NCBI GenBank assembly: GCA_026874595.1
Contig: CM049314.1
Location: forward strand, 57,212,300-57,276,299
From: Sipunculus nudus
Lineage: Eukaryota > Annelida > Sipuncula > Golfingiida > Sipunculidae
Length of the DNA stretch: 64,000 nt
Reading direction: 5' to 3'
A program made the position numbers and the translations under genes. This document shows, piece by piece, positions 1 to 64,000 of this stretch; positions within the stretch are counted from its first letter, which is position 1, and every line of letters begins with the position of its first letter. Below the pieces are notes generated by a model. That model saw only the letters and a program-made list of their open reading frames with translations. It searched no databases and had not been told where the DNA came from.

Positions 1-1480
1 TTGCAATTACTGATGTTTTATGGATCTTTCATGGATTGCTGAAAATATATTTCAAATGACACCATGCAGTCACCATTGGGAATTTTTTAATTTCAATCAT
101 AAAAATGAAAATTAAATAATTAAATAAAATTGTTGTTTACTATAAGGAATTATGTGAAGCATTTAATGATAGACAAGGATGCAGTTGATCATATTAAATT
201 AATCTAAATTTTCAGGTATTTTCCAGGTGTTTAATTTGTGTGTTTATTTTTTATTACAAAATTTAAAAAATTGAAATATGTAAAAAATTTTAAAAAATTA
301 CTCAGACAAGTGCTCATTAAAGATGTCAATATGTTTGATTAATAACATTAAGACTCATGGCTGTATCAGCTGTTACATGATACTGAGTAAATAATCAAAA
401 TTTATATTTCTGATACCTTTATTTCAGTTAATAAAATTAAACATTCCCAAATCCAGCTTGCTCCTTGTATAATATATTGGTTTGTTTTGATCCTTGGGTT
501 ATTTTTAACACATGTTTTTGTTTCATAGCTGAGATTATTTTCTTTTTTTTCTGATACATATTAAAAAAAATATTCCATTGTGATAAAAAAATCGGATCTT
601 AAAGACAAGTTCTCATTATGATGTCTGTAATGTTAATAATTGTCATAAGTGTCTTGACAGTGATGTGAAAGTATTCAGAAGTGAATATAATAATTTTTTT
701 TTTTATAAATTAAAGCCATAAAACCAGGTAGTTACAATCATTATTTAAATTTGTGAACTTTGTATATCCTGGATTCTCAACAGTTTCGTTCGACTGAAAC
801 TGAATAAATATGAGACATTGAGTGAATACTTTATAATTGTATTCAAATATGATTAAAAAAAATCAATAGTTCGATAATGAAAATTTATACAAATACTAAT
901 ACAGGTAAAAAGAAAGAATTTGAGTGCAAATACTTTCAAAATTTATTCATTAATGCATTCATGATTATATATTATAATATTATTTTAATAATCATTTATT
1001 TCAATTATATTATTAAAAGAAATATTTTGGATGTTACTGTTAATATTTTTTTATTAAAATTATATTTTGCCCAATAATTCCAATTAATTTTTAATGAATA
1101 GTTTAACTCTCATATCAGATGTGCTAGTGGTACTTTTGGCTATGGGCAACTTGTAATTATTGAATAACAGTTAACTCCTTTGTAAAAAACATGCATGATA
1201 ATTAACATGACTTACAGTGGACATTTATTTCCTGTTACTAGTGTTAGTGCTGTGGATTAAATTTTCACAGCATGTACACATAAGCATTTCATCTGTTAAA
1301 ATCTGAAATTTGAAACCAATTGATCAAAAACTGTAGATATCATTCAAGTTTTCAAGCACCATGTCTTGACTCTTTTCATCAAGTCAGTGAAATGTGTGCT
1401 GGAAGAAGTGTTACATAACATGTTACATAAACGGTTCAACTTCTGACCTAGCTACTGGCTCTGTGATTGTCTGGGTCAGG
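1..1480 (+). repeat. Degenerate interior of the Helentron-like family
   Basis: The first ~1100 bases align by eye with the interior of the full element at 34828-35510. Shared landmarks include the ACACCATGCAGTCACC block (60-75 here), the AAAGCCATAAAACCAGGTA block (712-730) and the TACTTTCAAAATTTATTCAT block (around 930). From about 1150 to 1390 the sequence instead matches the tail of the family's ~680-bp internal unit (GTGCTGTGGATTAAATTTTC, then TTCAAGTTTTCAAGCACCATG). The two blocks are in a different order from the intact copies, so this is a mosaic of fragments. It has no gene content. The 66-codon open frame at 877-1077 lies wholly inside this repeat. Confidence 0.7.
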
Positions 1481-1506
1481 CTGGGTCAGGCAAAAATTAC
1501 CAGAGA

Positions 1507-1536
1507 GCCTCTCTCTCTCTCTCTCTGGCAGTTTAG

Positions 1537-1601
<65 letters not shown>

Positions 1602-1660
1602 ACAGTCTAGCTCACTCTCTCTTGCTCTCTCTCTCTCTCTTTCTCTCCCTTTCTCTCTTA
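1507..1660. repeat. (CT)n microsatellite
   Basis: A long CT/TCTC tract, nearly pure between about 1541 and 1597, with interrupted CT-rich flanks. It sits between two parts of the degenerate family repeat. The period makes one frame appear open (Leu-Ser repeats), which is not evidence of coding. A shorter related CT tract lies at 2475-2525. Confidence 0.95.
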
Positions 1661-2470
1661 CCCCTAAGCCTCCCGTCCTCCCTGCACCCCATTCTGTTGA
1701 CAGGTTCTATAAACCAGATTAATTAGCTATGAATGTTGAAGCAATTTAGAAATGTGAATCAACTGAAATATTCCTATATATATATGTTATACTGTAAATG
1801 TGTAGTTACAACCTGGAAAAAATGATGTATTGAAAAAAAGGAATTAAGGCAAATCTTGTTAATTTTTCCTGGTTCAGTAGAATTGGAATTAAAATGATTT
1901 GCTTTGTTTCTCCACCTTTCTGCCTGCGTAAATATTTAATAATTATGAAAAAACTTTTTTCCCTGTAAACACATGAATTAAATTTCATATCTTGTATGAA
2001 TATGCAAGGGTGCTGTAACTCCCACCATCCCCTTCCCCCCACCCCATAGAGTCCTTGTTCTTTGGCACTGTGAACAATAGTTCTATTGATATTCCATAAA
2101 ATTTAATAATTAAAGATAATATATACAGAGAGACTGAGGCGTTGTACCTTCCATCATAACCCCTCCCTCCATCAATCCTTCCACCTGTTAAGTGGGGACT
2201 TTATGGCTACTGTATACATATGATAAAATAGAAAAATAGGTTTATTTAAATAATTGATCTCATTAGACAAATGTGTAAACTGTTGAACAGCTTATCAAAA
2301 AGGTAACCAATGGAAACCCATGGTCGGATCTCAAAGTATTATTTGCAACAATTTCTTCAATCATATCAACCAACCATGGCCAAGATTACCTTTTCCAATC
2401 AGACTTTATCTACTTGTCATAATATTTTAGATTTTAACCTTCCAGGTGTTTAAGTACTGTTGAATGTTTC
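1661..2470. other. Unique AT-rich intronic/upstream sequence
   Basis: No gene or clear repeat terminus is visible. The segment 1806-2042 is open on the minus strand but has no recognisable motif or splice context. Confidence 0.5.
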
Positions 2471-2517
2471 ATCCCCTCTCTCTGTAACTCTCTCTGTCTC
2501 TCTCTCTCTCTCTCCTT

Positions 2518-3170
2518 TTCTCTCTACATCCACCTCCTTGCTGTGCTCACTGTTCCCTTCTCCAAATCCATCCCAATGTCAGCCTAAGTAAACAAGAACA
2601 AGATGAATCAGATGTATTCATACTTCAATATTTTGTATAACTATTCATCCATAGGTACCTATGTACAAGCCAGAAATTATGTCAATATTGTGTAAAATGT
2701 AGACATAGTGGGCATCAAAATAATGTACCTTGTCAAGACTGAAGAGATATTGTGTCATACAGTCACAAATTCATAAATCCCTTCATCAGCATAGTAAATC
2801 ATAACATTATATCTGTCAAATTGATATCTTGCAGACTTCCATACACTATAGATTCTTCAACAAATAGCCTTATCATCATTCTACTACTGCTTATTACTGC
2901 TGTCATTGCATTCATATTTGCTCATATATTTCGCAATTTTCAACCCCTCCTAAATAGATAAAAAATAAACCACTATATTTGACTCTATTAATCCATCAGT
3001 CAGGTTATTTCATTTATCATTTACTCACATATTACATTACATTCCTTTATAATAGCTCAACATGTCCATGATATTCATTAGCTTTATCGACTCGATATAG
3101 TATCATAGTGGAGAAACATTTATAGCCCAATCACGATCAGCTGAGCGCCGTGACCCATGGGTCCCTTGTT
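2518..3170 (+). repeat. 3' arm of a Helentron-like element
   Basis: This stretch is near-identical to the right end of the intact element at 46080-46749, from the CATCCACCTCC block to the shared terminus. The terminus carries the sub-terminal motif CAGCTGAGCGCC (3138-3149), the perfect 12-bp palindrome GACCCATGGGTC (3152-3163), and ends CCTTGTT. The 69-codon open frame at 2752-2961 recurs at the homologous place at 46331-46540, so it is a property of the repeat. Confidence 0.85.
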
Positions 3171-3426
3171 TTTTCATGTTTTTCCATTTGTGATTTTAAC
3201 ATATCCATATCATGATGGCCTCTTAATTTTTCCAGTAAACTTCATTGAAATGGAAGTGACACCACATGCTAAGAGATACATAAAAATTCTAAGCACAGAA
3301 CTCAATTGTTCCTGTCTTATACATCATTCCACAAAGGGAATGTCTCTTCTGTAAAATATGATACCTTAATTATTTTCAGAATTTCATAATTAACCTTAAG
3401 TCATAGTACATATAGCTTTTTTATTA

Positions 3427-3720
3427 TGCAGCAGACATACATTGCAGTTGTTCTAGATCTCCACTCTTGTAACTGCTGAAAGGTTTTCTGGGTTCACCTT
3501 TCCAGGGTGTACACAGAGCAAAGAATTGTAATCTGAGCAGTGAGAGCATGGTATCGCATTGTGCATCCAGCTCCAATTTTTTAACACCAGGACACCCACT
3601 TTCATAGGTCTGATACATGGCCCTGTGACAGGAATGGTGTTATCAGACAAATAGGAGGAATTGTCACATGTTTTAAATTTGGAGCTGGATGTATAATGTC
3701 ATCCATTTGTCTTCATTTGC
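3427..3720. mobile_element. Degenerate foldback MITE
   Basis: This is related to the foldback elements at 12823-13033 and 39783-40104. It shares the ACACAGAGCAAAGAATTGTAAT block (around 3511-3532), the ATTGTGCATCCAGCTCCAATTT block (3558-3579) and the inverted TTTAAATTTGGAGCTGGATG block (3671-3690). The two oppositely oriented copies of the GGAGCTGGATG motif show the foldback structure. The outer terminal repeats are eroded. Confidence 0.7.
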
Positions 3721-4611
3721 TTGAAATGATTCAAAGTGTGTCTTAAGTGGACATTTCCCACATTACCTTATAAATTGGAAGAATTTGACATGATCCTGGG
3801 AAATTTTTGTGAAGGCTCTATCTCAGTGCCATCTAACAGAAATTATGCTGATGAACTCTGCCCATGGAAAACCTTTCCATGACGAACCCAGTCAAAGTCA
3901 TGTGCACCTAGCTATCCATTGATAAACAGGTATAATGCTAAAATATGTGAATTGGCCCAGTGAATTACAGCTCCAATCTGAACACAGTAACTGTTTTATT
4001 TCACAGACCTGCAAGAACTGTAAATATATCCATGTGGTAATATAGATTTATGAATTTTTTATTATGCTGGTCTTTTCATGTTGTCTCCTCATAAATTATT
4101 CTCTTTTTTGCCTTTCCTCTAAGTAACAAGATAGATTGCCACTCTTTGTTTGGTTGGTATGAATGTGTCGATACATATTTGTGTCCTTTCTACTCAAGCA
4201 GCATGTACAAAGTTGATTACATTGACATAAAATAAAATTCCATATCAAGATCCAAGTCTTGAAAATGGATAAAGTTGCTTTTAATCTCTACTGTCTGTGT
4301 ATATTAGTTTATAATACTTATAATATATATAATACCTGTGAGTACAAGTTTAAATGAAACAGGTATGATAAAGTAATACGGATTTATTGCAGTGTGCCTC
4401 ATAAATTCTCTAGAAAGAAACCTAGCTTATTTGGCTTTTTGCCTCCTCGGCCCAGCTGTCAAAAGAACTGTTGCAAATATGTGTAGCATGGGAAAGTATA
4501 CGACAGCTATAAGCATGTGTAACAAAATATATTTTATGGTATGGATGCATGGGCCTGGGTTTTGAAATATTTAGACAAGTTCTTTTACATTCCTAATTAC
4601 AGTATTTTACT

Positions 4612-5282
4612 GTGTAGATAGAGTGGACCTGTATTTTGAGATCAGTATTTATGTTGCACCTTGCAATATGGATGTGTCTTGAGCTGTGTTTTGAGAGTGT
4701 TATTTATTGTGTTTTGCAATATAGATGAAACTGAACTCTTCTTTGAGATGCTTAATTGTGGTACTTTACAGTGTGGATGGAGCAGATCAGTATTTTAGAA
4801 TACCATTAATGTGTTTTTTATTATGGATTGAGTTGATCTGTTTTAAGATTATTACACTTTATTTTGCAGTATGGGTGGAGCTGACCTGTATTTTTTTTTT
4901 TTGCAGTATGGATTGATTGACCTGTGTTTTAATATTGTCATTTGTATTTTGCAGTATGGATTGAATGACCTGTGTTTTAATATTGTCATTTGTATTTTGC
5001 AGTATGGATAAAGCTGACCTGTGTTTTGAGATTGTTATTTGTATTTTGCAGTATGGATGGAGCCGACCTGTGTTTTGAGATTGTTATTTGTATTTTGCAG
5101 TATGGATGGAGCTGACCTGTGTTTTGAGATTGTTATTTGTATTTTGCAGTATGGATCGAGCTGACCTGTGTTTTGAGATTGTTAATTCTATTTTGCAGTA
5201 TGGATTGAGCTGAATGTATTTTGAAATTGTTATTTGTATTTTGCAGTTTGAATGGAGCTTACCTATGTTTTGTATTTTGCAG
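4612..5282 (+). repeat. 49-bp tandem array of the CASK exon 5' edge and its splice acceptor
   Basis: About 14 decaying copies of a unit of roughly 49 bp precede the real exon. Each unit consists of an intron tail (GTATTTTGCAG) followed by the first bases of the exon (TATGGATGGAGCTGACCTGT, then a TTTTGAGATTGTTATTT tail). Acceptor AGs end at 4869, 4906, 4954, 5002, 5051, 5100, 5149, 5198, 5246 and finally the genuine 5282. Most spacings are 48-49 bp; the last is 36. The units at 5002-5198 are nearly identical to the real junction. Those before 4870 are degenerate (AATATGGAT, CAGTGTGGATGG). The array stops exactly where the coding exon continues (AAGCGGGCG instead of ATTTGTATT), so it arose from the exon boundary itself. 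All but the last decoy AG lead to a stop codon. Confidence 0.92.
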
Positions 5283-5360
5283 TATGGATGGAGCTGACCT
5301 ATGTTTTGAGATTGTTAAGCGGGCGTCCTCAGGGTTTGTGTACAGTGAAGCAGTTGCAGG
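5283..5360 (+). CDS. CASK: CASK exon a: kinase hinge and start of the C-lobe
   Basis: This 78-nt internal exon starts after TTTTGCAG and ends before a GTGAGT donor. It encodes the last base of a Phe codon, then [18 protein letters not shown] followed by VYSEAVA, closely matching the vertebrate CASK segment [23 protein letters not shown] (calcium/calmodulin-dependent serine protein kinase) is a membrane-associated guanylate-kinase scaffold. It binds neurexin, syndecan, Mint/X11 and Veli at synapses and epithelial junctions. This piece is the hinge and alpha-D region of the N-terminal CaM-kinase domain. Entry and exit are both phase 2, so skipping this exon alone would keep the frame but delete 26 residues. 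The exon upstream is outside the window or unrecognised. The acceptor is preceded by a tandem array of its own copies. Confidence 0.95.
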
Positions 5361-7391
5361 GTGAGTAGAAGTCTATAAAGTTATTCATATGTGTAAATTC
5401 TATTGACTTTGTATCAGGCTTTTGTGATTAATCAGCACTATATTATTTATACACAGAGTGAACATTCACTGATAACTTACATGACTTAACACCAACATGA
5501 CCACCATCAGTCATGGATAGCATGATACACACCTTTATCTGTGGGGGTAAAATTCCATACATATGCCAGGAGATTCACCAGTATACTGAGTCAAAGAACA
5601 ATTGTCTTACTTCATTTTAGGTCTCATTAGAATGTAAACAGACAAATGTACTTGTTGGTCCATTAAATCAGGAAAGACATGATGAACCTTGTCTAAGTAG
5701 TCAGGAATTGTCTAAAAATAAAATGAAAAGTTTGTTTCCTCCTCGAGATTTTCATTGTAGTTTTCAACATGACTGTTTCTGTTACTCAGACATCATTGAT
5801 AGGCTGTCTTATGCTGGGGGACAAATGTTTTTCACTTTCAGGTATTTTGTTTTCTATAATGTGTATAAATATATCTCGTTTTCAGCAGGTTGGATTTAAT
5901 TGTCAGCTCTAAGAAAACCATAATATTCTGAACAGTAGCAATATAACTTACACTGACAATAAATCCACTAAAAGCACTATCCAGTTTTTCTATTCTGACA
6001 GGTAAATCAGCTGTTCTTATATAATATAATTAAATCCTTAACTTTAACCACCCAGTGTTATTTAATAATTATTATAGTCTTATTCTGTATACAAGGAATA
6101 TGAGTAACCGAAGGTTGTTAATTAAATTACTGTCTGTTTACTGTATATAAGTATTATAAATATTATTTGAAGATTTATCACTAATAATCTCTGGATTTAA
6201 ACAGTAAATTATCCTCTTAGTTACCCAGAGTACTCCTCTGTGCCACTGTTTTAGGTCCTGAATTGTCAGGAGTAATACCAGCTTTGTCCCAAAGGGGGTC
6301 ATTTTCCATATTTGCCCATAAATCCTGAGGAATTTGACATTATTTTGGGAGGGATGTCTAGCTGTGCCGTCTTTCAGAAATGATGCCTTTGTAATGCAAA
6401 GATATCATATAAAGCACTTTCTGTCATATTTGCAATGAAACTGGTTTTCAGGTGTGAAACAATTAACAGGTAATAAGCTAGTTAAAATAACAACTAGACT
6501 TCTTGTAACTGTTATACAACAGTTACAGTTTTCCACCTATCCCCCAACCCCCACAGCTCATCAAAATAATTCATCCATAGTAAGGCACATCTTGGGTAAG
6601 AATCAATGAAATTGTACCAAAAAAAAGATGCAGAATAATAACAGGAAAAAACAAATATCCGCACCTAAAAACAGGAGTAGATACTAATGCCAAAAAAATA
6701 TCTTCACCTATGGATAAGTGCAGATAATTATGTGAGAGTAGTAGACATGCAAATGAAGCCAGTATATGAAGCTATTTTAGGTATGTTTGTACCAAAAAAA
6801 TATGATATTTGGTAGACATGAGCAGTGAGAGCTACTACAGACTTTGCGGTCGAGCCAGACCAATCAGGAAACAATTCATCAATGCCCAGACACGTTTGAC
6901 CTTCCTCGCAGGTGCGTTGCCACTAATACAGACCTGAGTACATTCTGGGTTTAGTTGCTGTCGCAATAAAAACAGTACATCGACATCGAGGTGGATGTGG
7001 ATGCAGCCATTGAGTCTGGTTTCCCAGCTGCTCTGATCGGCAAAGTGCACACCAGAGATCAAAGTCAGCTTGTTTGGCAAACAGCCTTTTAAATGGTTTC
7101 CTAATATCGCTTTATCTTCTTTAAATGTTTGTTGTTGTCATGTAACTTGTCCATGATTTTAAGGTCCGTTTAGAGCCAAGAGTCCTCTGGGGTATCCCCA
7201 GTTGTTCTTTATTTTTTTACACGAATGCACCAGTAACCAGGATAAACATTTAAATCAACCACTTCCTGTTGGAATAACTGCTGCATATTCAAACTTGAAT
7301 ATATGATGGCTTTTATAATGTTGTCTATTCGAACTCTCGAGCTGACTGTTTCAACTTATATGATGACAAGAACAAGCATAAGAAATTGAAA
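5361..7391. other. Intron 1, first part: no clear element
   Basis: AT-rich intronic sequence beginning at the GTGAGT donor. A minus-strand open stretch at 6835-7080 is locally richer in CpG than its surroundings, but I see no homology or splice context. Nothing else is recognised. Confidence 0.5.
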
Positions 7392-7760
7392 AAGCGGTGC
7401 CCTATAGTGATCACCGTGTCCGTCTGTCCATCTGTCCTTCCTTCCGTCAGTCAGTGACACTTTCTTTTGTGCATGATATCCCAAAGAGAATACAATAAAT
7501 CTTTTTCAAAATCTACAGGGATGATTAGTTCCTAGGAGGGATCTGCCCCTATCAAATTTCAGACCAACCAAAAATTCAATATGGCTGCCAGAGCACAATT
7601 GGTGAATTTTTTTTCATGCAAAAAGAGACTACAGTTTCTCCGGAAGGATGTTTGCCATATAGAGATTCCTACATCGCCACAAAAGCTGTGCTACTATCAT
7701 CTTACACCTATTCACTCTTCAGGGCCCTCTTGAGGACCATCGTCTGATAACATCTACTTA
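7392..7760 (+). repeat. Dispersed bivalve-type repeat with GTCCGTCTGTCC tract
   Basis: It starts with AAGCGGTGCCCTATAGTGAT, followed by a CCGTCTGTCCATCTGTCC tract and then a degenerate unit. The opening is shared with the repeat at 9331 (AAGCGGGTGCCCTATAGTAA). No coding content is seen. Confidence 0.7.
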
Positions 7761-8339
7761 AATTCAAGAATTTCAGTTGTTCTTTAATGTCAAGGAATTA
7801 TAATTTATTAACTCTTGTTCTTCCTTAGTTTCAAGAAATTTCACTTGTGTCTACCCTCAAGTCTTGAATAAAAATACAGATTAATTAAATACACAGTCTT
7901 ACCTGATCAATGCTAACAATCATATCAAAACACCAATTAAAGTTAATTTTACATCCATAGTTAACAGGTCATGCCATATCTTAATGATAATTAACAATGA
8001 TTTTTTTCCCTCCTACAGTGTATTTCTGGTTCACAGAAAAAAGTTAGGGGACAAAGGATACATATTGTTTTTCACCCAAGATATGTTTATTTATAGTGAA
8101 ATGTACCTAATTTGATAATCAGCTCCACCTGGTGTGTATTCCCTGAAAACTGAAAAAAATGTTCATTCCATCAGACATCTGTGTTGGCTTTGTCTTTGCA
8201 AAGTATATCAAAATGTCAATAGAAGGAAAAAGGTACGTCAGACCGTACCCATACCAGCAAATAATCTGGATAGCAGATCAGTTTACTCTAGGACACTTCT
8301 CCGCATCAGTTCAGTTTTCTGTAGACAGCTTAAAAAGCA

Positions 8340-8440
8340 GTCTACTGTCTTTCAGTTTACTTTATTCCGGTTTACAGTAAATGGACTTAAGTAAACTGAA
8401 CTACTGTAGTCCAGTTTACAGTAAACCAGTTCCTAGTGCA
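8340..8440. repeat. Palindromic cluster of GTTTAC/GTAAAC
   Basis: TTCAGTTTACTT and its exact reverse complement AAGTAAACTGAA lie about 28 bases apart. They are followed by two further small palindromes of the form GTTTACAGTAAAC. The fold is clear; its function is unknown. It overlaps two short open frames that I do not consider genes. Confidence 0.5.
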
Positions 8441-9330
8441 TACAGGCAAATCTGTTTCTATTCTTTTTTAAGGCCAGCTTAGCTACTATTCGACCTAATT
8501 CTTCATCTGAAATATCACATGTTTGCAGCACAGTAAATTGGAATAACAACCAAGTACAGGCAGCAAACTTCTGTTTTATCAACTTAACTAGTTTGGGCTG
8601 AACCTAATGCAGAAATGTCCTAATATTCCTGGGAATTGATTCATGTATTATTAACAAGAACAGGGTTCAGTGTAACATCATGGAATTTCATCAAAAGTCA
8701 TGGAATTAAATATGATAACTGGGGAAAGTTATTGAAAAGTCAATGAAGGACAGTTCAGGTGACCATAGCTGATAATCAGGTTGAAAAGGTTTGGCATCAA
8801 TTGCTTTAAGATTCAACATTTACTCAGTTCATAGTTAACATTCATTGTCTTAAGGTACTGATGTGTATGCATATACATTTTATCATTGCTTGCTTTCAGT
8901 CAAATTTTTATCTATGTTAGTTTCAGCTAAGTTATAAAATGAGATTGTGATTCAAAGGCCATGTGTTTAAAGTTTGTGTGAATTTTCCAACTGAAAGTCA
9001 GTGAAATTTTTTACAGGATAATGCTTAAAACCCTGATGAAATAAACTGGCAAATACAATAAATGAAGAATTACTATTTTAATTCTTGACAGCACTGTTTT
9101 TCAACCACTGTTTTCATTGCTGTAAATCTATACAATGTTAAGAAGTGCTTTGCCAATAAATTGCACCCATTTATACTGACACAAATTTTGATTTACTGTT
9201 TATTAAAACAGCTAGACATAGATATAATATATAAAATACAAATAAATAGATCCTAATAAGTCTGAAGCTAATGCTTTCATGAATAGATTTCCTGGTCATA
9301 AATTGTTTGTAAAGCCTTAGCAGTTTAATT

Positions 9331-10300
9331 AGGGCCCCGCTTGAAAAGCGGGTGCCCTATAGTAATCAACCTTTCCGTCTGTCTGTCTGTCTGTCTAGCT
9401 GTTTGTCTTTCCACAAATTCTTTTCCATATGATAACTCCAGTTAGGATTGACGGATTGTGTTCAAACCTGACATATGTATTAACCATCAATTAAGGAAGA
9501 TCCCTATCGATTTTGGGGTCTGGAGGTCAAAGGTCAAAAAAGTTATTCACAGTTTGGTGTTAAATTGTAGGTCCCTTTTACAGCAGGGCAGAAATCATAA
9601 TTGTAACCATAAATGTTTGGTCCACCTTAACAGTAGGACAGGTCCTCATGTCAACAGCAACGAGGCATGATATATGGTCATAGTCAGCCATTTTTCTGTA
9701 AGTTATACGGTATAAACCATTACTTAACACCTAGTAGGGTTGCGCTCTCTTAGCAAATATGTATGCAAAAGGACACACATTGTTAACACAATAACTCGTA
9801 AAAAGTATTTCATATAAGGTCCCCAGAGTCACGGCAGTGATGGACCTTTTGATGGGCTACATCATGTATGAAGATGGGTGACCTTGATGAATTTTTCAAG
9901 GTCACAGAGGTGATAATGCTAAAATGATGTTAACCAAGTAGCTGGCAAATAATTTGACTAACACTCACTGAATTTGCACCAGTAATGTTTGTTATGAAGG
10001 GCTAGGTCAAGTTTGAAGATAGATGACCTTGACAGAGGCGATAATTCTCAAATGATGTTAAAGTTATAACTTGCAAAGAATTTGATGAACAATCAAATTC
10101 GTTTCTGCATAACAACTCCCTTAACATATGATGGATAGGATTCAAAACATAATGTATCACCCATGGCCTAAGAGAAGCTTATTGATATTTGGGTCAGAAG
10201 GAAAAACAAAGTAACACACAGTTTGGTGTTCAGTTGCTGGTGTCTCCTTCAGCAGGCCAGAAATGGATGAATCTTTTTCGAGTGTACAGCGGCATTACAT
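9331..10300 (+). repeat. Dispersed repeat with 5' hairpin and internal tandem duplication
   Basis: The left end, GGGCCCCGCTTGAAAAGCGG, forms a hairpin (CCCGCTT / AAGCGGG) and is followed by TGCCCTATAGT and a (CTGT)n tract. Two internal segments about 660 bp apart are homologous: around 9430-9590 and 10105-10250, both ending ACAGTTTGGTGTT. The layout of 5' hairpin, tetranucleotide tract and tandem internal units resembles the Helentron-like family elsewhere in the window, although the sequence differs. The right end is not identified. Confidence 0.6.
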
Positions 10301-12180
10301 TTTCACAGCATATTTTGTACAGACAATTTGAAGATTCCCCAGAAAAGGATACACTGGCCCAACACACCACAGTGGCTCTCATTTAGACCATGTTTGGACA
10401 AATCTATCTCCAATTCCATCATCTCAAGGAATTTGGACCTATTATAGTGACCATCAACAAATTTACATTGATATTCATATGTAGCCATTCTACACAACAC
10501 AGCGCATCTGTAGACCCAAGCCCAAGAACAGCTGAATCTCAGTTCAAGAGAATGACCATTTTATCACTACTAACCAGCAGCTGACTCTCTCTAATACTAC
10601 AAGGTTCATGTACAGACTCAAGCCTCACATATAATAAGGCCAATTTAACATACAAATACTTGAAAAATATTTGACACATGCAGCCAAGACTTCAACCAAG
10701 AATAATTGGCACAGGTAATACACAAATACAGAAACTAAAAATGCATGCAGTTCTTTTATATCATTATTTTGATAGCTTTGAACATTTTCACTTTACCATA
10801 TCTTTTCTTCCAGTTTATACATGTCAGCTGTTCTTTAAGGATCTTTAATTTTCAAATATCACTCTATCAGCCCATGCTACCAAAGTACACCAAAATCACA
10901 GTACTACAATTTATAATGACTGCATCTTTTGCCGGGCCCTTCCTGACCTGTCAGTTTTGTAGTTCAAGAAAAAAAATTTACATTTTTGTGTGATTAAATA
11001 TATCCTGTATAAATTTTTGAAACTTTAATGAGAAATGTATGCATTAATGCATGTGATTTCCTATTAGAAAATGACCAATGTTCAGAAACAATGGAAGCCT
11101 TTGGAAATCTTTGCCAAGAAAAGATGCAGGCACAAGTCAAGAGTGATAAAGACGAATTTGCCTGTGTAAATCCAGCATATTTGTCTTATTTGAAAACATA
11201 GATTTCTCATTGATGTAAACTGTATTGGCTTTTGGTAGCATAGTTTATTCCACAAAATTAGTCTTTTTCCAATGTTTAAATCTTCAATTTGGAAATCGTC
11301 TTCTGTTTTGATAATACCGGATAAAGAGGTTAGGAAGGACTAAAAAATTAATGAAAATTTAAAGATTCTGTTTGCTAATGATGCAGGGAAGATCATCACA
11401 GTCATCAAGAAAACCATCGGTCAAAATGTGCTGTGAAACAGCTTGACTGAAACCGTGCCTATTTTAAATGCATGAAGCCATAAACACATCAGCCAGGCTG
11501 GGCTGTTAGTCCATCTACAGCAAGAGAATTGTGCTGTTTGTAGTCCCTCAGATCCCTGGAAGAGGCCAACACCTACATTTGGCCCCGGTGAAAATTAAAT
11601 TTAGAGCTATTTGTAGTCTTCTTCGAGAGAAAATCAGACTTGGAAAGGTCAGCAGTAGGCTTTACAGGCGACTAGTTACTAAACAGCTTTTCTCTTTGTC
11701 TATCGGATGTACAGGAAGCTCATATCACCTGGTTATTGTAAGATGTCACCTCATAAGCACCCAAAGAGGATATAAAGACATGTGAGGCTTACATGGATTG
11801 AATCTTGAAGATCTATCAGATAACCTGGATTCTGTCTAAGGCTGTTGGCTCCCATTTGGTATCTTTCTCATATTCCTGTAGACAGTAAAAGACACATTTC
11901 ATGTAACATGTAGTGCCTCCAAAACCAATATATAATTGTGTGAGATGAGCAGGCCTTGCATACCTTGCCATGTTCTGTAATCTGCTTTATTTGAAATATA
12001 TCCAAAGATTTATTAACAATAATATTTCATATGACTGGACATCATGTAGGTAATTAGGTAATATATATATATTCATACTATGTGTGTGTGCCAGGGCCTA
12101 AATCCAATCAAGATTTTGGCTGGACCAGATCCAGATCAGGGTTTAGGCTGGACTGAGTCTCAATAAGTCCTAAGTGACAC
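10301..12180. other. Intron 1: no recognised element
   Basis: AT-rich intron. Short open frames at 10745-10993 and 11531-11785 have no recognisable domain, and I find no supporting splice sites. The stretch 12055-12200 has short AT and other simple-sequence runs. Confidence 0.45.
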
Positions 12181-12188
12181 ATATATAC

Positions 12189-12219
12189 AGAGAGAGAGAG
12201 AGAGAGAGAAGGGGGGGGG
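12189..12219. repeat. (AG)n microsatellite and short G run
   Basis: A pure AG run of about 20 bases is followed directly by AAGGGGGGGGG. Simple sequence only. Confidence 0.9.
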
Positions 12220-12822
12220 ATGGTCAATGCAGATTACACAAGAAAGATACAGTATTCTTAAATTGAAATTCTAAGAATTCATGATCTTAAAGTATGCATG
12301 TTTTAATTCAGACAGGCTTATGACACATGCAGAGATAGACACTTATATAAGTACAAAAAGTGTAAGATATTACTGCTGTGAGTTCTGATTTGGGAACCAC
12401 ACCCAAGGAAAACCCCTGCTGAAAGCTTATGTTACAGCCAGGGATGATAACAGCATGTGTGCCTACAAAATTAAGTAAAGATCAAAGGAACTTCGCATAC
12501 AGTACAGCTCACATTGGAATCATCTCCTGACTCTTATTACTTAGACAGTTATTAAAGACTTTGACTCCCTTTGCCCTTCTTTAATTGGTTTGTCTCCAAA
12601 GGTTCCATGCAGATGTAAAGTATGTGTAAACCCGTTTTTGTCTTCAGTGCATCTTTGTCATACAGTCGAATGGCTTAGTCTCAGGTATGTCTCAGGTGCT
12701 GTCTACAATTCTTCATTACTGATAAACTTGTCCACAGGTTCACTTGTGGGATTGTCATACCTTTTATATGCGTACTGTTTTATGTAAGTTAGAGTATGCA
12801 ACTCATGTATGCTCCTCTTGTG

Positions 12823-13033
12823 TTACTGCTGCTTTGTATAGCAAGATTTCCTATAGCTAGGTCTGTACACAGAGCAAAGAATTGTAATCAGACCAATGAG
12901 AATGTTGTGTTGCATTGTGTTGCATTGTGCATCCAGCTCCATTTTTTTTAGTGGTACTCTCATTGGTCTGATAACACTGGTTCTGGCACAGCGCCAAGAA
13001 TTTGACCAACAAGAGTGGTCAAAGCAGCGGTAA
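12823..13033. mobile_element. Foldback MITE, 211 bp
   Basis: The ends TTACTGCTGCTTTG (12823) and CAAAGCAGCGGTAA (ending 13033) are inverted repeats with one mismatch. Internally, ATTGTAATCAGACCAATGAGA on the left mirrors CTCTCATTGGTCTGATAACA on the right. It belongs to the same family as 39783-40104 and 3427-3720. It has no coding capacity, so mobility would depend on a transposase elsewhere. Confidence 0.85.
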
Positions 13034-16000
13034 AAACAAAGAAGAGACCTTGGACTGCTGTGTGGGAAGCGTAACTCAATGTAGCACTGGATTGGTAGGA
13101 CTTCTGAAATACTCCCAAAGTGCACATGATTATCTGCTATAATTCACGATGATGGACTTGGTTACTCTAGTTCATTATTCAGCCTCTTCTCTGCAGCTAC
13201 ATGCAGTTCCAGTTTATGATAGATGTCTTGATACTGCCTTGAGTGTATACTTTTGTATTGTATTTCTCTGCTTGTATCAAACCTTGAATATTTTTTTCTT
13301 TCATGTGCTACCATCTTTGTACGCACTAAAGTCGCAGTGTCAGAAATGGACTTTAAAATGCAGAGTCTAAAACAACATAGTAACAATTATGGTTATCAAT
13401 ATAAAAACTTCAAAACTTGAAATTGATAACCAGAACCTTTTCTCATTTATACCTCGGTGGAGATAGCACAGCCATGTGGTAAAGTACTTTGCCAGGGGTC
13501 TTATTGAATATAATGATAATTGATGCCTCCTTTTGCACCAATAAAATAATGCACTTTTTTTTAATATGATATTTGATATTGTGCATTAGACCCCTGAATA
13601 CCAATGCATACAATATGCTATGATCCACAGGGAGCTGAAACTCTAATGCATTGAAGGTCTTTTGCTGCTTCACCCCAGCTGGTTCTTTTAGGCTTTTATT
13701 CCAAATGGTAGAAAAAGCTACACTGAGCTCAAGCCAACCTTTACCCCTTTCACAGCTGATAATAACAATTTGTAGTGAAAGGTTCAGTTTTTGAAGTAAC
13801 AGCTTTTCCTTGGTATTTTTATGTATAGACTTTTTGAGGCCCAGCTTCCCTCCGTAATGGACACTGTGCTGGGTATGCCAGGATCTCTCAGGCTTTGTCG
13901 GGAGCCATTAGTTCACATCTCTGTAAATTAAAGGTTGCCTGTTTTCTGCGATGGAAGCTGATGCATTTCTGAAGAGTTATTTTGTTTTGGCAGTTTTCAA
14001 ACTTTTCTGCTGATATGGCTATGTCAACTTTGACTCTCCAACACATACATTTGAATTATAGAGCAATTTTTGTGCTGAAAATAAAACTGATCTTTTCCAT
14101 GGCAAAGGAAGGCTTTTCCCCAGAGCCTTGTTTCACGATTGTGTTGGTTTTGTGTGATGGCTGATGTCAAGGACCAAGAATGAATTCTTCCTTCACCCTT
14201 TGCACATCATGACCTGCTGAAAAATATTTTTTGTGCAATCCTTTTTCCCAGCGGCTTTTTAGAATATTAACTGGTTAATGAACAGATTTTTAAATAATAT
14301 CTTGAAATAGTATTTTTTTGGTCAAATATCTGGTCCAGTGATATCCAGGTAAACAAAAGAAAATGAACTAGAATCAACTTCTTTTAGTAATCAGTTTCTT
14401 TACTTTTCAATTGATTTATCTTTTCAAATTAAGTGCCCAGATCCTTGAACTAAAAAATTGGTCCATCATGTACATTAATTGGAGGTGGCATCCAGGCATG
14501 GGTAATTCATAAATGCAGTTGGTAATTTTATGGTAGAAATGTAGCACCTGGGGAATATGAAATACACACTAGACCCAACCTGTATTTCATTTAGAGTTGG
14601 AACTTCACACGGAACCACAATTTAATTTTCCCAAGCATTCCACCTAATTAACTAAGAGTATGGCCAAGATATGACCTGGATGTTCAGCTGTGTGGAGAGG
14701 GAATTATGGGATATATTCCTCTTGAAATAAAAAGAAAACACCTTTACTTTTTTTTCTTTGCACAGATTTTTATTTCTTTTATTATATATCTAGGTCTAAG
14801 CTAAGCTTTACAAGGTTAATACACTCGTTTTAAGAAACAATTTTGGCTGCTGATTTTGAGAAGATGAAATCATATGAATTTAGAGATGACAGGAACTTAG
14901 GGATGAAGGATGTATTCTTATGATGCAATACTTTTGTATAGTAAATCACATTGCTCAGGTCATATATGTGATATTTGGTTGGGAAGTGTGCTAGTCTTTC
15001 ATAGTAAAAATTTTAATCTTCACTGATATATAACAGTCAATGGTACATTTTTTTATACCTTTATTTATATATTTTTGTTATAAATGCTTTAATGTTTTTT
15101 TTTCTTGTGTGAAAAGAATCAATTGAAGGACTTGGGAATTTAGGTTGTTATATATTTCAAGTAATATTTTATCACCTCTTTCAAGCCTTAGTGCCCTGTC
15201 AGTACTTTTCAGGTTGATTTATTAAAATTACACAGAAAAAAATTATGAAAAAGATTTGAGTCCTCTAGTTAAGGAATGAGTCCTGTTAGTGGGTTGCCAT
15301 GCTTATTTTACCACAAAAAATTATTTCAGGGAATGAACTTTATGTGTATGTCTTCCTTTCCTTCTTTCTCATGTTCTTAAAGATGATTGGCATGCCTTGT
15401 GGAGGTAAATTCTACATAATTAAATAAGATTCATTGGTACTTTTTTCATTCGTATGAAAAGTCCAAACCTTTTCCTTGAAATCATTGTACTTATCATTAT
15501 ATAGTGTTTTAGAAAAGTAATCCCAACCAGCCAATCCCAATAGTCAGTTTACAAAAAAAAGATAGTTTAATAAATCTAAAGATTTGTACAACCTGACAGT
15601 GATTGTCCTTAGGCACCGGGACTTTGAAGCAGAAGACCTTCTTTTTCTTGTCTGCCGAGTGATTCAGATGTATTACTGATCCTATCCAAAGAGAGAGAGA
15701 TATGTGACTTATTTTGGATATTTATGGAGCTTTAATTTCTTCCTGCTCAGCTGATGTATTACTTACGCCTCAGTTGACTAGGAGATTGATAGGTTTCTTA
15801 TTCTAAGACCTGTACGGCTTTACTTTTGTTCTCAACCTCCAGGTGATATTTCTTCTTTGTCCATTGTATCTTTGTTGCATTAAATCTATTCTTGTCTATC
15901 CATTTCTGTCCACAATTATAAAATGGAAACTTTCTATATTGAGAACTAGATGTTTCACCAGTGAAAGTTCTTATTTAATAATCTCAGGTATAGATTCTAA

Positions 16001-17744
16001 TTGCAAAGTTGGATTGTATTACATTCTGCTTTCATTCTTTTATGTAAAAATGCTTTAAATTTCATAAATAAAAAAAGAATGAATTGCAGAATATGCTTTA
16101 GTAGAACTTGATTTTATATACTTGTTTAATACTAATAATTGTATTTTGTATAATGATTCCAACTTCATTTGTCTAAACATTCCAACTCAAATTGATATGT
16201 TACTGTCAATTGATTTCTTAATATGCTGTCTTGTTTCCATGGACACCATAATCACCATGGTAACTTTAAAAAAAATTGACATCAACATCCACATAGTGCC
16301 TGTCATACATCAATATTAATCCATGTGATAAATGATTTTCAATCAGTTACTACCGTAAATGAGTTCAAGATTTATCTTTTCATCATTTCCAATGGATGAC
16401 ATACCATTTCCTTTTATGTTGTCTGATTACATTGAAACATCAAAATTATGGCCGCCAAAGGCACCTCAACAAAGTAGCACATTTTAGAGGTGGTCATCTA
16501 AATTAGGTCTAATATATAGAGCAAAAAGAATTTGGACCATAAAAGTCTGGTTATTATTTTGAGAGGCTGCTAAACTGAGACAGTTGTTAGATGAGGTTTT
16601 ACTGTAATTACTTTAGTAAATGTAATTTACAAGATGATCTGTTTTCATTATCTATATTTAATTCACAGTACCAGTACTTTATTCATTGATTTGAACTTAA
16701 TTTTGTCAATAAATTGCTGATTTGGGGATAATAAAATATTTTGTAGGTACTTTTCTTGGAAAGGGATGATAATAATTAATAATTATTAATGATAGTAATA
16801 ATAATCATAATCATAATAATATTATGTAATAATATGTAATACAAAGTTTTGTTATGATAACTATCATATAGCATTATTGTCAGTAATTATTACAGCAATG
16901 AATTTAAATTTCCAATGATAGCTAGGTCTTTTCAAGTTAATTCTTACATAAACAAGTCTGCCTACCATTCTAGGGTTATATTTCATGAACAGAATTACAT
17001 CCTGTACATACATGTTAACAACAGATCATATGTATGAATCTTTTAACAAGTTTCCAGTTGCAGCTAGGCAACTCTTTTCATGTGAAATCATTTACTTTTG
17101 TAAATTCCATTAATTTCAATATGTCAGTGACAGTTACTAATCCCATCATGCAGCAGATAACCATGGCAACGAGTATCAGTGTGAAATTTCCATATCATTT
17201 GTATCAGCTTGGGATATAAACAGAACAAATATTTTGGAAGCAGCAGAGAGACTTGTGGTTATCTTACAGAATGGTTCGATCAGTAGTTTATTGTGAAGGA
17301 CTACTGTGTCATGTGACAAGTCTAATTGACAGAGATCTGCATAATCTTTTGCTTGAGTAGTTTCTCTGGACAGTACTACTTGTGATTGAACTCACTGAAG
17401 AGTTATCACAGTATGAGACAAAAGAGTTTCACTTTCACTTGCAGAACTCTAAAAAAGATATACAGTAATATGTAAAGAATAATAATATAGTCATATTCTG
17501 GTATATGTGTATCTTTACTGACATATTCATCACATTGAAGTTCATCATTTATTAAAGTTCGGAAGCTTGCATTTATAAGTTGTTTAACTATTGTTTTATC
17601 AAGTTATTATTTGTTGTTTTGAGTGTAGAGTTGTATTTAAAATTACAGATGATTGTTATATATTGTTTAGGCATGAACATTGAACTGCATGCCAGAAATA
17701 AGATCAGATTTGTCATATAAGTTTTACCATAAATATAAAATAAA
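13034..17744. other. Intron 1: long unannotated stretch
   Basis: Mostly AT-rich unique-looking sequence. Noted but not annotated: 13380-13690 carries a minus-strand open frame without motifs. Around 16490-16610 are two GAGGTGGTC/GAGGTTTTACTGTAAT-like pieces that may be a decayed pogo-type MITE. 16765-16850 is an (ATA/AAT)-rich simple tract. No gene is supported. Confidence 0.45.
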
Positions 17745-18081
17745 TACCTTAAATTTTGTCCAACTTTTATCATGGCACATTTTTCCCCCTGAACAAGCTG
17801 GTGATTTTATTTTCATAGCATATATACTTCAGGATTTAATCATTTAAAATCTGAAATTTCAAAGAAATTGATTGAAAAGAGTAGTTTTTATTCGAGTTTT
17901 TAAACACCATGTCAAATAATGTTTACATCAAGCCAGGCCAGTTTGGATTTTGTATTGTATCACAAGGGTTACAATGATTAAAGTTCACCTTTAATTATGT
18001 CCACAAAATGATGCATTGCTAAAAAGGTGTCAAGCATTTCATTCATATCACTTAAGGCTTGCTAGGCCTTGCAATCCATAC
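17745..18081 (+). repeat. Helentron-like element, left fragment
   Basis: It matches the tail of the family's internal unit (ACCTTAAATTTTGTCCAACTT, then CATGGCACATTTTT and CACCATGTCAAATAATGTTTA). It continues with TTTGTATTGTATCACAAGGGTTACAATGATT (17950-17980), a block also present in the intact element at 45435-45465. The element is interrupted at 18082 by a TIR transposon and resumes after it. Confidence 0.75.
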
Positions 18082-18905
18082 CAGGGTTCAACGTTAACTT
18101 TTGAAAGCACTTGCACAGTTGGGCAAGTTACATCTAGCTTTTACTTGTCTCTTTATGCAAGTGACATCGTGCATAGCTTAGGTTAATTTTCTTCTGCCAA
18201 AATTACGTGTCACCTGACCACAGGCAGATGTTTCAGTACAAAAACAGCAGCATTTTAGTTGTGGTAGATGGCCTTGAATGTGCAAAAACTTTTGGGGATA
18301 CGTTAGGGAAAAAAAACGTTTAAATTGACATCGTTTTCATTGCACAAAAATAAATATGATATGACTACTAAAATGAATAGAATAAAAGTTATTCACGACA
18401 GGTTATTTACTGGATTTTTGTGCATATTTTAACCATATATTTTACCACAAAGCATAAATGTGCACCAGTCTACATGAAGTTTAACTGACTTTGTGACCCT
18501 ATTTAGAGCACTTTGTGGTACCCATGGCTTGGCTTTCATTTAAAAACTTTCCATCTTGAAGTGTGTTCTACATTCAATACAGAATAAGAAGCAAAATTTT
18601 AAGTAGCCTGTAGTTTAAAAGTAATTTTATACAATGACCATATTATTTCTTACGGGTGTCTGAAAGCTCTTTCTTTTGGATATATAATAACTTTACTGAA
18701 TGTTACTGTGCGTCCGCATGAAAGTTTTTTTAACTCTGTGGAATACCAGACTTAAAGATAATTTTTCTTGCCTTTGGATAAAGGTTTATGTTGGACCCAC
18801 TTGCCCAACCGGGCAAGTAGGAGGTGACTTTTGGTTGCCCTCCCACTATTTTCTGGAACTTTCACTTGCCCTGGGCAAGCAGTTAACTGATATTGTCAAG
18901 CCCTG
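18082..18905. mobile_element. Nested TIR DNA transposon (hAT-like by end sequence)
   Basis: The left end CAGGGTTCAACGTTAAC and the right end, whose reverse complement reads CAGGGCTTGACAATATCAGT, are imperfect terminal inverted repeats. CAGGG/CCCTG termini are typical of hAT-type elements. Near the right end, ACTTGCCCAACCGGGCAAGT (18797-18816) is a perfect 8-bp-stem hairpin. The 824-bp body has no recognisable transposase. A clear 8-bp target duplication is not visible (flanks ATCCATAC and CATATCAC), so the superfamily call is tentative. Confidence 0.6.
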
Positions 18906-19556
18906 CATATCACAGGTACACTTAATCAAGAATACTGTGCAAACATTCCTGGATTTAATCTTGAGCTTATTTTGCTTTATGTTTAAACTGTTTTTAGAAT
19001 TATTAATTACATTTACTCAATTTTATTTATCTAATATATCCTTTCATATAACAGTTAGGCCCATCATCTTTTTCCCTTGTTGCATGATTAAATGGTTTCA
19101 GGCCACAATTTTCATATATTGCAGAAGACAATACATACTTATTAGATTAAGTTTATTCTTATTTGAAAATGTACAATTTTATTTTTTTATTACAGCAATT
19201 TAATTCAGTTAATGAATTAACTGTGTATAATTATACAACAGCTCATGTCCACTTTCTTCCTTATTCTAATTTTTACAGGGTTTCATATATTCCCAATGGG
19301 TATTTAAAATACATATTACTTTCAAACAGTCGAAATACTGATAGGTTTACAAATATTTGAGAGGCTCCTGCATCTTTGATGTATTCCATAAAAGTGCACA
19401 TGCAGTATTTATCTTGCATTTATATTTAATATTTGATTATCACCAATAGCAGGGCCATTTACCTCTTAGCCTTTTAAATGCTTATAAATAAAAAAAAAAT
19501 AGAAATAAGTACTGCTAAAAATTCAGCTGAGCACCATGACCTATGGGTCCCTTGTT
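18906..19556 (+). repeat. Helentron-like element, right end
   Basis: This continues the host element. The block 19085-19400 (ATTAAATGGTTTCAGG through to AAAAGTGCAC) is homologous to 52315-52690 in another copy. It ends with the family 3' terminus CAGCTGAGCACCATGACC (19524-19541), a slightly decayed palindrome (GACCTATGGGTC), then CCTTGTT. A 167-codon open frame at 18700-19203 crosses the transposon/host junction and is therefore not a gene. Confidence 0.8.
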
Positions 19557-20690
19557 TATATATACTGTGATTCCCCTTATATTGGCGGGGCTGAATTTTT
19601 TTGCGGTTTTTATATTTTTAAAAGTTTCATTGGGTTCCTTTTTCACGCTCTATCATTGGTCTAGTAGTATATTCTATTATCAAAAATAATTTAATTAACT
19701 GGTGATTTCACTATTATCTAGGTCTACTTTTTCTCTGTCCGGATATTGCATGTTCGAACTTTCATAGATGGCGGAGCCGACACCCTCTGGAAGCAATGAC
19801 CCCACCTGCTGTAATTAGTTCAGGGCCGAGGCTTGCTGCAGTAATGCAGCGCTTACATATATAGTAAACAATATCACAGATAAATGGAGTCCGTACATGG
19901 CGGACTAGGCTGAGGCTCATTAAAAACAACTCAGTTGTTATTAAGGTGTGTCGAGAAACAAACCTTTAACTACAAACTGTATATTAAGTTTGTTTAGGGA
20001 AACTGTCTTGATAAGGGTATCTTACTCCTGTTAATTAAAAGTCGAGTAGTAATCACCTGTTCAACCAACAAGGGAAGCCTGTAGGTAGCCCCCTTGTTTC
20101 AGTATCAAAGGCAGGGATGTGCGCAGAATAATTTGAGTGCCGTTTATGTTGCTAATTACTTCCATATAGGTGGAAGAAGGAATGGTATTGAGTTTCTCAC
20201 AGTTAAAATCTGAAGCAAAACATAATATTCAACTGTTTTACGGCACTTTTGCCCCAAAATGAATTGTGACCTTTCAAATATATTCAAAATTAACGTCATC
20301 ACTAGCCAATCATACATTGTTTGGCACGTCATGATTTCGCAGAATTAGTCCTTTATACAGGTGGCGCAACACTAGCGGCTACATTCACTACTTTATTGGC
20401 AAATTTCATTCATTAACATGACCAAACATGGCACAATGTGAAAGAGAACCTTCTACTCAATATTCATTTTATGCGGCACTGGATGTCATCTAACTTGGCA
20501 CACATACACGTAATTTTTAAATATTACTGCCCAGCGGGCATTGACACTTTCAAGTCATGTGCCCGGGAGACAAGAAAAACTGCCGGGCGCGTTCGCCGGC
20601 TATAGCACGCACCTGCAAAGGGTCCCAGTTTTTGCATCTAAGCCAACTGATATTATTAGCGAACCTGTGAGCTTATGCAATGGCACAGCG
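19557..20690. other. Intron 1: mixed sequence with GC-richer patches
   Basis: 19570-19625 contains a GGCGGGG/TTTTTTGCGG motif of the kind seen in small invertebrate repeats. 20530-20620 has a GC-rich cluster (CCCGGGAGACAAG, then GCCGGGCGCGTTCGCCGGC). No gene is recognised. Confidence 0.4.
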
Positions 20691-21190
20691 TCGTCCGTCT
20701 GCCGTCCGCCGTCCAGGGCTGGCTTTCTGCCGTCCATGGCTGTAAGTCAGAAACTGTCGGAGCTAGCAGCTCCATATTACATGTAAGAATTCGTCACATG
20801 TGAAACTTGGTGGCCTGGAGCTTATTATTGGGTATCTGCATTAATTTAGATTTTATAGAGAAAAAGCTTAAAAACCTTTAAAATCTTCTTCTCTGAAACT
20901 GTCGAGCTAAATTGTCCAATATTTCACAGAAATGATCTCTGGAACAATCTCTCTCAAGTTTGTTCGAATGGTTCCAGTTCGGAGATTTTTGGCCGAGTTA
21001 CAGGAGGTTGAACTTAGTCATCTGTCCAAAAAAGCACACTAAAATTAAAATCTCAGAAACGGCTAGAGCTATAATGACCAAATTTTTTACCAATGTTTGT
21101 CACATATGTCATATCTGATTTTGAGGTATTGGTGGCGCCACCTACATTGATGTGTTTTTTACGAGTGAAAATGTAATTTTAAACTCTTCT
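20690..21190 (+). repeat. Dispersed relative of the 278-bp satellite
   Basis: It contains a CGTCCGTCTGCCGTCCG tract, then CTCAGAAACGGCTAGAGC, and at 21131-21151 TGGTGGCGCCACCTACATTGA. The last includes the same GGTGGCGCCACC palindrome and following TACATT found in each unit of the satellite at 27250-29455. It looks like a single divergent copy. Confidence 0.6.
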
Positions 21191-21309
21191 AGCTTATACA
21201 CTGATTTATGATGAAACTGTTCAGCTGATTGGTTTAAACTTTACAAGAATTATTCTATGGTAGGGTTCTGCCAGTTTTATAAGAATATATTGGGTAAATA
21301 CAGTTTTAA

Positions 21310-22960
21310 CCCTTTACTGTTCAGATTAGCCTGTGGATTGTCACACTCCTACTGTTCAGATTTATTTTGCATTTTTTCCACATTTTGACATGAATCTATA
21401 TAAGAGACATTAACTCAGTAACCGTTAAAGGTATCTTTGTGAAATTTTCAGCTTTTACTGTCAGGTATATGTCCATCATGTTATTTTATTTATTTTCTAC
21501 ATACCTGCAATGATATGTATGTAACTAAGGTATGTACAGGTAAAAACAGGTAAATCTGTACTAACTGTATTTCCCCTCACTGGTATATCACCAAAATGAC
21601 CCCTTTCATCCTGTTCAGGTAACCCATTAACCATTTGATAAAAACAGGGAAATGTAAGGATTTTTTTTTCACTCTAAGGTAATTGTTAATTAAAGGTAAG
21701 AAAAAGGTAAATGATTTGGTTTAATACTGGAAAGGGAACCACCAATGAACCAGAATGTGCAAGTAAAATTGGATTTTTCTGTGGAAATCAAGCATTTTTC
21801 ACCTGAAAAGCTTGCTGACCCAAAGAGCACATGCTATGATTATTAACATATAATACATATGTTTACCTGTACAGGTAAGTAAAGGTAATTTATTTTTTTT
21901 TCTGAATATGTTAGCAAACACCTTGTTCATCATTATAGTTACTATAAATTAATACCTTCTCTATTTATGGACTGTATAATTCATTTTGATATAAGAACAG
22001 GTGCTTTTAATACAGTAATTAAGTTACCTATGTTAACAGTACCTTTGTTCTTCGTCTGATCTACTTACCTGTGGCAGTGACAAAATCATGCTAAAAAGTG
22101 GCTGAGAAGAATATGTATAAACAAGTGTCAACTGTGTAAAACCATTATATTTTGATTTTTCAGACATGTAAAACATAAATTGATAATTTTGGTTAAGGTT
22201 ACACATTATAACATACTCACCTTTACAGGTGAGTACAGGTAAATACAGGTAAATTATTTTTTTAATGAAGTATATATTTTATACATGTAATAAGGGAGGA
22301 AAAAAAACACAACTTAATTTTGAGTGCCATGTGTAAAATTTATGAATTACAGGTACTAACTGCACCATTTATTGGGTTACCTGAAATGATACCTTTGATC
22401 TTAAACAGATTTAATTACCTTTGTAAGTACAGAATATAAAGACAACTTTTCATTTAAAAGTGGAGAGGAAATTTTTGAAGGAGTCAAAACAATATGCAGA
22501 ATCTATCTTTTAATTAACTGCACAGCCACGAGACTTGTGGATTTCAATTTTGCCAATTTCTACCTGTAAAAATTTACTCACCTGCACAGGTAAGATCAGG
22601 TAAATAAAGGTAAATTTTTTTTTTTTAATTTAAATTATATATTATACTTGTTATAAGGGATGTCACAATAAAACTGTTTACTTTTGTCCAGTGTGCAAAA
22701 TATATAATTTATGGGTGTGAAATGCACTAATTATCTAGTTACCTGTAATATACCTTTTTAGGTCAAATTAATATATTTTAACATGTGCAGGTAAAAAACA
22801 AATCGCCGACTGATGTTAAAATATAATCTCGAAAATTGTGTTTACCCTGTTTGTTAACATTTCATGCAATAATAAAATTGCTGTTTAGTTGGTCTGTCGC
22901 GTTTATCTGCACAGGTAAAAATCCAGGTGCGACAGGTAAACAGGTGTGCACTTGGTTCGA
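21310..22960. repeat. Degenerate ~357-bp tandem array rich in CAGGTA/TACCTG
   Basis: Clusters of CAGGTAAA/CAGGTAAG occur at about 21538, 21866, 22222, 22580 and 22900, spaced about 320-358 bp. Each core is roughly ACCTGNACAGGTAAG, then more CAGGTAAA units, then a T-rich run. 21864 carries the perfect 16-bp palindrome TTACCTGTACAGGTAA. Between the cores the units share looser similarity (GTAC/AAAAATAT-rich, TTTACCTGT...). Unlike simple microsatellites, the units keep both orientations of the motif. Confidence 0.75.
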
Positions 22961-23099
22961 TCAACGATTAGCCTAAATAAACATTGATATATCCAAATCT
23001 TTCCCATTCGAAACAGTGCAAATGTACTAAAATTTGAAATAAAAAAATCAAAACAAATATGTCTTACACTTGTGAAAACTCTTTTTTTCTTAATTGAGG

Positions 23100-26000
23100 C
23101 TATCCATGCAATTTCTTTTTAAGTACCCGCCCCTCCGCGGCTGACGGTGATTGAGCGATAATGAGTGAATTTAGCAATATGTAGCACACAAGGTACATTA
23201 ACGAGGCGGTTTTGCAGACTTTAGTCGCAGAATTATACGATCTAGTCAATATAACGGAAAAATAAAAATAAATAAAACATTTACTGGGCATTTAAGATGC
23301 AAGACGACACGTCTGTTTGGGTTTTTTTCCTGAACGGTCCAATTCTACAGCGTCATCCCTCAGCCAGCGATGACGCACTGACGCTGCAAACTTTTCTCAC
23401 CCAATCGTATCTACTTTTACATCGGCAAGGTTCACGTGACTGGGTCTGGCGTGTTTATTTTGTAAAGTCTTTTAAATGGACAAGGTTCACGTGACTGAGT
23501 CTGGCGTGTTTATTATAAGAAGCATCATGAGTTGCAGTGCCGACTTGCGGTCGAATTATTCTTTTTTTTGTGGGGGGGGGGGGGGGGAGTTACCTGGAAA
23601 CATCCTCTCACGTCATGCAAGAGTTACCTGGAAACATCCTCTCACGTCATGCGCAATATGTATGCATTAGAATCGATTCTTTCCCGCAGGGATCAGAAAC
23701 AATGAGAACACTGGTAGTACTAGTAGAACAATAATTTATTACATATAGAATAAATATGCACATTAATTTAAACAAATCGTTATAAACAAGAATATAAAAA
23801 AACGGAAAATCAATATTTTTTATTGTTGGAAAGGTGTTTTTAAAATGTGCTATTGGGGATCATGCACATAATATCAAAGTTTATAAACGTGGGAAAACGA
23901 TACTAAACTGTGAAGTAACACCAAAGAAACATGTTTTCACAGTACATTTTAATGTAAGTTATGTTATTCAAATATATAGGCCTACGTAAGTCCAACAATG
24001 CTTATAAAAAGTATGCCTAGTTTCTATGATTTCATAGCAGTACATTCTGGTATCTTAGAGGAAAATTGCACGTACATATCTTCATGCACTTACTTATCCA
24101 GGTCTTCAATTTGCACTTTATTTCAGTGACATTTAAATGAAGCATAATTACGTCATATGAAATTAATATAAAATTGAAATATAATATATAATTACATTTA
24201 TTCAATTCAACTTCACTTGAAGAAAAGTAGGAAATTTATTTAATAATTTTAAGATGCACAATTCCTTGGTTAACTAGATGTATACACGAGACCTAACTTC
24301 AAATCATATAGCTAATCTGGTAACCTCCGTATGTAACTTTGTACATTTAAGCCCTCATATAGTCAGAAATCATGCACTGCTGATAAAACTTCAGCTTCAG
24401 CAGGAAAGCATGCGATCTCCCCAGGCTGCAAACTAGGTGGTGATTTCACTGAGAGGCAGAGTTCCAGTTAATTATAAAACAATATGCAGCAACAATTCAA
24501 TAATTCTTATGAAGCACCTGGAATGTTCCAAAAACTTCTAATAAGTTATGATCTTTTGGGTGTTTGTTTTTTTATTTATTTTGTATTCACCAGTCCCGTC
24601 AGCTGTAGAGACGCGGACCATGATCTACACCTGGCAATTATACATGTCGTTCGGTTCCCGAACATTGTAAATGATGTCATTATCCTTTGATGATTAATGT
24701 AATAGATGCCAATTTAAAGCAGTAATTTTCACTCCGAATCCCCGTCTGGTTGGCCACAAGTTGTGTGCTGTCTTTCCGCTAAAATCTTCTGTGTGATAGG
24801 AAAATTTCCTTGTGCTAAATAAAACTGTCAATCAAACGTGAAAATGACAAGGTCGGTGAGTAAAAATAGAATCCGACACCCTGTGGTATTTTAGGTCTTC
24901 GAAAGGGGCAAGTTTGAGACAAAGCCATCAAACATTTTGCAATATAGATAAATTTGTATACCTGCGTCTTTTAAATCTTATCTTACAGCAATGGAAAGGT
25001 ACAATTAGATTTCAGTCTAATTTGTCCACCTGCATGGTTTCTCGATCGTCATTTTGAATACACCATGCGCATGCATATCGAAAGTCCGCATCTTTGGTCT
25101 TTATATTTTACTTTCACTGTGTCACCGTCACTATATATACGCTATAGCTTCTAATTTAAGATTGGCGAATGCATTTTATTCATTTTCTTGCAAGTATCAT
25201 GACTGAGACTGACTCCGCCGTATGACTTTAAAGGATTATCATGACCACGACACATTTTCCATATTTAATCCCTGGGCCATGCATGCACGCGTTGACTGGG
25301 TTTTGAGAGCGATATCAATATAAAGCGGCGTTTATACCGGGTGCACGTACGGTATATGCGATTTATATATGCAGTCTGCGGTATACGTTATGTATTTTTT
25401 ATGAATATAGGCTGTGAATGAACCCGATTTGAGAAACTTTCATAGATGAAATATAAAAAGGAGTTATAAGTTCTGGTATTAGTGATAAGATTTTATGTTT
25501 AAAAGGTACAAACATTTATAACGCAGTACTATTCCTTACAACAATGAATAGCCTGTTATAGGCAAACGTATTACAAAAAAAATTATTTACTTCAATTCAT
25601 AATATAATAGGTTATATTTTTTAAATTTAGTTTGCTATGTGCCATATATATTTAAGGATGTTTTGCAGCTCCGCCCAAAATCTGTTTCACTGGCAGTGAC
25701 AACTATTGGTGCTTTTTTCAATCACTAATGAAAATTATAATACGCACATAGGCCTATATATATATACACACACACACACAAACGCACACAAGTGCACGTA
25801 CACATGTAGCCTGTATACATATACAGGAAGTACTACACATATAAAAATTTGTAAAATCTGTTCAGTATGTGTTAAAACCGTATTAATACATATTTGTTCA
25901 ATTGATAAGTCATTTACTGTCTTGTTTTACATATTCAAGGATCTGGGTGTATAGGCGTACAGTTCCACATACGTCGAATAATAATTACTTCAATATTTCA

Positions 26001-26800
26001 TTGAGTATTAAGTTATCTTTATATTTTACACTGGAAAAATTAACTATATCTATAAATTATCTGGCTCTTTCTAATTTAAGACGGTATTAATTTTATTTTC
26101 AATCCAAAAAGCCTCTAAGAATGATTGACAGTTCTTGTGCACGGCCGATTGTGCCCGATTACGATTGTACATAGAATGTTTGGCACAGAAATGATCACTA
26201 GTAAACAATCAGACATCACGTATATATACGACATGATATATGACAGTATCTTCGATTTTTAGTTAAGAAAATATGTTAATATCTAAAATAAATACTCATC
26301 TTATTATATAATATTGGTTAAAAATGGTTTTCCAGTGCCAATACATGACACAGTACGCGTCAGTCAGTCGGACGGCGATCATTGGTCACAAGTTAAACCA
26401 ATAAAAAAGGGGATATTATATGATCTTGGAAATATTTAACGGAAGTTAAATCTGTAAACACACTGCACTTGATTTTGTCACCGGGATTGATGGCCAACAT
26501 TTAGTAATTTACCGATTTTTGATGAATTTAGCGTAGGTGTCTGATTTTACTCTCGCAGCCGACATGTTACCAGGGCCCACGTAACAAGGCCACGTGAGTG
26601 AAAGTCAATCATTTTTATATTTTTCCAACAAGTCTGCGTTCGCGCCAGTTTGGATCTTGGTCACATGTTAGAACAACACTTGACGTTTTTCTCTTTCATT
26701 TAAGTACAAATATGATGGATGACAATGGACATTTCACCCCAAAAACTTGCCCCAATTATGGGTATGTAAAATGGGCTTTAGCGCGCCCGGGCGGGCGCCT
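23100..26800. other. CpG-denser block in intron 1 with small duplications
   Basis: CpG dinucleotides are visibly more frequent here than in neighbouring intron, especially around 25020-25400. There are two small tandem duplications. CAAGGTTCACGTGACTG recurs at about 23427 and 23480 with a shared GTCTGGCGTGTTTATT tail. A ~34-bp unit (GAGTTACCTGGAAACATCCT and following bases) repeats at 23588-23655, just after a G15 run. A (CA)n run lies at 25765-25785. No open frame with recognisable homology is seen. Confidence 0.5.
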
Positions 26801-26865
26801 TTGAATTCTACGCCCGTGACAAACCGCGCGCCCTGGCGGGCGTTATTGGAGTTTAAAGCCTTAAA
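26775..26865. repeat. Short GC-rich inverted-end element
   Basis: GGCTTTAGCGCGCCCGGGCG on the left and GGCGGGCGTTATTGGAGTTT, then AAAGCC, on the right share inverted GGCTTTA.../...TTAAAGCC ends and repeated GGCGGGCG motifs. It could be a very small MITE; at under 100 bp this is uncertain. Confidence 0.35.
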
Positions 26866-26984
26866 AAAGCATTGTAGCCAATTGAAAAAGGCTTTCTGTA
26901 TTTGAAAACAGATTTGACTTCATGCAGCCAAGTCAAGAGGTCACTCAGTACAAACAGGTGGGGTCCAGACATCACCATGGCAAC

Positions 26985-27065
26985 TGACCTGGGGGGGGGG
27001 GGGGTGTCTAGACAATGAGTCTAGACGTCTAGACACAGCGTCTAGACGTCTGGATACAATGTTTA
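26985..27065. repeat. G run and GTCTAGAC palindrome cluster
   Basis: A run of G's is followed by three copies of GTCTAGAC or TCTAGACG within about 55 bases (27006-27050). The 8-bp palindrome repeats with short AATGA/ACAGC spacers. It lies directly upstream of the satellite. Confidence 0.7.
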
Positions 27066-27249
27066 GATGCAGAATTCCCAGATTATTGGAACTATATCTT
27101 TCAACTGTTTGAAAAAAACTTGGGTTGCATTTTAAGCAAATCGGGTTTATCATCAGGTCACATGTGAACTGCTGTGCCTTCATTTTTGGTTGACATCTGA
27201 CCTTTCCTTGCTGCCCAGTGTCCATTTGTGCGTCTGTTTCCACACATAA

Positions 27250-29455
27250 ACCCACATATCTCGGAAACCGTTTGACCGATCAGGCTAAAAATTTTGCACA
27301 AATGTAGCCCTTTGATAGCTTTATAACACACACTAAAAATGGTGGCGGCACCTGCAACCATTTTTGCACAGCGTCCATTTGTTCATCTGCCTTTGGATAA
27401 TATTACTCATATCTCAGCAGAGGTTTGACTTATCCACCTGAAATTTTGCAGGTTTATACATCCTGGACAGCTTTCTCGATTTTATGACAGGTGGCGCCAC
27501 CTACATTCACATTTACTGTGCAGACATCCAAGCTCACATCTCGGGAACCGTTTGACCGATAGGGCCAAAATTTTGCATGTGCCTAGATCTCACATAGCTC
27601 TTCATCATAGGCAAAACTGGTGGTGCCACCTGCAACCACTTATGCACAGCGTCCATCTTTTCATCTGCCTTTGGATAAAATCACTCATATCTCAGCAGTG
27701 GTTTGACTTATCCACCTGAAAGTTTGCAGTTTTATACATCCTGGAAGGTTTCTTGATTTTATGACAGGTGTCGCCACCTACATTCACAGTTACTCTGCAG
27801 ACATTCAAGCTCATATCTCAGGAACCATTTGACAGATTAGGCCAAAATTTTGCACGTGTCTAGATCTCACATAGCTCTTCATCATAGGCAAAACTGGTGG
27901 TGCCACCTGCAACCATTTATGCACAGCGTCCATCTGTTCATCTGCCTTAGGTTAAAATCACTCATATCTCAGCAGTGGTTTGACTTTTCCACCTGAAATT
28001 TTGCAGGTTTATACATCCTGGACAGCTTTCTCGATTTTATGACAGGTGTCGCCACCTACATTCACATTTACTCTGCAGACATTCAAGCTCTTATCTCGGG
28101 AACCATTTGACCGATTGGGCCAAAATTTTGCTTGTTTATAGATCCCACATAGCTCTTCATCATAGGCAAAACTGGTGGTGCCACCTGCAACCATTTATGC
28201 ACAGCGTCATTCTGTTCATCTGCCTTGGGATAATATTACTAATATTTCAGCAGTGGTTTTTGACTTATTCACCTGAAATTTTGCAGGTTTATACATCCTG
28301 GACAGCTTTCTTGATTTTATAACAGGTGGCGCCATCTACATTCACTTTTACTATGCAGACATTCAAGCTCATATCTCGGGAACCGTTTGACCGATTCGGC
28401 CAAAATTTTGCTTGTGTATAGATCTCACATCGCTCTTCATCATAGGCAAAACTGGTGGCGCCACCTGCAACCACTTATGCACAGCATCAATCTGTTCATC
28501 TACCTTTGGATAATATCACTCTTGTCTCAGCAGTGGTTTGACTTATCCACCTGAAATTTTGCAGGTTTATACATCCTGGACAGCTTTCTGGATTTATGAC
28601 AGGTGGCACCACCTACATTCACATTTACACAGCAGACATCCAAGCTCATATCTCGGGAACTATTTGACTGATTGGGCAAAAAGTTTGCGTGTGTATAGAT
28701 CTCACATAGCTCTTCATCATAGGCAAAACTGGTGGCGCCATCTGCAACCACTTATGCACAGCGTCCATCTGTTCATCTGCCTTGGGATAAAATCGCTCAT
28801 ATCTCAGCAGTGGTTTGACTTATCCACCTGAAATTTTGCAGGTTTATACATCATGGACAGGTTTTTCGATTTTATAACAGGTGGCACCACCTACATTCAC
28901 ATTTACTCTGCAGATTTCCAAGCTCATATTTCGGGAACCATTTGACTGATTAGGCCAAAATTTTGCATGTGTATAGATCTCACATAGCTTTTCATCACAC
29001 GCAAAACTGGTGGTGCCACCTGCAACCATTTATGCACAACATCCATCTGTTCATCTGCCTTAGGTTAAAATCACTCATATCTCAGCAGTGGTTTAACTTA
29101 TCCACCTGAAATTTTGCAGGTATTTTACATGCTTGACAGCTTTCTTGATTTTATGACAGGTGTCGCCACCTACATTCACTTTTACTCTGCAGACATCCAG
29201 CTCATATCTCGGGAACCATTTGACTGATTAGGCCAAAATTTTGCATGTGCATAGATCTCACATAGCTCTTGGCGCCACCTGCAACCACTTATGCACAGCA
29301 TCCATCTGTTGATCTGCCTTTGGATAAAATCACTCATATCTCGGCAGTGGTTTGACTTATCCACCTGAAATTTTGCAGGTTTATACATCCTGGACAATTT
29401 TCTCGATTTTATGACAGGTGGCACCACCTACATTCACGTTTAAGCTGCAGACATC
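27250..29455. repeat. 278-bp satellite-like tandem array, about 8 copies
   Basis: The block GGGAACCGTTTGACCGAT (with variants) recurs at about 27267, 27545, 27824, 28102, 28378, 28656, 28935 and 29211, giving a period of 276-279 bp. Each unit also carries CTCATATCTCAGCAGTGGTT, TTTTGCAGGTTTATACATCC, the palindromic AGGTGGCGCCACCTACATTC and ACTGGTGGTGCCACCTGCAA. The palindrome AGGTGGCGCCACCT is perfect in some units. 278 is not a multiple of three, and the ~61-codon minus-strand frames seen in several units are repeat by-products. Confidence 0.93.
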
Positions 29456-29894
29456 CATGCTAATATGCAACACACCACACTGTATTCCCCTTGCCACTGA
29501 ATCCATGCTTCACTTCACCCGTCCCATTCAGATTTCTGCGGATACACATAATGGCTTGTCGACTACCCATATTCTGGTTTTAAAATGTCCTAGTCCGAAA
29601 TTGCAGGTCAGAAACGTCCATTTTGCTGAAATCATAATGACTAAGGTAGATATGCAGGACTTAGGAGGATCAATATTAAATTTTAAAAATAAACCTCCAT
29701 TCATACTCCTAAACTTTGCACAGGTTCGCATTAGGCCTGTAGGCCTTGTTTTAAATGGGCCCTATCATTCTCCCTGAACCATTTAACGTATATGCACCAG
29801 GCTCGATGGACATCACTACGTAGCTGAAGATAAATCTCAACTGTCGCAAACCATCGGCAGCTTCTGAAATTAATGACCAATGGTCTGGTATGTA

Positions 29895-29985
29895 TGCATT
29901 CAAAACTGCGTGGTTTCAATTTCGCGTTCAGAGAGCGATCGCGAATTTCGCGAATTTGAAACCACCGCAAATAAGAAGACAACCA
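29895..29985. repeat. Inverted-repeat hairpin with CGCG core
   Basis: TGCGTGGTTTCAATTTCGCG and CGCGAATTTGAAACCACCGC form arms of about 20 bp around a loop containing GAGAGCGATCGCGAATT. It resembles small foldback repeats with GCGG/TTTCGCG motifs in other invertebrates; I do not assign a family. Confidence 0.6.
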
Positions 29986-30086
29986 CAGTATCTCTGTTGA
30001 AACTTTGAACATGCCTTCTCTATCCCTGTCCTCACTCTGCTCATTTCTGGCTCACTCCAAGCATCTGCTAGTGCCCCCCCCCCCCC

Positions 30087-30455
30087 ATCTCACTTTGTCC
30101 TTGTTCTAGCTCACTCCATCCTTGTCCTAGCTCATCCCACTCTTATCTGAGCTCACTCCACCCTTGTCCTTGCTCACTCCATCCTTGTCCTTACTCATTC
30201 TACCCTTGTTTTAGCTCATTCCATCATTTTCCTTGCTCACACCATCCTTGTGCAAACTCATTCTGCCCTTGTTTTAGCTCATTCCACCATTTTCCTTGCT
30301 CACACCATCCTTGTCCTACCTCACTTTCTCCCTTGTCCTAGTTCACTTCACCCTTATCCTACCTCACTTTTCCTTTGTCCTAGTTCACTTCACCCTTGTC
30401 CTAGCGCACTCCACCCTTGTCCTACATCACTCCATCCTTGTCCTATCTGTTTTGT
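30087..30455. repeat. 21-bp minisatellite with a 63-bp higher-order repeat
   Basis: About 16 units of the type GCTCACTCCATCCTTGTCCTA are tandemly arranged. A three-unit block (63 bp, starting ACTCATTCTACCCTTG) is repeated once as a higher-order copy (ACTCATTCTGCCCTTG). It is preceded by a run of C's at 30074-30086. Because 21 is a multiple of three, the strand appears open for 92 codons; this is not a gene. Confidence 0.93.
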
Positions 30456-31134
30456 TGCCATCTGCTTCTCCTGGTGTATGATCTATGATAATACTTTGTT
30501 TGCACAAAAAAGCTTTATCAGAGAATAGAATAGAGGGATAAAGAAAACAAAAGGAAATAATGGGAAATGATGGGAAAATAAGCAAAAATGCAAATAACTG
30601 TCATGAATAGTCTGATGATTCTATTATCTGCTCAGGGATTGGTTTCATCTAAACCTCAGCCTGGTTAGTTAAAAGTAGATAATGGAAAATGAAAATTATA
30701 CATATATACCAGTCATGAATAAATGACTGAGCTTCTTTGTAAATTACAAAGAATATTTAGGAATGTAACAATTAAAGATGCAAACAGTCATAATGCATAT
30801 TTATAGGAGCCTGTTGTCTCCTCAGAAATTGGTTTCATCTGAACCTGTGCATGGCCAGTCACCAGTTGAAAGTGAAATATGGAAAATAAAAGTGAAACAT
30901 AAATACCAATCATGGCTAAATGAATGAGGTTCCAGAAATAGTTTCGCAGATGGACTCAAATCTGATTTCATTAGTCTAGCCATGAACAAAATAGTTGAAA
31001 GTTGTTTTTCTTCCAGGGGCATCGGGGAAATTTAAATTGACAGTGGATGGAGATGCGATAATGTTCATTTCTCACCCAGTTTTACATTGGGACATTTGGC
31101 GGAGGTGATTGAGGACTTTGGGCTTTCTTTTCAG

Positions 31135-31310
31135 GCACTACCTACGTCAGATCTTGGAAGCCTTGCGGTACTGTCATGAAAACGATATAATCCACCGAGA
31201 TATGAAACCCCACTGCGTCTTACTTGCCAACAAAGAAAACTCAGCCCCGATTAAATTAGGCGGCTTTGGAGTAGCCATACAACTTCCAGAGGGAGGGAAA
31301 ATATCGGGAG
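31135..31310 (+). CDS. CASK: CASK exon b: catalytic loop and GFG motif
   Basis: A 176-nt exon between TTTTCAG and GTGAGT. It encodes [18 protein letters not shown], then [32 protein letters not shown] and PEGGKISG. In canonical kinases the catalytic loop ends with Asn and the metal motif is DFG. Here the Asn is Cys (HRDMKPHC) and DFG is GFG, exactly as in vertebrate CASK (its Cys146 and Gly162), whereas HRD is kept. From known work on CASK, this is an atypical kinase that works without Mg2+. It starts in phase 2 and ends in phase 1. It is separated from its neighbours by the two largest introns complete in the window besides the 14.4-kb one (25.8 and 9.8 kb). Confidence 0.97.
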
Positions 31311-33147
31311 GTGAGTAACCCATTCAGGATGTGTAAGATTTTTTCCGTAACATGTGAAGTGCTGTGCTTACTTGGTATAATTTGCACGTAGGTGATTCAT
31401 AATATGTCATATTGTGATTTAAAACATGAGCTTGAAAACAACTTGTTCCATTCAGTAAAGTAATGCAAATGTTTCTTGCAATCTTAATTACTAAGTTGGC
31501 TGACTACTAATTGAATCATGTGCAGATTAGATATTGTTTCTTGTGTTGTCTGAATTATTTCTGTAAAAGATAAAAAGACACTGGCTATAACAGCTCCGAG
31601 AAAATTAATGAATAATTTTAGTTGCTTTCATTTCTTTTGTTATGACATCAAAAAGAACACAAACTTGTCAAAGGCTGGCCTGCAACCAATTTAAAATCAG
31701 TAATATTTTGCAGAGAACAGATTTCTAAAATCCAAGGGGAAAAAATGAAATAACTTTTTACCTTAAGCAAAATTAAAGTGGTTGATATGGAAATTTTTTG
31801 ACATGATTTTAATTTAATCAAATTTTTGGGTAAGATGAATATCCTAGTTCACTCCAGATGATGTGTAATGGTTTGTTTACTGATAAATTTTTCAGCGTTA
31901 GAGGAACATGTACACTATGGCACACAGTGTTGGCTTAGTTTGGAGGACAATAAGATGGGTAAGACCATGCAAGACCATTATAGCCACCAGGGAGCTTGCT
32001 TGGCCTCGGCCCTAATGATTAACCTCCTATGGTCTTGCCAGCAATCATTCGCTGCAGACCCTGCACATTTACTGCTGCACCGCTGTTATTCCATAGCTGG
32101 TAAAAGAAATACTGACACTTCTACTATGAATAATGGGAACCTCTGGTTTCTTCACACAAAATGACAGTTTTTACCCAATCAACCCTATTTTCTCCTAAGT
32201 ATTATATAAATGGGCTGTTCTTTTTTTCACCGAGAACACCTCGGCTATGTTATTGATATTATACTTGTGGGAAGAAATTCCTGAAAAAAAACACGTGATG
32301 CAAATTTTAGTTCATCAGTATCATTAAAAATACACCTAAAAATCAAGAAAAAAATGCAAAAACCATTAAATTTTAATATTTCTTTTTCTTAAACAGTCTC
32401 TATGGAAAAATGTAAATTATGCTTCGAAGGAGTATTTGAATAAATTACTTTTTCTAAAATTAAAGAAAAGTTTCATATTTTTTTAAATGAAAAGGATCAG
32501 TTTCATCTACAACTTTTTTATTTCAATAAAAAAATTCTGAACATGAAGAAAAAGAAATAAATAAGTCAGTTGACATGATTTTTTTGTGTGTTATCTGCAT
32601 ACCTTTTTCTTGTGTGGTCCCCTCAAGTAGAGACAGATGAAATGCATCCCTTGCATGTGAAACAATGATAACTCAAATTTTCTCTTGATTTCTTTTTTTT
32701 TTTTTATAAAAAAAGATATATATATAACTGATGAAATTGAGTTGTAAATACAAATTATTTAAGAATGCATGAATTCTGCTTCTGATTACTGATGTTTACA
32801 ATTTTCCTCCAATACCTTTTAATAGTCATGAGCATAATTGTGTTAAATCCCAGGTTTCTGCTCTAATGAGACTTAAATTAAATGAACTGTCTTAAAATAG
32901 TAACTAGATTTCCATTTAATTAAACAATAAAATAAATTGCAAAACAATAATAATTGTAAGTAATATTTACTGAATGGATAAATTTAAATGAACTTTCATT
33001 CTGCAAAACGAGAATGGGAAATATGTAATCCGTTAATTATATTACATCATAAGATACAAACAATTTCTGCTTTCCACTTTAAGGGGCAAATCATCTATCT
33101 GACCTTTATATGCATATATGCAGCCTACCACCTTAGGTTACCTGTGT
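31311..33147. other. Intron 2, first part: no recognised element
   Basis: AT-rich sequence after the GTGAGT donor. A 98-codon open frame at 31868-32164 has no recognisable domain and no CASK counterpart. 32690-32712 is a T run and 32715-32730 a TA-rich run. Confidence 0.45.
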
Positions 33148-35772
33148 TTAGCTCAGCTGACTATAAGTCATCTGAGCTATAGTCGTGGTCCATTGTCCGT
33201 CGTCCATCCGTCTGTCTGTCCGTCCGTCCGTAGATGTGGCACGTTTTGAAACCGTAAGACCTAGGAATCCAAAATTCAGAATAATGTTAGATGTCCCCAA
33301 GATCTCCTACCAAGCCGAAAACTGGGTCTTTGCGACTTCGTTCCTTTGAGAAATTAAGGAAAAACCTCAATTTTTTATTAAAAACCTATTTTCACATTTC
33401 AGGACTGCCTAATATCAAAACCACTCATCTGTTTTCCCTCATATTTACCATAAATATTCTTCTATATAGTTCCTATGTACATGCCAGAAATTATGTCTGT
33501 ATTATATAATTTAAAAAAGTTATGGGCCCAAACATAATGCATTTTGTAAAAAATCTGGAAAGATATTTGATCACTTAACACAAAACTTGTTAAAGCTATG
33601 GACTTTTTTTCCAGTAATATAACTTTAATTTATCAAAATTAAATTATAAACCCAAAATTAGATCAAAATCTTTTAAATTTTTTTAAATATTAACAAAAAT
33701 AAAAAATTGGTACCTTAAATTTTGCCCAACTTTGACCATGGCACGTTTTTTTACTGTAAGTACTGTGGATTTAATTTTCTCAGCATGTTTTTGTTAGCAT
33801 TTTGTCTGTTAACACCAAAAATTTGAAACCAGTTGAACAAAAACTGTAGATTTTATTCAAGTTTTCAAGCACCATGTAACAAATTGTTTACATCAAGCTA
33901 GTGTTATGCAGTTTGCAAGAGCTCAGCTCCCCAGCTTCAGCTCTCAGTTCCTAAAATTTGGCATACAATTAGATGTCTCCAAAATTCCCTACCATGCCAA
34001 GAATTTGGTCACTAGGACTTAATACCTTCGAGATATTAATGAACAACTTCATTTTTCCATTAAAATCCCATTGTTACACTTCAAGACTGCCTAATGTCAA
34101 AACCACTGATGTGACTTTAATCATATATAATATACATATTTTTCTATACATTCTCTATGCATATGCCAGAAATGATGTCAGTATTGCGTAATTGTTTTAA
34201 GTTATGGGCCCAAACATAATGCACTATGTAAAGAAATATATTTACTCCCTTAACAAGGGGATTGCTGAAGCTAGAGTTTTTTTGCCAGGGATGTAACATT
34301 ATTTAATCAAGATTCAATGGAATACCCCAAATTAGTCCTGAATTTTCAAATTTTATATGTTATTAGTATAAATATAAAATTAGTACCTTAAATTTTGCCC
34401 AACTTTGACCATGGCACATTTGTTTCCTGTGAGCACGGTTGATATAATTTTCATATCATGCACACAAGGATTTCAGCTTTTTAGTTTAGAAAGCTGAAAG
34501 AAATTGGCCAAAAATTGTAGCTTTTATTAATGTTTTTATGAGACCATGTCAGACCTTAACTCTCTCCAGCCCCTCTTGAGTCACCTGTATGTTGACCTTG
34601 TTGAAGTTTCAGCAAATTATGCATGCTTGAGGCGAGCCATACACTGTTGCAGGTAGGCAGCTTATGGCCAGCCACAGTTGATCCAGGTGTCCAACCCAAC
34701 TCATCTAGTAGTTTTAACCAACAACATAACAATTAACAATAAATTAATTGATTTTTCATTGTTTTTTAATAACAAATTAAAGAAAAATAAAAAAGAATTT
34801 GTTAGTTTATAATAACAGGAAATCAGCTTGCAGTTACTGATGATAAAAGAATCTTGTATCGATGGATAGAATGTCACGTACTCCAAATAACACCATGCAG
34901 TCACCTATGGTATTTTTCAGTTCAATTTTAATGATAAAAAAGTAAATCATATTATTCATTACTAATCATTAGGGATCATATGAAGGAAATTAATGATAGA
35001 CAAAGATGCAGTTGATATTATTAATCTAGATTCCTACTGTGTCTAGTGTGTACATTGATGTGAAATTAGTCTAAAATGAATATATTACATTTTTTTTTTT
35101 AATATAAATAAAAGCCATAAAACCAGGTACTTTTGATCATAATTTAAATGTGTGAATTTTGTATATTCTGGATTCTCAACATAATTGTTTGGTGAAAACT
35201 GAATAAATGCCAGTAATGGTGGGAAAACTTTGCAATTGTATTTAAATACGAATATGAATATGTACTCCATTATAAAATGTCTTGCATAAAGAATTGGAAT
35301 TCAGGTAAAAATGAAAGTATATGAATACCAGTGCAAATACTTTCAAAATGTATTCATGAATGCATTCATGAATATATTCTTTAATATTATTTTAATAATC
35401 ATTTCAGTTATATTTCATTTTAAAAAATCATAAGATTCTCTTATTATTTTTAATAAAAATTATATCTGGGACAATATTTGTAATTTTTTTTAAATAAATA
35501 GTTAAACTCTTATATCATTTGTTCTGCTTATAAGTTATATGGCCAAGTCAAAATCTGTGTGACAATAGTACTCCATTTGTTAATAAAATAAATGAAATCA
35601 ATCCTCTTCCCTGTCTCCAAAGATAATATCATAATCATACATAAGCTAAACACCAACAACTCATAATAAAGCTTATATTTATTACCACACCAAACCAGCA
35701 TATGCTTCATTCCTAAATCATATTTTTTAATCATATATAACAGCTGAGCGCCGTGACCCATAGGTCCCTTGT
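33148..35772 (+). mobile_element. Helentron-like non-autonomous element (copy A), full length
   Basis: The left end TTAGCTCAGCTGAC is followed by TATAA and GTCATCTGAGCT, forming a hairpin with one mismatch. Next come a GTCCGTCGTCC/GTCTGTCC tract (33197-33233), two tandem ~680-bp internal units (from about 33240 and 33945), then a unique arm, and the right end CAGCTGAGCGCCGTGACCCA (35741-35760), TAGGTCCCTTGTT. The left GCTCAGCTG and right CAGCTGAGC are exact inverted sub-terminal repeats. An imperfect palindrome (GACCCATAGGTC) lies just inside the 3' end. These are hallmarks of Helentron-associated elements (HINEs, including bivalve pearl elements). No Rep/helicase or other coding capacity is seen. 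Confidence 0.78.
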
Positions 35773-36066
35773 TCCCATTTGTCAACATTGCTGTGTTTAT
35801 AAACATGTTGATAAATAAATTCATACATTCTTCACGAAGGCCTTATAAGAACTTTTCACAACCAAAATTACCCTTAGATCATTAATATATACACAGAGGA
35901 AGCCAGTAATCACATAAATTCTTTTTCAAAAGGAAGGTGAATGGGCACCTTAAACACTGTAGTTCCCACTTAATTCCATTTTCCTCTTCCAACTTGTCTC
36001 AACCAGAATATATACCATAAAATTTGATTCTGCTTAAAATTTGATATTAGGCCAAAATAAAAAAAA
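35773..36066. other. Intron 2 spacer
   Basis: AT-rich sequence between two mobile elements. No feature is seen. Confidence 0.4.
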
Positions 36067-36365
36067 GTATGGTTCTCAGGCACTTTTTACAGAAATCAAT
36101 GTGGGCGGGCGGTTTTTTATTTTAAATTTTTTTGTATGTTTCGTTAAAAATGTCAAATGATAAGGAACAATCATGATAATAACAGATTTATTTTGCTTAA
36201 CAAGTTAAAGCACTACATAACAAAGGAAATTGTATGCTTTTATCTTCTTGAAAGAAATGTCTAAGCGGCTACAGCTTGAAATTGGTAAGTTTCTATTGAA
36301 AATCAAAATAAAAATGTTTGATGCGGGGGTTTAAAATTGATGCGGGCAGTGCCTGAGAACCATAC
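36067..36365. mobile_element. 299-bp MITE with perfect 18-bp terminal inverted repeats
   Basis: It begins GTATGGTTCTCAGGCACT and ends AGTGCCTGAGAACCATAC, an exact 18-bp inverted repeat. The interior carries GTGGGCGGGCGG near the left and GATGCGGGGGTTTAAAATTG near the right. There is no open frame. The target duplication is obscured by flanking A/T runs, so the superfamily is not assigned. Confidence 0.88.
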
Positions 36366-39300
36366 CTTATATTTTTTTTAAGAACAAATATTACTGGATG
36401 AAAAGTCAGCATCAAAATATATTTAAGGTTTTGTTAAATAAAGATATGCTACAATGTGGTCAAACTTCAAAATGTTTCAGATGAAGACAAAGCTATGTGA
36501 CAGTCTTCTGGGTAAAGCTGGTAATTATCTGCCATACAGCGTAGGTTATATGCTACAGGCAGAACCCCTTTGCATTGCGGAATAGACTTGTTATAGCCTT
36601 ATCCTGTTGTGTGATTTACTTGTGTTTGTGATGAATGTATATGAGGCTTCCATGAGCCGGTTGAATATTGTATTTGTTCATCTAACATAAAGGTTGCTAG
36701 TGCTGAGGTAAACCAGTCTGTAATCTTACAAAGCAAGATCTGTCAGCACTATTTTCTTTCATTTAGGTATAGATGTGTGTGTAGTTCAGACAGGACTTCA
36801 CCTACAGTGGCACCAGTGTTGGATTTTATAGCTGAAGGCCCATGGATGAATCCTTGCTTGATGAAACCAAGAAATCCTACCATAATTTGCCATCTTTGTA
36901 ACAACATTATTCCATATTCTGTGATGCTACTGGTCTGATATCTGTGAAACTATCTGCAAACTGGAATATGCCTTCACATTGTTCTCCCCTTTTATCTTCA
37001 TTTAGTGTTTATTTGCCCTTGCCAAATGATTGACGATTCATTCCATGTATTGCAGATCAAAGCTGCAATACAGTATAAGGAAAAGTACTGTGTGTTAAGT
37101 CTTAATCTTTCTATAATTTTATATTTGGGCGTGGCAAAATAAAAGCATTATTCCACTTTAAACTTTACTGATACATGTCCTGTTGAAACCAAACTCTATC
37201 CTAGCCTGGATGCTGTCCTCATATCTCTGCACCCATAATAAGCCCTGACAAATAAATTACTTCCAGTTTCTCCAAACTACTAATGCCATTTGCATAAATA
37301 TTAAAATCTGCAGATGTAAAATTTATGAGCCTACTGGTAGTGTTTAAAAAGAGTGTTCTCAAATATGTCCATGGAAATGAATATACCTGCATGATTCTGA
37401 TACATTTTCTGTATCATTAGTCTCTCTATATCTACAATAGATTACTTTTCATTTGACTATGATTGCAAAACATTATAAATATTTAATATTGTATTAAAAA
37501 AATGATTCTGTAACACTAGATGTAATTATTATTTGGGATTTTCTCATGATTCAGTATTAGTATATTTGAGGATTATGGTGTACTTGAACTGAGAATAATA
37601 GGATATTCACTGACCAAATAAGCCATAGAAGGCAGAAAAGAAATCTGATTATAAAAAAGCAACAGATCCAACAAAGTTGAAAATTTCCAGTGTGTGTATT
37701 TTTGCAATTATCAGTGTAGTCATTAGTCCAGGGTTCCACTCATCCCTTGATGTGGGTAATTTTGTTACAAAGACCATCAGAGAATTTAGTCACATGAGTG
37801 GGCATGCTCTCTTGATAAAGGTTATTAGATTTGTAATCTTGTGTCAGCCAAGCGGGAATTGTAGTTCCATGACTTCCCACCAGATGGAGCAGAGGCAAAC
37901 TAATCAAGCATTGTTTAGATTGTTCATAATCATTGTCCCTGCTCTGTGCACAGAGAGAGGTATAAAATACAAAAATGTTGAGAGCAAAATCCAGGTAGAG
38001 ATTTAGATACCAAATAGAGTTCTGTATTTGTTTTTGGTAGGAGGAGTAATTACACTTATCTTGGATTATTGATTGGACTCTGGACAAAATGTACAAATTT
38101 CAAGCAAATTCGCTTTTCGTCTCATAAATCAATCATTATAGTAGCCATGCATATTTCTCGTAAACTTTTATTTGGAAGCGTATCTAGGAATCCTGCCCAT
38201 TAACTCACACAGGCCATCAGGCTTAACTTGCTTCTATCTGCCTTTATAACATGTGAGCGTAATGGAAACCATTAAGTGAGTACAGCGAAATTTCTCTTTG
38301 TTAACACTACATTGGTTTATAGGCAGTGCCATGACCATAGAACATTACACACCAATTTATAGATTTTTTCCCAAATGGAAATCTTGAATTTCCAAACTAG
38401 TTTATCTCTATATGTTCTATTTTTCCAAGCCCTTAACCAGTTTTATAACATTCATTTCCATGGAAACTTTCCTTTATCTGAAATTATAAATGGTATATTG
38501 AACAGGATTAAAGGAAATGTTGAAAACCAGATTGCTCATGCTGCATTATTTATGGAGGTGAATACATGACTCAGACTTTGTAACCACTCCGATTTATTAG
38601 GTTGATATGGTCAACTTAGAATGGTGATTCCAGCGATATGCTGAAAACTGTGATGCAGTGGGCATTCACACAGTTGCTACAGTACCAGTGTATACAACTT
38701 GAATCTAAATATTGCGCTTAGAGTGAGGAATGCACACAACAGAGATGTGAATGAACCAACCATTGCATAAATCCCATCCCTGTGGTGGCTGTCAACTTTT
38801 CCTGTGGCCTGCATGACAAATCTGTCAGTCGCAGAACCTATCGGAGACATGCTTGCCACCAGGTAGAATAAGAAGACTATAAATGTGTTTCCTCTCTGAC
38901 TTTTACACTGAAGTTTTTGATATGACTCAGGCTGCCATTCTGAGATGGTCAATAAAAGTCTTAATAATCTTAGGGACAAAACTGCTGTCACATTGTTCAG
39001 TTTTAAAGACTTTTTATGTGATACCATGGTTAATATGTCAGTCATGTTTTAAAAACCCTCTTGTTGTAGTCTTTTTTCAGGTATCCAAAGATCCATTTGT
39101 TTAATAAACTCCCAATGAAGGGTGTGGTCACTTAGGCATGTTATTCTGGCCTCATCTCTGCAGTTATGGATCCAACCACCTCCTAAAGCTTTGTATATAG
39201 ATTTGAAATATGTACAATAAAACCTCCTGTTAAAGAAATTAAAATCAAATACCCCACTTTTGCCAAAGTTTAATGCTAAGAATTCCAAGATAAATTATTA

Positions 39301-39782
39301 CCATATAATAACCTGTTTGTATCAGTCCTTCAGTAAGTTAAAGCTTTACCACAAGTACCTTCGAGTTCGACACAATGAGGTTGGAGGTTATTTTAATTTA
39401 ATTTTGTTTCCTGAAGAACACATTTGTGTAATGAAGAGGTAATTAAAACAATTTATGTTATACTTAACATGAGGTACCAGTGAAATGAAATAATTTAAGT
39501 TTTGCCATGGTAATTTTAGAATATTATATAAAACTCAAAATGATAAGCACTGTTAAATGTAATCGATTAACTACAGCAGATATATGAACTTTGACTGTAA
39601 AGGTTTGATTTTTTCAGTTTATAACAACCTGGTACTTGTACAATTATATTGTTGTAAATGATTGGGATGTTGTGCTACATTGATGTCTCTTGTTTTTTTA
39701 TATATATATTTAGTTGTTTGTAACAACTATGCTTCTCAGGCAGTGGTTATACACTGCAGTCTTGCCAGATCTCCTTTGTTTT
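36366..39782. other. Intron 2: unannotated stretch
   Basis: Overlapping open frames on opposite strands occur at 37677-38096. A 122-codon minus-strand frame with two hydrophobic stretches lies at 38677-39045 (see findings). None has recognisable homology. Otherwise it is AT-rich intron. Confidence 0.45.
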
Positions 39783-40104
39783 AACCGCTGCTTTGTATAG
39801 CAAGGTCTCTGGGTTACACCACCAGGGCTGGAACAGGGCAGAGAATTTTAATCAGACCATTGAGAGCATAGTACCTCATTGTGCATCCAGCTCCAAATTT
39901 TAAACATGCGACACCCACTCTTGTTGATATGATTACACCAGTTCTGGCACAGGGCCAAGAGTCAGACCAATGAGAGCAGATGTCACATGTTTAAAATTTG
40001 GAGCTGGATGCACAATGAGATACCTTGCTCTAATTGGTCTGATTATAATTATTTGCCCAGTGCCAGGTGGAACCCATAGACTCTTGATATACAAAGCAGC
40101 GGTT
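39783..40104. mobile_element. 322-bp foldback MITE, nearly complete hairpin
   Basis: The ends AACCGCTGCTTTGTATA and TATACAAAGCAGCGGTT are exact inverted repeats. The inverted similarity extends inward through AATCAGACCATTGAGAGCAT / CTCTAATTGGTCTGATTATA and CATTGTGCATCCAGCTCC / GGAGCTGGATGCACAATG to a centre near CACCAGTTCTGGCACAGG. Thus nearly the whole element is one ~160-bp-arm hairpin. This is the best-preserved of three copies in the window (others at 3427-3720 and 12823-13033). Confidence 0.9.
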
Positions 40105-41132
40105 TGAACAATGCAGATCTGGGATGACTACAGTATTTAACAGCTGGTTGGGGGGTAAGTGTAACATCCAGTACTAATTCTTTACCATGTTGGTGATCAC
40201 TCTGGTTCTTTTTATCTTTGGGTGGTGGATTATTTTCATTTTTCATATGTTATATTCTGTGTTTATCAATCTTATTTTTTTCTCTCTTTTGAATGTATTT
40301 CATTTGATTGAAAAAAAAATTGCAGTGATGCTTTTTATTTTAATTTGGAATACCAGATATAGTGCAAGATTTCCCCTGCTGTATATTTAGATCCAAACTG
40401 GATATATTTAGCATTAATGAAGCTTAATTCAGTGACTGTTTTTTATTTAAAGTTTCTGCAGAAATTAGTTCAGCTGACCTTTTATATTATTTACATATGT
40501 TCAAATAAATGTGATTTTTCATTTGCGATGAAAATGTCCGATGCATCAAATATTGTTTTGCAGATAAATTCTTTTTAAATTATAGAAACGAAATTGCTTA
40601 CTCTTTTTCTAGGTACCAAAAGATGTAAAATGTCTTTTATGAACACCAAAACCTTTGTTTGACTTATTCCTTCAGTCCATAGCTGCTGCCATCTGTTGTG
40701 CAAAAGGGAACTAAAAAAGTGATTGTATGTGAAAATATTTATTTGTGAAAAATGTATTGTTCCTTAAATAGAAATACCAAAAAAAAATCACGAAAACCTG
40801 AATGAAATCATATGCTTGCTTTTATTATGAAATTATTAATGAGATATATTTACAAGCATAATATAAAGTGAATGTTAATATTATAATGTTTATTTTATGT
40901 ATTTGAGCACATAAGTGCCACTGCAAGTACTTTTTTCTTGTTTTTAGCAAAATTTGTTGTTTGACAAGTTCAGATGTGTATTTCAGTTATAAAATTAATG
41001 ATTTATTAATTTGCTTTCACTAGGGCAGAGTTGGCATCCCATGCTTGAGATATAGCAGAGTGATCCAATTTTCTGAATAAAAATTTATATTTTATTATAG
41101 TACATGATGTTTTATCATTGTGGTATTTTCAG
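40105..41132. other. Intron 2, last part
   Basis: AT-rich intron ending in TATTTTCAG at the acceptor of the next exon. No element is recognised. Confidence 0.5.
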
Positions 41133-41308
41133 GCCGCATAGGGACGCCACACTTTATGGCACCCGAAGTGGTGAAGCGAGAACGTTACGGTAAACCGGTT
41201 GACATATGGGGTACCGGTGTCATGTTGTATATACTGCTGAGTGGCACGCTGCCTTTCTTTGGGACCAAAGACAGATTATTTGAGATGATTGTCAGAGGGG
41301 CGTTCACA
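41133..41308 (+). CDS. CASK: CASK exon c: activation segment and APE motif
   Basis: A 176-nt exon between TATTTTCAG and GTGAGT. It encodes the end of a Gly codon, then [40 protein letters not shown] and [18 protein letters not shown]. It covers the P+1 loop (GTPHFMAPE), the alpha-F helix with the conserved Asp-x-Trp-Gly (DIWG), and alpha-G of the CaMK-type domain. It is close to the vertebrate CASK segment [20 protein letters not shown]. It starts in phase 1 and ends in phase 0. Its length equals that of exon b; skipping either one would break the frame. Confidence 0.97.
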
Positions 41309-42172
41309 GTGAGTACCACAGTGGAGGGTTGTGGGATATGTCGCTCAATTTAAATCACGATATGTTGCTCGTTGCAGATGATATTCCCTATATATTGCAA
41401 TATTTAAATATTGACTAAAGAAAGTGTGCTTGTCCAGTATATGTGTCAAGTTTCCTTTCAAATATTCCTGTTGAGAAATAATTAAACAAATTGAACTTTC
41501 TGATGACATGAAAAGTTAAAACCTTTATTAATCGACAGGTTTCCATTCAGCAGTTGCTTTTTTCTATAAACTAAGCTTTAAATAGCGTGGTGCATTTTGC
41601 AGTATAGTATGGTCTGTATATTACAAAATATATTGAAAATTGTGATTGACAATTAGAAAAGAAAGCTTAACATGAACATTATGTATTGCCAGAAAAAAAA
41701 ATTCTGTTGATAAACTTCAGGCCTATGTTGTCATGATAGTGCAATATATAATTTTGAAATAATTTGTTACAAAGAAAACTTTTTTTTATAGCTTGTTAGT
41801 TGTAAGAGTTAAAAGGGATTCTTTCTCATCCAAAGTGACAGATCTTTATGAATTCAGACATTTTAATAACGATGAATATATTTGTAGTTCTCAATTAATT
41901 GTTGATGAAAGTGCTAAGTATATAGAGAATTGGCTTTGATAATTAATGATTATGATTATGATGATGAGGCATTGATGTAGCAGCTATGTACAACTAGCTA
42001 TTATGACTCGTTAATAAGGTATATTACCATCCTATGTTAATAATTAAATCTACATAACGATCCACAAATCAGAGTAATGGCTATATTTGTCATACTTAGA
42101 ACTTTGATGTCAGCTGAGACATTGAGAGACCTTGATTGTTATGGTTATTTACGATGTATGATGTTTATACAG

Positions 42173-42295
42173 ATGAAGGGGAGGCAGTGGGATTACATCA
42201 GTGACGAGGGTAAAGACTTGGTACATCGTATGTTAGAGCTTGATCCCAACCGACGAATGACGGTAGAGGAAGCACTAGCACATCCGTGGGTCAGG
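42173..42295 (+). CDS. CASK: CASK exon d: C-lobe, alpha-H/alpha-I
   Basis: A 123-nt (41-codon) exon after TTTATACAG and before GTAAGT. It encodes MKGRQWDYISDEGKDLVHRM, then LELDPNRRMTVEEALAHPWV and R. The DLVxRMLxLDPxxRxTVxEALxHPW pattern is the standard end of CaMK-family kinase domains, and the RQW...IS spacing matches CASK. Both ends are phase 0, so exon skipping would be frame-neutral. The open frame runs past the donor only by chance. Confidence 0.96.
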
Positions 42296-43231
42296 GTAAG
42301 TCATATTCACCTATGTATGTCAGTCCTTATTTTTCTATATATCTGTATGTTTGCCATTGCTTGAGATAAATATTAAAATATAAATTCATTCAATTTATAC
42401 ATGGTTTTCTGTTAACATATCTTTTTGACTGAAGGAAAGGGATGGTTTGCAGTGTATTTTGCTTGATATTCAAGATCACTATGTGTCAGAAACGGCTGTT
42501 GGTGGTGTTACCTGGTGGAAGTTTTTTGTACTATAGTATAGCACAATCAGAGAAGAAATTATTTATCAATATGAAGGTAATATGTGGGTTTTGTTTATAA
42601 ATTAGAAGTTTTCTTATTGGTTTATATGGTTATATGTAAACTAAATGTGGTAGATCAAGGGAAAGTGGTACTTTTGTTTTTTGTCGCTTACCAAGCAAAA
42701 GCCCAATCATTCATGCAGTTAAATTTAATTAGTCAGGAACTTTATCCGTCTTATTTTTTACAGCTTTCCAGATTTTCTCCGTGTTTCACATCCTATTCAT
42801 ACAACTCTGTAAATACTTTAAGTTTTACATTCCAGTAATCAGTATTTCTCTTACAGTCACCTTCATGTATCTGTACTTCTTCTGTCTCTTTTGATTAAAT
42901 TTAGTGTTTTTTTCCCAGTTGCCCATTATTATTCAGTTCCTTCTTCTTGATATCTCCTCATAAATAATTACTCTCTTTTCTTAGATACAATGCTGTATTC
43001 ATTCCTATTTAACAGAACTGGTAAATTATGTTTACATCATTTTCCACTGTCTTTAATTCTGGGATTGGCAAGGAGTTATCATTTAACAGACCTGCCATCT
43101 GGTGTACAAACTTGTAACCAGGATTATATTAGTTGGCTTAAGACTCAACAGGGGGCACATTAGTCTTGTGTTTGCTATTGCTTAAAATAAGTGATTTATA
43201 TTTACATTCATGTTTCACTTCATGTTTGTAG

Positions 43232-43312
43232 GAGAAAGCCAAGACACCAAGGTTACATTTACATGAAACAGTAGAAGCTATGAAGAAATTTAATGCCAGA
43301 AGAAAACTTAAG
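43232..43312 (+). CDS. CASK: CASK exon e: calmodulin-binding segment
   Basis: An 81-nt (27-codon) exon between TTTGTAG and GTAAAT. It encodes EKAKTPRLHLHETVEAMKKF then NARRKLK. The vertebrate counterpart is the region ending LRKFNARRKLKGAVLAAV, which in CASK is the autoregulatory, calmodulin-binding helix. The basic/hydrophobic FNARRKLK core is identical. Both ends are phase 0. The introns on either side are 936 bp and 14.4 kb. Confidence 0.95.
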
Positions 43313-43792
43313 GTAAATAAATTCTTTCACACTGAGGACCAGTCATTTACTGGTTTTGTACCAACTTTTTTCAATATTTTTCATACTTCATCATGCAAGA
43401 GAGATATAAATTTGTGAAATACTATTAAAGCCAAAGGGTCCATGGGTCCAGGGTCAGGATATGACCTTATGTTTAACCCATTTATATTGAACAGTTGAAG
43501 TTCTGCCGTCTTAGGGTCCACCAGGGACTCGTAGGTGGGAAGATGAAACCTTGATAGAACATAGGGATGCACTCTAATATAGTTAAAAAATTCTTGTCAG
43601 TGAAGGCTTTCCATGCCTATGGATGCGAGAGCTGTTTGTAAGTCGATGTTAACATCACAAAGATGTCACAAAGGTTGGTTTGTGTATATGACATCACATT
43701 AACTGACATCATCAGCTGGAATTGCTGCATCTCTGTTCCCCAGTGATGAATTTATTGCATTCATTGCAAAGTGTTCTGCCATATTTTGCATT

Positions 43793-46749
43793 TTTAGCTC
43801 AGCTGACTATAAGTCATCTGAGCTATAGTCATGGTCCATTGTCCGTCGTCCGTCCGTCCGTCGTGCCGTCCGTCTGTCCGTCTGTCTGTCCGTCTGGATG
43901 TCCGTCCGTAAGACTGGCACGTTTCGACACCGTTGGACCTACGAATCTGAATTTCGGCATACAGTTAGATGTCCCCATTATCTCCTACCATGCCAAAAAT
44001 TGGGTCAATAGGACTTCGTTCCTTTGAGATATTAAGGAAAAACCTCAATTTTTTATTAGAAATCTATTTTCACACTTCAGGACTGCCTAATATCAAAACC
44101 ACTCATCTGGTTTTCTTCATATTTACCATAAATATTCCTCTATATAGTTCCTATGTACATGCCAGATATTAAGTCAGTATTTTATAATTTAAAAAAGTTA
44201 TGGGCCCAAACATAATGGACTTTGTAAAAAAATCAGGAAGATATAATGTCACTTAAGACCAAAAGTGTTAAAGGTAGGGACTTTTTTCCAGTAATACAAC
44301 TTTAATTAATCAAAATTTAATTGTATACCAAAAATTAGATCAAAATTTGTTAAATTTTTTTAAATATTGGCAAAAATATAAAATTGGTACCTTAAATTTT
44401 GCCCAACTTTGGCCATGGCACGTTTTTTTCCTGTAAGTACTGTGGATTTAATTTTCACACCATGTATACATAAGGATTTAATCTGTTAAATCTGAAATTT
44501 GAAAATAAAAGCTGCAAAATTAGGCTAGTTTTTGAATTTTTTTGGAGGCTCTTGTTGTATTCCCTTATATTGTCAAGCAGTCCACTTTGATGACTGTAGG
44601 TCATTCAGTGCACATCTCTATGCTCCCCAGGCTGTTGACATAATTTTAGATGTCCCCAAAATCTCCTACCATACGGAAAATTGGGTCATTAGGACTTTGT
44701 TCCTTCGAGATATTAAGGAAAAAAAACTCTGTTTTCCATAAAAAAAAAGCCATTGTTACACTTCAAGGCTGCCTAATATCAAAACCACTGATCTGTTTTT
44801 GATCGTATTTAGTATTCACATTCTTTTATACATTTTCTATGAACATACCAAAAATTAGGTCAGTATTGGGTATTATTTTGAAGTTATGGGCCAAAACATA
44901 ATGCAATTTTTAAAAAAATCAGGAAATATATTTACTCACCTAACATGAGAATAGCTGAACCTAGAGACTTTTTTTCAGGAATATAACTATATTTAATCAA
45001 GATTCAAATGTTTACCCAAAATTAGATCTGAATTTTGCAAATTTTTCAAGTTATTAGCATAAATAAAAAATCAATACCTTAAATTTTGTCCAACTTTGGC
45101 TCTGTTGATTTAATTTTCCCAGCATATATGCATAAGGATTTAATCTTTTAAAATCTGAACATTCAAAAGAAATTGATTGGAATGAATAGCTTTTATTCAT
45201 GTTTTCATACACCATGTCAAGTGTTGTTTACATCTAGCCCACCTAGTAGTACAGCCTTCACTTGCATTATGTAACCCACCCCAGGCAGCTTACCTTGGCC
45301 CAGCTTGGCCACTACTAGCAGGCTTCCCCTTTGCCCTGCACTTATCCCCCCCCCCCCCCAGCTGGTGCATAAACTAGATGAATGTTATAATTTTTCTGTA
45401 TTTTATTTTATTCTTGGACATGCTACATTTTAGATTTTGTATTGTACCACCAGGGTTACAATGATTAAATTTACTTTTCAAAATTACTTTTATTTTATTT
45501 TGGTGAATAAAATTAGGCATGTCCTGAAAACTCCAATGTGCAAAACTTTTTATTGTGATTCAAGGAATATTCTTGTAGATGCCATGTTGTGGCATTATTT
45601 TCTTTTAAAATCAGTTTAAACATTTATGATTTAAAAATAATAAAATATATGTGTATGCATAATATGACCCAATGTTTTTTACTATGTATATATAATGATT
45701 GCAACTTTTGCAACAATTCTAATATTTTAACTTTTATTTTCAGGTTTTTTAATTAAAAATTTATAAACCTGTAAATAAAAAAAATGATTCAGATAAAAAC
45801 TTCTTAATGGAAAAAGTGGATCTGCTTAAAAAAATAGGATTATATTTAAACTTAAATGCATTATTCTCTTGAAAGTGAAATAAAGGTATTAGTCCATTCT
45901 GTCCACTTGCCTGTCCAACTATAAATTTTCGTATGCAACACAGTATCTCAAAACTTTTACTGTTTTTCTTCATGACAGTCTTGTCAGAGTATTAGTTTGC
46001 AATCATATATTTAGAACTTTACTATAACCAAGTAGGAGGGCCCCTTTCCCCACAGCTTTTCATATTCTTATATAAATGAAAAACATTACAATAGAATATT
46101 TCTACATCCACCTTCGTGCTGCCCTCACTTTTCCCTTCTCTGAACCCCATCCCAAAGTCAGCCTCAGTAAGCAAGAACAAGATGAATCAGATATATTCAT
46201 ACTTTAATATTTTGTATAACTATTCGTCCATAGGTACCTATGTACATGCCAGAAATTATGTCAATATTGTGTAATATGTAGACATAGTGGGCATCACAAT
46301 AATGTACCTTGTCAAGACTAAAGAGATATTGTGTCATACAGTCACATATTCATAAATCACTTCATCAGCATAGTTAATCATAACATCATATCTGTCAAAT
46401 TGAACACTTGCAGACTACCATACACTTTAGATCCTTCAACAAATAGCCTTATCATCATTCTACTACTGCTTATTACTGCTGTCATTGCATTCATATTTGC
46501 TCAAATATATCACAATTTTCAACCCCTCCTAAATAAATAAAAAATAAACCACTTTATTTGACTCTATTAATCCATCAGTCAGGTAATTTCATTTATCATT
46601 TACTTACATATTACATTACATTCCTTTATAATAGCCCAACATGTACATGATATTCATAAGCTTTATCGACTCGATATAGTATCACAGTGGAGAAACATTT
46701 ATAGTCCAATCACGATCAGCTGAGCGCTGTGACCCATGGGTCCCTTGTT
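43793..46749 (+). mobile_element. Helentron-like element (copy B), full length
   Basis: The left end TTTAGCTCAGCTGAC with the GTCATCTGAGCT hairpin partner is followed by a long GTCCGTCCGTC / GTCTGTCC tract (43843-43910). Tandem internal units start at about 43930 and 44640. Next are a block shared with 17948-17990, a C run at 45349-45359, and a right arm nearly identical to 2518-3170. It ends CAGCTGAGCGCTGTGACC (46718-46735) with the palindrome GACCCATGGGTC. The right arm differs from copies A and C, showing at least two subfamilies that share both termini. It begins ~480 bp downstream of exon e. Confidence 0.8.
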
Positions 46750-47680
46750 TTTTTCTCATACAATTTTCAGAGCAAGGTAAGACAACTTCATTCACTTGGC
46801 AGCCGGCAGACAAGCACCTGTAACCTTTGGCCTAGAATGTTTAACTGTGTCTCATTTGTATAAAAAAAAATCCCGGAATAACCTGCAGATGGGGATACTG
46901 GTACAGACTAAATGTATTCTGTTTAGGAGAGTCGCCCAAATTATGCAAATTTTGTGCTCTTCAGGTGATTGACTGTTTACATTGCCAACAGTATTTAATT
47001 GGTTTCTTGCGACTTACCTGCTCATTATTGTTCATTGATTGAATATGCAAATAAGGTCACATTGAGTTCATGGTTAGTTCAATTATGGTTCCCTTCATCC
47101 CCATTGATGACTCATGGAACCACCCTTCATAAAACAGAATAAAAAGAAAAACACTAATACTAAAGAAAATTATGGTCAGACATACAAATACTTACAGGAC
47201 TTCTCCTTGCAACAGGATGTACTATTTCTCAACCAATAACTTGAACATTTTGTACAATGTGAAGGAGTGTCCAGCAGGCAACGTTGCATTATGGCATCCT
47301 GTACCAGCTTGATGGCTTTACCCTTAATTTAGTTAAAAAAGCTATCTGTGGCATATTTTGAGAATATTCTTCCTTATTATAAAATAAGTTTTGTTTTATT
47401 TGAGAAAACACCATAATGGATGAAAAGTAAATATATACAGTTATTATTTTCTGCAAGAGTTTAGCAAAGAGTGAACCTTATTACATAACAGAATACATAA
47501 AGAGCCTTCTTGAAATCAATTGCTGGTTGATTTGAGTGGCCTGGTTGACCTAAGACCATTGACCTCTTGGTGTTGTCTAAATATATATAGCATCCCCAAC
47601 TTTGCCCTGCCCTGAAATCCAAACCGACAGGTCATTTTCTTGGTTGATTCACTCCTGTTGTTATCGCTTTAACATTGAGG
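46750..47680. other. Intron 5: non-repetitive stretch with dense TF-like motifs
   Basis: Between two repeats. 47023-47059 holds CATTATTGTT, ATGCAAAT and AAGGTCA close together (see findings). No open frame of note. Confidence 0.4.
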
Positions 47681-47689
47681 TTACTGTTT

Positions 47690-48235
47690 TAATAATATTA
47701 CTTAAAAGTAAAACATAAATGATGAGAAATACAAACAAAAAGGAATTTATATAATTTTTTGAGTGATACATCTACATATGTGTATCTAAATGTCACGGGG
47801 ATTGACATGGTCAGGTGACAGAGCTTGCATGTCATAGCAGTGGCAGTGGGACATTCCTGCCGGCTTGTTGACAAAATATCTATTTTTTTATATTATGTAA
47901 AAGAGAATATATAAATTATGCGAACTAACAAACACCAACTTAATATATGCACCTCTATGCCTCGGGGATTGACATCGTCAAGATGACGGACCTTGCGCGG
48001 CATTGCAGTGGCGGTCAATCATTCAAGCTGGGATATTGAAGATTTACAAAATATGTCTTCATTGTTTTATTAATATTATTTCCAAGAGAACATATATGAT
48101 TTATGAGAAATAACAAGCACCAACTAAATATATTTTATTGAATGATACATCCACATACGTGTCTGAATTCCATGAGGATTGGCATAGTAAAGGGACAGAT
48201 ATGCACGGCACTGCCGTGGCGGCATACTAAAGAAG
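47690..48235. repeat. Degenerate triplicate of a 167-210-bp unit
   Basis: Three consecutive copies share an AT-rich part (AAATATNTAT, AAGAGAA.ATATA, AACACCAACT.AATATA) and a GC-richer part. The latter reads CACGGGGATTGACATGGTCA at 47795, CTCGGGGATTGACATCGTCA at 47961 and CATGAGGATTGGCATAGTAA at 48171. Each continues to GCAGTGGCAGT or a variant such as GCCGTGGCGG. The GC-rich cores are better preserved than the AT-rich connectors. Confidence 0.75.
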
Positions 48236-50093
48236 TACCGTCTAGAATTTGGCTCTCAGACTTAATAAGCATAATTTATCAAGATTTTATGATTATTAGG
48301 TTATATACATGACAGAATTTATCATTTCCTTTTTATACATCAGATCAATAATATAGTTCACTTGAATCAGCCTTTTGGTTTATTTGGATTTATTTGTTTT
48401 GAGAGCACTAGGTTTCTAACTTAAGCCATTGCTTTAGATAAAGAATATACTGTCGCGATCCCATTAGGAAATCAAACTCCATACAAAGCTGTTTAAAATT
48501 CTTTTTCACAGTAACCTCCATGGAGATATACCTTTCCAATTAAAATTTCTGAGAATTCTGTCAGGAATAAGTGTTATATTGCCCACAGTTATATAGTTGT
48601 AGCTAACTTTTTTGTTGTGATTATTCTCAGCAAAAAGTAAGTAGGTGATTATCCTGGCTGATAAACAAGCAGTCCCATCATTAGCTAGCAGACATACATT
48701 TTTTAAGTATGAAAAAATTGTCAGATATGGGGATGCAAACCCTGCATGGAAGATGGTCTTTAAGTTGGTGCCTTGGAATGTTAATTAATCCTGTGTTATT
48801 CCTGGAAACTCTTTCATTGGAAAAATTTTGAAAAACACCCGTAGACATTGTGTTATTGCTGACAAAAAGTTTTTACAAACACAACGAACAACAACCTCGG
48901 CCTCCCATGCTCAACGTTGAATTACTGACACCTTGCAGGGAAATGGCTTGTAGAACGATGTCATTGTCCTCTGTGTTGTCATAACTCACACTCCAAAGAT
49001 GGCTGTATGGTCACATGCTACGTCCTTGTGTAAACAAACATGCCATAAAAACCCATAAAGTGCTCACTCATCCCTGGGTTAACAACGCTTAGATTAACAA
49101 CTAAAATTAATCACTAGGAGATATTCACATAACCAGCCTATATGGTAATTTCAATAACATCCACGATACTGTTCTTCAGATATCTTATGGACACACACAC
49201 ACACACATAGAAATGAGGGAATACATAGACCCTTGCTTTGTGCGGGTTGACGATGAAAGCAAAAGCTGGACTAATCTATTCAAAGAGAATGCCACATAAA
49301 TCTAAGATGAGAATGCAGCAAAAAATACCGTTCACTGCTCTAACATTTATGTTTTATTTATTTATTTTTCTGGTGAGGCAATGGCAGTCATAAATATCTT
49401 TAATTGGCTTAAATGTTTTATATACAATATACAGTTTCAATATATCTCATAAAGTCTCTTGATTTATGTCCTACTTTATAGGAGCACGGCCACATGAAAT
49501 AATGCTGTATGAGGGATTTGCAGGGGATACAAATTCTAGCTTTCTATATTTACTTTTTTATTAAAGTTATGGGGTGTTGTAAGGTCTTAGGCCATAGCAA
49601 ATTTGAAAAATTTGTTTCTTGGTGCATGGGGATCGATTTTTCGACAAAAAATGGTATCTCTCCTGTTAGTGGGAAGTGATTTGTTGACAGGAGACGAACA
49701 AATGGTAAAAGGTATAGAAATTCAATAAAAGGTCCTGCCTTTCAGAAGGAAGTGAGGAAAGGTCATAAAAATGTCTGTACAATTTATAACATGATTGTAT
49801 TATCTCATGTTTCTGTTAGTAAAAGAAATAAAGGTCACCCAGTAAAATGCTACAAGAATTACTGTTTATTGCAGTGATGGAAAATCATGCATACCACCAT
49901 TGGACATTGTGTACATAGTAGAATTTACAGTCATAGAAATGTCAGAAGATCCAGTAATGGCCTACAGGGTTTCATGCTTTTATCAGCCAGGTCAAATGGT
50001 CTTTGTGTTTCCACTCTAGCTTGTCTGTTTGTCATTCCACAAGAAGGTTCAAGAAGTTATTGTTAAATATAAGTATATTGTGGACATGTTATT
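48236..50093. other. Intron 5: unannotated stretch
   Basis: AT-rich unique-looking sequence with a short (AC)n run at 49193-49206. No gene or repeat terminus is recognised. Confidence 0.45.
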
Positions 50094-50375
50094 TTTAGCT
50101 CAGCTGACAATAAGTTATCTGAGCTTTAGCTGGACGTCTGTTATCAGAGCATGTTTTGAAACGTTAGACCTTAAAACCCAGTGTTCGGCCATTTACCAGT
50201 AGATATCCCCTTGTTCTCCTGCGAAACCTGAAACTGGGTCACTGTGACCGTACTTCCAAGATATTAAGGAAACATCTCTGTTATCCAGTAAAACCTGTTG
50301 TTACACTTCAAAACTGCCCACTATGAAAAGCGCTGTTGTTAATCTATTCATATTTGATATAACTATTCACAAATA

Positions 50376-51297
50376 CAGTGAACTCCTGCATTACGACCAC
50401 CCCATTAACACGACCACCCTGCTAACATGACCACTTTTCTTGGTCCAAGAATTATCTAATATAAATTATCATATAAAAAACTTCGGTAACACGACCATCC
50501 CGCTATTGCGACCAATGACCACCTTTTTTGGTCCTGACCTTCAGATGAGCCCCTGTATCACAACCACTGATCCGTGGTGACCGCGGCCCGTTGAGCAGGT
50601 GACATGCTCATACTCAGCTAGGTCTTAGATAATAGCCAGTGATTAATTAGCCAGGCACCTGGGAGAGCCTGCTTTTCTCTGCCCAGCCATAGTTAGGCTT
50701 GTTTATTATGCTGCCCAACCTGTTAGCCAAACTATACGCATCAATAGATATTGGAATCCATGGTCTGTTACATTGTTTGTTGAGTACGGCTGTCATATAT
50801 TAGCATTTAACATACTGATCAAAAAGGAGTTTGGCAAACATAACTAACACCACACGCATACATTCAGGTGAGTAAAGTAAAACTGACAAATCACATTTCA
50901 ATGATCAAGCAGGAAACATATAAATAACACTTAGAATTCGATGTGTTTATTCTGTTCTCACTACATGTTCGACATCAGACCATCTTCGTGTTAAGATAAA
51001 TGCTGTGAGAATGACTTCAACGCCAACTCGTAAAAAAACCTTAAGAGCTCAGCCTCATGGAGAAGATAGAACTCATCAAGAGACCCGAGACTCAGCCCGG
51101 TACAAGTCAAAGAAAACCAGCCACTCAGTTTGGGATTTTAAACAGGAACAACAACTAAACATTTACTTGAAATACCCATATTATCACCTGCGTTAATATT
51201 GGCAGACAAATGTACAAGCATCTCGCTAACACGACCACCCCGCCAACACGACCACTTTGCCTGGTCCCGCAGGTGGTCGCGCCAGCAGGTTTTACTG
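50376..51297 (+). mobile_element. Pogo/Tigger-like DNA transposon, 922 bp, nested in copy D
   Basis: It starts CAGTGAACTCCTGC and ends GCAGGTTTTACTG, which are imperfect terminal inverted repeats, and is flanked by TA on both sides (50374-50375 and 51298-51299), the usual target duplication of Tc1/mariner-pogo elements. Inner sub-terminal repeats alternate AACACGACCACC motifs at both ends. Removing it reconnects the host repeat, as judged from the uninterrupted copies. The interior retains a piece of a transposase DNA-binding domain. Confidence 0.85.
51011..51157 (+). pseudogene. Remnant of a pogo/Tigger transposase N-terminal helix-turn-helix
   Basis: Frame 51011-51043 begins MTSTPTRKKTL. 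After a frame change, 51054-51157 reads LMEKIELIKRPETQPGTS then QRKPATQFGILNRNNN and a stop. The pattern L-x-EK-x-x-(V/I)IK-R-E...SQRK(x)A..FGI is the CENP-B/pogo-type (psq) helix-turn-helix that binds the ends of Tigger-like elements. The frameshift and early stop, and the absence of any DDE catalytic domain in the 922-bp element, make this a dead remnant. Family recognition is by eye. Confidence 0.7.
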
Positions 51298-52690
51298 TAT
51301 ATCCTATAGACATGCCAGACATTGGGCAAAATTGTACAAGTCTTTGAAGTTTTGGCCCAAACATAATGCACTTTGTAAAAAATCAGGAAATATATTAACT
51401 CACTATACATGATAATTTGTTTAGCTAGAGAGCTTATTTCAAGCATATATCTATATTCCACTTAGTATTAAAGGAATACCAGAAATTAGATCAAAATTTT
51501 GTAAATTTTTTAAGTTATAAGCTTTAACTATGACAGATCTTTTCCTCTATGTACATTCGCTTTTATTTTCACATGATGGACAGATAAGAAATCTGAAATT
51601 TAAAAGGAATTGCAAAGAAAGGGTAGCTTCTATTCAAGTTTTCATACACCTTCTGATACAGCCATTAACCCGGTCTAGTGGTCTGCAGTGAGAGATGCAG
51701 CCCTCAGCTATGTTATGTAACTGCTTCACTCCAGTTATCTCCCTTGACTCAGCTGATGTAGGCTTCCCATATAATTATATTATATTATTCTCCTATATTA
51801 TTCTTCTGAATATAAATTTCAGTATTAAATTATAGTTGATGTAATTAGCATTATAATTTTGTTTCTATCTGATCCAACCAACAATGTGTATACCTGATTT
51901 GAAATCAGAGGAATTTTTTAATCAAATTTATTAAATCTTCCATTAGTTAATATAATACTAAAATCAAGCATGTACTAAAAACTCCAAAGTACAAAATGTT
52001 TTTTAATGATAATTCAAAGAATAATCTTGAAGATATCATGTTGTGGCATTATGTTTAAAAGAAAATTGATTTCAATTAAAACATTTTGTGATTTTAAATA
52101 TATATGTATGCATGTATATATGTATTTGACTTAATGTGAGCCAAACTAAGGATAAATAATGATGCAACTTACAATACTTAATTAACTGATATTTTCATAA
52201 GTTTTTAAAACAAATTTATAAAATTTATAAATTTAAAAATAAATTGAATATGGTAAAAATTATACATGTAAAAATGGATATGCTAAAAAATTCTTATTTC
52301 TTCCTTATTTAATCATTAAATGGTTTCAGGGTACAAGTTTCAGGGTACAAGTTTCATCTGCAGTTACACACTGCAGATGCCTAATTGTCTCATTTAAACT
52401 TGCTTATGAAATAAACTTTATGCTCATTTGAAAATGGAAAATTTTAATTATTTTACAGCATTTTTTTTTCAGTTAATAAATTAAATGTGCATTATTATGC
52501 TTCATCTCATGTCCATGCATTATTCTGGGTCCATAATTTGCTGGGTTTTGTATGTTCACTGTGGTTTTTTTTTTACATGGATATAACATCTAGTCACTAA
52601 GCTCAAATACTAAAGCTTTTACAAATACATGTTTGTGATCATGAGAGGCAGCTTCTTCATCTTTCATGTGGTGCATAAAAATGCACTGTC

Positions 52691-54117
52691 AACACAACCA
52701 CTAGGATTTTATACAAATATTCTCATAATCAATTTCAGCTGTGTAGGTGATCTAGAGGGTTGACGCTGGTATGCAATCTCTGAGTGCTTACTAGTTTAGG
52801 TATAGTCATACCCTGAGAAGTTAAAGCCTGGATGTGTGATGATGATTATGATGAAGTGAAGTTGCCGATCGAGCTGCACTTTAGACTTAAGCAATTTTAA
52901 GGCTACATTTCTGGTGGTAGAACACTGTGAAAGCACCAAGTGAAGCTGTGACTGAGCTGGAAAGCAAGCTAGCCCAGCCATCTGTGCAGGCCCTTTTTGG
53001 TCAATATACACCAGAGCTTATGGCTGTAATTTTAGTCAAAGGGTTATCTGCTGGTTGTGCACCTTGCTGTGCCTGGCTCATATTCCAATAGACTACATGA
53101 TATATGTACACCTGATTTTGCATTGTATGCATGATGTGGCGTGGTATTGTATTTTGGCGCATACTTTGAAGTCATACGTTTAACTGCACTGTATCTATAT
53201 GATGTTTCAGTAAATACCAATACTGAACAGCTTGAATCAATAGCCAATTATTTCCCATTGATTAGTCTCAGAGAATAAAACTAAAAGCAGTCAAGCATAG
53301 TTTGATGACTGCTTCATCTCAAGTTTAATTTCACAAAGTCGTGACTTTATATTTGTGAGGTCAGTGGCAGATAAAAGCAAGCTTGTATAAATTTAGAAAA
53401 TTGCACCTTTTCAGACATTATTCTTATGCTGAGTACAATGCAGTTTAATGCATAAAAACAGTCATTATTTACAGGCACTGATTTTAATTATACAGAAGGT
53501 ATTATGTGTTTATAACTGTTAATTAGTAGCATCTTTACTAGGTTGGTTGGTTTGTCTTTTAGTCTGGTCAGTATCCTGGTTATAAATAATATCTGGTGGT
53601 TTATAATGTTGTAGTATATATGTGGTCTCTGACTGCTTCGGTGTCTAGAATCACAGCATGATTGCTGACTTACTTAACTTATTCATCCTCTTAACACAGG
53701 GTTGCCAACGTTCAGGGAAAACTTATTTTTCTAAGTTCAGGGAAAAGTCTGGAAATTGTAATGGCTTTGTTGATCGCAGTTAGTTATCAGGTTGAAAGAG
53801 TTTGGCATCTCTTATAATACTCTGATAAGTTTTGCAGATTTTATCTTGTTTCCTTTTATTTTTTTTTGTATGAATATCTAAGGTTGATGATGCAGAGTAA
53901 GGATACACAACATATAACACCAATAATTAATAATGGACCAATTCTGTTTCTGAGCAGTAATATAAAAAAAGCAAGATCTGATTTATGAGTCTGCTGTTCC
54001 ATATGTTTTTCCAATGAAGTTTTGTGTTAGGTTTAGTTGGTGTTTGGTAAACTCAAAATTTCTTGATGATAATCCTTGAAACCAACTGAAAGTCAGGGAA
54101 TAGTCAGTGAAGGATTT
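52691..54117. other. Intron 5 spacer
   Basis: No supported feature. Two minus-strand open frames (52796-53011, 53044-53247) lack motifs and splice context. Confidence 0.45.
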
Positions 54118-56561
54118 TTTAGCTCAGCTGACTATAAGTCATCTGAGCTATAGTCGTGGTCCATTGTCCGTCGTCCGTCCGTCTGTCTGTCCGTCCGTCC
54201 GTCCGTCCGTCCGTAGATGTGGCACGTCTTGAAACCGTAAGACCCAGGGATCCAAATTTCGGCATAATGTTAGATGTCCCCAAGATCTCCTACCAAGCCA
54301 AAAACTGGGTCTTTGCAACTTCGTTCCTTTGAGAAATTAAGGAAAAACCTCAATTTTTTATTAAAAACCTATTTTCACACTTCAGGACTGCCTAATATCA
54401 AAACCACTCATCTGTTTTTCCTCATATTTACCATAAATATTCCTTTATATAGTTCCTATGTACAAGCCAGAAAATATGTCTGTATTATTTAATTTAAAAA
54501 AGTTATGGGCCCAAACATAATGCATTTTGTAAAAAATCAGGAAAGATATTTGTCACTTAACACAAAAAATGTTAAAGCTATCGACCTTTTTTCCAGTAAT
54601 ATAACATTAATTAATCAAAATTAAATTGTATACCCAAAATTAGATGAAAATCTTTTAAATTTTCTAAAATATTAATAAAAATAAAAAATTGGTACCTTAA
54701 ATTTCGCCCAACTTTGATCATGGCACGTTTTTTTCCTGTATGTACTGTGGATTTAATTTTCACAGCATGTTTTTGTTAGCATTTCAACTGTTAACACCAA
54801 AAATTTGAAACTAGTTGATAAAAAAATGTAGATTTTAATAAGTTTTCAAGCACCATGTAACATATTGTTTACATCAAGCTAGTGTTATGCAGTTTGCAAG
54901 AGCTCAGCTCCCCAGCTTCAGCTCTTAGTTCCTTAAATTCGGCATACAGTTAGATGTCTCCAAAATCCCCTACCATGCCAAGAATTTGGTCACTAGGACT
55001 TAATACCTTCGAGATATTAATGAAAAACTTCATTTTTCCATTAAAAACCCATTGTTACACTTTAAGACTGCCTAATATCAAAACCACTGATCTGACTTTA
55101 ATCATAAATAATATACATATTTTTCATTCTCTATGCACATGCCAGAATGATGTCAGTATTGCGTAATTGTTTTAAGTTATGGGCCCAAACATAATGCACT
55201 TTGTAAAAAATCAAGAAATATATTTACTCCCTTAACAAGGGCATTGCTGAAGCTAGAGATTTTTTTGTCAGGGATGTAACATTATTTAATCAAGATTCAA
55301 TTGAATACCCAAAATTAGTTCTGAATTTTTCAAATTTTATAAGTTATTAGTATAAATATAAAATTAGTACCTTAAATTTTGCCCAACTGTGACCATGGCA
55401 CGTTTGTGTCCTGTGAGCACTGTTGATATAATTTTCATATCATGCACACATTAGGATTTCAGCTTTTTAGTTTAGAAAGCTGAAAGAAATTGGCCAAAAA
55501 TTGTAGCTTTTATTAATGTTTTTTATGAGACCCTGTCAGACTTTGGCTCTCTCCAGCCCCTCTTGAGTTAAAGAAAAATAGAAAAGGAATTTGTTAGTTT
55601 ATAATAACAGGAAATTAACTTGCAGTTACTGATGATATAAGAATCTTGTATCGATGGGTAGAATGTCACATATTCCAAATAACACCATGCAGTCACCTAT
55701 GGCATTTTTCAGTTCAATTTTAATGATAAAGAAGTAAATCATATTATTCATTACTAATCATTAGGGATCATATGAAGGAAATTAATGATAGACAAAGATG
55801 CAGTTGATAATATTAATCTAGATTCCTACTGTGTCTAGTGTGTACATTGATGTGAAATTAGTCCAAAATGAATTTTTTACAGTTATTTTTTAATATAAAT
55901 AAAAGCCATAAAACCAGGTACTTATGATCATTATTTAAATGTGTGAATTTTGTATATTCTGGATTCTCAACATCATTGGTTGATGAAACTGAATAAATAC
56001 CGACATGGTGCGAATACTTTGTAATTGTATTTAAATACGAATATGATTATGTACTCCATTATAAAATTTCTTGCATAAAGAATAGGAATTCAGGTAAAAA
56101 TGAAAGTATATGAATACTCGTGTAAATACTTTCAAAATGTATTCATGAATGCATTCATGAATATATTCTTTAATATTATTTTAATAATCATATCAGTTAT
56201 ATTTCATTTTAAAAAATCATATGATTCTCTTATTATTTTTTATAAAAATTATATTTGGGACAATATTTGTAATTTTTTTTAATAAATAGTTAAACTCTTA
56301 TATTATATGTTCTGCTTATAAGTTATATGGCCAAGTCAAAATCTGTGTGACAATAGTACTCCATTTGTTAATAAAATAAATGAAATCAATCCTCTTCCCT
56401 GTCTCCAAAGGTACTATCAAAATCATACATAAGCTAAACAACAACAACTCATAATACAGCTTATATTTATTACCACACAAAACCAGCATGTGCCTCATTT
56501 CTAAATAATATTTTTTTATCATATATAACAGCTGAGCGTCGTGACCCATAGGTCCCTTGTT
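54118..56561 (+). mobile_element. Helentron-like element (copy C), full length
   Basis: It is nearly identical to copy A over most of its length: left hairpin, (TCCG)n tract at 54162-54213, tandem internal units from about 54230 and 54940, and right end CAGCTGAGCGTCGTGACC (56529-56546), TAGGTCCCTTGTT. Relative to copy A it lacks about 200 bp corresponding to 34572-34767. The high similarity of A and C suggests recent copying. Confidence 0.8.
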
Positions 56562-57060
56562 TCAGAGTTGGCTGCCCAGCAACCCTGCTCCACCCATTGC
56601 AGCCAATAACCCAAGCCATTGTACCCAGTCTTTATTTGTTGTTTCTGCTTTACTGTCAGCTGCACCATTCCATAATGTCTCTCTTTCTTTTCTATAGAAT
56701 GTCTAGATAACACCTTTATTTAAAAACATGCCTACAGACTCAAACAGAACCTCAGATCAAACACCTAATTGAAGGAAATGTTGACCATTTGTATGAATTC
56801 CTCTGAATGCCTTGAGAGCTGTGAAGTCGTTGGACCCAATGCCTTCACTTTGTAGCTGAGAACCTGAATTATAAGACTGTATCAATCCTTTGATTTTCCA
56901 ACTTTAATCTGGCCAGTGTAACATTCATTCTGAATATAGATTCTTCATATCAGTGTCCTTTAAATGCAGCCACTCTGTTCTTTTAAAACTATTTTTATCT
57001 AGAAAGACTACTCTTTACCTTTTCATATATTTTTTTCAGGTGTCTTTACTCTTAATCCTT
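56562..57060. other. Intron 5 spacer
   Basis: No supported feature. The 64-codon minus-strand frame ending near 56519 crosses the right end of copy C and is not a gene. Confidence 0.4.
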
Positions 57061-57590
57061 TTTAGCTCAACTGGTTGTCCTCAGGATGGTGAATTTAGTC
57101 AGTATACACATACCTGCAGATATTATACCTAAGGCATTTTTGGAAGCATCACAAAGTCCAATTGTATGAACATTGCTTGTTTGGGATTACTTACTATACA
57201 CCTGCTGTAGACAGGACGTATTATGGTATACACATTGGCATCTGCTTCCGTCCATCTTTTAGTATCACCTTTATAACTTAGTAGAGCTATGATGGATTTT
57301 CACAAACTCACCATAACTATAAATTTACCAATAAATAATGTCGCCCTAAAATTGTACTTGGCAAAAGCCATGCCTATTTTAAACTTAGGTCAGGGGTTAA
57401 CAAACTTTGGTGGGCTGTGATGACTAACCAAAAATCTGATGGATTTTCTTGAAACTATTTACCAATAAATTTCTCACCTGAATGAAATTCTCAACAAAAC
57501 CCATGCATATCTAATGAGGTCAGAGGTTACAAGAGATTTGACAGGCATATTATGCATCTTTGCGGTGATCTTGTTCATACTGTTTTCAGG
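57061..57590 (+). repeat. Dispersed repeat (TTTAGCTCAACTGG type)
   Basis: It begins TTTAGCTCAACTGGTTGTCC and includes GATTTTCACAAACTCACCAT and AACCCATGCATATCTAATGA. These blocks recur at 58740-59255. It lies just upstream of the acceptor of exon f. Confidence 0.65.
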
Positions 57591-57678
57591 CACTTTTCCC
57601 TATATTAAGATATATACTTAATTTGTAAAAGCTTTTTATTCATCATATATAAACCAGAGTATTTCCCTCTTCCTGCAG

Positions 57679-57796
57679 GGTGCTGTTTTGGCTGCTGTGT
57701 CCAGTACAAAATGGACGTCGTTTTACAGTGACCCACATCCTGAGAACAACCAAGACATCTTGGGAGATTTCAGCGAAGATGAAGTCACTTCTTCGG
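57679..57796 (+). CDS. CASK: CASK exon f: linker between kinase and L27 domains
   Basis: A 118-nt exon between CCTGCAG and GTGAGT. It encodes GAVLAAVSSTKWTSFYSDPH, then PENNQDILGDFSEDEVTSS, and the first base of a Gly codon. The start GAVLAAVSS is identical to vertebrate CASK right after FNARRKLK and completes the calmodulin-binding/regulatory region. The linker is a few residues longer than the human one (extra acidic/Asn residues) and keeps the DFSED motif. It starts in phase 0 and ends in phase 1. Confidence 0.96.
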
Positions 57797-58177
57797 GTGA
57801 GTAGAAAGAACTAATCAGATTGCTCCATGGTCATTTATTGGTGATTACAACATCTCATCATTTGTTCAATTAATAACAACTGTGCCAAGCAGATATAGTG
57901 AAGTCAAATGGAAATTATATTTAATGAATTTTAAGAAAAGTAATTTTAAGTGATATATATAAGATTTTGGTCCTTTCTTATTATTCCTTACCTTTGTTAA
58001 ATGCCCTCAAGTCATAAGTGTCATAAGATTTTGGTGTTTTCTCATTTTTCCTTCACCTTTGCTAAATGCCCTCAAGTCACAAGTCCATAAGATTTTGGTC
58101 CTTTCTTATATTCCATCACCTTTGCTTAATGACCTCAAGTGGTCAGTATCTGGAGGTTTGTGTCTTCTGTCCCTAAG
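57797..58177. other. Intron 6 with three-fold local repeat
   Basis: This 381-bp intron contains three copies of a ~65-bp unit (ATAAGATTTTGGTCCTTTCT, then CACCTTTGCTAAATG and CCTCAAGT) at about 57959, 58023 and 58086. In vertebrates a short alternative segment exists at this place in CASK; I see no equivalent micro-exon here. Confidence 0.75.
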
Positions 58178-58299
58178 GAGCGGTCAGCCAGATCCTTGAT
58201 TCTTTAGAAGAGATTCAGTGCCTGACAGAGTGTAGTGAGAAAGAGGTGGACTTCCTCCAGAGCGTCTTTGAAGACACTCAGCTACATGCCTTACTAGAT
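58178..58299 (+). CDS. CASK: CASK exon g: start of the first L27 domain
   Basis: A 122-nt exon after CCCTAAG and before GTGAGT. Together with the preceding base it encodes [20 protein letters not shown], then [20 protein letters not shown] and D. This is the N-terminal part of the L27 domain that in CASK pairs with SAP97-type partners and, with the second L27, binds Veli/LIN-7. The human counterpart reads AVSQVLDSLEEIHALTDCS. It ends in phase 0. The next exon (expected LYDKI...) is not found in the remaining 5.7 kb, so the gene continues beyond the window. Confidence 0.96.
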
Positions 58300-58739
58300 G
58301 TGAGTATTCTTTTCTCAATATTGCAGTCTGCAATTTTTGTGATTTTGCAATCACAATATCACATTGGAACATACAGTGATCAAAATTGTAAATTATACTC
58401 AGTAGTTAAGTCAGAAGGGACTCCAGTTGGAAAATTGAATGAATGCTGACTTTGAATTTGATAATCAATTAGAGGATGTGACTGGAATAATTTTGCAAGG
58501 TTATAAATACATTGTATTGATTCAGGACATTCAGTGGGTGAGTGATACTGACAGCTGCTAATCAGGAGAAAACTTACACATACTGTCATACATTTGTTAA
58601 TATCACCAATTAACAATATTAATGCTTATGATGCTCATTTACTGTCCCCACCCCCAAATAAAAATTGTTTTAAGCCCTGGAAACAGGACTTACAATTCTG
58701 TAGGTCAGTTATCTTTGTTGGAGTTGTCCAAGTTTGAGG

Positions 58740-59255
58740 GCGGTTTTGAGTTGGTAACAGTTTTTATATGCCCTTATGTATGGATGTATTATGGTATACC
58801 TACAGTCCATCTGACAGTGCGTTAATTTTAAGAGTCGCAGCAGAAAACTTGCAAGTGGTTTGCTGGATTTTCACAAAACTCACCATAACTAATTACAATA
58901 GATTATCTCACCTGACTTCAAATAAAGGCAAAATCCACACATAGACGCAAGTCTACTTTGATGCAGGAACATAGTGCATTTTGATGAAACTCAACTATAT
59001 AATATCTCACCTAAGTTTGATTCCTGGCAAAATCCATGCATATATATATTATGAGGTCAGAGGTCACCAGACTTGGGAGGCGCTGTGATGACTTTCCAAA
59101 ATCTTATGGATTTTCATGAAATTCATTATTAATATTTACCAATAGGGTTCTCACCTGAATTAAGTTATTGGCAAAACCCACACATATTTAATAAGGTAAC
59201 AGGTCACAAGACATACAAAAGGCATATTATATGCCATTTTCAGTGCTCTTGTTAT
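58740..59255 (+). repeat. Dispersed repeat, second copy of the 57061 type
   Basis: It shares GATTTTCACAAAACTCACCA, GAGGTCAGAGGTCACCAGAC, GATTTTCATGAAATTCATTA and AGGCATATTATATGCC with 57200-57590, with internal tandem similarity. No coding content. Confidence 0.65.
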
Positions 59256-59301
59256 AAGCTGCCTTTCGACTGGCTTTCAGTGCAGCAGCATTTGTACAAT
59301 A

Positions 59302-59478
59302 CAGTGAAACCTGTCATATGAGACCACTCATGGGACTGGCCAAAAGTTTCTTGAATAACAGGTGGTGTTATTTGACAGGTCAGTTATAGCAAAAGTGAAT
59401 GCTTTAAGTTCACCAGAGGGTGGTCTTTATAGACAGATGGTCTTATAAGACAGGTGGTCTTTCAGGCAGGTTCCACTG
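59302..59478. mobile_element. 177-bp pogo-like MITE
   Basis: The left end CAGTGAAACCTG and right end CAGGTTCCACTG form inverted repeats with one mismatch. TA flanks both ends. Internal GGTCTTATAAGACAGGTGGTCT repeats are typical of short pogo/Tigger-derived MITEs. The end sequence resembles that of the 922-bp element at 50376. Confidence 0.88.
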
Positions 59479-59499
59479 TATACACTGTGTCAGAGCGCT

Positions 59500-60715
59500 G
59501 TACTGTATGAGACAAACTGAAACAGTCATCACGAGGGACATGAACTGTTTCAGTTTTGTCACTGATGTTATGGCAGCAAATGGGTTGATGGATCGCAAAT
59601 AACATAATAATGAAATGAGTGATCTTCTGGGTGTGAAGGTGATGACAAGCCTCATTATCAATTTAATCATCTGTCTTAATAAATCACTCGCTCATCATAA
59701 TATCATCACCCGGGAAGTGTGAATAAAACCATCAGCTGCTGAGGGTGCTGAAGTTCCCAGGAGCGGCACATTACGAGCCCAGGCTTAATTAAACAAATCA
59801 ATCAGATACTCAAGCTTGCTTAATCCTTCCTCAAAGACCAGTAATTAAAGACAGCTGCTGATAGGTCATAAATTATTATAAGTTGCGGTGGCAACCGTAA
59901 CATTACAGTTTTTCTCTGAAGATCTATAATCTTTTCGCCATGTGGATTCAATCAGGTTTCAGGGGGAAAAGGTTTTGTAGAGCTTTGTTAAAAATACTAA
60001 GCCAAAACTGAGATTTCATTGGGATTTTTCTTATCATTAATCAGTCTGGTATTTACGTTGTAGATCGTTGTTGTCAATTGGTGTTGGTCATTAATTTTTG
60101 ATGATTAAGTCATTATGCTGCAAGGAAGTCTATATCCAGAAACAATAGCATCGTTAAGAGGCCTGATTGGTCACAGTTATGAGCTAGCCTGTGGCCATAG
60201 CATTTTCTTTCAAATTAATGAAATTCTTGTGGTTTAATTTTCTTACCTTTTCAAGGAAGAAATAAATATAAAGTCTTAATCCTTGCAATTATCCCTGTTG
60301 TAGCTATGTAATAAGTAGCTCCTGGAGCTCCATCATCAAAATATATAATAGCAGATTATTTATAATTCAAGTGATCATGGATGCATTAAATATACATTAC
60401 TTTCACAAAATTTCAAGAATAAACTGTAAAATGGCATTAAGAAAAGTCTAGAACATACAGACAATAACCAGTTGATTTATTTATAAAAAAATATGAGAGA
60501 TATTTAAGGGGAAAATTACTATTAAAATTGAAATAGAATTTTTTAAAATTAAACTTTATATCTTTTAAATAATTTACTCCAAAGCATTACCAGACAATAC
60601 AGAGTGTTCAGAATCATTATTCATAAGTGTCAAACATGCATGGTAATCAGACAGTCTGCCTCTATAGGGTTATTGTGGAACATGATTAAAACTTTAAAAT
60701 ATTATTTTAATTGGT
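59500..60715. other. Intron 7: non-repetitive stretch
   Basis: 59560-59960 is repeat-free and dense in homeodomain-like TAAT/ATCA motifs (TTAATTAA at 59785-59792, TAATTAAAGACAGCTGCTGA at 59842-59861). No exon is found. Confidence 0.4.
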
Positions 60716-60717
60716 TA

Positions 60718-61803
60718 CCATATTTATTCTAATTTGGCAACCACTTAAAAATAATTAATTTTCTCAGAGGTCGAGATAATGGAGGATATTTGAAAATTAT
60801 CTTCATGCAGAAATTGCGGTGGTCGAGATTTTAGAGGCATGCAGTTTGATAACCTTCCGTAGAGACGCAGAGCCGCTCTGACACTCGAGCGGTCATATGA
60901 ATTGAGTGATAATTTGGTCGTTTATAAGTTTGTTTTGTTAGCTTAACAGTATTTCCTACAAACGGGCTTCAAACAATCACATGAATTATACGGAGTCCGC
61001 AAATGATTAATCAAACTGAGCTCAATCACTTCACAAAATGATCACTATTTCGTGTATAGGTACGATCACTTGACATAGACGGCAACTCATGTAACTACCA
61101 GCTGTTTCAAGTTAACCCACCAGGCAGCGATATCGGCGGGCCGAAAGGGACAAGCAGCTGCACGGGATTTGGAAGAAGACTTTATAAAAAATAACTGCCT
61201 ATTATCAGATAACTTTTATTTGCATAATACGTAATAAATAAAGGAAAGTAAAGGCGCGTTAAAATATATACGACCAGAAATGGTCCCAGCTCGCGTGCCC
61301 TCGATCGGGCCCTGTTTGGTACGTGCGGTCACTCATCCAAAAACTAACCGGGGTCGTTTTAACTTAACTAAGATGACAGTTCCAACTGTGTCACAGTTGT
61401 TCCACCGCGCGTGCTTTCCCGTACGTTGTAAATATTATTGCTAAAGATCCCACATGAATTGCACATGAGGAACGTGCGTACCAGGAATGGTACACAAGTT
61501 TGCTTCGTTAAGGACACCCATTTTGATCTTGAACGCATTATCATGTTTATATATTATGAAAAACGCATCTTTGTATCTGCAAAAATTTTATTTGAAACAA
61601 GTTTGATGTGGATGCTCAATGTAATAAGAATCTAGTCAGATACAAACTGCGGTGCCCATGAGAGACGGAGGCATTTCACCTTAACATCATCAACAGAAAA
61701 CATCGTCGGCAGTGGCAAAATTAGAGTCATTTTAGGTATTATGCTTTCAAAATATTTTTGGGGTCGAGAAATAAGAGGGATCGGCAAATTGGGATAAATA
61801 CGG
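60718..61803. mobile_element. 1.09-kb TIR DNA transposon, non-autonomous
   Basis: The left end CCATATTTATTCTAATTTGG and right end, whose reverse complement reads CCGTATTTATCCCAATTTGC, are ~25-30-bp imperfect inverted repeats flanked by TA. The repeats extend inward to GAGGTCGAGATAATGG / GGTCGAGAAATAAGAGG motifs. The interior is markedly richer in CpG than the surrounding intron (for example 61130-61330). The open frame 61438-61635 has no recognisable transposase motif. Confidence 0.75.
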
Positions 61804-64000
61804 TATTAATGATTTAAATAGTTGTTAGGGAACTTTAAGTTGCTACTGCTGCTGAAATGAGATTGAGTAGCTGTTATGCTAGCTGGGATGATATGCTGCA
61901 CATGTTATTATTTAAGTCATTCAAATATATTGCCATTTTTGTCATATTTGATGGCTTTTTGTTTGACAGCTAGCATTCATCCATTCTTGTTTCCTGATAG
62001 ATAGCCCTGCAATAACCTCTTTCTTGAAAAATGTCATATTCCTCAGAATTTAAGGGAATGTATAGGAAATGACCCTCTTATGACACATCACTTGGCATTA
62101 TTCTTGACAGCTCAAGACCAAAAATTGGCATTTCAAAGGTGTGGCCATGCACAGAGGAGTTGTGTGATAAAGGTGGAGTGGCACCACAGTCGGTTGTAAT
62201 ATAAATTAAAGGGAAACTGATATTCAAACCAAAAGGAAATGTTGCCATGGCATTCAAATAAAGTTTAAGAGTAAAGCCTATAAAATCTTGAAAAAGTCAC
62301 TTCAGTCCACTTATATTATGCAAAACATACTAACACACGTCATGCGTGCACCATGTGCACGTCAATGGTCAAGCATCAGCAGTCTCTCTTGAAGCAATTT
62401 TTTAAGCATGATGCACACTTATTACATGGGGAATTCCTCTTCATGACATAACTTCAGAGAGGGTTTCCCTCACCAGCATACACATTCAGGATTAAACTTG
62501 AAACATGTTTGCAGCGTTAGTTTATTTTGAATTTGTCACAGACCGCATGCATGACGCTTGATGCACACGTGTTAGTCTGTTTTGTAAATGTTGCCTTGAG
62601 ATGGATTCTCTTTAAAACCTGAAAGTGTCTGGTAGGTAGCAGTAGAGGTAATGTAATTCATAAGATCCAGAGCTTACTTCAAGAGCACAATACCAGAGAG
62701 ACCTTGTTATCCTAAACCGCATGGAGAAACAAAGATATACCCTCGGGTACTGTCCAGGGGCTGGTTGTTTGAAGTCATATTAGTAAGGTTTATAACATTA
62801 GCATGGGAGTTACTTCTGTCGGCCACTGATCTGCTTAACCTAGCAGTAATGCTGTAGAACTCCAATGTAGGTTTCCTTTTGTGATTGCATCAGGACCCGC
62901 ACGACATGAGGCAGACCCAGGGCTGTGCCCTACAGCTTGTCCCTAGTGTTTGTTTGAAGGTATATTAGAGATGTAAGATTTACTAGTATCACAAATTTAT
63001 AAAGTACATATAACCTCAAATATCTAAATTGAAATGAAAATAAAAATTGTTTGGATAGTTGAGGTTATTGATATGTGAGTTCAGACATTTTCAAGAAGTA
63101 TTTTGCTGGTACATTGATAGCTACATTTGGCATATCATTTTAAATGTTCCATTAACATGATCCTGGCATAGAGTAACGTTATTTCATCATATCATTTTTA
63201 ATTGTCATTAATTATATTTTCCTTTCAAAGCTGCAAAGCATGTAATGGGGTTAATTTTGCTTCCTTTCCTTAAATTACAGGAAAATAAGAAAAAAGAGAT
63301 TCTGCTCTAACAATGTTTTTCAGTAATATCATCTATACCATATTTGTAGCATGTCTATAATTGTGCTGTTGGATTTGCTCAGTTTTGCTGTCTCAGATAA
63401 AAGGAAACTAGGTGGAATTCTCTTAAACAACTCAGGCCCTAGCTTGCATGATCATCATCATATGAAAATAAAATTAATATATGGTGCAATGTCCCCACAT
63501 CAGTGAAATTTGAATTTGCGAATTCATTGAATGAACGCACTTTTCTTAATGATTGTGGTTGATTCTTTATGAAATTATCAATGTTCCCCTTTTTTAAAGA
63601 ATTTATGTATCTGGTATCAAATGGACCAGTTTCCCACTCTTGTGATTTCCCATGAGGAAATGAACAGATTAATATTATTTCACTAGAATAGCTCACTCTG
63701 AAGTCTTAATAAAATCCAAGGGCCCAATTAATTATTTTAATTATGATTAATGGATTTTCTAGTTTGTATTCATATGAAATTAAACAGAAAGACAACTGAC
63801 TGATTCATTTTGAAATATAATTTGGTTTAATGAAGATTTAATGAAGGTTAAACTGGGCAGGTCCCAAATGAAATAGGATCATGCCGATTTGTCACATATC
63901 TCTTCCATCGGGATAGAGCATGCACTGTCATCAGTTGATCCATCTTAGAATAAACATGTCTTTGTTTTCAGAAACTGAAATCCAATTGTAAATAATTACA
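61804..64000. other. Intron 7, end of window
   Basis: AT-rich sequence with no recognised exon or repeat terminus. I looked for the next CASK exon (LYDKI-like, followed by the second L27) and did not find it. The minus-strand frame 63439-63696 has no motif. Confidence 0.5.

Follow-up and report, generated by a model that had tools for sequence, protein, structure and literature searches.

A border-spanning minisatellite multiplies candidate 3' splice sites upstream of a CASK exon

The 64,000-nucleotide stretch of DNA analysed here (the window) contains an exon of CASK that is preceded directly by a row of copies of its own 3' splice site. This arrangement raises the question of which acceptor would be chosen, and whether the copies regulate that choice or are simply tolerated. 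We consider it probable that the row is a minisatellite that arose by duplication across the 3' splice site and is silent for the most part; the last site would be favoured, probably with some leakage to those upstream.

The peptide encoded by the exon was identical at 23 of 25 residues to PDB chains named CASK (E about 6e-10), and this conservation with CASK of other animals marks the exon as the source of the repeats. The sequences indicate that the exon predates the array and gave rise to the repeats. The exon before it ends at window position -59835 (GAATA, followed directly by GTAAGT) and reads on as VFEY-MDGADLC across an intron of 65,117 bp. The next CASK exon starts at 31135, and the intron following the array-bearing exon is 25,774 bp long.

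A tandem array of a 49-bp unit, in about 14 copies, had been described before this exon in a first-pass annotation of the window. TRF returned a period of 49 (4899-5272, 7.7 copies, 90% matches, score 559), with adjoining rows at 4822-4978 and 5233-5308. We made a profile from ten copies (4822-5282), which match it by construction. Independently of these, the profile matched the exon edge at 5283-5317 (E 3.8e-9) and also picked up, farther upstream and in the expected order, four decayed copies within 4603-4821 (E 2.5e-4, 0.0027, 0.59 and 0.09). These results confirmed an array of 14, perhaps 15, head-to-tail copies that ends at the genuine exon (Table 1). The segment 4380-4602 gave a local-alignment score of 29 (maximum of 27 in 300 shuffles), and the sequence at 4541-4602 is a possible fifteenth copy. 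Each unit consists of the first 35 nt of the exon edge followed by the 14-nt acceptor TTTGTATTTTGCAG, and similarity to the unit ceases at exon base 35; the composition proposed earlier, an acceptor plus exon bases, was therefore correct, but each unit carries 35 nt of the exon rather than about 30 nt. The period, the score and the ordered profile matches place the array among minisatellites (tandem repeats), and with 35 exon bases and 14 acceptor bases per unit it is also a repeat that spans an exon-intron boundary.

Table 1. Positions of the array, its copies and the related features (window positions unless a contig is given)
Feature	Position	Strand	Basis
Possible oldest, decayed copy; ends in TTACAG	4541..4602	+	profile E 12 only
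Decayed copies U00-U03	4603..4821	+	alignment score 139; maximum of 300 shuffles 37
Copies U04-U07; AGs 4869, 4906, 4954, 5002	4822..5002	+	copy alignment
Copies U08-U11, least diverged block; AGs 5051, 5100, 5149, 5198	5003..5198	+	copy alignment
Copy U12, with the nearest decoy acceptor (5246) at its end; changed branch-point motif (CTGAA)	5199..5246	+	
Copy U13, 36 nt (13 nt shorter); ends in genuine acceptor	5247..5282	+	
Predicted branch-point A (CTTAC) of genuine acceptor	5261..5261	+	motif only
Genuine CASK exon, 78 nt; first 35 nt = repeated edge; donor GTGAGT at 5361	5283..5360	+	
Second exon-edge acceptor array (L067 and L091), period about 45, about four copies	C4:81946604-81947904	-	

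Any two of the copies U08-U11 were identical at 45-48 of 49 positions, and U06 and U07 agreed at 47 of 48. Identity to U10 (5101-5149) was 48/49 for U09, 47/49 for U08 and 46/49 for U11; the copies nearest the exon gave 44/48 (U12) and 32/36 (U13), and those farther out 43/48 (U07 and U06), 35/37 (U05) and 40/45 (U04). The polarity described earlier was thus borne out for the distant copies, which are decayed, but the least diverged sequence lies at 5003-5198 and not in the two copies that touch the exon. The unit's final AG was kept in 11 of 14 copies (U02, at 4771, and U04-U13), and the base pair homologous to it was gone from U00, U01 and U03. The ten AGs named in the first-pass annotation were all found in place; as 5282 is the genuine site, nine of them are decoys.

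The unit could also have been an ordinary repeat dispersed through the genome, a possibility that the annotation had itself raised. A search of 1.43 Gb with a border-spanning 25-mer, allowing up to three mismatches, gave at least eight matches, all inside the array, and a 401-bp query gave at least two rows, both at the array. With 8/8 pattern matches and 2/2 rows in the array (both counts are lower bounds), the unit was found there alone and, within the limits of these searches, a dispersed repeat or transposon was rejected.

We trained a small acceptor score on other CASK acceptors, located by protein matches, whose leave-one-out scores ranged from -1.1 to 10.2 (n=11). The genuine acceptor (5282) scored 5.6. 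All nine decoy AGs (4869-5246) scored within the range of these controls: 2.1 at 4869, 9.7 at 4906, 5.6 at both 4954 and 5002, 6.5 at 5051, 5100 and 5149, 4.3 at 5198, and 6.5 (6.46) at 5246. Scores of other upstream AGs were 0.0 (4602), -2.6 (4645), 1.2 (4771) and -5.6 (4790). At the sequence level, the scores support the earlier proposal of an array that multiplies plausible acceptors. Since the genuine site scored no better than decoys 4906-5246 (4.3-9.7), silence of the decoys would not be predicted from the acceptor itself. RNA structure was ruled out as a means of hiding them, because the predicted fold of 4870-5360 was less stable than those of all 100 shuffles (z +2.76).

A YTNAY motif was present 15-55 nt upstream in seven of the nine decoys (it was absent before 5100 and 5246) and in 10 of the 11 controls, so that its presence discriminates little. 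Before 4906, 5051, 5149 and 5198 the motif is CTGAC, derived from the copied codons GCT GAC, and its distance to the AG is 34 nt before 5051, 5149 and 5198 and 22 nt before 4906. In U08, U10 and U11 there are thus 34 nt between the motif and the next AG, and a GAG follows 13 nt past the motif; U09 has no motif. At the genuine site a CTTAC motif lies 21 nt upstream of the AG, with no AG between. An argument from this layout is made at the level of motifs and is not proof.

The explanation that we favour begins with a tandem duplication of a 49-bp stretch across the intron-exon border of the CASK exon; the array would then have expanded and turned over as a minisatellite, largely neutrally, and its upstream copies would be intron in the course of decay. 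The genuine 3' splice site is presumed to be the last one, at 5282. Because the exon is flanked by very long introns, it is likely to be recognised by exon definition, and the acceptor nearest the donor would then be favoured; human data in PMC9225289 indicate that exon definition shifts the choice to sites closest across the exon. The shortening of U13, which leaves the branch-point motif close to its AG with none intervening, may favour the last site as well. The suggestion in the first-pass annotation that the array is tolerated because the last AG wins comes closest to this explanation, but the rule is too simple. According to the same paper, human acceptors show an overall preference for the upstream site, which long introns merely reduce (PMC9225289), and in a designed library neither of two consensus acceptors in tandem was preferred on account of its order (PMC6783452). 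Some leakage to the decoys is therefore likely and should be measurable: use of 5246 would add a short in-frame insert, and farther sites would be expected to give early stops and transcript decay.

We looked for signs of selection on the copies. In the exon-derived columns, the ten copies differed from U10 by 29 substitutions, of which 14, 7 and 8 fell at codon positions 1, 2 and 3, with gaps and three inserted bases of U04 left out of the count. No coding constraint on the copied exon bases was detected (codon position 3, p 0.56), and this absence of codon-position bias led us to reject a coding use of the copies. Four of the ten copies (U04, U06, U07 and U12) read ATG GAT TGA and so run straight into a stop in the native frame. 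In the acceptor, the last nine columns had received none of 31 substitutions in ten copies, and p for this conservation ranged, over four choices of copies, from 0.013 (all ten) to 0.060 (the six nearest). When the unchanged nine-column window was allowed to lie anywhere in the unit, p was 0.24-0.67; the last 14 columns held two substitutions (p 0.023-0.22). The evidence for selection on the acceptor core is suggestive only. The most variable position of the unit in the 4822-5246 region was column 8, changed in six of ten copies. The absence of codon bias, the loss of the AG from three of the four oldest clear copies and the weak conservation of the core lend no support to the regulation or buffering of acceptor choice that had been suggested for the array.

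We sampled 79 other exons of the same genome from Pfam matches. The kinase set comprised 40 matches (acceptor side, 600 bp), some of them close together and probably of one gene, and one (L051) in a long open frame that may be intronless. The helicase sets comprised 20 exons on both sides and 19 further acceptors (300 bp). Self-similarity was called at an E cut-off of 0.01 in the kinase set and, for the two helicase sets, at 1e-4 and 1e-3. An array with the anatomy of the CASK array was found at one of the 79 exons, or 1.3% (95% interval 0.03-6.9%). It was among four of the 40 kinase loci with self-similarity (L067, L047, L064 and L056) and belongs to what we take to be a NEK-like kinase gene (L067); comparison of the exon with PDB and NCBIfam yielded no name. 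Its unit is an acceptor with the first ~24 exon bases, running into the exon (TVYLCMRLADNKLVIIKQIPVDQMTKEERQAAL), with 28 identical bases across the intron-exon border, and a 36-mer from it had two matches in the genome, both at this array. The nearest decoy is in frame and stop-free (45 nt), and the two farther decoys tested lead to stops. That a second gene carries an array built in this way fits a general mutational origin. At the other kinase loci, the array of L064 ends about 60 nt short of the kinase match, and the self-similarity of L056 is a weak match (59% identity). At L047, presumably an Aurora-like kinase, decayed tandem acceptor-like copies at about 300-603 (CTGTATTGTGACTTCCAG) reach the acceptor of the kinase exon without an exon edge. 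In the helicase sets, the repeats of L072, L076 and L092 lie away from the exon, and no self-repeat overlapped the matched exons at the 20 loci covered on both sides; L083 has a two-copy 12-bp repeat within its helicase exon. None of the 11 other CASK acceptors, located by protein-matched exons in 264 kb of fetched sequence, was crossed by an array.

A bolder reading, which we think unlikely though conceivable, is that acceptor satellites recur in this genome and that selection shapes the exon-adjacent copy, such that leakage would be harmless or useful and would produce length-variable in-frame inserts together with poison transcripts. The nearest decoy is in frame and free of stops in both of the arrays seen, that of CASK and that of the NEK-like gene.

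The decoys may alternatively regulate output: transcripts spliced at distal decoys would carry premature stops and be degraded, and the length of the array or a splicing factor would tune the amount of CASK. We translated from the eleven upstream AGs at 4602, 4771, 4869, 4906, 4954, 5002, 5051, 5100, 5149, 5198 and 5246. As a rule, nonsense-mediated decay acts when a stop lies clearly more than 50 nt upstream of an exon junction, and for all ten AGs from 4602 to 5198 a premature stop was predicted 147-739 nt upstream of the exon's 3' end, as a switch of this kind would need. The decoy scores, which resemble that of the genuine site, and the unsubstituted acceptor core of the ten copies also agree with such a role. 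However, early stops are to be expected by chance in retained intron sequence, the AG is gone from three older copies, the conservation of the core is not significant when the window may lie anywhere, and two of nine decoys have no YTNAY motif. We regard this alternative as quite improbable. Donor-like GTs with at least six of nine consensus bases were looked for at 4600-5360 and none was found; pseudo-exons or recursive splicing, and intron gain by tandem duplication, were rejected on this account.

The decoy at 5246 behaved differently from the other ten AGs on translation, as it is in frame (36 nt) and would add 12 residues, with no stop in the added part or in the exon. The genuine reading and that from 5246 both ran on to one common stop farther downstream; we ascribe this stop to two intron bases carried along at the end of the exon starting at 31135, and it leaves the comparison unaffected. 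The decoy at 5246 might be a real alternative acceptor that lengthens a kinase-like domain, with the distal copies as by-products. Its acceptor score is in keeping with this, as is the open, in-frame nearest decoy of the NEK-like gene, but these are two cases only, and chance alone would put one spacing in three in frame. Furthermore, the position before 5246 where a YTNAY motif would be sought is empty of one, and the insert would sit in a conserved domain, so that we give this isoform switch very little credence. An assembly artefact, with the number or order of repeats wrong, is an error to which tandem repeats are prone, but it is highly improbable here, since the copies carry private differences, a similar array exists elsewhere in the genome, and the array, at about 740 bp, is shorter than a long read.

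The array has several known relatives. Turri in 1995 reportedly described a minisatellite of splice donors; its unit carries a splice site, as that of the CASK array does, but the sites there are donors, whereas the CASK array is made of acceptors with an exon edge. NAGNAG tandem alternative acceptors likewise give one exon competing acceptors, at a spacing of 3 nt as against 36-49 nt in the CASK array, where each has its own pyrimidine-rich tract. Zhuo et al. in 2007 are said to have described introns that come from tandem arrays. Tandem duplication supplies splice sites in that work and in the tandem duplication of proto-splice sites treated in PMC2891723, as it does here; the CASK array differs from both in making no new intron and in having no donor-like GT (6/9). 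In human segmental-duplication genes, internal tandem repeats at exon-intron boundaries can alter splicing (PMC2812944), and they share their location with the CASK array. There, however, novel introns of recent paralogues are concerned, whereas the CASK array multiplies the acceptor of an existing long intron in a conserved gene. A literature search by title, with most subscription papers outside its scope, found no satellite of an acceptor plus exon edge. Repeats spanning exon-intron boundaries are known in general.

The CASK array amounts to a natural experiment in cis-competition, as eight to nine comparable acceptors are lined up ahead of a single exon. Counts of decoy use would show whether proximity to the exon, branch-point layout or order decides the choice of acceptor in a gene with long introns. 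If such arrays are common, as one more among 79 exons hints (wide interval, 0.03-6.9%), alternative acceptors and copy-number variation in splicing would steadily arise from them.

Other repeats were seen in the same gene. A 64-bp tandem repeat at 57959-58140 of the window stops 37 nt before the CASK acceptor at 58177 and does not contain it, and 7.7 tandem copies of a 278-bp unit occupy 27335-29466 within a CASK intron. During the survey we also observed long unbroken helicase frames that recur with identical scores on many small contigs (C61, C62, C66, C69, C72, C74, C75, C77, C83, C89 and C90). They look as though the assembly contained several bacterial genomes that are nearly identical, possibly those of a symbiont.
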